Assembly: GCA_903924485.1 (NCBI GenBank)
Contig: CAIYBL010000120.1
Span: 1-45,912 of the forward strand
Reading direction: 5' to 3'
DNA from: an uncultured Actinomycetes bacterium
GTDB lineage: Bacteria > Actinomycetota > Actinomycetes > Nanopelagicales > Nanopelagicaceae
Length of the DNA: 45,912 bases
The notes beneath the pieces were generated by a model. It was not told where the DNA came from. It saw only the letters and a program-made list of their open reading frames with translations, and made no database searches. Shown piece after piece: positions 1 through 45,912 of the stretch. Made by a program: the position numbers and the translations under genes. Position 1 is the stretch's first letter. Every line of letters begins with the position of its first letter.

Positions 1-125
1 GAAACCCACACGAAGTGGCCGAAGCCGTCTGTTTCCTTGCCAGTGATGCGGCTTCCTTCATCACTGGCTCATCGCTGTTGGTCGACGGTGGGTTTAGCGC
101 ACAAAAAGATTTAACTAAGAGCTAG
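1..125 (+). CDS. Short-chain dehydrogenase/reductase, C-terminal fragment (5' end outside window)
   Basis: Frame starting at nt 3 reads [40 protein letters not shown], a classic SDR C-terminus (FLASD...ITG..L.VDGG). Confidence 0.9.
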
Positions 126-1053
126 AGGTGTCAGAGATAGGCTGTGCCGAAGAGTCTCGAAACGCCTCCACTATCGCCGCATCCTGTATGCCTAGCCCGA
201 CGGAGAAATACATAATTGAGTCCAGGGAGTTTGTACGTCCGGCGGCTTGCTGATTTATCACGTCGCCAATCGATATGACGTGCAGCGCTGGATCAATTTC
301 CAAGGCTGAGACAATCGAGCCATTTTGAATTCGCGCCGTCGCAGCATCGTCAACGAAAACTCTGCTGGCTTGCAAAACGGACTTGCCGGAAACTTCTTCA
401 CGGTTTGGCGCAAAAGATCCAATCGAAATCAAAGTTTTCCCCGAGCCAATGCCATCAACAACGACTGGTGAAACAGAATTCGTACATACAAAGATCAGAT
501 CGCACTCCTCAATCGACTCTTGGAGATTTAGAGACACGATTATTCGCGGCTCAGATGAGAATAGCGTTTTGAAATCGGAGTCAGGTTTGCGAGCAACGAC
601 AATTATCTTCTCAGGGTTGAATAATTCCAGAGCTGCAGCAGCGTGAGCCTGAGCCGTGTGTCCTGCACCTATTATCGCGATGTTCTTAACTGGATTTGCA
701 AGAGTCTGAGCGGCCATCATGCTCGCCGCGGTAGTGCGAATCTTCGTCGTCATTTCTCCATCAAAGATTTCTTCAAGGGCTCCAGTGGTCTGATTTAAAA
801 CACCGACGTAGCTTTGCACCACAGGAATATTTCGATCGGCATTGCCAGGAGTGACGCTTCCGAATTTCACGATCGTTGGACCGTGCATTGAGGCGCGAGC
901 AAGGTAGGCGAACTGGGCATCGGCACCATTTGGAAGTACGCCTCTGGCTCCCATGGTTGCTTCACCCCGCGAGAGCGCAGCGAACACTTCGACCTGGGTT
1001 TGGATTCCCCTAGCCAAAGGAAAAGCAGCCTCTAAGTCATCGGCTGTAATCAT
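115..1053 (-). CDS. Ornithine cyclodeaminase / mu-crystallin family protein
   Basis: Protein from [16 protein letters not shown]...; motifs [18 protein letters not shown]-like, [21 protein letters not shown]. The ORF track starts at 1239, but an ATG at 1053 gives the usual family start and avoids overlap with the divergent permease. Confidence 0.85.
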
Positions 1054-1226
1054 TGGGAGAGTAAAAGTTGCCTTCACGTAGATGATCTTGGTGCATGTGC
1101 GCCCGAAAGTGAAAGATGAACTACTGATCAGTACAAAGTTTCTTTGTTTTTTGGAGAGCAAACTGCGTCGATTTTTCTCATTAAGACATACTATTTGTCC
1201 AATCTTTCGAGAAAGGGAAGGTTCAC

Positions 1227-2594
1227 ATGTCAGATTCACAAAAGCACAACTTAGAGCGCGGCCTTGGATTTAAAGGTCTCTTGTCACTTGCGTTGAGTGA
1301 CATTACGCCGATGGCTTCACTCTTGGTTACGGCCGGAGCAGTCCTTGTTCTATCCGGAACTGCAGGTGTTTGGGCATTCTCACTCGGATGCTTAATCGCG
1401 ATTACTGTGGCAATGAGCATGGCGGAACTTGGTTCGATGTATCCAACTGCCGGTGGCCTTTTCTATATTGTTAACAAGGTCCTTGGGCGACCAATTGGTT
1501 TCCTTGCAATGATCGACTACGTCCTCCAAGGCATCTTCATCCCAGCAACTCTCGCCCTTGGAATTGGCACATACCTCCACTCTTTGAATGCATCTATCCC
1601 GGTTAACGCCTCGTCGGCGATCGGTATGGCAATTATTACGATCTTGGCTGTTCTCAGAATCCATATGAGCGCAATCATCGTAACTGTTTGCCTTGTCATC
1701 GAAGGTGTTGTTTTGGCGCTCATTATCGGAGTAGGCATGTTCCATTTGAATCAGCCACTTTCGATTATTACCCACCCTGTCATGATGCATGACGGCAAAT
1801 TGGGATCGGTCGCTGGAGCAGCCATTGTTGCTGCTATTGCTTCCTCCCTCTTCTCCGTAAACGGATACGACAGCGCGATCAACTTCTCTGAAGAAGTTAA
1901 GGGAAATGCTCGAAGTATCGGTCGCGCAGTTATGTACTCCGCACTCGTCGGTGTGGTTCTTGAATTGACTGCCTTCACATTCGGTCTTTTCGGTACACGC
2001 GACTTGGGGGCCTACCTTTCAACCGCAACGCCATTCACTGACTCTGTTACAACTGCTCTTGGAAAGGGCGCCGGACAAGCTGTTTTGGTCGGGGCACTTT
2101 TTGCAATCGTGAACGCAACTCTTGCAATCACTTTGCAGTTCGCTCGAGTACTTTGGGCTAGCGGACGCGACAAAGCGTGGCCAAGTCCAGTTAACGATTT
2201 CCTTGGAAAAGTACATCCAAAGTTCCGATCTCCATGGGCTGCAACTCTCGTTATCGGTGGAGTATCAACCATCTTCTGTGTGAAGTCATCACTCATCTCA
2301 ACAGTGACCTTCACAGCAGTTTTGATCATCATTCTTTACGCGTTGATCGCAATTGCCGCTCTTGTAAGCCGCATCAAGAACAAAGATGAAGAGCGTCCAT
2401 TCAAGATGATGTTCTGGCCGATCCCGCCAATTATCACGATCGTTGGCGTTGGCTTGACCCTTACACAGCAAAAGAAGGGCGACTTGAAGATTATTCTGAT
2501 CGTCGTTGTTATCTCTCTTGCTTACTATTTCCTCTATCTCAACCGTTCAAAGCACACCAGATGGGTACCTCATAACCCCGCTCTGATGGACTAG
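1227..2594 (+). CDS. APC-family amino acid permease
   Basis: 455 aa, about 12 hydrophobic segments, N-terminal LSLALSDITPMASLL and EEVKGNARSIGRAV, typical of APC transporters; SD-like aagggaagg upstream. Confidence 0.88.
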   Translation: MSDSQKHNLERGLGFKGLLSLALSDITPMASLLVTAGAVLVLSGTAGVWAFSLGCLIAITVAMSMAELGSMYPTAGGLFYIVNKVLGRPIGFLAMIDYVLQGIFIPATLALGIGTYLHSLNASIPVNASSAIGMAIITILAVLRIHMSAIIVTVCLVIEGVVLALIIGVGMFHLNQPLSIITHPVMMHDGKLGSVAGAAIVAAIASSLFSVNGYDSAINFSEEVKGNARSIGRAVMYSALVGVVLELTAFTFGLFGTRDLGAYLSTATPFTDSVTTALGKGAGQAVLVGALFAIVNATLAITLQFARVLWASGRDKAWPSPVNDFLGKVHPKFRSPWAATLVIGGVSTIFCVKSSLISTVTFTAVLIIILYALIAIAALVSRIKNKDEERPFKMMFWPIPPIITIVGVGLTLTQQKKGDLKIILIVVVISLAYYFLYLNRSKHTRWVPHNPALMD

Positions 2595-2620
2595 TCCGAC
2601 AACAAATAATCACATTAAAC

Positions 2621-2654
2621 TGAAGGGGTTGGCCCGCAAAGGCCAGCCCCTTCA
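2621..2654 (+). terminator. Hairpin terminator after the permease gene
   Basis: tgaaggggttggcc-cgcaaa-ggccagccccttca: 14-bp stem with one G-U pair, 26 bp after the permease stop; only a weak T tract follows. Confidence 0.75.
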
Positions 2655-2678
2655 ATTATGGTATTTACGAGGAGCGTT

Positions 2679-2840
2679 ATGGATATTGAGAACTTTTCTG
2701 AAATCGATAAAGCCAACTTGCCCAAGCTAAAGCAATATTGGGATTACTTGAAAACTTATCGGGCTAATGTGGATGAATCCCAACTTATTAGTAGCGATAT
2801 TGCCAATATTTTCACCTCACCATTGGACGGTGAAAAGTGA
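2679..2840 (+). CDS. Small GatC/AtzG-like amidase partner protein (53 aa)
   Basis: MDIENFSEIDKANLPKLKQYWDYLKTYRANVDESQLISSDIANIFTSPLDGEK; gaggag RBS; stop TGA overlaps the GTG start of the amidase (GTGA). ORF track start is 2658. Confidence 0.55.
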   Translation: MDIENFSEIDKANLPKLKQYWDYLKTYRANVDESQLISSDIANIFTSPLDGEK

Positions 2841-4252
2841 GTAGAGAGTTGCATCTGCTTTCGATTGCGCAAGTAAGTAAGTTACTCAAGAAGAAAGAAG
2901 TTTCGCCCGTTGAGTTAACCAAGATTTGCCTGGATCGAATTGAAGAATTTAACCCAAAGCTCAATGCTTTCATCACCGTGTACTCAGAAGAGGCGATGAA
3001 ACAAGCCAAAAAGGCTGCGCATGAGATTGCACGTGATGAGTACAGAGGAAAATTGCATGGTGTCCCCCTCGCCATTAAAGACAATATCTATTTTGCTGAT
3101 CACGTTACGACGATGGGATCCAAGATTCATAAGGATTTCGTTTCAGATTTTGATGCCACCACAGTCGTCAAGCTTCGCGAGAGTGGCGCAATCTTTTTAG
3201 GTAAAACAAATATGCACGAATACGCACTTGGTGCCACAACAGATAACCCTCACTACGGAACTTGCCGCAATCCATGGCATTTTGGGAAGATTCCTGGCGG
3301 CTCTAGTGGTGGATCAGCAGCTGCCGTTTCTGCATTCTTGGCATACGGAGCCCTCGGAACGGATACATCAGGGTCAATTCGTGTACCTGCCGCTGCTTGT
3401 GGGCTTGTCGGGCTTAAGGCTACATATGGCCGAGTCAGCAAATATGGATGCTTCCCAGAGGCTTGGAGCCTTGATCACATTGGTCCACTCACACGCACCG
3501 TTGAAGATGCTGCAATTATCTTCGATGCCATCAGTGGGGGCGATAAGAATGATCCAACGTCTCTAGATTTAAAGCCGACCAAACTGGCTAAAAAGTTGGA
3601 TGGCGATCTGAGCAAGCTGACAATCGGGATTGAAGAGGACTTCTTCTTTCACTTCACTGACGTAGATGTTGAACGCCAAGTTCGAGCGACAATTAGTCAA
3701 CTGAAGATAATGGGCGCCAAAGTTAAGACGGTCAAGATTCCATCCTTAAAGGATGCTTTTTGGGCGTTAACAATCATTGACACCGCTGAAACAACTGCAG
3801 TTCATCAACCATTGATGAAAGAGCACGCAAAGGATTATGGAACTGACGTACGTTTTCTTATTGAGTGCGGCTATTTACCGTCAGCCGTTGATTATTTGCA
3901 AGCGCTACAGCTACGCCGAATTATTCAACAAGAGGTAACGGCAGTATTCGAGGAGATTGATGTCCTGCTCGCTCCGACCCTTCCCAGCAAGACCCCATCA
4001 GTCGGAGAACTTACAAGTGTCATAAATGGCAAGTCAGTGGACACCATTGAAACTTGTATGCACAATGTTGGCCCTGGCAACCTACTCGGACTTCCTTCAA
4101 TCTCCATGCCATGTGGAATTATCGATGGGATTCCCGTCGGAATTGAAATCATCGGTGCGCCACTACAGGAGTTGAAAGTTCTCAATCTTGCGAGAGGCCT
4201 AGAAAGAACGAATCCACTCGGTGGTCAAGTTCCAACTGCCTACCTCAACTGA
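2837..4252 (+). CDS. Amidase signature family protein (GatA/AtzE-like)
   Basis: Motifs PLAIKDNIYF, GGSSGGSAAAVSAF, GTDTSGSIRVPAAACGLVGLKATYGRVS (Ser-cisSer-Lys triad region). Confidence 0.92.
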   Translation: MSRELHLLSIAQVSKLLKKKEVSPVELTKICLDRIEEFNPKLNAFITVYSEEAMKQAKKAAHEIARDEYRGKLHGVPLAIKDNIYFADHVTTMGSKIHKDFVSDFDATTVVKLRESGAIFLGKTNMHEYALGATTDNPHYGTCRNPWHFGKIPGGSSGGSAAAVSAFLAYGALGTDTSGSIRVPAAACGLVGLKATYGRVSKYGCFPEAWSLDHIGPLTRTVEDAAIIFDAISGGDKNDPTSLDLKPTKLAKKLDGDLSKLTIGIEEDFFFHFTDVDVERQVRATISQLKIMGAKVKTVKIPSLKDAFWALTIIDTAETTAVHQPLMKEHAKDYGTDVRFLIECGYLPSAVDYLQALQLRRIIQQEVTAVFEEIDVLLAPTLPSKTPSVGELTSVINGKSVDTIETCMHNVGPGNLLGLPSISMPCGIIDGIPVGIEIIGAPLQELKVLNLARGLERTNPLGGQVPTAYLN

Positions 4253-4285
4253 TTAAAACATGCCCTAAATTATTGACCTTTGACG

Positions 4286-4331
4286 GTGCCCCGAGTGGGG
4301 GTCGAACCCACACTGAACGGATTCTAAGGCC
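4286..4331 (-). pseudogene. tRNA-Leu 3'-end remnant (att-like duplicate)
   Basis: 4286-4315 is identical over 30 nt to 4944-4973 (acceptor 3' strand, T arm, variable loop of tRNA-Leu); 4316-4331 matches 11/16 into the anticodon arm. No 5' half present. Confidence 0.85.
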
Positions 4332-4914
4332 TTGTAAATAAATCATGGCCCAAGAATGAATTCCCAATAATCAAAATGCCAACCAAGATAAAAAGTATCT
4401 GAGTCAAAACCCAAACAGGATAGGAACGCACCGGGTGAAGGAATGAATAAGTCTTGTGCATTATTTTGTTCCGTACACGCAATTTTTTCGTATCCCCTGG
4501 CTCTTTGATCATTTCTGCTGCTCGATTATTCGCGTCTATCCATTCCGCGCTCTGCGTATCGCTGAAGCTGTAACCAAACAACTCATCTTCTGTTTTTACG
4601 AGCATTTTAGTAATGGTGAATTCATAAAGTCTTATTCTTGAGAGGGAGGCAAGTGATACAAAAGCGATGAAGATTCCCAGCAGAGCAGAGAGAACTCTTG
4701 CCGTAGTCCTGGAGGAATTATTGAGAGCAATACTCAATAAAAACGCTTGTCCGCCTAAAGATAAGGCGGGGATTTGCCAAAATAGTGCGTCGAAATGTCT
4801 ACGTCTCTCACTCAATGAGGTGTACTTAAGAACCGCTAGATCCTTACTTTCTGAATTTGGCACCCTGTCTCCCTCATGCTTTTGCAGTAGGTTAAATCTT
4901 AGATTGATCTTCAT
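4324..4914 (-). CDS. Orphan membrane protein (196 aa) within a tRNA-flanked micro-island
   Basis: Three predicted TM stretches: LFWQIPALSLGGQAFLLSIAL, TARVLSALLGIFIAFVSLASL, VWVLTQILFILVGILIIGNSFL; lies between the duplicated tRNA ends. Confidence 0.7.
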   Translation of the reverse strand: MKINLRFNLLQKHEGDRVPNSESKDLAVLKYTSLSERRRHFDALFWQIPALSLGGQAFLLSIALNNSSRTTARVLSALLGIFIAFVSLASLSRIRLYEFTITKMLVKTEDELFGYSFSDTQSAEWIDANNRAAEMIKEPGDTKKLRVRNKIMHKTYSFLHPVRSYPVWVLTQILFILVGILIIGNSFLGHDLFTRP

Positions 4915-4944
4915 CTAATGGAAACAGAAATCAATGAATGAAAG

Positions 4945-5017
4945 TGCCCCGAGTGGGGGTCGAACCCACACTGGGAGGATTTTAAGTCCTCTGCCTCTGC
5001 CATTGGGCTATCGGGGC
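4945..5017 (-). tRNA. tRNA-Leu (anticodon TAA), short variable loop
   Basis: gccccga acceptor / tcggggc; anticodon arm gagga-cttaaaa-tcctc; T arm gtggg-ttcgacc-cccac; discriminator A; CCA not encoded. Confidence 0.88.
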
Positions 5018-5153
5018 GCACGCTCATTATGAGCGAATACGTGAGTGTACTAGAGGAAAAGTGCACGCTAAACACCCACCCCGTATTGCCCCGAGATTTA
5101 CCACTGCAGCGTTGATGCCGCGCCAATTGCTTGATTAATTAACAACCAGCCTG

Positions 5154-5570
5154 TTAGCTCGTTTTGGCGCTGTACCCATGCCATTTAGCGATTTTTACTC
5201 CGCTAAATTCATAGACCCACATCGAGTCTTCGGTGTGACCATCAGTGAAATTGAATACATGCTCTGTATGAGCTAACAGATCTCCAACTCCAATAGATGC
5301 ATCGACTCTGATTTGTATATTTGGATGGTGTTTGAATGCCTCAGAAAGATTCTTGAGCAGGGCGGGTAATCCGTCTGAAGTGACGACTCCTTCGGAATTC
5401 ATTCCAATGAAGCCTTCAAGAAAGAGCGCGCCCAGGCTCTCCAAGTCCTTGGCATTAAATGCATCTACTAGCTTTGCAATTACCTTTTGGCGATCTGGAA
5501 AAAGATCGTTGCTAATTTGATGCACCCGTATTAGCGAATGTCTTGGAAGTAATCTGCCAGCGTCCATCAA
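5154..5570 (-). CDS. NTF2-like / SnoaL-like protein
   Basis: VIAKLVDAFNAKDLESLGALFLEGFIGMNSEG... SnoaL-like fold pattern. A GTG at 5525 is a plausible start (HQISNDLFPDRQK...). Confidence 0.65.
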   Translation of the reverse strand: MMDAGRLLPRHSLIRVHQISNDLFPDRQKVIAKLVDAFNAKDLESLGALFLEGFIGMNSEGVVTSDGLPALLKNLSEAFKHHPNIQIRVDASIGVGDLLAHTEHVFNFTDGHTEDSMWVYEFSGVKIAKWHGYSAKTS

Positions 5571-5883
5571 GAATGGCTAATTGGAAATAGTCAGTGAAGG
5601 CAAGAGTGCCCCAAAAACCAACTTCTCTAACTGTCGCTGTTGCTGCAGTTCCATCAATCTGAATATCAGTAATTTTGCATACGAGAGCGCCTGCATCTCC
5701 CGGAGATCCAACCATTAGTGCAATAAATGCTGGCTTATCTAAGTCATAGTCAACGCCGCCCACAGTGCCGAACCATCGGGCACTTGCATGGAATGCTTCT
5801 TCAAGTTTCTTAGCATCTCCCTTGCCTGCGCCATCAATGTATAAACCAACTAGTCGTGTTATCTCGGCTAAATCTTTACTCAT
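5512..5883 (-). CDS. NTF2-like (putative lumazine-binding type) protein
   Basis: LVGLYIDGAGKGDAKKLEEAFHASARWFG...FTDYFQLAILDGRWQITSKTFAN; SD ggagagg. Confidence 0.75.
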   Translation of the reverse strand: MSKDLAEITRLVGLYIDGAGKGDAKKLEEAFHASARWFGTVGGVDYDLDKPAFIALMVGSPGDAGALVCKITDIQIDGTAATATVREVGFWGTLAFTDYFQLAILDGRWQITSKTFANTGASN

Positions 5884-5981
5884 GGTTGCACCTCTCCGTG
5901 CCTAGGTTTGGAAGTATGTATGCAAGAGCCAGGAATAAATAGTGATACCCGCTGGTAAATCAGGCTTATTTGTTTCCCTTA

Positions 5982-6788
5982 CTAGCCAATCGCGCGTGAA
6001 AACCTGGCCGCAGTTTCAAGTACTGCGTCCAACTGATCGTGTGTGAGCTTTCCAGTAAAGGTGTTTTGCTGGCTCGGGTGATAGCTGGCAATCAATAGGT
6101 AATCAACGCCGCTATGTGAGTAGGCGTATTCGGCGCCGTGGCCAAACTTCACAGCAGGGATCGGATGTCCCAATTCCCGCAAAGTCTTAAGCAGTGCGTT
6201 CCAAGCGAATGCACCAAGACCAACAAAGGCACGCACAGTTGGCAGAGTTAACTCGATCTCACGCTTCAACCATGGCGCACACATGTCGCGCTCTGGTGTG
6301 TCTGGCTTGTTATCTGGAGGTGCGCATCGCACTGCAGTATTTATGCGGGTGTGCTTTAACTTTTGTCCATCATCGCGCGAAGTACTTGTTGGAATCTTCG
6401 CAATTCCGATACGGTGCAATGAACCATAGAGCCAATCACCAGATGAGTCTCCTGTAAATATTCTCCCTGTGCGATTTGCTCCGTGAGCACCGGGTGCTAA
6501 ACCGACAATTAATAACCGTGGTTTGTCCGAGCCAAATCCTGGAATTGGCTTTCCCCAGTATTCGTGATCGGTGTATGCCTTGCGCTTTACGACAGCAACT
6601 TCCTCGCGCCATGCAACGAGCCTAGGACAAGCGGTGCAATGAGTGATGGCTTCATCTAGTTGGCCGATTGTCTCTATCTTCGCAGCAACGGCCTTAACGT
6701 TTGTTGCTTTAGCGCGAGCCAATGGACCAGGCGATTCCGTCGAGGATGTCACTCTCTGATGCGACAAATTCTGATGCACCCGTTGCAA
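5982..6788 (-). CDS. Uracil-DNA glycosylase, family 5-like (Fe-S)
   Basis: ITHCTACPRLVAWREE, GLAPGAHGANRTGRIFTGDSSGDWLY, ASYHPSQQNTFTGKLT. True start uncertain; the ORF overlaps the upstream ppx gene. Confidence 0.9.
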   Translation of the reverse strand: MQRVHQNLSHQRVTSSTESPGPLARAKATNVKAVAAKIETIGQLDEAITHCTACPRLVAWREEVAVVKRKAYTDHEYWGKPIPGFGSDKPRLLIVGLAPGAHGANRTGRIFTGDSSGDWLYGSLHRIGIAKIPTSTSRDDGQKLKHTRINTAVRCAPPDNKPDTPERDMCAPWLKREIELTLPTVRAFVGLGAFAWNALLKTLRELGHPIPAVKFGHGAEYAYSHSGVDYLLIASYHPSQQNTFTGKLTHDQLDAVLETAARFSRAIG

Positions 6789-7623
6789 GCATTACTTGTG
6801 AAAGAACGAGTGCACCCGCCGTGATTACGTCAACGCGGCCAGGGTGCATATAGCCGAGAGCGGTACGTTGATCATGATTCATCGCTAGAAACATCAGTGA
6901 GGCTTCATGGGCTTTACCTGCGGCTATGCGAGAAAGGTGAATCGCGTAACGGTCGTACTCTGGCAATCCCATGGCTGCTGCCGCGACAGTTGTTGCCGTA
7001 CCTGCAACTGCGATTACCGTCTTTGCTTGTGTGATTGGAACTACCGTTGCTGCCTCTGAAATTGCTTTTTGGATATCGGTGGTTGCCTTGGCAATTTCAT
7101 CTGCCGTTGGTGGATCAGAGTGGAAGTGGCGCTCTGCCATGCGTACACATCCAATGTTGACGCTCTTGGCGAATTCAACATCAGTGTTTCCGTAGACAAA
7201 CTCCGTTGAACCTCCCCCAATGTCAACAACAAGGAATGGCCCTTGGCTTGTGGGAAGGTCTCTAATTGCGCCTAAAAAAGTGAGATTTGCTTCCTCATCG
7301 CCTGTGATTACCTCAGGGTAGAGGCCAAGGCGATCGTGCACACCATTGAGAAAAAGATTTCGGTTGGTCGCATCGCGCGATGCACTGGTGGCGCAGAAAC
7401 GAATCTTTTCAACTCCTCGGCGAGTGATCTCGGCAGCGAAAATATCAACTACAGCCAAAGTTCGCTCGATGGCGTCGGGGTGAAACTCTCCTGTTTTATC
7501 AACTCCTTGCCCCAGCCTTACAACTTCCATCGTGCGGTAGACCTCGCGAAAGTTCTCTCCATCGACATCGGCAATAAGTAATCGAATGGAGTTGGTGCCA
7601 CAATCAATAGCCGCAACGCGCAT
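6709..7623 (-). CDS. Ppx/GppA family exopolyphosphatase
   Basis: AAIDCGTNSIRLLIAD, VVDIGGGSTEFVYG, IAVAGTATTVAA. Confidence 0.95.
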   Translation of the reverse strand: MRVAAIDCGTNSIRLLIADVDGENFREVYRTMEVVRLGQGVDKTGEFHPDAIERTLAVVDIFAAEITRRGVEKIRFCATSASRDATNRNLFLNGVHDRLGLYPEVITGDEEANLTFLGAIRDLPTSQGPFLVVDIGGGSTEFVYGNTDVEFAKSVNIGCVRMAERHFHSDPPTADEIAKATTDIQKAISEAATVVPITQAKTVIAVAGTATTVAAAAMGLPEYDRYAIHLSRIAAGKAHEASLMFLAMNHDQRTALGYMHPGRVDVITAGALVLSQVMLATGASEFVASESDILDGIAWSIGSR

Positions 7624-8126
7624 TATTCAACCTCGCTGCACGGTTGAACTTCCCACCACTTCGGCAGTTTCGCTAGCGCTTCATCCCCCAATGGGTTCAC
7701 ACCAGGGCCAGCTGCTAATGAATGTGCCACAAGTGAATGAAGACATTTCACACGATCTGGCATCCCTCCTGCTGAAATGTTTTCAATCTCGGCGACCTCA
7801 ACTCCTAAAGCTGCACGCGCTGCAATGTAATCATCATGTGCGGCGGCATAGGCCCCGCCTAATTCTGCGTCCGTCGCCAAACGATTATTCATATCCACCA
7901 TAAGTCCGGTCGATTCTAAAGTGGAGATCGCTCCAGTGAGTCGTGGGCATGTTGCATAAAAGAATGTAGGAAATGGCGTTCCATCGCCAAGACGTGGTTC
8001 TGTCTCAACAACTGCGGGCTTTCCGCAGGGGCAGCGATAGGCGATTGCATGAACATTTCGTGGTGTGCGCCCTAATTGAGTTTGGATGCAATCAAGATCA
8101 TCCTGTGTTGCTTTTTTTTCAAGCAT
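7623..8126 (-). CDS. DUF501 family protein
   Basis: QTQLGRTPRNVHAIAYRCPCGKPAVVETEPRLGDGTPFPTFFYATCPRL; conserved actinobacterial position between ppx and ftsB. Confidence 0.9.
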   Translation of the reverse strand: MLEKKATQDDLDCIQTQLGRTPRNVHAIAYRCPCGKPAVVETEPRLGDGTPFPTFFYATCPRLTGAISTLESTGLMVDMNNRLATDAELGGAYAAAHDDYIAARAALGVEVAEIENISAGGMPDRVKCLHSLVAHSLAAGPGVNPLGDEALAKLPKWWEVQPCSEVE

Positions 8127-8546
8127 TTACTTTGGGCCGGTCTCAGTTATTGATGAGATTAGACGCTTGTACCAAGGCAAGCCCGCGGGTAAATCTTTGG
8201 AGACCGCTGTCGTTGCTTGTGGATTCGTGGAATCAGTCGGAGTCGTAACAATGTATTGACGCTCTCCTGGCAAAATGAAATGCAACCGTTCACGCGCTTG
8301 AGATTTCACGTATTGCGGGTCTTTCCATTTTTGCAGATCGGCTGCTGCTTGCTTGAGCGCTTCTGTATTGGATGCAACCTGGGCTTGCAGGGCGCTGATC
8401 TGCGCGCGCTGGGCGAAATATCGTTGAGTGGGCGGAGCCAGCGTTAAAGCTAAGAGAAAGAGAACAACCCCAAGGGCCATTACTCGACCATTTCCGCGAC
8501 GCCCATAGTTGGGTTGGCGCTTGGAAGAGGTGCGAGAGCGAGCCAT
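8127..8546 (-). CDS. Septum formation initiator (FtsB/DivIC family)
   Basis: Single TM followed by coiled coil ISALQAQVASNTEALKQAAADLQKWKDPQYVKSQARERLHFILPGE. Confidence 0.9.
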   Translation of the reverse strand: MARSRTSSKRQPNYGRRGNGRVMALGVVLFLLALTLAPPTQRYFAQRAQISALQAQVASNTEALKQAAADLQKWKDPQYVKSQARERLHFILPGERQYIVTTPTDSTNPQATTAVSKDLPAGLPWYKRLISSITETGPK

Positions 8547-8556
8547 TTGTTAGGTT

Positions 8557-9852
<1,296 letters not shown>

Positions 9853-9899
9853 TCAATAATGTCGCAAATGTGAGCGCAAAATCAACGTTGATCGCGTGC

Positions 9900-10562
9900 T
9901 TATCCTACCGCGCCGGGGGTGCTTTCTATCTCTGCAATCTGCGCCATGAGCGCCCGTGAGACTCCACGTAGGGCGCCCTCTGGATCAATTCCATTGGAAG
10001 TGGCCCAAGCAATTGTCGCAAGCAACACTTCACCAACTGCTTCTTCAGTGGCGGCAGTCGGGGTATTGATGTCCTGAGGTAAATCAAGATCCAGACGATT
10101 CTTCTCGGCGCGATAGAGCAATTTCGTAACAAGGGTCAACGCTGGCTGGGCAATCGGCACACCATCAACAGCAGATGTTCGGCCCTTTTCCAGAGCTTTA
10201 AGGGCTTCCCAGTTTTCGAGAACTTCATCGCTGGAAGAAACTTTCACATCAGCAAAGACATGAGGATGTCTACGAATTAATTTATCTGCGACAGTTTCTG
10301 CAACATCTTCAATGGAGAATGGGTGGGTTGGATGTTCCTGAGCCATACGCGCGTGGAAGTACACCTGCAGCAATACGTCACCAAGTTCTTCTTGCATTGC
10401 TTCACGATCGTTGGTCTCTACTGCCTCGATATATTCATATGACTCTTCAAGGAGAAACTTCAGAAGTGACTCATGAGTTTGCTCAGCATCCCAAAGGCAC
10501 CCACCCGGTGATCGCAGTTGATCCATCACTGCAACAAGGCGTTGCAGGTGGGACTCGGTCAC
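9900..10562 (-). CDS. mazG: MazG-type nucleotide pyrophosphohydrolase
   Basis: LRSPGGCLWDAEQTHESLLKFLLEESYEYIEAVETND...EELGDVLLQVYFHARMA. Confidence 0.94.
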   Translation of the reverse strand: MTESHLQRLVAVMDQLRSPGGCLWDAEQTHESLLKFLLEESYEYIEAVETNDREAMQEELGDVLLQVYFHARMAQEHPTHPFSIEDVAETVADKLIRRHPHVFADVKVSSSDEVLENWEALKALEKGRTSAVDGVPIAQPALTLVTKLLYRAEKNRLDLDLPQDINTPTAATEEAVGEVLLATIAWATSNGIDPEGALRGVSRALMAQIAEIESTPGAVG

Positions 10563-11173
10563 TTGGTTGGAGTAGGTACAGGCGTCGTTGCTGAACTAGC
10601 AGAAGTTGCAGCAACTATGTCGCCAGCGGCTGAATCCCATGTTCCATAGCGTGGATTCACAGTGACTTTAAGTTTGATTGCCTTGGCGCTAATTAACTTC
10701 TGAATTTCGGTACCAGTATTTGCTTGAGGTATTCCGGCAGCCACTGCGGCAGCTTGAAGTTTTTCAGAGAGAATAATGAGCTGTAGGTATGTATCAAGAT
10801 CTATAGAGGCGATCCCTGCTCCGACAAGAGCCTTAGGTAGCGCAGCTGCTCCACCAATTTGAGTAAGAATCGTTGCGCGGCGTGCATCAATTTCAGCTTT
10901 GGTGACCGAGATCTTGCCATCGGTTGCGACATCGCCCAAGAGTGTGGCCATCAGGTGGAAGCGCAACTGTCCGCGATTAAGGGTTTCACCGGTATCAAGA
11001 GTCATGCCAGTGGTGACAACCTTTTTGCGCTCGGCAAGAACGGTATCAATGCTCTTTTGCACAGTTGCCTGCGTAATCTTGGTTGAACCAATGGAGGCGG
11101 CGACGCCCACTTGAGAACACCCGCTCAATAAAAGAGCGCTAGCAACAGTTAGAACGGCAATGATTCTCTTCAC
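10559..11173 (-). CDS. SurA N-terminal-like lipoprotein
   Basis: Lipobox LLLSGCS; then VAASIGSTKITQATVQKSIDTVLAERKK; lies between mazG and mfd. Confidence 0.75.
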   Translation of the reverse strand: MKRIIAVLTVASALLLSGCSQVGVAASIGSTKITQATVQKSIDTVLAERKKVVTTGMTLDTGETLNRGQLRFHLMATLLGDVATDGKISVTKAEIDARRATILTQIGGAAALPKALVGAGIASIDLDTYLQLIILSEKLQAAAVAAGIPQANTGTEIQKLISAKAIKLKVTVNPRYGTWDSAAGDIVAATSASSATTPVPTPTK

Positions 11174-14100
11174 GTCGTACTCGCTTTCGATGACAACTTC
11201 GCTGTCGTGTTGGGTGCCAGGCTTGGCCTGACAAGAACGTTAATGGCCTCGGTTACCCAGGCTAGGAGAGAAGTATCCACCATGACCGGGGCTACAGATG
11301 ACGGCGACCACGCCGGTCCCGTCGGCAGCGCCACAAGCAACGTCCCAGTAGCGCTCTTGTATAGCGAGCCCGGATATACGCGAGTCAAGCGCAATTGCAG
11401 CGATTCTGGGAGTTTCACGGGGCTTAGACGTAAGAATTTTCCTTGCATGACAACTTCGGTCAGCCTGACCTCCTTCGCTAAGGCGCGAAGTTCGGCGACT
11501 CCCAGAAGGAAGGCTGCCTCCAAGGGTAAAGGGCCAAAGCGGTCGATGAGTTCGGAACGAATTTCTTCTACAGCGCCAGGAGAAGGCACGTCAGCGAGAC
11601 GACGATAAAGATCTAGGCGAAGGCGCTCGCCTGGAACGTATTCGTGGGAGAGGTGGGCATTGATAGGAAGTTCGACTTTGCACTCCAGGGATTTTTCTTC
11701 GGTCTCCATGATCCCCGCCTTGTAATCCTGAACGGCTTCACCGACCATGCGCATGTAAAGATCAAAACCGACATCGGCAATGTGACCTGATTGTTCGCCA
11801 CCGAGCAAATTTCCGGCTCCTCTAATTTCTAGATCTTTCATCGCCACGCGCATGCCCGATCCGAGTTCAGTATTTGCTGCGATTGTTTTGAGTCGATCGT
11901 GCGCCAATTCCGAAAGTGGTTGATCTGTCGGATACAGGAAGTACGCATATGCACGTTCTCGTCCACGGCCAACTCGACCGCGCAATTGATGAAGTTGCGA
12001 TAGTCCAAAAAGATCAGCACGCTCGACAATCAAAGTATTTGCATTTGAAATATCTAGGCCGCTTTCAACAATCGTCGTACAAACCAAAACATCAAATTCG
12101 CGTTCCCAGAATCCAAGAATTACATCTTCCAGCATATGTTCGCCCATTTGCCCATGAGCAACACGAATACGCGCTTCTGGAATAAGTTCTTGAAGGCGAG
12201 AAGCTGCGCGATCGATGGACTCGACGCGATTGTGAATGTAGAAAACTTGGCCATCGCGCATTAACTCTCGTCGAATCGCCGCCGATATTTGAGCTTCTTC
12301 ACTAGCTCCGACATAGGTAAGGATTGGATGCCGATCCTCTGGTGGAGTGGTGATCGTGGACATCTCTCTGATACCCGTGACTGCCATCTCCAAGGTGCGA
12401 GGAATTGGTGTTGCAGACATGGCCAACACATCGACCGAGGTGCGCAACTTCTTCAACGATTCCTTCTGCTCGACACCAAAGCGCTGTTCTTCATCGACGA
12501 TTACAAGTCCAAGATCTTTAAACTGGACATCATTAGAGAGCAATCGATGCGTGCCGATTATGACATCAACAGAACCTGCCGCAAGGCCAGCCAAAATATC
12601 TTTACTTTCCTTTGCTGTATTAAAGCGAGATAAACCTGCCACTTTGACTGGAAATCCCGAATACCTCTCGGAAAATGTTGTGCCGTGTTGTTGGACTAGC
12701 AAAGTTGTTGGAACGAGAACGGCAACCTGTTTGCCATCCTGGACTGCCTTAAATGCGGCCCGAATAGCAATCTCCGTCTTTCCATAGCCAACATCGCCGC
12801 AGATAATGCGATCCATCGGATAGGGGCGTTCCATATCTGCTTTGACTTCGTTGATCGTTGAAAGTTGGTCGGCGGTTTCTACGTATGAGAATGCATCTTC
12901 AAGTTCGCGCTGCCATGGGGTGTCAGGAGAGAACGCAAAACCAGGCGCACTCGTTCGAGCGGCGTAGAGACGAATGAGTTCGCCAGCAATTTGGCGTACC
13001 GCTTTGCGTGCACGGCCTTTGGCTTTTTGCCAATCACCGCTTCCAATGCGGTGAACTGTTGGTGCCTCACCGCCAATGTATTTACTCACCTGCTCCAACG
13101 AGTCGGTGGGGACAAATATCCGATCCCCTGGCATTCCTCTCTTGGCAGAGGCGTATTCAATAATCAAATACTCACGAGTGATTGTTCCCGTTGTTCTGTG
13201 AACCAGCTCAACATATCGACCGATTCCGTGTTGTTCGTGAACTACGAAATCTCCTGCCTTCAATTCCAATGGGTCGATCGTTTGCTTACGCCTAGAAGGA
13301 AGCCGATCCCCATCTTTACCACTGCCCTTATTGCCAGATAAATCGCGCTCGGTAATAAGAAGCAACGATGCAGAATGCGAGAGAAAACCATGGCTTAAAT
13401 TGGAAGCAGTCACATAGACCGTGCCATGTACCGGCTGGCCCTTGATTTCTGCGACCATGCGAACGGGAAGATCAGCATTACGGAAGACATCAGCAAAACG
13501 TTCGGCCATACCCGCACCAAGGGCTGAAAAAACAACGGTGTGGCTTTGCGCCAACGAATCAGCAATGAGTGCAACAGCTTTATCGGTATTGCCTCTCATT
13601 GGTTCTATGGGTGTTGCATCCAAGAAAGACGTATCCTCATCAAGATCGCTTCCGAAAGAGTTGAAACTTTGTGTCGGTAGCCGCAGATCGGAGATCTGGT
13701 CGATGATTTGTTCCCAAGAGAGATACGTTCCGTCACCGTCATGCAATGGCGAGACTCCGCCACTTGCTGCGTTTGACCACGATGCGGCAAGAAATTCTTT
13801 GTTTGTTGCGAGTAAATCAGCCGATCGCGATCGTATCCGCTCTTTGTCGATGAAGATCACTTGTGTGTTTGGCAGAGCACGTTCAAGGATGCTCACCTGT
13901 TGATCAACCAATAATGGAATCAGAGATTCCATACCTTCGGTGACAATTCCCTCTGCAATTCTTTCGCAGACTTCTTTAGCGGCGGGAAAGAGTTCTGGCA
14001 GGAGCGCAGCTCTTGCTCTTACTGAATTCGTTAGAAGCAGTTCTCTGCAAGGATAAATTGCAATCTTTCCGATGACAGGAGCTGAGGTGCGCTGATCGGC

Positions 14101-14703
14101 AACTTCGAAGTAGCTGAGTTCTTCAATTTCATCGCCGAAGAAATCCACACGGATTGGGTGGTCAGACAACGGAAGGAAAACATCAACGATGCCACCGCGC
14201 ACGGCAAATTCCCCACGGCGTTCGACAAGGTCGGTGCGCTCGTACGCTAATTCGCCAAGATGTTGTACAAGTTTCTCTAAACCAATCTCTTGCCCGATCT
14301 CTAACTCCACTAGTGGTGTCTTGGCTAAATCGGCAATAAAGCGATGAATCAGCGCCCGGGCTGGCATAACAATTACAAGATGCGATGCAGATGAATCATT
14401 TCTCTCCAGCTGGTACAGGGCTTGGATACGAGTGGCAACAGTGTCACTGCGAGGGCTGAGTCGCTCATGTGGCAGCGTCTCCCATGCTGGGAATTCAAAG
14501 ACATTGTCGTGAAGGGTTCGAAGTTCAGCAGCCAGATCTTCAGCAGATCGACTCGACGCGGTAACAACTATCAGAGGTCGGTCTTTTGCTTTGAGTGCAA
14601 CAAGAAAAGGGTTGATCGAAGCAGGGGCGACAACTGACTGAGATTGAGAAAGTTGCGAGGAAATTTCCGCGGATTGGATAATTGCAGGTAATAAGCCACG
14701 CAT
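11170..14703 (-). CDS. mfd: Transcription-repair coupling factor
   Basis: 1177 aa; GDFVVHEQHGIGRY, CGDVGYGKTEIAIRAAFKAV, VDEEQRFGVEQKE, SATPIPRTLEMA, QLHQLRGRVGR. Confidence 0.98.
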   Translation of the reverse strand: MRGLLPAIIQSAEISSQLSQSQSVVAPASINPFLVALKAKDRPLIVVTASSRSAEDLAAELRTLHDNVFEFPAWETLPHERLSPRSDTVATRIQALYQLERNDSSASHLVIVMPARALIHRFIADLAKTPLVELEIGQEIGLEKLVQHLGELAYERTDLVERRGEFAVRGGIVDVFLPLSDHPIRVDFFGDEIEELSYFEVADQRTSAPVIGKIAIYPCRELLLTNSVRARAALLPELFPAAKEVCERIAEGIVTEGMESLIPLLVDQQVSILERALPNTQVIFIDKERIRSRSADLLATNKEFLAASWSNAASGGVSPLHDGDGTYLSWEQIIDQISDLRLPTQSFNSFGSDLDEDTSFLDATPIEPMRGNTDKAVALIADSLAQSHTVVFSALGAGMAERFADVFRNADLPVRMVAEIKGQPVHGTVYVTASNLSHGFLSHSASLLLITERDLSGNKGSGKDGDRLPSRRKQTIDPLELKAGDFVVHEQHGIGRYVELVHRTTGTITREYLIIEYASAKRGMPGDRIFVPTDSLEQVSKYIGGEAPTVHRIGSGDWQKAKGRARKAVRQIAGELIRLYAARTSAPGFAFSPDTPWQRELEDAFSYVETADQLSTINEVKADMERPYPMDRIICGDVGYGKTEIAIRAAFKAVQDGKQVAVLVPTTLLVQQHGTTFSERYSGFPVKVAGLSRFNTAKESKDILAGLAAGSVDVIIGTHRLLSNDVQFKDLGLVIVDEEQRFGVEQKESLKKLRTSVDVLAMSATPIPRTLEMAVTGIREMSTITTPPEDRHPILTYVGASEEAQISAAIRRELMRDGQVFYIHNRVESIDRAASRLQELIPEARIRVAHGQMGEHMLEDVILGFWEREFDVLVCTTIVESGLDISNANTLIVERADLFGLSQLHQLRGRVGRGRERAYAYFLYPTDQPLSELAHDRLKTIAANTELGSGMRVAMKDLEIRGAGNLLGGEQSGHIADVGFDLYMRMVGEAVQDYKAGIMETEEKSLECKVELPINAHLSHEYVPGERLRLDLYRRLADVPSPGAVEEIRSELIDRFGPLPLEAAFLLGVAELRALAKEVRLTEVVMQGKFLRLSPVKLPESLQLRLTRVYPGSLYKSATGTLLVALPTGPAWSPSSVAPVMVDTSLLAWVTEAINVLVRPSLAPNTTAKLSSKASTT

Positions 14704-14800
14704 TGATCACTCCTTCCCCGAAAATGCCAAGACGCCCCATTTAGCAAAAATCCCAGGGCTCTGGAACGGGGTAGGTGCCAGTCTAGAGCAGAAAGACCTG

Positions 14801-14806
14801 CATAAT
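14801..14806 (+). promoter_or_regulatory. Putative -10 box of a leaderless ppc transcript
   Basis: CATAAT followed by 6 nt (tagcgc) and then the ppc ATG at 14813; no SD visible. Confidence 0.5.
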
Positions 14807-14812
14807 TAGCGC

Positions 14813-17530
14813 ATGTCTGCCGAGAACTTAGCCGTTGGTGAATTCAACGATGATGCTGAACTTCGTAGCGATGTCCGAAAATTAGGTGACCTCCTTGGCC
14901 AATCGCTGGTGCGACAAGAAGGTGTAGAACTTCTTGAACTCGTAGAAGCCGTACGTAGCGCAGTCCGCGAAGGTGGAGGGGCAGAACTTCTCGCAGGTGT
15001 GAGCGTTGAAGAATCCGTACAGTTGGTGCGAGCATTTAGTACGTATTTCCATTTGGCCAATGTCGCCGAACAAGTTCACCGTTCTCGAATCTTGGCGACT
15101 GCGCGTGCCCAAGGTGGTTCGTGGATTTCTCGTGCAGTGGATAAAATTGTTAGCGCGAAAGAAAGCCCAGTTGCTGGATACGAAATAACGAATGCAGATA
15201 TTGCGCTGTGGCTGGAAGATTTTATGGTGCGACCTGTCTTTACCGCGCACCCTACTGAGGCAGCGCGACGATCGATCCTAGGAAAGCTTGGCCAGATTGC
15301 AGATTTGCTGGATAAAGACCACTCACCTTTACAAGAGCGACGGTTAGAAGAAACCGTAGATCTTCTCTGGCAGACAGATGAATTGCGATTGGGCCAACCA
15401 GAGCCACTTGATGAGGCAATGAACGCGCTCTATTACTTGGATGATCTTTTCCGTCTTACTGTTCCTGAAGTTCTGGATGATTTAGCGCACGAGTTAAAGC
15501 GCTTGGATTTTGAACTCCCACCCACAAGTCGTCCCTTGTCATTTGGAACATGGATCGGTGGAGACCGCGATGGAAATCCAAACGTGACTCCTGAGGTAAC
15601 ACGGCAAACATTGGTCCTACAAGTTGGCCATGCGATTCGTGTAACCCTGTCTGCCATGGATGAGATTCGCCAAATGCTTTCCATATCCACGCGAATTACT
15701 GGAGTCTCCCCCGAACTTCTCGCATCTGTTGAGCAAGACCTTGAGTTGATTCCCGAGATTGAAGCTCGGTATCGACGCATAAATGCTGAGGAGCCCTACC
15801 GACTTAAAGCAACGGCAATCGTCCACCGTTTAAATCTGACCCGCGTTCGCCATGCAAAGGGCGCCGAACATGTTCCACACCGTGACTACAAAGACACTCA
15901 CGAATTACTCTCAGACTTGATGCTCATGCGAGATTCACTCTTTGACCATCGCGGTGAATTAATCGCGACCGGTCTGCTAGAGCGAACTATTCGTACAGTG
16001 GCGGCATTCGGGCTAACTCACGCAACAATGGATGTTCGCGAGCATGCGCAAGTGCATCACCAAGCACTGGCGCAATTCATGGGACCGGAGTATTCAACCT
16101 TGAGTACCAGGCAGCGTACCGGCGTTCTTAATGCTGAACTCGCTAAGCCAAATCACTGTAATCCATCGACACTTGATGCACTTGGGAAGAAAACACTCGA
16201 CACATTCGTAGCAGTGGGCGATCTCATCGATCGCTTTGGGCCAGAAGTCATTGAAACCTACATTGTTTCTATGACAAAGGGCGCGGATGATTTGCTCGGA
16301 GCCGTCGTCCTAGCCAAAGAAGCTGGCCTCATTGATCTTGATAAGTCCATTGCGCGAATTGGTTTTGCACCACTACTTGAGACCGTTGCGGAATTACGAT
16401 CCGCAGATGTCATTCTTGAAGAACTCCTTAGCTGTCTTGAATACCGTCGCGTGCTTAAACTTCGTGGAGACGTTCAAGAAGTGATGCTCGGATATTCAGA
16501 TTCAAATAAAGATGCAGGAATCGCTACAAGCCAATGGGAAATTCATCGGGCGCAAAGGCGCCTCCGCGATATCGCCCTTAAACATGGTGTTAAGTTGCGC
16601 CTCTTCCACGGTCGCGGTGGCTCCGTCGGTCGAGGTGGTGGACCAACGTATGACGCACTAATCGCTCTGCCATGGGGTTCCATTGATGGTCAGATAAAGA
16701 TGACCGAGCAAGGTGAAGTCATCAGTGATAAATATTCCTTGCCCTCCCTTGCAAGAGAGAACATCGAACTCTCACTCGCCGCCGCGCTTGAAGCCACCGT
16801 TCTCAATCGTGGGCCGCGCCAGTCTCCACAAGCTTTGATGCAGTGGAACGACTGCATGGACTTGGTCAGCGAGAGTTCTTTTTCTCGATATCGCGCACTG
16901 ATTGACCATCCTGACCTACCTGCTTATTTCTACGCATCCACACCGGTTGAACAATTGGGTGAACTTTTCTTAGGCTCGCGGCCTTCTCGCCGCCCAGATG
17001 CAAGCATTGGTCTTGAAGGTTTGCGTGCAATTCCTTGGGTATTTGGATGGACGCAATCACGTCAAATTGTTCCTGGTTGGTATGGGGTTGGCAGTGGACT
17101 CAAAGCGGCCAGAGAAGCAGGAAAGAGCGACACCCTTAAACAAATGCTGGGCGAATGGCACTTCTTTAGCACCTTCATTAGCAATGTTGAAATGACTTTG
17201 GCTAAGACGGATATGGAAATGGCTGAGCGCTATGTTTCGCGCCTTGTTCCAGCAGAGCTACAGCATTTCTTAAAAACCATCAAGGAAGAATTTGAATTAA
17301 CGAAATCTGAAATTCTTTTGCTCACCGGTGAAAGTACATTCCTGGGCAATCAACCACTTCTTGCCAGAACGTTGCAAGTTCGCGATGCCTATCTTGCGCC
17401 ATTGCATTTACTTCAAGTTAATCTTTTAGAACGTGTACGTGAGGCGGGCGAAAATGCTGATCCGTTATTGCGAAGAGCCCTACTGCTCACCATTAACGGT
17501 GTAGCAGCAGGGCTTCGCAATACAGGTTGA
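14813..17530 (+). CDS. ppc: Phosphoenolpyruvate carboxylase
   Basis: VFTAHPTEAARRS, GDRDGNPNVT, VMLGYSDSNKDAGI, FHGRGGSVGRGGGP, C-terminal AAGLRNTG. Confidence 0.98.
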   Translation: MSAENLAVGEFNDDAELRSDVRKLGDLLGQSLVRQEGVELLELVEAVRSAVREGGGAELLAGVSVEESVQLVRAFSTYFHLANVAEQVHRSRILATARAQGGSWISRAVDKIVSAKESPVAGYEITNADIALWLEDFMVRPVFTAHPTEAARRSILGKLGQIADLLDKDHSPLQERRLEETVDLLWQTDELRLGQPEPLDEAMNALYYLDDLFRLTVPEVLDDLAHELKRLDFELPPTSRPLSFGTWIGGDRDGNPNVTPEVTRQTLVLQVGHAIRVTLSAMDEIRQMLSISTRITGVSPELLASVEQDLELIPEIEARYRRINAEEPYRLKATAIVHRLNLTRVRHAKGAEHVPHRDYKDTHELLSDLMLMRDSLFDHRGELIATGLLERTIRTVAAFGLTHATMDVREHAQVHHQALAQFMGPEYSTLSTRQRTGVLNAELAKPNHCNPSTLDALGKKTLDTFVAVGDLIDRFGPEVIETYIVSMTKGADDLLGAVVLAKEAGLIDLDKSIARIGFAPLLETVAELRSADVILEELLSCLEYRRVLKLRGDVQEVMLGYSDSNKDAGIATSQWEIHRAQRRLRDIALKHGVKLRLFHGRGGSVGRGGGPTYDALIALPWGSIDGQIKMTEQGEVISDKYSLPSLARENIELSLAAALEATVLNRGPRQSPQALMQWNDCMDLVSESSFSRYRALIDHPDLPAYFYASTPVEQLGELFLGSRPSRRPDASIGLEGLRAIPWVFGWTQSRQIVPGWYGVGSGLKAAREAGKSDTLKQMLGEWHFFSTFISNVEMTLAKTDMEMAERYVSRLVPAELQHFLKTIKEEFELTKSEILLLTGESTFLGNQPLLARTLQVRDAYLAPLHLLQVNLLERVREAGENADPLLRRALLLTINGVAAGLRNTG
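17471..17517. other. Large imperfect hairpin within the ppc 3' coding end
   Basis: cgaagagccctactgctcacc-attaac-ggtgtagcagcagggcttcg: arms gccct(a/g)ctgct and cacc/ggtg pair; spans the codons for RRALLLTINGVAAGLR. Confidence 0.5.
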
Positions 17531-17543
17531 GCTCTTTATAGAG

Positions 17544-18911
17544 TTACTTAATAACTGGAACGCTCTTCATAGCTTCTTGGATGGAATCCTCTGACAACGC
17601 ATGATCGCTCATGTCGCCGCTAAGGAATGCATCGTAGGCAGCTAAGTCGAAGTGACCATGACCGCAGAGTGCAGTAAGAAGTACGCGCTCCTCGCCCGTC
17701 TCCTTGCATTCATTGGCTTGGCGAATAATTTCGGCAAGGGCATGTGTTGGTTCTGGGGCAGGAACGATTCCCTCGGTTCGAGCGAACTGAACTCCGGCTG
17801 CAAAGCAATCGAGTTGTCCCACTGCAACAGCATCCATAAGTCCGAGTTCATACACATGCGAAATCAATGGAGCCATTCCGTGATAGCGAAGGCCACCTGC
17901 GTGAATTGGATCTGGTACAAAATCATGACCCAATGTGTGCATTTTCATCAACGGTGTCATGCCAGCAGTGTCACCGAAGTCGTAGCGGTATTCACCGCGC
18001 GTGAGTGATGGGCAGGATGCAGGTTCTGCTCCGCGAATCTTGGTGGTCTTTCCCTTTGTAAGATTTTCACGAATGAACGGGAAGGCCAGTCCAGCAAAGT
18101 TTGAACCGCCGCCGGTGCAACCGACAACAACATCTGGATAGTCCCCAACTTTGGCAAACTGCTTCAAAGCTTCCTCGCCAATGATTGTTTGGTGAAGAAG
18201 AACGTGGTTGAGCACACTACCGAGTGCGTAATTAACTGCTGGATCTTGTGCTGCAACCTCGACCGCTTCACTAATTGCAATTCCGAGGGATCCCGTGTGA
18301 TTTGGGTTCTTAGCCAACTGATCGCGACCAGCCTGTGTGAGTTCAGATGGTGAACGATGCACAGTGGCACCGAATAGTTCCATCATCAAACGACGATATG
18401 GCTTCTGATCATAAGAAGCACCTACCTGCCATACCTCAAGGTCCATTCCAAAGAGCGCGCATGCAAATGCAAGTGCTGTACCCCATTGGCCTGCGCCAGT
18501 TTCAGTTGTGAGTTTTCTAATTCCAGCTTGGTGATTGTAATAAGCCTGAGGTACTGCAGTGTTTGGCTTATGTGATCCTGCGGGGCTTACGCCTTCGTAC
18601 TTATAGTAAATACGAGCAGGAGTTCCCAAAGCCTTTTCTAAATTGTGTGCGCGAAAGAGTGGAGATGGACGCCATAAGCGATAAATCTCTTGCACCGCTT
18701 CTGGAATATCAATGTAACGCTCTGTCGTGACCTCTTGCATAATCAATTCCATTGGGAACAATGCAGAAAGCGCTTCAGGTCCAATAGGTTCGTGGGTGCC
18801 AGGATGAAGTGGCGGTGGTGGTGGCGATGGCAAATCAGCGATCAAGTTGTACCACTGAGTTGGCATTTCGGATTCATCTAGAAGGATTTTGTGATCTTTG
18901 CGTGAAGTCAT
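17544..18911 (-). CDS. TrpB-like pyridoxal-phosphate enzyme (TrpB2 type tryptophan synthase beta)
   Basis: [60 protein letters not shown]. Start MTSRKDHK at 18911 rather than the ORF-track 18932. Confidence 0.93.
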
Positions 18912-18961
18912 GGCGGTGAGTTTATTGCCCAAACTCGGGTGCGTCTAGAGATATTCCAATC

Positions 18962-19537
18962 TCAGATATTAAAGTTTTGCTGCGTGATTTCTAGCCCATT
19001 CGTTATCAATGACTCCACGGCATCGCAGCCACGATCGATGAACTCATCGAGTGATTTCCGCTCGGCGCTAGCAAATTGCTTGAGGACGAAATCACCAGGA
19101 TCTTGTTGGCCTTGGGGGCGACCGATGCCCATTCTGATTCGAAAATACTCAGGAGTGCCAAAAACTGAGGTCAGCGATTTCAATCCGTTGTGGCCATTAT
19201 CGCCACCTGCAACTTTGGTGCGGATTGCGCCGAAAGGAATATCAAGTTCGTCATGAATCACAATCATTTGTGATGGCGGAACTTTATAGAAGGCTGCCAG
19301 AGCGCTAATTGGCCCACCAGATTCGTTCATATAACTTCGCGACTTGGCCACGATTATTGAGGCAGCATTGATTCCCACCCCGATTTTAAATGCGGCAGCT
19401 TCGGTCCGTGATTTGTGAGTACTCCACTTGGCGCTGTGGCGCGTTGCTAAACGATCAACAACCATTTGCCCAATGTTGTGCCGGGTTGCGGCATAGTCAT
19501 CACCAGGATTGCCTAAACCCACAATCAACCAGACCAT
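18962..19537 (-). CDS. pth: Peptidyl-tRNA hydrolase
   Basis: MVWLIVGLGNPGDDYAATRHNIGQMVVD, YMNESGGPI, VIHDELDIPFG, GGDNGHNGLKS. Confidence 0.97.
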   Translation of the reverse strand: MVWLIVGLGNPGDDYAATRHNIGQMVVDRLATRHSAKWSTHKSRTEAAAFKIGVGINAASIIVAKSRSYMNESGGPISALAAFYKVPPSQMIVIHDELDIPFGAIRTKVAGGDNGHNGLKSLTSVFGTPEYFRIRMGIGRPQGQQDPGDFVLKQFASAERKSLDEFIDRGCDAVESLITNGLEITQQNFNI

Positions 19538-19562
19538 GGGCCAAGCGTACTTGAGAGACTAG

Positions 19563-20183
19563 TTAAGCATCCTTCTTTTCGGCTGCGGCATCAGCGGCAG
19601 GTGCTGCTGCAGCAGCTGCAGCGGCAGGTGCTTCAACATCATCATGGCTGGAGCGAACTGATAGGTGAACAACAGGCATGCGAGCATCGCTGGCCAATGT
19701 CATTCCCGCAGGCAAAGCAACATCTTCAGCGAAGAGTGTATGTCCAGCAACCATTCCGGTGAGATCCAAGGCAAGGAAGTCAGGAATCGAAGTTGCTTCT
19801 GTCTCAACATCAATTGTGGTGTTCATGTGCTCGAGGATTCCATCACGATCATGCTCGCCCGATGTGTGGATTGGGACAGAGACAACAACGCGCTCTCCGC
19901 GACGGACGATAACGAGGTCAACATGCTCGAGGGTTCCCTTGATTGCATGGCGCACGATGGATTTAGGAAGTGTGAGTTCAGTCTTGCCGTCTACAACGAT
20001 GTCGAGAAGAACGTTGGCGGTCTTGAGTGCAATGCCAAGCTCACGTGCAGGCAAAGCCACGTGTGCAGGTTGAGCACCATGCCCGTAGATAACAGCAGGA
20101 ACTAGTCCATCGCGACGTGCGCGACGTGAGGCGCCCTTACCAAATTCAGTACGGGTCACACCATTGATGCTGATCTCGGCCAT
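19563..20183 (-). CDS. rplY: 50S ribosomal protein L25/general stress protein Ctc
   Basis: GASRRARRDGLVPAVIYGHG, VRHAIKGTLEHVDLVIVRRGERV; Ala-rich C-terminal tail. Confidence 0.95.
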   Translation of the reverse strand: MAEISINGVTRTEFGKGASRRARRDGLVPAVIYGHGAQPAHVALPARELGIALKTANVLLDIVVDGKTELTLPKSIVRHAIKGTLEHVDLVIVRRGERVVVSVPIHTSGEHDRDGILEHMNTTIDVETEATSIPDFLALDLTGMVAGHTLFAEDVALPAGMTLASDARMPVVHLSVRSSHDDVEAPAAAAAAAAPAADAAAEKKDA

Positions 20184-20351
20184 TTTTATCTCCCTGTAAT
20201 TAATCCCAAAAAACCATGCGGTTTCTACACTGTGGTTTCGGATTTAGGTGCGACATGCATTCGTCGACTTTTTCAAGCCGTCGATTACGGTGTAAAACCC
20301 TCGCCGGAACGAGGCAAAGATTAGCCAATTACGCCTATGTAGGGCAAATCC

Positions 20352-20366
20352 GCCTGGAAACCAGGC
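20352..20366 (-). terminator. Small hairpin, possible terminator downstream of prs
   Basis: gcctgg-aaa-ccaggc perfect 6-bp stem, 12 bp past the prs stop in the transcribed (-) direction; weak T tract (ggattt). Confidence 0.35.
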
Positions 20367-20377
20367 AAAAGATGGGC

Positions 20378-21358
20378 TTAGCTCAGGCCGTCAAAGAGGC
20401 TCGTGACCGATCCATCTTCAAAGACTTCCTTGATGGCTCGGGCAAGCAAAGGAGCAATCGACAAGACGGTGAGACGATCAAAGTAACTTTCTTCAGCAAT
20501 GGGCAAAGTATCTGTAATGACAACTTCGCTTACTCGTGAATTTTTCAATCGCTCAATTGCCGGACCAGACAGAACCGCATGAGTAGCCGCGACAATGACA
20601 TCTCTGGCGCCCTCATTGAAGAGTGCGTCAACAGCCTTCGTGATGGTTCCCGCGGTGTCGATCATGTCGTCTATAACAACGCATGTTTGTCCTTGAACAT
20701 CTCCGACAACTCGACCAGTAACAGATTCATTTGGAATACGTGGGTCGCGAGTCTTGTGAATAAATGCAATCGGGCAGCCACCCAATAAATCAGACCAACG
20801 TTCAGCAACGCGAACGCGACCTGAATCCGGGGAAACAATCGTGAGACGTGATCGATCTACTTTGCTTCCTACGTAGTTTGCCAATAACGGAAGTGCGAAA
20901 AGATGATCCACTGGACCATCAAAGAAACCTTGGATTTGTGAGGTATGAAGGTCAACAACCATTAAACGATCTGCGCCAGCTGTCTTGAAAAGATCCGCCA
21001 TCAATCGAGCAGTGATTGGCTCGCGACCACGGTGCTTTTTATCTTGACGGGCATAACCATAAAAGGGAGCAACAACAGTGATTCGTTTTGCTGATGCGCG
21101 CTTGAGTGCATCCACCATGATGAGTTGTTCCATGATGTGCTTGTTAACAGGGTTGGCATGACTCTGAATAACAAAGGCATCACTGCCTCGAACGCTTTCT
21201 TCAAAGCGAACAAATATTTCACCGTTAGCAAAGTCGTATGCCGATGTTGGCGTAAGTGGGATACCTAACTCTGCGGCAACTTGCTCGGCTAACTCAGGAA
21301 AAGCGCGACCTGAAAATAGACGTAGACGCTTTTCGGAGGCGAGTTTAAGTTCGCTCAT
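20378..21358 (-). CDS. prs: Ribose-phosphate pyrophosphokinase
   Basis: LRLFSGRAFPELAEQVA, DLFKTAGADRLMVVDLHTSQIQGFF, VVGDVQGQTCVVIDDMIDTAGT. Start MSELKLAS at 21358 overlaps the glmU stop (ATGA). Confidence 0.97.
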   Translation of the reverse strand: MSELKLASEKRLRLFSGRAFPELAEQVAAELGIPLTPTSAYDFANGEIFVRFEESVRGSDAFVIQSHANPVNKHIMEQLIMVDALKRASAKRITVVAPFYGYARQDKKHRGREPITARLMADLFKTAGADRLMVVDLHTSQIQGFFDGPVDHLFALPLLANYVGSKVDRSRLTIVSPDSGRVRVAERWSDLLGGCPIAFIHKTRDPRIPNESVTGRVVGDVQGQTCVVIDDMIDTAGTITKAVDALFNEGARDVIVAATHAVLSGPAIERLKNSRVSEVVITDTLPIAEESYFDRLTVLSIAPLLARAIKEVFEDGSVTSLFDGLS

Positions 21359-22788
21359 GAGGTGGATGTCCCTTTCTCGATGCTGGCATTGGCTGCTGCT
21401 GCAGATGAGGTTCCAGCGCGCTTGCGCAGAACCCACCCTAAGACATTTCGTTGCTTTGCCCTGCCAACGCCGATCGCGCCAGCCGGAACATCTTCAGTAA
21501 TTACAGAGCCAGCGGCGGTGTACGCACCATCTCCGATACTCACAGGAGCAACCAGCATGGAGTCGCTACCCACGCGAACATGATCGCCAACACGTGTGTG
21601 ATGCTTATCTACGCCGTCATAATTGACGAAAATAGTAGCGGCGCCGATATTTGTGCCAACGCCGATAGTTGCATCCCCGACGTACGACAAATGTGGAACT
21701 TTAGAACCTACACCTAGCGAGGCATTCTTCATCTCAACAAATGCCCCAGCCCGACTGTCTTTTGCAAGGACTGCGCCAGGGCGCAAGTACGTGAATGGAC
21801 CAACACTGGCACTCTCCCCAATGGTCGCGCCCTTGCAATAGGACTCAACCACGGTCGCGCAACACTCGACGGTGCAATCGACAAGAGTTGTACGTGGCCC
21901 AATGACTGCATTTGCGGCAATTTTCGTTGCACCAGACAACGCCGTTCCTGGGTGAATCGTGGCATCAGGTGCAACTTCAACTGTGACATCAATCCACGTG
22001 GTAGTTGGGTCAATCATTGTGACACCAGATCGCATGAAAGCATCATTTATCTGATCTCGCATAAGTGCTGCGCACTCGGCAAGTTGAACACGATCGTTGA
22101 TACCAAGAATTTCAATAAAATCTGGAGTGAGTACCGGAACAACACGGCCACCATCAGTACGAAGAATTTCAATTACATCGGTCAAGTAGAGCTCGCCTTG
22201 AGCATTTTGACTTGAGAGTCTGCCGATTGCATTGTGGAGCATCGCTAAATCAAAAACATACACACCAGAATTAATCTCATCAATTTCTCTTTCAAGTTCT
22301 GTCGCATCACGTTCTTCGACAATACGTGAGAGATCTCCGTTATCAGTGCGAATAATGCGGCCGTAACCAGTTGGATCTGGATGTTCGGCAGTCAACACAG
22401 TTGCTGCAAAAGATCCGCTCTTGTGTGCTTCAACAAGTTGAGCCATCGTGTTACCCGAGAGCAGTGGCGTATCTCCTGCAACGACCAGGACTGTGCCTGT
22501 TGCCGCAACGCCTTCAAGGGCTAACTGCACTGCATGACCAGTACCGCCGCGACGCTCTTGTAATACTGCAGTGGCGTGTGGGGCAATTTCGCGAAGGTGC
22601 TCGGTGACCAACTCGTGACTAGAACCAACAACGACGCGCACATGTGCCGGTGAGAGAGTGTCAATGGCGCTAACAACATGACCAAGAAGTGAACGTCCTG
22701 CAATGGAATGTAAAACCTTGGGGGTCGAAGATTTCATGCGCGTGCCTTCACCAGCTGCTAACACGATGACGTAATCAACCAGGCTCAA
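21355..22788 (-). CDS. glmU: Bifunctional UDP-GlcNAc pyrophosphorylase / GlcN-1-P acetyltransferase
   Basis: VIVLAAGEGTRMKSSTPKVLHSIAGRSLLGHV, hexapeptide repeats, GDGAYTAAGSVITEDVPAGAIGVGRAKQRN. Confidence 0.97.
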   Translation of the reverse strand: MSLVDYVIVLAAGEGTRMKSSTPKVLHSIAGRSLLGHVVSAIDTLSPAHVRVVVGSSHELVTEHLREIAPHATAVLQERRGGTGHAVQLALEGVAATGTVLVVAGDTPLLSGNTMAQLVEAHKSGSFAATVLTAEHPDPTGYGRIIRTDNGDLSRIVEERDATELEREIDEINSGVYVFDLAMLHNAIGRLSSQNAQGELYLTDVIEILRTDGGRVVPVLTPDFIEILGINDRVQLAECAALMRDQINDAFMRSGVTMIDPTTTWIDVTVEVAPDATIHPGTALSGATKIAANAVIGPRTTLVDCTVECCATVVESYCKGATIGESASVGPFTYLRPGAVLAKDSRAGAFVEMKNASLGVGSKVPHLSYVGDATIGVGTNIGAATIFVNYDGVDKHHTRVGDHVRVGSDSMLVAPVSIGDGAYTAAGSVITEDVPAGAIGVGRAKQRNVLGWVLRKRAGTSSAAAANASIEKGTSTS

Positions 22789-22849
22789 ACTAAGCTCCCG
22801 CCGCTAGCGCTTACCTGCTCTGACTTTACTCGGCTTGGCCATTTTTGCG

Positions 22850-22921
22850 CTCCGCCACCAGGTATCGATCCTGGACCCTGGGCTTCAAAGGCCCATGTGC
22901 TAGCCACTACACAATGGCGGA
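22850..22921 (-). tRNA. tRNA-Gln (anticodon TTG)
   Basis: tccgcca/tggcgga acceptor; anticodon arm tgggc-ctttgaa-gccca; T arm with atcgata loop; discriminator G. Confidence 0.93.
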
Positions 22922-22953
22922 ACCCGTATTCTCCCTCATCCCCAAGGGTGCTT

Positions 22954-22975
22954 ATGACCACTACCGTTGGGTCAT
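22954..22975. promoter_or_regulatory. Candidate MarR operator (inverted repeat)
   Basis: atgacc-N10-ggtcat, perfect 6-bp arms, 24-45 bp upstream of the MarR ATG (22999), between it and tRNA-Gln. Confidence 0.4.
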
Positions 22976-22998
22976 GAGATGTGGGAAAGGGGCCCAGA

Positions 22999-23487
22999 AT
23001 GCGCGATGAAGTGGACCGCCTTGTTGCGGCCTGGAAATCCCAGAGGCCAGACCTGGATTTCACCCCTCTTGAGGTCTTGAGCCGCATCACCCGCATCGCT
23101 CGCCACCTAGATATCGCTCGACGTAACGCCTTCGCAGACCTGGATACATGGGGATTTGATGTTCTTGCAGCGCTACGACGGGCCGGTGAGCCTTTTCAAC
23201 TCTCCCCTGGTCAACTCATCCAAGAAACGATGGTGACTAGCGGAACCATGACGAATCGTTTGGATCGCCTTGAGGAAATGGGCGTCATCACTCGCAAAGC
23301 CGATCCTAAAGATGGGCGAGGAAGTTTAGTTTCACTCACCAAAAGTGGGGTCCGAGCCGTTGATCGTGCGATGGAGGATCTCCTTGAAAGAGAACGAGAA
23401 TTTCTTAAGGGCTTAAGCAAGAGTGATCGTGCGGCGCTGGCATCGATGCTCAGCAAACTTGCTGCGCCTTTCGACGAACAAATCTAA
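22999..23487 (+). CDS. MarR family transcriptional regulator
   Basis: LSPGQLIQETMVTSGTMTNRLDRLEEMGVITRKADPKDGRGSLVSLTKSG, MarR winged helix; aaagggg SD before the ATG. Confidence 0.93.
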   Translation: MRDEVDRLVAAWKSQRPDLDFTPLEVLSRITRIARHLDIARRNAFADLDTWGFDVLAALRRAGEPFQLSPGQLIQETMVTSGTMTNRLDRLEEMGVITRKADPKDGRGSLVSLTKSGVRAVDRAMEDLLEREREFLKGLSKSDRAALASMLSKLAAPFDEQI

Positions 23488-23491
23488 GGAT

Positions 23492-24421
23492 TTAGCGAAC
23501 TTCGATTACTCGCGCCCCAGGTACTGGTCCGCTTGCTCGAGTTACTGTTCCGATAACACCACTGGAAGTTAAAGCAACTGCTAAGTCCAATGCATGTTCC
23601 TCATCAGATACCAAGAACGCCACTGTTGGACCAGAGCCAGAAACGATCGAACCCAGTGCTCCGTATTCCTCACCAACATCCAATATCAAACGAAGCGCTG
23701 GTCTAAGTGAACATGCAGCTGCTTGTAGGTCGTTCGATAATGCTTTACCAACAGCCGTTGAATCTGATGACAGTAGAGCCTGCAATAAATATTCATTAGC
23801 ATGAGGTTGAGCAACAACAAGTCCTTCACGCAATCGATCGATTTCGTTGTAGACAGCGGGCGTTGAAAGACCCACTGATGAAAGCGCCAAAACCCAATGG
23901 TATGTACCTCTAGAAAGAGCCGAGGTAACTTCATCGCCTCTGCCACGCCCAACTGCGGTGCCGCCACCAAGTAAGAATGGAACATCACTTCCAATCTTTG
24001 ATGCAACAACGGACATCTCTTCGCGTGAAAGGTTAAGAGTAAAAAGGTGATCAAGTGCCAAAATTGTTGCGGCGGCATCCGCACTACCGCCCGCCATTCC
24101 GCCAGCAACAGGAATTGACTTCTTAATGTCAATCAATAAATCTAATGGAAGGTCATATGTCTGGCACATAATGAGAGCTGCCTTAGCGGCCAAATTTGTT
24201 TCATCTACAGGCACCCCATGCGAGAGATCTCCTGAAATTGTTAAAGAGATTCCTGTACCAATATCTGCTTGAGAAACGGTTACATCATCGAAAAGAGATA
24301 TCGCTTGGAAGACCGTAACGACGCCATGAAATCCATCGCTCTCCTTTGGCCCAACAGAGAGCTGAAGGTTCACTTTTCCTGGTACGCGAACAACAACCGC
24401 GTTTGGAACTACGTGAGACAT
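23492..24421 (-). CDS. ispE: 4-diphosphocytidyl-2-C-methyl-D-erythritol kinase
   Basis: VRVPGKVNLQLSVGPKESDGFH, IPVAGGMAGGSADAAATIL, GSDVPFLLGGGTAVGRGRG. Confidence 0.96.
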   Translation of the reverse strand: MSHVVPNAVVVRVPGKVNLQLSVGPKESDGFHGVVTVFQAISLFDDVTVSQADIGTGISLTISGDLSHGVPVDETNLAAKAALIMCQTYDLPLDLLIDIKKSIPVAGGMAGGSADAAATILALDHLFTLNLSREEMSVVASKIGSDVPFLLGGGTAVGRGRGDEVTSALSRGTYHWVLALSSVGLSTPAVYNEIDRLREGLVVAQPHANEYLLQALLSSDSTAVGKALSNDLQAAACSLRPALRLILDVGEEYGALGSIVSGSGPTVAFLVSDEEHALDLAVALTSSGVIGTVTRASGPVPGARVIEVR

Positions 24422-24422
24422 G

Positions 24423-25277
24423 CTAAAACCCTATGCCCATTTCAGTAATAACGCTTCCTATAGCGCAATAATCCTCAATGACCAGGACTTCACCTCGAAG
24501 GGTTGGGTCAATTTTCGCTCGAGTTAAAACTTCAATAGCAACATCTGATCCGCCAAGCCAACCACTCATTGCAGATCTCAGCATTTTGCGTCGTTGCGCA
24601 AATGCGCAATCAATTGCGGCAAAGACAACCGGTCTCAATGATTCGGCGGCAGGGGGTTGGCGACGAACGAATCCCACTAATTTCGAATCCACGTTAGGTG
24701 CTGGCCAAAAGACAGATCTAGAAACCGCTCCCGCCAAAGACATTTTTGACCACCATGCCGCCTTAACGGTTGGGATTCCATATTCTTTCGTGCCAGGTTT
24801 CGCGGCGAGGCGCTCTGCAACTTCTGCTTGGACCATGACAACGCCCGAGCGCAAGGTAGGAAAAGTTTCTAGGAAATGCAACAACACGGGAACAGAAATG
24901 TTGTATGGCAAATTCGCCACTAACACAGTCGGGTCCTCTGGCAATTCGTTCAATTGCAAGGCATCACGATTAATCACTGTGAGATTACTTGGGTGATCTG
25001 AATGCTTTGCGATAGTAATTGGTAGCTGCGTGGCAAGGCGCTCATCTATTTCAACGGCAATAACTCTGGCAGCCTCATCAAGTAAGCCAAGTGTTAGGGA
25101 GCCAAGTCCCGGACCTATCTCAACGGCCACATCCCCAGAAGTTACTCCTGCAAGTCGCACAATCTTTCGGCACACGTTTGCGTCGATAACAAAATTCTGA
25201 CCCAACGCTTTTGCTGGCTTGAGGTCAAGAGCGTCTGCTAGTTCGCGGATCTGCGATGCACCAAGAAGCGTGCTCAC
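24423..25277 (-). CDS. rsmA: 16S rRNA dimethyladenosine transferase
   Basis: KALGQNFVIDANVCRKIV, VEIGPGLGSLTLGLL, VANLPYNISVPVLLHFL. Confidence 0.97.
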   Translation of the reverse strand: MSTLLGASQIRELADALDLKPAKALGQNFVIDANVCRKIVRLAGVTSGDVAVEIGPGLGSLTLGLLDEAARVIAVEIDERLATQLPITIAKHSDHPSNLTVINRDALQLNELPEDPTVLVANLPYNISVPVLLHFLETFPTLRSGVVMVQAEVAERLAAKPGTKEYGIPTVKAAWWSKMSLAGAVSRSVFWPAPNVDSKLVGFVRRQPPAAESLRPVVFAAIDCAFAQRRKMLRSAMSGWLGGSDVAIEVLTRAKIDPTLRGEVLVIEDYCAIGSVITEMGIGF

Positions 25278-26134
25278 GGTGCAAACGATCCGAATATACG
25301 TTCGGCATTCTCGCCGAGTTTGGTGGCTAACTCGCCAACATCTTCGCCGCGCTCGTGAGCCATGGCGCGAACAATGGTGGCAATGTGGGCTGGGGTGTTG
25401 AGCCCACCCCGGTGTGGCACTGGTGCCAAGAAGGGAGAGTCAGTTTCGACAAGTAGCTGATCATGCGGCACGAGAGCAACGGCTTCTCGAAGTGCGGGGG
25501 CGTTCTTGAAAGTGAGCGTTCCAGCAAAGGAGAGAACGTAACCTCGATCAATACAAATCTTTGCCATAGCAACATCCCCAGAAAAACAATGGAAGACAGT
25601 CTTTTCGGGAGCGCCGACCTCTAGCAATATGGATAGGACATCGTCATGAGAGTCACGATCATGAATAACTAGGGCTTTATTGGTCTTCTTCGCTAATTCA
25701 ATATGCCACTTAAATGATTCTTGTTGGCGACTTCGCAATTCTGGAGCGGTGCGGAAATAATCTAGGCCAGTTTCACCAATGGCGCGAACTCGAGGGTGCT
25801 GGGCTAATTCAGCAATTATTGCCAAATCATGATCTAAATCTTCAACGATAGGTGCCTCGTTAGGGTGCAAGGCAACTGCAGCCAATACAGAATCATTCCA
25901 ATGCTCTGCTGCGGCTACACACCATCGAGACTGCTCGGCCGAATATCCCACCTGGACTACGCGATCAATCCCCACTGACTTCGCGTCCGCTAGAACTTTT
26001 CCAACCTCTGATGAGTCAGGTGCAGATTCCGTGACAATTTCTAAGTGTGCATGCGAATCCACTGTTGTCGCAGGTAGTGGTTCGGGAAGTGGTGCAAGCG
26101 GACGATCTAAATCCCTGTTGTGGCGATCAGCCAT
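25274..26134 (-). CDS. tatD: TatD family hydrolase
   Basis: VDSHAHLEI, AIGETGLDYFR, HDRDSHDDVLSIL, VETDSPFLAPVPHRGGLNTPAH. Confidence 0.95.
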   Translation of the reverse strand: MADRHNRDLDRPLAPLPEPLPATTVDSHAHLEIVTESAPDSSEVGKVLADAKSVGIDRVVQVGYSAEQSRWCVAAAEHWNDSVLAAVALHPNEAPIVEDLDHDLAIIAELAQHPRVRAIGETGLDYFRTAPELRSRQQESFKWHIELAKKTNKALVIHDRDSHDDVLSILLEVGAPEKTVFHCFSGDVAMAKICIDRGYVLSFAGTLTFKNAPALREAVALVPHDQLLVETDSPFLAPVPHRGGLNTPAHIATIVRAMAHERGEDVGELATKLGENAERIFGSFAP

Positions 26135-26139
26135 ACAAA

Positions 26140-27726
26140 TTACTCAGCAGTTTCTAGCCGAGGAAAGAGAACCGCGCTCTTTTGCACCAGTGAACCTTCG
26201 GGAAGTTGACCCCATGTGGAGACGTTGTCGATGCGCTGATCTGAAATTGCACCAATACTTTTATTTGCTCCCAAACTCTCCCACAAGATTTCAGATGTTG
26301 CGGGCATGATCGAGTGCAGCAAGACAGCAAGCGCGCGAAGAGATTCAGCAGTGTTATACAAAACCCCTTCTAGCTTGGCTTGATTAGCCGGATCCTTAGC
26401 TAGAACCCATGGCTCTTGCTCGGTCACATATCCATTAACCCGCTTACAGAAATCCATAATGGCATTGATTCCACCCTGAAAATCAAGGGCACAGATAGCA
26501 GCATCGGCCTTTTCAACAGTAGCAGCGAGTAGCGCTTCTAATCCCGCATCATTACTTGGCGCAGGCAAAAGTCCGTCGCAATACTTCTGAACCATTGCCG
26601 CCAGTCTTGAAGCAAGGTTGCCAAAGTCATTCGCAAGTTCGCTTGTGTAGCGGGCGCCCATATCTTCCCAAGAGAATGATCCATCTGTACCAAATGGAAT
26701 TGCGCGCAAGAAGTAATATCTAAATGCGTCCACACCAAAGTGATCGGTAATGTCACTTGGTGCAATTCCCGTCAGTTTGCTCTTGCTCATCTTCTCGCCG
26801 CCAACGAGCAGCCATCCGTGCGCAAAAACTTTTCCAGGAACAGGAAGACCTGCAGCCATCAACATTGCTGGCCAGATCACCGCATGGAAGCGCAAAATAT
26901 CTTTACCTACTAAATGCACATCAGCTGGCCAGGTCTGGGCAAACTTCTTGCCGCCTTCAGAGGCTGGATCATCACCGAGTCCCACTGCGGTGGCGTAGTT
27001 CAGTAACGCATCAAACCAAACATAAACGACTTGGTCGGTATCCCATGGAACGGGAATACCCCAATCAAATGTCGATCGAGAAATAGAGAGATCTGTTACT
27101 CCGCTTTCAAGGAATGAAACTACTTCATTGCGAGCGCTCTCTGGTTGGCAGGCATCCGGGTTGTCGCGGTAATGCTGCAAGAGTGGCTCAACAAATGCAG
27201 AGAGTCTAAAAAACCAGTTGTTTTCGTTAACGAGTTCAATGGGTTTGCTATGGACGGGGCAGAGTTTTTCGCCATCTTTTTCGATTAAATCTCCGGGAAG
27301 TTTGAATTCCTCACACCCTACGCAATACGGACCTTCGTACTTGCCTGCATAAATATGGCCAGCATCTTTAAGGCTCTGTAGGAATCTTTGAACGCGTTCC
27401 ATGTGACGAGGTTCGGTTGTCCGAATGAAATCATCGTTAGCGATATTGAGTGTGCGCCAGTTAGGTTTCCATGCGGTCTCAACAAGGTTATCTACCCACT
27501 CCTGAGGTGAGGTGTTATTTGCTTCTGCCGTGCGCATGACTTTCTGCCCGTGCTCATCGGTGCCCGTCAAGAACCAGACGCTTTCACCGCGTTGCCGATG
27601 CCAGCGAGTAAGAACATCTCCAGCCACCGTCGTGTAGGCATGGCCGATATGCGGGGCATCATTTACATAATAAATTGGCGTCGTCAAATAGAACGACTTA
27701 CCTGTTCCTGCGCTGTTTAGGCTCAC
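26140..27726 (-). CDS. metG: Methionyl-tRNA synthetase
   Basis: FYLTTPIYYVNDAPHIGHAYTTVAGDV, GTDEHGQKV, GEKMSKSKLTG. Confidence 0.98.
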   Translation of the reverse strand: MSLNSAGTGKSFYLTTPIYYVNDAPHIGHAYTTVAGDVLTRWHRQRGESVWFLTGTDEHGQKVMRTAEANNTSPQEWVDNLVETAWKPNWRTLNIANDDFIRTTEPRHMERVQRFLQSLKDAGHIYAGKYEGPYCVGCEEFKLPGDLIEKDGEKLCPVHSKPIELVNENNWFFRLSAFVEPLLQHYRDNPDACQPESARNEVVSFLESGVTDLSISRSTFDWGIPVPWDTDQVVYVWFDALLNYATAVGLGDDPASEGGKKFAQTWPADVHLVGKDILRFHAVIWPAMLMAAGLPVPGKVFAHGWLLVGGEKMSKSKLTGIAPSDITDHFGVDAFRYYFLRAIPFGTDGSFSWEDMGARYTSELANDFGNLASRLAAMVQKYCDGLLPAPSNDAGLEALLAATVEKADAAICALDFQGGINAIMDFCKRVNGYVTEQEPWVLAKDPANQAKLEGVLYNTAESLRALAVLLHSIMPATSEILWESLGANKSIGAISDQRIDNVSTWGQLPEGSLVQKSAVLFPRLETAE

Positions 27727-28574
27727 GTGCCTATCTTAGAGGCTGATTTCGCATCAACCATTGCCGCGAAAACATCTCGCTTAGCAACGGAGAATTCTTC
27801 GGCCACCGTGGCAATCGCCGCTTTACGCTCCATACCGGCAGCTTCAAATTCCCTCACCCTGGCAACCATTCCTGATGCCGAAATTTCTTCGGAATCCGTT
27901 GGCGCCCCTGCAAGAACCATGGTGATTTCTCCCAAGACTTCATTCTCATTCGCCCATACAAGGATCTCGCCCAATGTTGCCCGCAGGGTTTCTTCATAGG
28001 TCTTGGTCATCTCGCGGCACATCACCGCCAATCGATCAGCACCAAAGACTTCAACGGCATCGGCCAAGGATTCGGCCAGTCGATGCGGCGCCTCAAACCA
28101 CACGATCGTTCGCTCTTCATGGCGCAACTGGGAGAAGAACTTCTGCCGCGCTCCTTCCGCCCTAGGTGAGAAACCTTCAAAAACAAATCGATCCGTAGGT
28201 AGACCAGACAAAGCGATCGCCATCGTCACTGCGCTAGGTCCGGGAATTACAGCAACTTCAATCCCTGCAGCAATCGCATCGCGCATCAACCGATACCCAG
28301 GATCACTCACTGTTGGCATGCCGGCATCGGAGACGACTAATACATCAACGCCAGTTTTTAAAATAGAGAGTAGCTCCTGAGTTCGCTCCGTCTCATTTCC
28401 CTCAAAAAAAGAAATGACTCGCCCAGAAAAGTGAACCTCTAAGTCTTTACACAACCTATGAAATTTTCGAGAATCTTCAGCAGCAATGACTGAGGCGTTC
28501 TCTATGGCCGTAAGTAATCGGGTGCTGGCATCTTTGGGATTACCCAACGGGGTTCCAGCAAGTATCAAACTCAT
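27723..28574 (-). CDS. rsmI: 16S rRNA (cytidine-2'-O)-methyltransferase
   Basis: LAGTPLGNPKDASTRLL, VVSDAGMPTVSDPGYRLMRDA, VIPGPSAVTMAIALSGLPTDRFVFEGF. Confidence 0.96.
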   Translation of the reverse strand: MSLILAGTPLGNPKDASTRLLTAIENASVIAAEDSRKFHRLCKDLEVHFSGRVISFFEGNETERTQELLSILKTGVDVLVVSDAGMPTVSDPGYRLMRDAIAAGIEVAVIPGPSAVTMAIALSGLPTDRFVFEGFSPRAEGARQKFFSQLRHEERTIVWFEAPHRLAESLADAVEVFGADRLAVMCREMTKTYEETLRATLGEILVWANENEVLGEITMVLAGAPTDSEEISASGMVARVREFEAAGMERKAAIATVAEEFSVAKRDVFAAMVDAKSASKIGT

Positions 28575-28610
28575 GGCTCCATCCTCTCAGGATTACCACT
28601 CGTTCGCGCT

Positions 28611-28616
28611 TAGGCT
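28611..28616 (+). promoter_or_regulatory. Putative -10 box of a leaderless PMT transcript
   Basis: TAGGCT-acggac-ATG (28623). Confidence 0.45.
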
Positions 28617-28622
28617 ACGGAC

Positions 28623-29909
28623 ATGGCACCCATCCTTATTGCGCTCCTTTCCTTTCTTTTGCGCATCTGGAATCTAGGCACGCCGAAAGGCTACGTCTTT
28701 GACGAGGTCTATTACGTAGACGGTGCAAGAGATTTATTGAAATATGGCGTGGAGGTCACTGGTTCATCGCCTGAATTCATCGTCCACCCTCCTATTGGAA
28801 AGTGGTGTATCGGTCTAGGCATAAAGCTTTTTGGTAACAACGAATTCGGATGGCGTATAACCAGCGCGGTCGTTGGAGCTCTAATCATTTATCTTGTTGC
28901 TCGAATTGCCAATCACCTCTTTCATTCTAAATCTCTTAACACACTCGCAGCCGGCCTCATGGCGCTGGATGGAATGCAACTTGTTCACTCGCGCACCGCA
29001 CTACTTGATCTCTTCCTTACTTTCTTTGCCCTACTTGGTGCATTTGCATGGCTTAAGAATCGTTTTTGGCTTGCAGGACTTTTCTTTGGATTGGCAAGTG
29101 CTACAAAATGGAGTGGCGTCTATTTCCTTGTTGCCTTCGCTCTAGCTGCCATCTATATGGATTTCCGAACTTCAGGATTGTCGTTTCGTTTATTGGTCAA
29201 ACGAAAAATGCAGTTCTTAGTGCTTCCAGTAGCGACGTACATATTTAGCTGGATCGGATGGTTCATGAGTTCGCGCGGCTGGGATCGTCATTGGGCTGAC
29301 GGAAGAAAGTCCTCCTTTAGTTTTATCCCCGCACCACTTCGCTCCTTCTGGCACTACCACGCAGAAATGTTGCATTTTCATACAACCCTTACGGAACACC
29401 ATCCTTATCAAGCTAATCCCTGGAGCTGGCTTGTTATGGGACGACCCACTTCTTTTTACTATGAAACACCGAAGAATTGTGGGGCAAAAAAGTGTGCTCA
29501 GGAAGTACTTGCCCTGGGCACGCCCATTCTCTGGTGGTTTGCAACTCTAGCCATTGCAACAGTTCTAGGGTTTTGGATTTCTAGTCATCTCAAAAGCAAG
29601 CCTGACCCTGCTGCAACTTTCATATTATTGGGGATCGCCGCTGGATACCTGCCTTGGTTCCTCTTTCAAAAAAGAACGGTATTTAGTTTCTATGCAATAG
29701 TTTTTGAACCATTTCTGATTTTGGCACTTGTTTATTGCGCTAAGAAATACTTAGGTCTGCAACCATGGGAGAGGAATCGAAAAATCATCGTCGCCATTCT
29801 CGTTGCAGCTGTGGCCATGAATTTCTTCTATTTTCTGCCAATATTTACAGCGAAGGTTATTACTTACGACGCATGGTCACACATGATGTGGTGGCCATCC
29901 TGGATTTAG
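28623..29909 (+). CDS. Dolichyl-phosphate-mannose--protein mannosyltransferase (PMT) family
   Basis: LRIWNLGTPKGYVFDEVYYVDGARDLLKYGVE, EFIVHPPIGKWCIG, ALDGMQLVHSRTALLDLFL; divergent from rsmI as is common in actinobacteria. Confidence 0.94.
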   Translation: MAPILIALLSFLLRIWNLGTPKGYVFDEVYYVDGARDLLKYGVEVTGSSPEFIVHPPIGKWCIGLGIKLFGNNEFGWRITSAVVGALIIYLVARIANHLFHSKSLNTLAAGLMALDGMQLVHSRTALLDLFLTFFALLGAFAWLKNRFWLAGLFFGLASATKWSGVYFLVAFALAAIYMDFRTSGLSFRLLVKRKMQFLVLPVATYIFSWIGWFMSSRGWDRHWADGRKSSFSFIPAPLRSFWHYHAEMLHFHTTLTEHHPYQANPWSWLVMGRPTSFYYETPKNCGAKKCAQEVLALGTPILWWFATLAIATVLGFWISSHLKSKPDPAATFILLGIAAGYLPWFLFQKRTVFSFYAIVFEPFLILALVYCAKKYLGLQPWERNRKIIVAILVAAVAMNFFYFLPIFTAKVITYDAWSHMMWWPSWI

Positions 29910-29925
29910 TTGTAGCAAAGTAAAG

Positions 29926-29998
29926 TGGAGCTGAGGGGAATCGAACCCCTGACCTCCTCGTTGCGAACGAGGCGCGCTACCAACTGCGCTACAGCCCC
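29926..29998 (-). tRNA. tRNA-Ala (anticodon CGC)
   Basis: ggggctg/cagctcc acceptor with G3-U70 wobble; anticodon arm cctcg-ttcgcaa-cgagg; discriminator A. Confidence 0.95.
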
Positions 29999-30015
29999 GA
30001 ACTACAGAAATGAAA

Positions 30016-30786
30016 CTATTCGCTAGAGGCGCGGTTTTGGCGCAAACGTTCAACTGCTTCTTCCGCTAGTAACTGATCAAACACCTCATCGCGGTTGGGC
30101 GCAACGGCCGACAAAGCTTCACTTGCCAAGCGCTCTTGTTCAGCTGTCCAGGCCCCAGGAATTGTGAGGTCAATAACTCGCTTTGGCGTAACCGCCTTTG
30201 GAGCTGTTACATATGTAGGGACTGGTACTTGATTTGGTTGCCATGTATTTCGATCCTGCGCAGATCCTTTAGGCAAAATAACAACACCAGATGATTCACG
30301 TTCTGAAAGCGGAATCCAATGTTCCTTAGATTCTCTTGGAGCGACCACTTGAGAAAGATTCGTAGAGAAAACTCCATCGTTGGAGCGATGAAGTTGTTCT
30401 ACGCGTCGGCGATGTAAGCGATCTGCAACACCGCGACTTCTGACCTGAGCGATATAAATAACAAAACCAGTAAGTGGTAAGAATGAATACACGACTGCCA
30501 TCGAATTAAAAGCAACTTCATATACTGAAAGCACTAACGCGAGTGATAGAAGTCCAAAAATAATCCGTCTGCGTAATAAAGTTTGGGCAATCTTTGTCTC
30601 GTAATCGACTTCGGAATTTGCACCAGTTACAGATTCGGCAACAGGACCGATGGCAACGGTTCGAAGCGCGCTCTTGTATCGCTCGACAGACTTTCCAGAA
30701 AATTCGTCGTGACTATGAACCCATCGGGGTACGAAGTAGGCAACCCACATCCCGACGATGGCTAGATAAATTAGTCCCGATGCCAT
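30016..30786 (-). CDS. SepX/GLR-like actinobacterial membrane protein (gephyrin-like receptor candidate)
   Basis: N-terminus MASGLIYLAIVGMWVAYFVPRWVHSHDE and a mid-protein TM pair after RRRIIFGLLSL; located next to rimJ and moeA, the known actinobacterial neighbourhood. Confidence 0.75.
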   Translation of the reverse strand: MASGLIYLAIVGMWVAYFVPRWVHSHDEFSGKSVERYKSALRTVAIGPVAESVTGANSEVDYETKIAQTLLRRRIIFGLLSLALVLSVYEVAFNSMAVVYSFLPLTGFVIYIAQVRSRGVADRLHRRRVEQLHRSNDGVFSTNLSQVVAPRESKEHWIPLSERESSGVVILPKGSAQDRNTWQPNQVPVPTYVTAPKAVTPKRVIDLTIPGAWTAEQERLASEALSAVAPNRDEVFDQLLAEEAVERLRQNRASSE

Positions 30787-30867
30787 GATGGATAAAGGTT
30801 AGACGCAGGAGCAAGCCCTTTCTGGTATTTACGCGCACATTTATCCCAATATTTTTTCAGATTTAAA

Positions 30868-31443
30868 CTAAGAAATATTCGGGTTTTCGCGTACAAAAGA
30901 TAGGTGGTCACGCCATTGGCCATCGATATGCAAAAATCTCGGCCGCTCCCCTTCAAGGTGGTAGCCACATTTTTCGGCCACTCGTTTAGAAGCATCATTT
31001 TCGGGGCGGACATTGATCTCAATACGATGTAATTTCAACTCATTAAAAGCGTATTGGGTCAACATTTCTACAGATGAAGTAACTAGCCCTTGATTGGCAT
31101 GAGCCGTATCAATCCAATACCCGATGTGCGCCCCTCGAAGAGCTCCGTAAATAATCCCTCCCAAAGAAATTTGGCCGACGAGGTCCTCTTTGTGCCAAAT
31201 CGCAAGGGAAATCGATCGTCCGGTACGACCCTCTTTGTTATGAGCTGACACCATTGAAAAGTAGGTGGGGAGTTTCCGATTCGCTTTCTCCCCAGGTACG
31301 CGGGGCATCGTTGCCTCCCAGGGGCCTAACCATTCTCGATTCGTACTTCGTAACCGATCCCATTTCCCCCGATCCCGAAGGCGTAGCGGGCGCAGGGTGA
31401 TATCTCCTTGGCGCAAGATCACGGGCCATGTTTGCGTCGTCAT
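30868..31443 (-). CDS. GNAT family N-acetyltransferase (RimJ/RimL type)
   Basis: ITLRPLRLRDRGKWDRLR, GAHIGYWIDTAHANQGLVTSSVEMLTQYAFNELKLHRIEINVRPENDASKRVAEKCGYHLEG. Confidence 0.93.
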   Translation of the reverse strand: MTTQTWPVILRQGDITLRPLRLRDRGKWDRLRSTNREWLGPWEATMPRVPGEKANRKLPTYFSMVSAHNKEGRTGRSISLAIWHKEDLVGQISLGGIIYGALRGAHIGYWIDTAHANQGLVTSSVEMLTQYAFNELKLHRIEINVRPENDASKRVAEKCGYHLEGERPRFLHIDGQWRDHLSFVRENPNIS

Positions 31444-31455
31444 GTCATCTAACTT

Positions 31456-32367
31456 TCAAAAATACCGTCGCCGAAGTACGACGACTATTACTTCATCACC
31501 TGCGGCCATCTCGGTGATCTCCTCGGGAATAGAGATCAATGCATTGGCTTGCGCCAGCGTGGACATCTCCTCTTGGAAATCTAGTGCCCGCACGGATTTG
31601 GAGTCCTCAGACAAGATCGCACGTAAATAGGAACGCACACCAGGTGTTGAGGCAACTGGCTTCTCCAGCCGAGCTTTCACCGAGGGGCGATGAACGCTTT
31701 CTGCTACCAACATTGTTCTGATCATGGGTCTGACAAAGAGTTCAAGGGAGATGTAAGCCGAAATTGGATCACCCGGAAGAGTTACAACTGGTGTTCGATC
31801 AGGACCAATGAGGCCGAAATTATGCCGACCGCTGTTTTCGATGGCGACATCTGCAGTGGTGATTTCTCCGAGCGCACTTAGGGATCGAGTAATCAAATCA
31901 AATGAATCATCACCGCGTTCACCGCTGACAACTACCAAATCAGCACGCACTAATTGATCCTCGACAACCGCCTTTAATTGTTCTTCATCATCGGGAATTG
32001 AATGAACCCGATAAGCAACACCATCCGCCTCGCGCACTCCCGTTGTAAGAATCCAGGAATTTGTCTCGAACTCTTCGCTACCGTGTAGCTCTTTGCCAGG
32101 TTCTACGAGATCAGGACCCGCTGAAATAATCACAACGCGAGGATGTGGCCGAACTGGCATATGATCGAGGCCGATGGAGGCTGCAAGTCCGATCTGCGTA
32201 GATCGAATCCTGGTTCCTGCATTCATGACAAGTCGATCCCCCGCGTAAATATCAGAGGAAAGAGTTGCTCCGTGGGCATCCAATAGGGGCATATCAAATG
32301 ATTCAAGCGGTCGGCTGATTGCTAAGAGAGCAGTCAAAAACTCATCAACGTGCATCTGCTCTGGCAT
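31456..32367 (-). CDS. Truncated MoeA/gephyrin-like protein (Glp-like), lacking domain II
   Basis: About 303 aa from MPEQMHVDEF; HPRVVIISAGPDLVEPG and TPVVTLPGDPISAYISLELFVRPMIRTML are MoeA-like; the DNSAMDGYA region is absent. ORF track start 32373. Confidence 0.8.
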   Translation of the reverse strand: MPEQMHVDEFLTALLAISRPLESFDMPLLDAHGATLSSDIYAGDRLVMNAGTRIRSTQIGLAASIGLDHMPVRPHPRVVIISAGPDLVEPGKELHGSEEFETNSWILTTGVREADGVAYRVHSIPDDEEQLKAVVEDQLVRADLVVVSGERGDDSFDLITRSLSALGEITTADVAIENSGRHNFGLIGPDRTPVVTLPGDPISAYISLELFVRPMIRTMLVAESVHRPSVKARLEKPVASTPGVRSYLRAILSEDSKSVRALDFQEEMSTLAQANALISIPEEITEMAAGDEVIVVVLRRRYF

Positions 32368-32413
32368 AATCACACCATACTTGTTAGACCAATACTTCTA
32401 GGGGATTTAACAC

Positions 32414-32953
32414 ATGATGGCAGATGAAAAAGCTCGATTACGTGAGCAATTTCGTCATGACCGCCGAGAAAGAGTTAGAAGCGTCACTTTTGATTTATTA
32501 TTGGCCACACCAGAAATCGCTAGGGCAAAAATAGTTGCCAGCTATATTTCTTACGGGACCGAACCCTCTACGCAAGAGCTCAATCAATCACTTCTTGCCA
32601 AAGGAGTCACTCTCATTTTGCCTCGCTTGGGCGAGCGTGGAATTGAGTGGGTTACCTGGGATGGAAAACCAGAAAACCTTCACCTCGCAGGCAGAATTCA
32701 GGAGCCAATCGGCCCAGAATTTTCAGATCTTGCCGCGGTCGATGTAGTGATTGTTCCCGCGCTACATATCGATACTGATGGCTACCGGCTAGGCAAAGGT
32801 GGTGGATATTACGACCGAGCATTGCCAGCAATGTCAGGATGGAAAGTCGGCCTCATCTATTCGGGTGAGCTAACAAATGACATCTTGCCGCGGGAAAACC
32901 ATGACATTGCGCTTTCAGCCGCAGCTACTCCGGATGAGGTTGTGCGCTTCTAA
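32414..32953 (+). CDS. 5-formyltetrahydrofolate cyclo-ligase
   Basis: VIVPALHIDTDGYRLGKGGGYYDRALPAM. Confidence 0.94.
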   Translation: MMADEKARLREQFRHDRRERVRSVTFDLLLATPEIARAKIVASYISYGTEPSTQELNQSLLAKGVTLILPRLGERGIEWVTWDGKPENLHLAGRIQEPIGPEFSDLAAVDVVIVPALHIDTDGYRLGKGGGYYDRALPAMSGWKVGLIYSGELTNDILPRENHDIALSAAATPDEVVRF

Positions 32954-34089
32954 GGAAGATTTTTTGCCATAACAATACGTTGAATCTGGTTTGTACCTTC
33001 ATAAATCTGAGTCAGTTTGGCATCGCGCATCATGCGCTCTACGGGATAGTCCGATACATATCCATACCCGCCCAAGATCTGAATGGCATCTGAAGTCACT
33101 TTCATCGCAGTATCACTTGCGAAGCATTTACTGGCAGCAGAGAAAAACTTAAGATCTCCAGCATTACGTTCACTTTTAGCCGCGGCAGCATAAGTAAGTT
33201 GTCTTGCCGCTGCAATATTCATGGCCATATCTGCCAACATAAATTGAATTCCTTGAAAATCAGCAATAGGTCTACCAAATTGTTGGCGCTCATGAGCATA
33301 TTTACTTGCTACATCCAATGCACCTTGGGCAAGGCCAAGTGCTTGCGCAGCAATGGTGACTCTGGTGTGGTCCAAAGTATTCATCGCGATACTGAAACCA
33401 TTACCAATTTCACCAAGGCGACGATCATCAGAGATTTTTACATTATCGAAATACACTTCCCGCGTTGGAGATCCTCTAAATCCCATTTTCTTCTCATGCG
33501 CCCCGAAGGAAACACCGGCATCGCTTTTTTCAATAATAAACGCAGTAATTCCTTTGGCTCCCTTAGTCGAATCATTGGAAGCCATTACCGTGTAGAAATC
33601 AGAGAAGCCAGCGTTTGAAATCCATTTCTTGCTGCCGTTAATGATCCATCCATCGCCATCTCGAATAGCTTTAGTTGAAAGCGCGGAAGCATCCGACCCT
33701 GCTTGAGATTCTGAGAGACAGTAAGAAAAACCTTTTCCTTGCGCTAGCGGCCGAAGCCACCGCTCTTTCTGTGCTGAGGTGCCGGCCGAAATAAGCGGGA
33801 GTGAGCCAAGTTTGTTGACTGCCGGGATCAACGAAGAAGAACCGCATACGCGAGCAACCTCTTCAATGATGATGGCTACAGCCAGGGAATCGGCTCCATC
33901 CCCGCCAAATTCCGCTGGAACATGAGCTGCGGCAAGCCCGGCGCGTTGAAGAGCCTTGTGGGCTTCCTCAGGGAATCTGGATTCCTCATCTACCTCTCGC
34001 GCATGTGGCGCGATTTCCTTCTCCGCCAATGCACGGACACTGGCACGTAAATCTTCATACTCGGTAGGGAGTTCGAATAAAAGATCCAT
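32950..34089 (-). CDS. Acyl-CoA dehydrogenase
   Basis: CLSESQAGSDASALSTKA, WIINGSKKWISNAGFSDFYTVMA, DAIQILGGYGYVSDYPVERMMRDAKLTQIYEGTNQIQRIVMA. Confidence 0.96.
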   Translation of the reverse strand: MDLLFELPTEYEDLRASVRALAEKEIAPHAREVDEESRFPEEAHKALQRAGLAAAHVPAEFGGDGADSLAVAIIIEEVARVCGSSSLIPAVNKLGSLPLISAGTSAQKERWLRPLAQGKGFSYCLSESQAGSDASALSTKAIRDGDGWIINGSKKWISNAGFSDFYTVMASNDSTKGAKGITAFIIEKSDAGVSFGAHEKKMGFRGSPTREVYFDNVKISDDRRLGEIGNGFSIAMNTLDHTRVTIAAQALGLAQGALDVASKYAHERQQFGRPIADFQGIQFMLADMAMNIAAARQLTYAAAAKSERNAGDLKFFSAASKCFASDTAMKVTSDAIQILGGYGYVSDYPVERMMRDAKLTQIYEGTNQIQRIVMAKNLP

Positions 34090-34095
34090 AGCGTC

Positions 34096-35988
34096 TTAAA
34101 CCTCTTTCTTGTCCTGAGTGGCTAGCTTTGCAAGGTAATTGTTGTATTCAGCCAATTCATCAGGTTGGCCCATCGCGGCCATTCTTTCCGTATTTCGATC
34201 AATTCGCTTAGCTTCGCGCGAGTCATCGCGCACCCAAAGAATAAATGTCGCCACAAGAGCAAGCAGGATTGGTATCTCGCCCATTGCCCAACCGATTGAA
34301 CCACCCAATCTTTGATCGGCAAGGAGATCATGTACCCAAGGTGCGTGAAGCTGAGCGAAATAGCCGCCATCAACTAATGAACTCGATGACATTAATGCGA
34401 CTGAGAAAAATGCATGAATGCTCATCGCTGCAAAAAGTATAACGATGCGAACTAGGTGAGGTGCCCGCTTAGGATTTGGATCAACGCCGATGATGACATG
34501 GAAAAATAAGAATCCTGCAAGAAGAAAATGAACATTCATTGCGAAATGGCCAAGGTGGCTCTGCATCATTCCACCGAAGAGTGTTGTGAAATATAAAATA
34601 AATAGCGATCCGTCAAAAAGTACGAGTGCAACAATTGGATTGACCCAGATACTTGCAAGCTTCGAATGCAAAGCTGCGATCAGAGTGCCTCGCACTCCAC
34701 GTTCTTCATGAGTGCGCCCTTGGGGCAACGTGCGTAGGGCCAAAGTAATTGGTGCACTAAGAACGAGTGCAATCGGAGCGATCATTCCAAGAACCATGTG
34801 CGCGATCATGTGATAAGAAAAGGAGAAATGCGCGTAAACACCAAGGCCGCCGCTTGTTGCAAAATCAATAGCTACGATTCCACAGACAAATGCGATCGTG
34901 CGACCCAGCGGCCATTTATCGCCTCTGCGTTCAAGAATGATGACACCACGTACATATAGCGCGACGGCAAGAACTAGAAAGCCAATGAACAAAGCGTCAG
35001 GGTTGTAGAGAAAGAGCATGCGACTCAGCGTTGGGGCACCCGGCATTGGTAGCCCTGCCACTGTAACCGCGACGCTAAATTTCTCCCCACCGATAGGCAA
35101 TGGTGAGCGATTGACCGATAACCAAGAACCAAGCGCTAATGCAACAATCATGATTGTTAATTCGGTCAGGATTAACTGACCAAACGCCTCCCAGTTAATT
35201 GATGTCGGTGCCTTTGCTGCCAAATTCTTGCGATGCTTATAACCAATAAATATCAATCCAATAGTGAGCACAACTTTTAAAATCATTACACCTGCATATG
35301 CGCTGTGCCAGGCCGAGGCAAAATTTAATCGAGCCCACGCATTCGCTACCCCGCTTCCCACAACAGCAATCACGGACCACAAAGCCATTTGACTGAAGCG
35401 ATTTGCCGCGCCAGCACGCTCTTCAGGGTCCAGAAGCGCCAACGCGAAGACCCCACCAACCCAGAGCGATAGCGCAATGACGTGAATACACAGGGACCCA
35501 ATTGCAAGTCCATGGGAGCCACTTGATGCCGAGTGACTCTGGAAAACTGGTGCGAGGATTCCGACAAAAGTTGCAATGAGAAGTAAGTTTGCGCCGCCAA
35601 CTTTTTGTATGCGAATGGAAAGTACAGCAACCAATAGAGCAACCAGTAATTGGAATAGCAGATACTGACCTAAAGTTATTTGCGTGACGAATGACTTAAT
35701 TGTGGTGTAGTCCATCACAGCACTTAGTGGCTCACCCAAGATATTAGCTAAGGTGAAAAAAATGTTTCCGATAGCTGCGATTGTCCAACCAATAGAGGCC
35801 CACATAATTACTTTCCGAATCATGAGTCCGGATTTTGATAATTTTCCATGAACATCGGGCAACAAGAATCCCGCAGCCAAAAGCGCACCAACAACGGCCA
35901 TGCTGGCAGTTATTCCTAGGAATTTGCTAATCGTGGCAAGTGCGTTAACCAATGGCCCAGCTGTTGGAAGTGAAACTGCAAAATGCAT
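34096..35988 (-). CDS. Fused CopD / CtaG-like copper and cytochrome oxidase assembly membrane protein
   Basis: 630 aa, N-terminal CopD-like TM region, C-terminal CtaG-like (FSFSYHMIAHMVLGMIAPIALVLSAPITLALRTLP). Confidence 0.88.
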   Translation of the reverse strand: MHFAVSLPTAGPLVNALATISKFLGITASMAVVGALLAAGFLLPDVHGKLSKSGLMIRKVIMWASIGWTIAAIGNIFFTLANILGEPLSAVMDYTTIKSFVTQITLGQYLLFQLLVALLVAVLSIRIQKVGGANLLLIATFVGILAPVFQSHSASSGSHGLAIGSLCIHVIALSLWVGGVFALALLDPEERAGAANRFSQMALWSVIAVVGSGVANAWARLNFASAWHSAYAGVMILKVVLTIGLIFIGYKHRKNLAAKAPTSINWEAFGQLILTELTIMIVALALGSWLSVNRSPLPIGGEKFSVAVTVAGLPMPGAPTLSRMLFLYNPDALFIGFLVLAVALYVRGVIILERRGDKWPLGRTIAFVCGIVAIDFATSGGLGVYAHFSFSYHMIAHMVLGMIAPIALVLSAPITLALRTLPQGRTHEERGVRGTLIAALHSKLASIWVNPIVALVLFDGSLFILYFTTLFGGMMQSHLGHFAMNVHFLLAGFLFFHVIIGVDPNPKRAPHLVRIVILFAAMSIHAFFSVALMSSSSLVDGGYFAQLHAPWVHDLLADQRLGGSIGWAMGEIPILLALVATFILWVRDDSREAKRIDRNTERMAAMGQPDELAEYNNYLAKLATQDKKEV

Positions 35989-36515
35989 TAGCGACCCCTA
36001 ATAAGTTTGCGTGCATAGAAAATCAGAAAGATAAATACCAAGAAGGCTACAAAGAGAAGCACGAGAACAAAAATCGCGGTGCCCCTACCGCTGCCCGCTG
36101 TTGGAGTAATCGTTGTAGCGGCGCTAGAAGTTGGAGCAGGAGAGGAAATAACAGTTGGTGCGGTAAAACTAAAAGTGAAAGTTCCAACGAGAGGGACATC
36201 ATTGGTAGTTAAGAGTGTGTAGGCAACCGTGTACAAACCAGTAACAGTGAGCGGCTGTAATCCAACGATCACATTCATTCCATCGACAGTGATCGTGCCA
36301 TCATCAACTCGAGCAGCAACTGGGTTGGTAACTGTGACGGTGTTGCCAATGTCGGCCAACGGCGCCTGCGTCGTCAAAGTGACTGCACTTGGTGCGCTCA
36401 CCAAGATCGATCCAATGGCTGGGGAGGTTGAGACGAGGGAATTTGCCTGAGCTGGGGCAATAACAGTCAAAGAAAAAACGATTGCAGCCAAGACAGCGTG
36501 CTTTACTCTCGCCAT
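35988..36515 (-). CDS. CopC-domain copper resistance protein with C-terminal TM anchor
   Basis: Signal peptide then LVSTSPAIGSILVSAPSAVTLTTQAPL...GLYTVAYTLLTTNDVPLVGTFTFSF; stop/start overlap with CopD-CtaG. Confidence 0.87.
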   Translation of the reverse strand: MARVKHAVLAAIVFSLTVIAPAQANSLVSTSPAIGSILVSAPSAVTLTTQAPLADIGNTVTVTNPVAARVDDGTITVDGMNVIVGLQPLTVTGLYTVAYTLLTTNDVPLVGTFTFSFTAPTVISSPAPTSSAATTITPTAGSGRGTAIFVLVLLFVAFLVFIFLIFYARKLIRGR

Positions 36516-36633
36516 TGGCGATAACTCCTCTTGTTTTGGGCCTTGATTCGCCTCTATAGTCTCACTTCTTTACACTTTCCCTCTACCCCAGTTATGGGGC
36601 CAAATCGAAGATTCTTAAGGAAGGGTGGATGCG

Positions 36634-36909
36634 ATGCCTACATATGAATATGTATGCAGCTCTTGCAACCACGAATTCGAAGAATTTCAGGCTTTCTCTG
36701 ACGATTCCCTAACAACATGCCCAGAGTGCCAAGGCGAACTCCGAAAGGTTTACACCGCAGTCGGAGTCGTGTTCAAGGGTTCTGGTTTCTACAAAACGGA
36801 TTCCAAGAGTTCATCGACTGGGTCATCTGCTCTGCCGACCCCAAAGGAAAGTTCAACGCCCAAGCCAGTAGCCGAAAGCAAGCCAGCCCCAGCCGCTAAA
36901 TCGGAATAA
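36634..36909 (+). CDS. FmdB family zinc-ribbon protein
   Basis: MPTYEYVCSSCNHEFEEFQAFSDDSLTTCPECQGELRKVYTAVGVVFKGSGFYKTD. Confidence 0.92.
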   Translation: MPTYEYVCSSCNHEFEEFQAFSDDSLTTCPECQGELRKVYTAVGVVFKGSGFYKTDSKSSSTGSSALPTPKESSTPKPVAESKPAPAAKSE

Positions 36910-37026
36910 CTATTCGTGGTGGGGCGGTTTGTCTGAATTAATCTCGTCTTCGCGTTTCTTCTCTTCCTCTTGATCGTCGCGAGGATCACGTTCATCAGAG
37001 GTCGTTTGGGGCCATATTTCGCTCAT
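36910..37026 (-). CDS. Small, highly charged 38-aa protein (not in supplied ORF track)
   Basis: MSEIWPQTTSDERDPRDDQEEEKKREDEINSDKPPHHE*; TAGAAT -10-like box 7 nt upstream of the ATG; stop abuts the FmdB stop without overlap. Confidence 0.5.
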   Translation of the reverse strand: MSEIWPQTTSDERDPRDDQEEEKKREDEINSDKPPHHE

Positions 37027-37081
37027 TGCTCCAATTCTATCAGCCATACTTTGACCATAATCAATCTAGGGAGCTAGGCAC

Positions 37082-39181
37082 GTGTTTCTATCGTTGGGCA
37101 AATTTGTCGTTAGGCGTCGCAAATCCACGCTCGCAGTATTCATCCTCGTCATCTTCTTGGGTGGTGGGATCGGGTCCCTTGCTATCTCCAAACTCGACAG
37201 CGGTGGGTACTCAGATCCCAAGAGCCAATCTGCACAAGTCTCTAAGTATCTCAATGCCCACTTTCACACCAAAGACCCCGGTGTCGTTCTGGTCATTGAT
37301 TCGCAAACAAACGTCAACGATCCGGCAGTCATGGCCTCTGCCACTAAATTGGAAAAGCAGATTGCTGGCGAACCGGGAATCTCCCAAACGCTTTCTTATT
37401 GGAGCGCTGGCGGTGCTCCCGCTCTGAAATCGGCAGATGGCAAGGCAGCCTTCCTTTTTATATATACAACGAAAACAGATTTTGCCAGTGTTAGTGAACT
37501 TGGAAAGAACATTCAAGCGAAATACGACGGAAAATTTGAAGGGCTTACCGTTTATGCCTCAGGTGCTGGTGTAATCACCCACTCAATCAATTCAAAGATA
37601 TCTAAGGACCTTGCACTTGCTGAGGCAATTTCGATTCCTCTCACTTTTATTTTGCTGGTCTTTGTTTTTGGCGCACTTGTTGCCTCAGCCATGCCACTTG
37701 TCGTCGGTATAAGCGCGATTCTTGGCGCCTTCTTTATTATCTTTTTGCTCACCTTATTTACTTCAGTAAGCATCTACGCACTCAATCTGATTACCGGTCT
37801 TGGTCTTGGCCTCGGCATCGACTACGCCCTACTGATCGTTAACCGGTTCAGGGAAGAGTTGCATGACGGTAAAAGTGTTGAAGAATCGGTCGCTATTACT
37901 GTCTCAACGGCTGGCAAAACAGTCTTCTATTCAGGACTTACAGTCTTTGTCACAATGCTTTCACTTACGCTATTCCCGCTTTCATTCCTAAAGTCATTTG
38001 GCTACGCAGGTACATCAGTGGTTGCTCTTGCCGTGGCTGGTGCACTTATTCCGCTACCTGCAATCTTGGCGATGCTTGGACACAAAGTGGATAAGGGTGT
38101 TGTGCGCAAGAGCGCAATTACTCCCAAGGCCGATGGTCGCTGGGCGGCCACGGCGCGCCTTGTTATGCGTCGCCCAATTCCAGTAGTCATAATTTCTCTT
38201 CTTATCCTGGCTGTGTGCGCTGCTCCAATGAAAAATATTGCTTTTGCTCAAATTGATTCTCGTGTACTCCCCGCAAAAGACAAGGCCGCAATTGCATCGG
38301 CAGTTATTGCCGAGCGCTTTATCGGCCAAGAAGGAAGTCCTATAGAAATTATTGTGCCAAACGGGGTTGCAAAAACTGCTGAAGTTGCAACGTACGTTTC
38401 AAAGATTCAAGGGATAAAAGGCATTGTTCGAATGAATCCTCCTCAGACAAGCGGAGCTGATTTGAGAATCTCAGCAGTGCAACTAATGCCTTCAAGGACA
38501 ACGCAAGCCGAAGTCATGATTCACGCACTTCGCGCGCTGCCTGCACCTGCCGGAACTATTGTCGGAGGACCTGCCGCTGACTTCACGGACTCTCAGGATG
38601 GAATCGCCCATACGCTTCCATGGGCGCTCGGATGGATTGCACTCAGCGTTCTTATCCTTATTTTTGTATTTACTGGTTCCATCATTCTTCCAATAAAAGC
38701 AGTCATTCTTAATGGCCTCTCACTTGTTGCCACCTTGGGTGCGTTGACCTGGATCTTCATTGATGGTCACTTGAAATGGTTGGTGGGTGATTTCACGGTC
38801 ACGGGCACTATGGATACTGGAACGACTATCTTGATTGCAGTCGTCGTGTTTGGTTTATCAATGGACTATGAAATTTTCTTACTTTCACGAATTCGTGAAG
38901 AGCACCTTGCAGGTAAATCAAATATTGAATCTGTAGCCACGGGTCTGCAAAGATCCGCCCGAATTATTACCGCGGCAGCAGGTTTGCTCGCAGTGGTCTT
39001 TGGTTCCTTCGCTATCAGCGGAGTGACCTCTATTAAGTTCATGGGATTCGGTGTGGCCTTTGCGGTAATTCTTGATGCAACCCTGATTAGAGCCCTTCTG
39101 GTACCAGCTCTGATGCGCCTCTTCGGAGAGCGCAACTGGTGGGCACCACAATCAATGCGTCGATTTACTTTGAAACACTAA
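37082..39181 (+). CDS. MMPL family (RND-like) transporter
   Basis: 699 aa, GLGLGIDYALLIVNRFREEL and VVVFGLSMDYEIFLLSRIREE, the paired TM motifs of MMPL proteins; GTG start with agggag SD. Confidence 0.94.
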   Translation: MFLSLGKFVVRRRKSTLAVFILVIFLGGGIGSLAISKLDSGGYSDPKSQSAQVSKYLNAHFHTKDPGVVLVIDSQTNVNDPAVMASATKLEKQIAGEPGISQTLSYWSAGGAPALKSADGKAAFLFIYTTKTDFASVSELGKNIQAKYDGKFEGLTVYASGAGVITHSINSKISKDLALAEAISIPLTFILLVFVFGALVASAMPLVVGISAILGAFFIIFLLTLFTSVSIYALNLITGLGLGLGIDYALLIVNRFREELHDGKSVEESVAITVSTAGKTVFYSGLTVFVTMLSLTLFPLSFLKSFGYAGTSVVALAVAGALIPLPAILAMLGHKVDKGVVRKSAITPKADGRWAATARLVMRRPIPVVIISLLILAVCAAPMKNIAFAQIDSRVLPAKDKAAIASAVIAERFIGQEGSPIEIIVPNGVAKTAEVATYVSKIQGIKGIVRMNPPQTSGADLRISAVQLMPSRTTQAEVMIHALRALPAPAGTIVGGPAADFTDSQDGIAHTLPWALGWIALSVLILIFVFTGSIILPIKAVILNGLSLVATLGALTWIFIDGHLKWLVGDFTVTGTMDTGTTILIAVVVFGLSMDYEIFLLSRIREEHLAGKSNIESVATGLQRSARIITAAAGLLAVVFGSFAISGVTSIKFMGFGVAFAVILDATLIRALLVPALMRLFGERNWWAPQSMRRFTLKH

Positions 39182-40211
39182 TTTCTTCAGCAATAGCACT
39201 GGCAAAAGCATCGACATCGGCTTCGGTCGTGTCCCACGAGCACATCCAACGAACTTCGCCCGTGGCCTGATTCCAAACGTAAAAACGGAATCTCTTTTGA
39301 AGTCTTTCACTCACATCAAGAGGAAGTAGCGCGAAAACCGAATTAGCCTGCACCTTTCGAACGATCTTTACGCCTTGAATCTCGGCCACGGCCTTCTCCA
39401 AACGCTTAGCCATCTCATTTGCGTGGCCAGCATTTTGTAACCATAAATTGCCCTCTAGTAGCGCCTCTAATTGCGCACTGATGAATCTCATCTTGGAAGC
39501 CAACTGCATGGAACTCTTACGAACGTAAGGGATGCCTGATCCGAGATCTTGATCCAGGACAACAACAGCCTCACATCCCATTCCACCATTCTTTGTCCCA
39601 CCGAATGAAAGAACATCGACTCCAGCATCCGTTGTGAAATCGCGAAGGTTGACTCCAAGTGATGCCGCAGCATTGGCAATACGTGCTCCATCCATATGCA
39701 ACTTCATGCCATGAGAATGTACATAGGCAGAAAGTTCCTTGATCTCATCAACGCTATAAAGGGTTCCAAGTTCAGTTACTTGTGTAATGCTGACTACGGC
39801 AGGCTGGGCACGGTGAACGTCACCAAATCCCCAGGCCTGTTGAGAGATCAATTCGGGAGTTAATTTTCCATCCTCTGTTGGGATGGTCCACAATTTAATT
39901 CCGGCAACTTTCTCTGGTGCACCGCCCTCATCCACATTCAGATGTGATGACGAAGCGCAGATCACCGCTTCCCAAGAAGTGAGCATTCCTTGAAGAGAAA
40001 CAACATTTGCTCCGGTCCCGTTAAATAAAGGGAATACTTTTGCGCCCTCTCCAAAATGGCGAATAAAGAGTTTTTCTAGTCGTTGCGTGCTTTCATCATC
40101 ACCGTAAGCGACTTGGTGACCTTCGTTAGCGCGAACTATCGCATCTAGTATCTGAGGATGAACTCCCGCATAGTTATCACTAGCAAAGCCTCGCCACACT
40201 TGAGTATCCAT
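39165..40211 (-). CDS. Low-specificity L-threonine aldolase
   Basis: FASDNYAGVHPQILDAI, NGTGANVVSL, LHMDGARIANAAASLG, SFGGTKNGGMGCEAVV. Confidence 0.94.
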   Translation of the reverse strand: MDTQVWRGFASDNYAGVHPQILDAIVRANEGHQVAYGDDESTQRLEKLFIRHFGEGAKVFPLFNGTGANVVSLQGMLTSWEAVICASSSHLNVDEGGAPEKVAGIKLWTIPTEDGKLTPELISQQAWGFGDVHRAQPAVVSITQVTELGTLYSVDEIKELSAYVHSHGMKLHMDGARIANAAASLGVNLRDFTTDAGVDVLSFGGTKNGGMGCEAVVVLDQDLGSGIPYVRKSSMQLASKMRFISAQLEALLEGNLWLQNAGHANEMAKRLEKAVAEIQGVKIVRKVQANSVFALLPLDVSERLQKRFRFYVWNQATGEVRWMCSWDTTEADVDAFASAIAEEISVSK

Positions 40212-40270
40212 TGGGTCAGTATTGCCTATTACTCTCGAAGCTCAATCATTTGCCAGCAAATATAAGGGTC

Positions 40271-41107
40271 TTAAGCAGAAGAAGCTCTTTTCCGGGCTCG
40301 CTTAACTTTCCGTATGAAGCGTGCGGCCCTCCGGGTTTCAACAAGGGTCTGAATATAGGGATTTATCGAATACGAGAAAGGCATGAGCATTCTTTTGCCG
40401 TCATTTGTCTCAATAATGAGGGCAGTTTTGATTATGAAAGGTTTGACAATAATCGTGAAGATAACGACTGAAAGCACAATCAAACTTGGTCGGAGCAAGG
40501 CTTGTGAGTGAACTACGTCGGAGAAAAATTTATGTGAATGAAATTGTTCATACATTTGATCATGCGTAATGAGTTGTGGAGCGTTGAATAGCCTTTGAAC
40601 ATTCCAAGGTATCTCTATAAACACCAGCAGGAATAATGGTTGCAAAATCAAATAAAAGTAGATGAGCGACAATAAGAGAAGAAACATTATCAAAGGTACC
40701 TTGACAAAAAGAGGGCGAGGGTCTTTTGCCTTAATCGATTTAATATTTACGACTGCGATTTTGGCCGTAGGAATCTCGACAACTCCATTGATTAAACGTG
40801 CTCGAACTCGCACTCTTGGCCGATATCCGAGGTTAAGATTGAGGACTTCGCCGTCAATAACGTCGCCATCGCCATCGTAAGTTTTCCCTTGAGGACTCTT
40901 GCCCATTGAAGCGCGGCTTATCCGCATTAGGCTCCAAGGAAGTAATACCCAAACAACAGGAACTAAAAGAGATGTGCTGATTAAATTGGATTTACGCGCA
41001 TCTGGCGCAGTGAGAGCGGCATAAAGAGCGAAAGGTATTACTATCACTGACCAGATAGCCCACTTCTTACTAAATACGTAAGGCTTGCTAAATGGGTTGC
41101 GTGCCAT
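40271..41107 (-). CDS. Hypothetical multi-pass membrane protein
   Basis: 278 aa with about 4-5 hydrophobic segments; TAACTT-N6-ATG upstream. Confidence 0.6.
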   Translation of the reverse strand: MARNPFSKPYVFSKKWAIWSVIVIPFALYAALTAPDARKSNLISTSLLVPVVWVLLPWSLMRISRASMGKSPQGKTYDGDGDVIDGEVLNLNLGYRPRVRVRARLINGVVEIPTAKIAVVNIKSIKAKDPRPLFVKVPLIMFLLLLSLIYFYLILQPLFLLVFIEIPWNVQRLFNAPQLITHDQMYEQFHSHKFFSDVVHSQALLRPSLIVLSVVIFTIIVKPFIIKTALIIETNDGKRMLMPFSYSINPYIQTLVETRRAARFIRKVKRARKRASSA

Positions 41108-41141
41108 TGCTCAAAGTTAGCAAACAATCGACTAATACTGG

Positions 41142-41214
41142 TGTCCTCGGCCGGAGTCGGACCGGCGACCTACCGCTTAGGAGGCGGTTGCTCTATCCAC
41201 TGAGCTACGAGGAC
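41142..41214 (-). tRNA. tRNA-Arg (anticodon CCT)
   Basis: gtcctcg/cgaggac acceptor; anticodon arm accgc-ctcctaa-gcggt; T arm gccgg-tccgact-ccggc; discriminator A. Confidence 0.94.
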
Positions 41215-41216
41215 TG

Positions 41217-41246
41217 ACAATGCAATACAAGTGAATATTGCATTGT
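41217..41246. repeat. Perfect 11-bp inverted repeat directly upstream of tRNA-Arg
   Basis: acaatgcaata-caagtgaa-tattgcattgt. Confidence 0.8.
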
Positions 41247-41385
41247 GCAAGGGTACCCGTAGGGCATCTCTCATTTAAACGAAAATCCATCAAGAATGCG
41301 GCATATAAATTGGCAGAATTACGCCTAATGGCTAGCATTGGGAAAACAAACCAACAGGGAGTTTTCTCCCCATGAGAGGCCAACA

Positions 41386-42612
41386 ATGAAAGCGCTAGTT
41401 ATAGGCGCGGGTGGTGTTGGCAGAGCAATCGCAAATATCGCATCTCGCAGACCCTTTATTACATCCATGGTTATCGCAGACCGCAATTTGGCACGTGCCG
41501 AAGAAGCAGTCGCACGAGTAAACGATTCACGATTTTCTGCCGCACAAGTCAATGCAGCTGAGCTTGAAGATATCCGAGAGTTAATTCGCAAGGCAGATCC
41601 TGATGTAGTCATCAACGCGGTTGATCCGCGCTTTGTAATGCCTATCTTTCTCGCCTGCGAAATTGAAAATACAAACTACATCGATATGGCGATGTCGCTG
41701 TCACGTCCTCATCCTCACTACCCAAATTCCGAAACTGGTGTGAAGTTAGGTGATGAGCAATTTGCACGCGACTGGAATTGGTGCGAACGCGGTATCTACG
41801 CCCTGGTCGGCATGGGAATCGAACCCGGAATGAGCGACGTCTTTGCTCGTTATGCCTCTGACTTCTTATTTAGTCGGATTGACTCACTCACAATCCTTGA
41901 TGGATCAAATCTTGTTGTAGAGGGCCATAACTTTGCTCCGTCGTTTTCTATCTGGACAACAATTGAAGAATGCCTAAATCCACCTTTGGTTTGGGAAGAT
42001 GGACGAGGTTGGTATACAACCGAACCATTTAGCGGAATTGAGACTTTCGATTTCCCTGAAGGCATCGGACCTGTTGAGTGCGTGAACGTCGAACACGAAG
42101 AAGTGGTCCTGATTCCTCAAAAAGTTGATGCCAAAAAGGTAAACTTTAAATATGGGCTCGGTGCTTCATTCATCACGACTCTCAAAACCATTCACATGTT
42201 AGGCATGGACCGCAAGGAGCACGTTGACGTTCAAGGCGTATCTGTTTCTCCTAGAGATTTACTTGCAGCATCTTTGCCAGATCCCTCAACGCTTGGAGAG
42301 CGTATGCGCGGAAAGACATGTGCTGGCGCCCTTGTAAAAGGTTTAAATAAAGAAGGTAAGCCATATGCCTGTTACATATACAACGTGGTCGACAACGCAT
42401 GGTCAATGGCAGAGTACGGAGATCAGGCAGTTGTGTGGCAGACAGCAGTTAATCCTGTGATGGCAATGGAACTCATTCATAGTGGGGTCTGGCAGCCAGA
42501 GGGTGTTAATGGGCCAGAATGGTTTGCCCCTAAACCGTTCTTAGATCTTCTTGAATCTTATGGAACTTCATGGACGATCCGAGATGAAGACACCGCAGGG
42601 ATTGAGATCTAA
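41386..42612 (+). CDS. Saccharopine dehydrogenase family protein
   Basis: MKALVIGAGGVGRAIANIASRR...DPDVVINAVDPRFVMPIFLACEIENTNYIDMA...GMGIEPGMSDVFARYA. ORF track start 41338. Confidence 0.9.
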   Translation: MKALVIGAGGVGRAIANIASRRPFITSMVIADRNLARAEEAVARVNDSRFSAAQVNAAELEDIRELIRKADPDVVINAVDPRFVMPIFLACEIENTNYIDMAMSLSRPHPHYPNSETGVKLGDEQFARDWNWCERGIYALVGMGIEPGMSDVFARYASDFLFSRIDSLTILDGSNLVVEGHNFAPSFSIWTTIEECLNPPLVWEDGRGWYTTEPFSGIETFDFPEGIGPVECVNVEHEEVVLIPQKVDAKKVNFKYGLGASFITTLKTIHMLGMDRKEHVDVQGVSVSPRDLLAASLPDPSTLGERMRGKTCAGALVKGLNKEGKPYACYIYNVVDNAWSMAEYGDQAVVWQTAVNPVMAMELIHSGVWQPEGVNGPEWFAPKPFLDLLESYGTSWTIRDEDTAGIEI

Positions 42613-42615
42613 ACA

Positions 42616-44286
42616 ATGAACCGGGACTTTGACGTTGTCATTGTTGGATCGGGTTTTGGCGGTTCTGTTTCAGCAATGCGGCTGGTGGAAAAGGGTTACA
42701 GCGTTGCAGTGCTAGAGGCTGGAAAGAGATTTGCGGATGAGGATTTCCCAAAGACATCCTGGAGACTTCGTAAATTTCTTTTCATGCCCAAGCTCGGCTT
42801 CTTTGGAATTCAGAGGATCCACGTCCTTCCAGATGTACTGATTTTGGCTGGCGCCGGTGTCGGTGGCGGTTCATTGGTGTACGCAAATACTTTGTATCAA
42901 CCTGGTGATAAATATTTCGCGGACCTTCAATGGGCGCACATCACTAACTGGAAAGAGGAATTAGAGCCCTGGTATGACCAAGCAAAACGGATGCTTGGCG
43001 TCAGTATTTATCCCTACTTTTCACCGAGTGATCAAGCTATGAAAGATGTTGCAGAGTCGATGGGCGTGGGACATACCTTCACTATGGCGCCTCTGGGAAT
43101 TCACTTTGGAAAACACCCTGCAGAGAAAGTAGAAGATCCTTATTTCGGCGGTGTAGGTCCCAAGCGCGAAGGATGTGTGCAATGCGGAGGTTGCATGACT
43201 GGATGTCGCCACAACGCCAAGAACACGCTTCCTAAAAATTATCTCGGCTTAGCTGAGAAAGCCGGCGCAGTTGTTTTCCCAATGACAACTGTCACGCAGA
43301 TCAAGCAATCAAATGGTTCATGGATCGTGAATGCGAAGGCAACCGGCGGATTGAAGCCTGGCACGCAAACTTTCACGGCAAAGCAAGTGATAGTGGCAGC
43401 AGGTACCTATAACACTCAGAAGTTGTTGCATCGCATGAGAGATACAAAGACTCTGCCACGCTTATCGAAGCAGTTAGGCGAACTTTCCAGAACAAACAGT
43501 GAATCACTTGTTGGTGCAACAATGCCTGATACAAAGATTAACTTCAGCAAGGGAAGCGCAATCACCTCATCTTTCTATCCAGATGAGCACACCCATGTAG
43601 AGCCAGTTCGCTACGGCAAAGGCAGTAACTTCATGGGATTAATGCAAACATTGATGACTGATGGTGCAACATCAAAGATCAGACGCCGACAATGGGTCAA
43701 AACTTTTCTTCAAACACCATCGCTACTACCGAAAATTCTCAATGTTCGTCATTGGAGTGAGAGAACAGTCATCGCCCTTGTTATGCAAAATGTTGATTCC
43801 TCAATTTCGGTAAGGGGCAAACGCGGAATCTTCGGATGGCGCATGACCTCTAAAAATGATCCGAACAAACCCAATGCCACATGGATTCCTGCAGCAAATC
43901 ACACTGCCAGGGCAATCGCCGCGAAGTATGGTGGAATTGCAGGAGGTCACGTTGGCGACCTAGTAGATGCACCTTTCACTGCTCATTTTTCTGGCGGGTG
44001 CGTAATTGGCGACTCCGCAGACCATGGAGTTGTTGATCCCTATCACCGAGTCTGGAATTACCCGACTTTGCACATTGTCGATGGTTCCACGATTACCGCA
44101 AATCTAGGAGTGAATCCTTCACTAACTATTACAGCGCAAGCAGAACGTGCTATCTCACTGTGGCCCAATAAAGATGAAATAGATCCACGACCAATTCAAG
44201 GTGCACCCTATAAAAAGATCGCTCCAGTATTTCCCAAAAATCCCATTGTTCCAGCTGGGGCACCAGCAGAACTTCGTATCAACTAA
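42616..44286 (+). CDS. GMC family (cholesterol-oxidase-like) FAD oxidoreductase with Cys cluster motif
   Basis: DVVIVGSGFGGSVSAMRLVEKGYSVAVLEAGKRF, GCVQCGGCMTGCRHNAKNTLPKNYL, HFSGGCVIGDSADHGVVDPYHRVWNYPTLHIVDGSTITANLGVNPSLTI. Confidence 0.92.
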   Translation: MNRDFDVVIVGSGFGGSVSAMRLVEKGYSVAVLEAGKRFADEDFPKTSWRLRKFLFMPKLGFFGIQRIHVLPDVLILAGAGVGGGSLVYANTLYQPGDKYFADLQWAHITNWKEELEPWYDQAKRMLGVSIYPYFSPSDQAMKDVAESMGVGHTFTMAPLGIHFGKHPAEKVEDPYFGGVGPKREGCVQCGGCMTGCRHNAKNTLPKNYLGLAEKAGAVVFPMTTVTQIKQSNGSWIVNAKATGGLKPGTQTFTAKQVIVAAGTYNTQKLLHRMRDTKTLPRLSKQLGELSRTNSESLVGATMPDTKINFSKGSAITSSFYPDEHTHVEPVRYGKGSNFMGLMQTLMTDGATSKIRRRQWVKTFLQTPSLLPKILNVRHWSERTVIALVMQNVDSSISVRGKRGIFGWRMTSKNDPNKPNATWIPAANHTARAIAAKYGGIAGGHVGDLVDAPFTAHFSGGCVIGDSADHGVVDPYHRVWNYPTLHIVDGSTITANLGVNPSLTITAQAERAISLWPNKDEIDPRPIQGAPYKKIAPVFPKNPIVPAGAPAELRIN

Positions 44287-45191
44287 GAAGCTCGCCACCA
44301 TCGAAGCAGTGGTGCGTATTCCTCTTTCATGGTTTGAGTAATCAGCAAACCTCCATCAAGGTGATTGCCCTTGGCGATGTCCAATCGCATTTGTGGTAAC
44401 GAATAGGAAACGTGGCGCCTGATTACTTCTTCATACTCTCTATTTTTTGCAAGTCCACCAAGTAAGGTCAGCGTCAGGCTTTCGTTTCGCATTCCACCAG
44501 CTTTAGTCCATGCAGCAACTACCGTCTTTGAAAGTTGTTCGGCGCCACGGTCACGAATTGCAACGGCGCTAGATATATTATTTTCAGCCGCTTCAAGGAC
44601 TCGCTTGGCCGTTGCAATACATAGTGATTGAGCTTGCGCATCGACAGTACTTTCTAGGGCATCAAACTCGACCATTGCATCGGCAAGGAATTCCAACAAC
44701 ATCGGATCATTTTCCCGACCTTGTCTGGTTGCGAGCGCTCTTTCCAAAGCATGCTTGCCTAGCCAATATCCACTGCCTTCATCACCGAAAATATGCCCAA
44801 GACCATCGGCATGTGAAAAGACTCCGCGACGTCCACCAACGGCAACAGCCCCACTTCCAATAGAAAGGGTTACACCGTCTTGTCCATTCATTGCTCCGAA
44901 AAAACCAGCAAGGCCGTCATCAATCACGGCAACTTCACGTGCTCCGAAAAATTCCTGACCAAGCAATCCGTAATAAAGTGGATCTGGCACTTTTCCATCA
45001 AAGCCGGTGCAACTCAGGGCAACTGATTCGTGAATTTGGGCATCGGGATGGGCAATCCTAAATTCAGAGAAAATGTCCCTCAGCGTTTCAACGACGCTCT
45101 CAGCGGCAAGTTTCGCCCGAGTTGTCGTGTGCTCTCCGTCGGGCCAACGCAATCGTGCGCCTGACTGTCCAAGATCCAGAACGAGGGTCAT
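44283..45191 (-). CDS. BadF/BadG-type ATPase / N-acetylglucosamine kinase-like
   Basis: LVLDLGQSGARLRW, IDDGLAGFFGAMNGQDGVTLSIGSGAVAVG, IFGDEGSGYWLGKHALERAL, LTLLGGLAKN. Confidence 0.88.
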   Translation of the reverse strand: MTLVLDLGQSGARLRWPDGEHTTTRAKLAAESVVETLRDIFSEFRIAHPDAQIHESVALSCTGFDGKVPDPLYYGLLGQEFFGAREVAVIDDGLAGFFGAMNGQDGVTLSIGSGAVAVGGRRGVFSHADGLGHIFGDEGSGYWLGKHALERALATRQGRENDPMLLEFLADAMVEFDALESTVDAQAQSLCIATAKRVLEAAENNISSAVAIRDRGAEQLSKTVVAAWTKAGGMRNESLTLTLLGGLAKNREYEEVIRRHVSYSLPQMRLDIAKGNHLDGGLLITQTMKEEYAPLLRWWRAS

Positions 45192-45244
45192 AATGGAATT
45201 CTAGGGGGCGGTATTCTTAACTCCTCAATCACTGGGGGAAATTA

Positions 45245-45912
45245 ATGGGCGAATCTGCACTTGTAACTGGTGCTACAGCGGGTATTGGTGCAAGTTTTGC
45301 GCGCCTGCTTGCGTCAAAGGGTTATCACGTCGTGCTTGTTGCCCGAGATGAAGAACGTCTCAAAGAGACCGCCCAGAAGTTAGCCACTGATTACGGAATG
45401 ACTAGCGAAGTCCTCAGGGCTGATCTATCCACGCCCGAAGGGTTGAAACTTGCCGAGGACCGTGTCGCAAGTGTCACCAGCCCTATCGGGGTCTTGGTAA
45501 ACAATGCAGGTTTCGGGATTAATAAAAGTTTCTTAGTCAGCAACATAGATGATGAGCAACGGTTGCTTGATGTCCTGGTGAAAGCCCCTATGCGATTAAT
45601 GCACGCAGCGCTTCCCGTCATGAAGGAAAATGATCGAGGAATAATCATCAATGTCTCCTCCGTAGCGGGATGGATTGCCGGTGGAACCTATAGCGCAGCT
45701 AAGTCCTACCTGACCGTTATGAGCGAATCACTCCATACCGAATTAATAAGTACTCGCGTGACCGTTATGGCGCTCTGTCCCGGATTTACCCGCACCGAAT
45801 TTCACGAACGAGGACGTATGAAGATGGGTGGGCTACCTAACTTCATGTGGCTAAACGCCGATCGCGTGGTGGCACAAGCCTGGTCTGACGCGAAAAGAGG
45901 GCAAGCGGTATC
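45245..45912 (+). CDS. Short-chain dehydrogenase/reductase, N-terminal part (runs off window)
   Basis: MGESALVTGATAGIGASFARLLASKGYHVVLVARDEERL...LVNNAGFGINK...INVSSVAGWIAGGTYSAAKSYLT; ggggga SD upstream. Confidence 0.93.
   Translation, partial: MGESALVTGATAGIGASFARLLASKGYHVVLVARDEERLKETAQKLATDYGMTSEVLRADLSTPEGLKLAEDRVASVTSPIGVLVNNAGFGINKSFLVSNIDDEQRLLDVLVKAPMRLMHAALPVMKENDRGIIINVSSVAGWIAGGTYSAAKSYLTVMSESLHTELISTRVTVMALCPGFTRTEFHERGRMKMGGLPNFMWLNADRVVAQAWSDAKRGQAV

Follow-up and report, generated by a model that had tools for sequence, protein, structure and literature searches.

A single-gene cassette between tRNA-Leu(UAA) 3' ends, a probable non-autonomous unit of an additive genomic island in a freshwater actinobacterial family

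When the DNA between an intact tRNA gene and a second copy of that gene's 3' end holds one gene and no recombinase, is it the leftover of a larger element or a unit that travels as such? The question is raised by a tRNA-Leu(UAA) locus in a stretch of 45,912 nucleotides (hereafter the window), for which the original prediction offered two readings, the scar of a degraded island or a minimal cargo cassette mobilised in trans.

The 30-nt 3' end of the tRNA, GTGCCCCGAGTGGGGGTCGAACCCACACTG, occurs at exactly 4286 and 4944. The perfect duplication that had been predicted thus stands, at 4286–4315 in the distal core and at 4944–4973 in tRNA-Leu, in the same orientation, and it is the sole repeated 30-mer in the window, where about 1e-9 such pairs would be expected by chance. 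The predicted size of 658 bp is correct as the start-to-start spacing but not as the intervening DNA, which comprises 628 nt (4316–4943). Further similarity in the anticodon arm is likewise present, although at 12/17 positions rather than the 11/16 given earlier. Over tRNA positions 28–74 the proximal and distal cores agree at 42/47 positions, all five mismatches lying outside the 30-nt perfect part, in the anticodon arm (P = 0.004 for random clustering), and a repeat search stretches the similarity to 52 nt at 87%. Between the cores, the ORF list and a Pfam search returned the single ORF (4324–4914) that had been foreseen, and no integrase or recombinase. The features of the locus are as follows.

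4944–5017, minus strand: intact tRNA-Leu(UAA), 74 nt, short variable arm (ARAGORN; Rfam RF00005, 58.9 bits); target gene and proximal end of the cassette, anchored beside UDG-PPX-DUF501-eno in relatives
4944–4990, minus strand: proximal attachment core, tRNA positions 28–74 (anticodon arm to 3' end)
4915–4943, minus strand: leader of 29 nt from the tRNA 3' end to the start codon, conserved in G108 and G027
4324–4914, minus strand: cargo gene, 196 aa, helical, putative membrane protein (ORF call)
4286–4332, minus strand: distal attachment core, partial copy of tRNA positions 28–74
2837–4252, plus strand: amidase beside the distal core (PF01425), accessory
5982–6788, minus strand: uracil-DNA-glycosylase-like (UDG) gene, conserved anchor on the tRNA side (synteny across the genus); the name is a reading of the sequence, with no family-library match behind it

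In this family both tRNA-Leu(UAA) (window 4944–5017) and tRNA-Leu(CAA) (L218 65–138) have 74 nt and a short variable arm, which is unusual among leucine tRNAs.

The chromosomal slot was compared across relatives, most of which are metagenome assemblies. Within the genus the order eno, FtsB-like, DUF501, PPX, UDG, tRNA-Leu is conserved and is followed by YccA and two MFS genes, while the stretch from the tRNA to YccA varies. The slot is empty in G031, G076 and G100, contains a single gene without repeats in G003 (197 aa) or one gene plus a nitroreductase, again without repeats, in G107 and G070, and harbours a longer gene set in G043. Cargo other than that of the window is present in G064, G103, G112 and G079; in G064 the tRNA is followed by a 464-aa gene, a 39-nt tRNA copy, more genes and then YccA. 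A tRNA copy stands immediately ahead of YccA in G019 and G082. Distal copies comparable to that of the window were found in G108, G103, G064, G019, G082, G079, G112 and G091, and all of them end inside the tRNA, where unrelated element sequence begins. Relatives with empty sites, with other cargo enclosed by the same repeats (G064) and with longer islands in which a tyrosine integrase adjoins a tRNA-Leu copy (G103, G239 and the closed genome G079), which the original prediction had proposed to look for, thus all exist. In the assembled sequences, the space between tRNA-Leu(UAA) and the YccA/MFS genes either has the whole cassette or lacks it altogether.

Six genomes of the genus have a contig that ends 150 nt or less from the tRNA or from its copy, against 0.9 expected (P = 3.5e-4, distances tabulated by hand). 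In G103, identical downstream sequence follows both the intact tRNA (contig C18) and the integrase-side copy (C117), so that two upstream partners share one downstream side, a pattern consistent with empty and occupied forms mixed in one sample. In the window's genome, L144 3080–3409 and L152 4208–4537 both cover the nitroreductase–YccA border several SNPs apart, which indicates a strain mixture in that bin. Some tRNA-Leu genes are hybrids (L178 8653–8728, L171 2780–2853, L062 8442–8516), in which a 5' half of one allele is joined to a 3' half of another and the acceptor stem contains a mismatch. The slot is also filled by different secreted-looking proteins with the common C-terminus CIKGK.TKKV....P.CP.GYKKK, which often end at a tRNA copy (L057 3572–4966, L062 7077–8270, L059 3–497, L061 4027–4647, L178 5803–7470).

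On the distal side, the amidase has close homologues within the genus only in G103 and G054, and probably either belongs to the island as additional content or is a neighbour placed there by rearrangement. The amidase–permease pair (window 115–4252; L146/L147) adjoins the distal tRNA copy in the window and is found at the IclR/leuC locus in G103 instead; hence either this pair has also moved or the join in the window is chimeric. The junction of distal copy and amidase is known from the window only, and the unit of tRNA, gene and copy is confirmed in G108.

The cargo ORF lies on the same strand as tRNA-Leu, starts 29 nt past the tRNA 3' end and takes its stop codon from within the tRNA-derived distal core; in G108 the stop, ACT TAA AATCC, is tRNA anticodon-loop sequence. 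A scan of the cassette stretch for promoters and terminators returned no sigma-70-like promoter and no terminator. Given this result and the 29-nt spacing behind the tRNA, it is plausible that the gene may be transcribed from the tRNA promoter. Its homologues share 89% (G108) and 76% (G027) of amino acids with the window's protein, and dN/dS values of 0.33–0.48 indicate that the gene is under purifying selection. The protein is probably membrane-bound. The 8xMP family (PF24838) scores 14.3 bits (E 0.037) against the window protein and 16.8 bits against the G027 homologue, both below the gathering cut-off of 30, and an AF2 model is helical, of low confidence (mean pLDDT 56). No match was obtained in defence and phage-family libraries, and no relative in the PDB. 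A plasmid search gave no match. Among phages, gp32 of Arthrobacter phage Kukla, annotated as 'membrane protein', matches at 35% over 99 aa and is encoded four genes away from the phage's tyrosine integrase, and on IMG/VR contig L163 a homologue adjoins a large recombinase-like ORF that reads as a serine recombinase. From these homologues near recombinase genes one might guess at an accessory role of prophage type, for instance superinfection exclusion. A viral origin of the cassette itself was considered and rejected, as no close IMG/VR relatives and no exact core in viral contigs were found and the distant homologues are limited to Kukla gp32 and L163. Chromosomal paralogues of the cargo gene are situated beside a TPR gene (L159 3024–4743, L155 2737–4392, L071 5246–6920), and in G027 the cassette landed beside a homologous TPR gene.

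Homologues of the cargo at this level are restricted to 3/296 genomes of the order: the window's genome (G000), G108 (metagenome bin 'uncultured actinobacterium Ja_bin-4140') and G027 ('Actinomycetota bacterium UFOp-RH-14apr17-26'). In G108, another species, the cassette occupies the same tRNA-Leu, anticodon arm to anticodon arm, and is 91% identical to that of the window over 739 nt, compared with 80.8% for the eno–UDG flank and 79% for mfd; dS amounts to 0.23 for the cassette gene against 2.0 for PPX and 2.2 for mfd. In G027, another genus, nucleotide identity is 82% for the cassette, noncoding leader included, against roughly 68% over the alignable part of mfd, and the proteins are 76% (cargo) and 61% (Mfd) identical. 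Homology between the window and G027 runs from about tRNA position 30 to the anticodon arm of the distal end, which defines the unit as extending from anticodon arm to anticodon arm; judged by its conservation, the 29-nt leader travels with it. The GC content of the cassette is 0.41 compared with 0.49 in the window, within the lowest 0.1% of windows. As the cassette is present in 2/21 genomes of the genus and its dS is about tenfold below that of core genes, vertical conservation in all relatives, which the original prediction had named as the outcome that would tell against it, is excluded. That the unit recurs in a second species and a second genus, and there differs far less at the DNA level than the genomes around it, points to a tiny travelling cassette at a hotspot of gene exchange, and on these divergences it is shown to have passed between species and between genera.

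The copy in G027 resides in an island behind tRNA-Lys(UUU), not at tRNA-Leu. Its proximal junction consists of tRNA-Lys through the anticodon (CGACGGACTTTTAATCC) followed by tRNA-Leu (CCCCAGTGTGGG), and the two tRNAs have GGACTT--AATCC in common, so that the joint is explained most simply by two cores recombining at the anticodon stem. The junction sequence shows a Lys/Leu chimeric core, the product, as we read it, of the cassette once having recombined with a tRNA-Lys remnant. On the distal side of G027 the expected 3' half of tRNA-Lys is absent and was presumably deleted. The crossover would lie just 3' of the anticodon in G027 and in the T-loop in G108; the two junctions conflict and yield no consensus crossover point, and a single enzyme with one crossover site explains this disagreement poorly.

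A candidate for the integrase of the site is encoded beside the tRNA copy of G103 (376 aa, Phage_integrase and SAM-like domains). Relatives at E ≤ 1e-60 are present in 12/251 genomes of the family, in five genera and at 14 loci, and at eight of these the integrase starts no more than about 250 nt away from a tRNA-Leu copy (G103, G239, G112, G027, G079, G155, G091, G165; G079 and G091 are closed genomes). Of the other loci, three have a contig break about 260 nt or less from where the integrase starts, and one is near tRNA-Tyr. The integrase-bearing elements in the slot measure about 8–10 kb; in closed G079 a 7.9-kb element, made up of tRNA, cargo, integrase and a 49-nt copy, fits exactly into it, and in G112 and G091 the integrase element is followed in tandem by integrase-free cassettes. 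The G103-type family is thus the probable integrase of this site. In IMG/VR the G103 integrase has no relative.

The integrase-bearing elements contain, inside both ends, two direct copies of RTGSATACA spaced by 11–12 nt, at a distance of 55–58 nt inward from the left end and 97–106 nt from the right, a placement expected of arm-type sites.

L177 2913–2990 and 10670–10770, also L153, L176, L179 and L181: RTGSATACA repeats, putative arm-type sites

Among 2000 pieces of 250 nt drawn at random from the window, none had such a pair at up to three mismatches; the pair is degenerate (3–4 mismatches) at the right ends of G239, G091 and G155, and the first cassette of G091 keeps the left pair only. 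The cassettes of the window (first 250 nt scanned, leader included), G108, G027 and G064 have no such pair, and the G103-type integrase may consequently not excise the window cassette unaided. The genome of the window encodes only XerC/XerD-like PF00589 recombinases, a call based on size, score and presence in every genome, and contains no integrase element in tandem with the cassette. Two classes of element were seen at the one tRNA (L176 16172–16245 and 5901–5976; L179 16005–16078 and 8585–8660): those of G027 and G112 bring the 5' part of the tRNA together with its promoter region, so that a defunct 5' tRNA stump stays behind on the side of UDG, and those of G079, G103 and G239 bring the tRNA 3' half.

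In combination, the empty sites, the other cargo, the unit shared with G108 and G027 and its rarity (3/296) argue for a horizontally moving one-gene cassette of a tRNA island, and we consider it likely that the locus belongs to an additive genomic island at tRNA-Leu(UAA) in this freshwater actinobacterial family, as a single-gene, non-autonomous cassette. In the mechanism envisaged, a cassette circle with a tRNA 3' half as its attachment site would recombine with the 3' half of the chromosomal tRNA through a tyrosine integrase, which would rebuild an intact tRNA on the UDG side. With each insertion the previous 3' half would end up on the far side, and cassettes would stack as a consequence. 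Of the 38 tRNAs of the closed relative G079, none but tRNA-Leu(UAA) carries this anticodon, and the cell thus has to keep one copy intact. The enzyme would most likely be supplied by integrase-bearing visitors to the site, either in trans or with the cassette carried along as a neighbour (accretion). Mobilisation in trans is something we can only infer, since the cassette has neither integrase nor arm sites and its host genome only XerC/XerD-like recombinases; an armless cassette may be excised by that integrase, be carried beside an arm-bearing element or spread by homologous recombination.

The last of these routes can also be taken as a full alternative, in which RecA swaps in DNA together with tRNA-Leu and its flanks by way of the tRNA and the repeats, no site-specific recombinase acting on the cassette. 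A cassette devoid of arm sites, a host with Xer recombinases only and crossover positions that differ between G027 and G108 would all suit such exchange. However, homology between G000 and G108 stops at the tRNA repeats with unrelated sequence directly outside on both sides, the G027 joint connects different tRNAs that share only short anticodon-arm homology, and an intact tRNA with a truncated 3' copy is the usual product of an integrase; we give this alternative a limited, though real, chance. The scar reading, according to which a prophage-like or integrase-bearing element at the tRNA shrank to one terminal gene and left a remnant that is now immobile, is in keeping with a unit free of integrase and arm-type sites, with the proximity of the cargo's phage homologue to an integrase, and with the first G091 cassette, whose single left arm-type pair makes it a decay intermediate. 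Decay may explain how the cassette originated, but from then on it has travelled as a whole: the same two ends recur in G000, G108 and G027, dS is far below that of core genes, and the tRNA in G027 is a different one. Such a scar is unlikely, and because a cassette with the same ends is found in three genomes of two genera, the minimal cargo cassette is the favoured one of the two readings originally put forward.

An ancient tandem duplication of tRNA-Leu, with one copy decayed and a resident gene in between, might be suspected from the anticodon-like TAG of the distal copy and from the restriction of its drift to the 5' part. It is contradicted by the comparative loci and was rejected: relatives have empty sites and other cargo, the cassette is confined to two genomes of the genus at low dS, and the distal copies all end within the tRNA and give way to unrelated element sequence, which leaves it scarcely credible. 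Quite improbable, in our estimate, is a core-only, integron-like system, in which single-gene frames would end in a tRNA 3' half serving as an attC-like exchange site, would be captured behind an essential single-copy tRNA whose promoter expresses the first cassette, and would be moved independently of arm-type sites by a recombinase tolerating other tRNAs with a similar anticodon arm.

Read as an island cassette, the locus represents a tRNA genomic island at its minimum, one gene plus one tRNA half, tied to relatives by empty sites, stacked cassettes, a probable integrase with putative arm sites and a copy at another tRNA in another genus. How streamlined freshwater bacteria gain genes through integrase-free cassettes, a process so far loosely explained, thereby becomes testable with defined DNA.

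Integrase-free cassettes bounded by tRNA or tmRNA 3' repeats form additive flexible islands in Alteromonas (PMC4119200; PMC5217437), occur with transfer between genera in Ca. Actinomarinales (PMC7771536) and include units down to 330 bp and one CDS in fGI-2 of Ca. Methylopumilus (PMC10872708). The window cassette shares with additive tRNA islands the conserved tRNA target, the 3' tRNA repeat at the far end, presence and absence, variable cargo and transfer between genera. It differs in host order and tRNA, in that one and the same single-gene unit was traced in three genomes and onto another tRNA, in the ORF stop codon provided by the repeat, and in the candidate integrase family with putative arm sites. 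Integrase-free units with core repeats, in tandem with integrase-bearing elements at an RNA gene, are also known from the CIME concept with its accretion (PMC5704250) and from the ssrA islands of Dehalococcoides, 16 with and 15 without an integration module (PMC3146451). Like a CIME, the window cassette is free of integrase and transfer genes and consists of a single ORF; of attL and attR it keeps the core copies, without the putative arm-type repeats of the integrase. The Dehalococcoides enzyme is a serine integrase, whereas a tyrosine integrase is found here and the window cassette has one gene. Tycheposons (PMC10872708) are likewise tRNA-targeted cargo islands of streamlined aquatic bacteria with a tyrosine recombinase, yet they span 4–200 kb and carry the recombinase, whereas the present unit has 0.66 kb and none. 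Integron cassettes resemble it as single promoter-poor genes with one recombination site, stackable and co-oriented behind a promoter-bearing gene, but in place of attC and IntI the window has the tRNA-Leu 3' half and G000 only XerC/XerD-like PF00589 proteins. The cassette is a further case of the known integrase-free tRNA cassettes and stands out by its small size and by how well it can be connected with its relatives.
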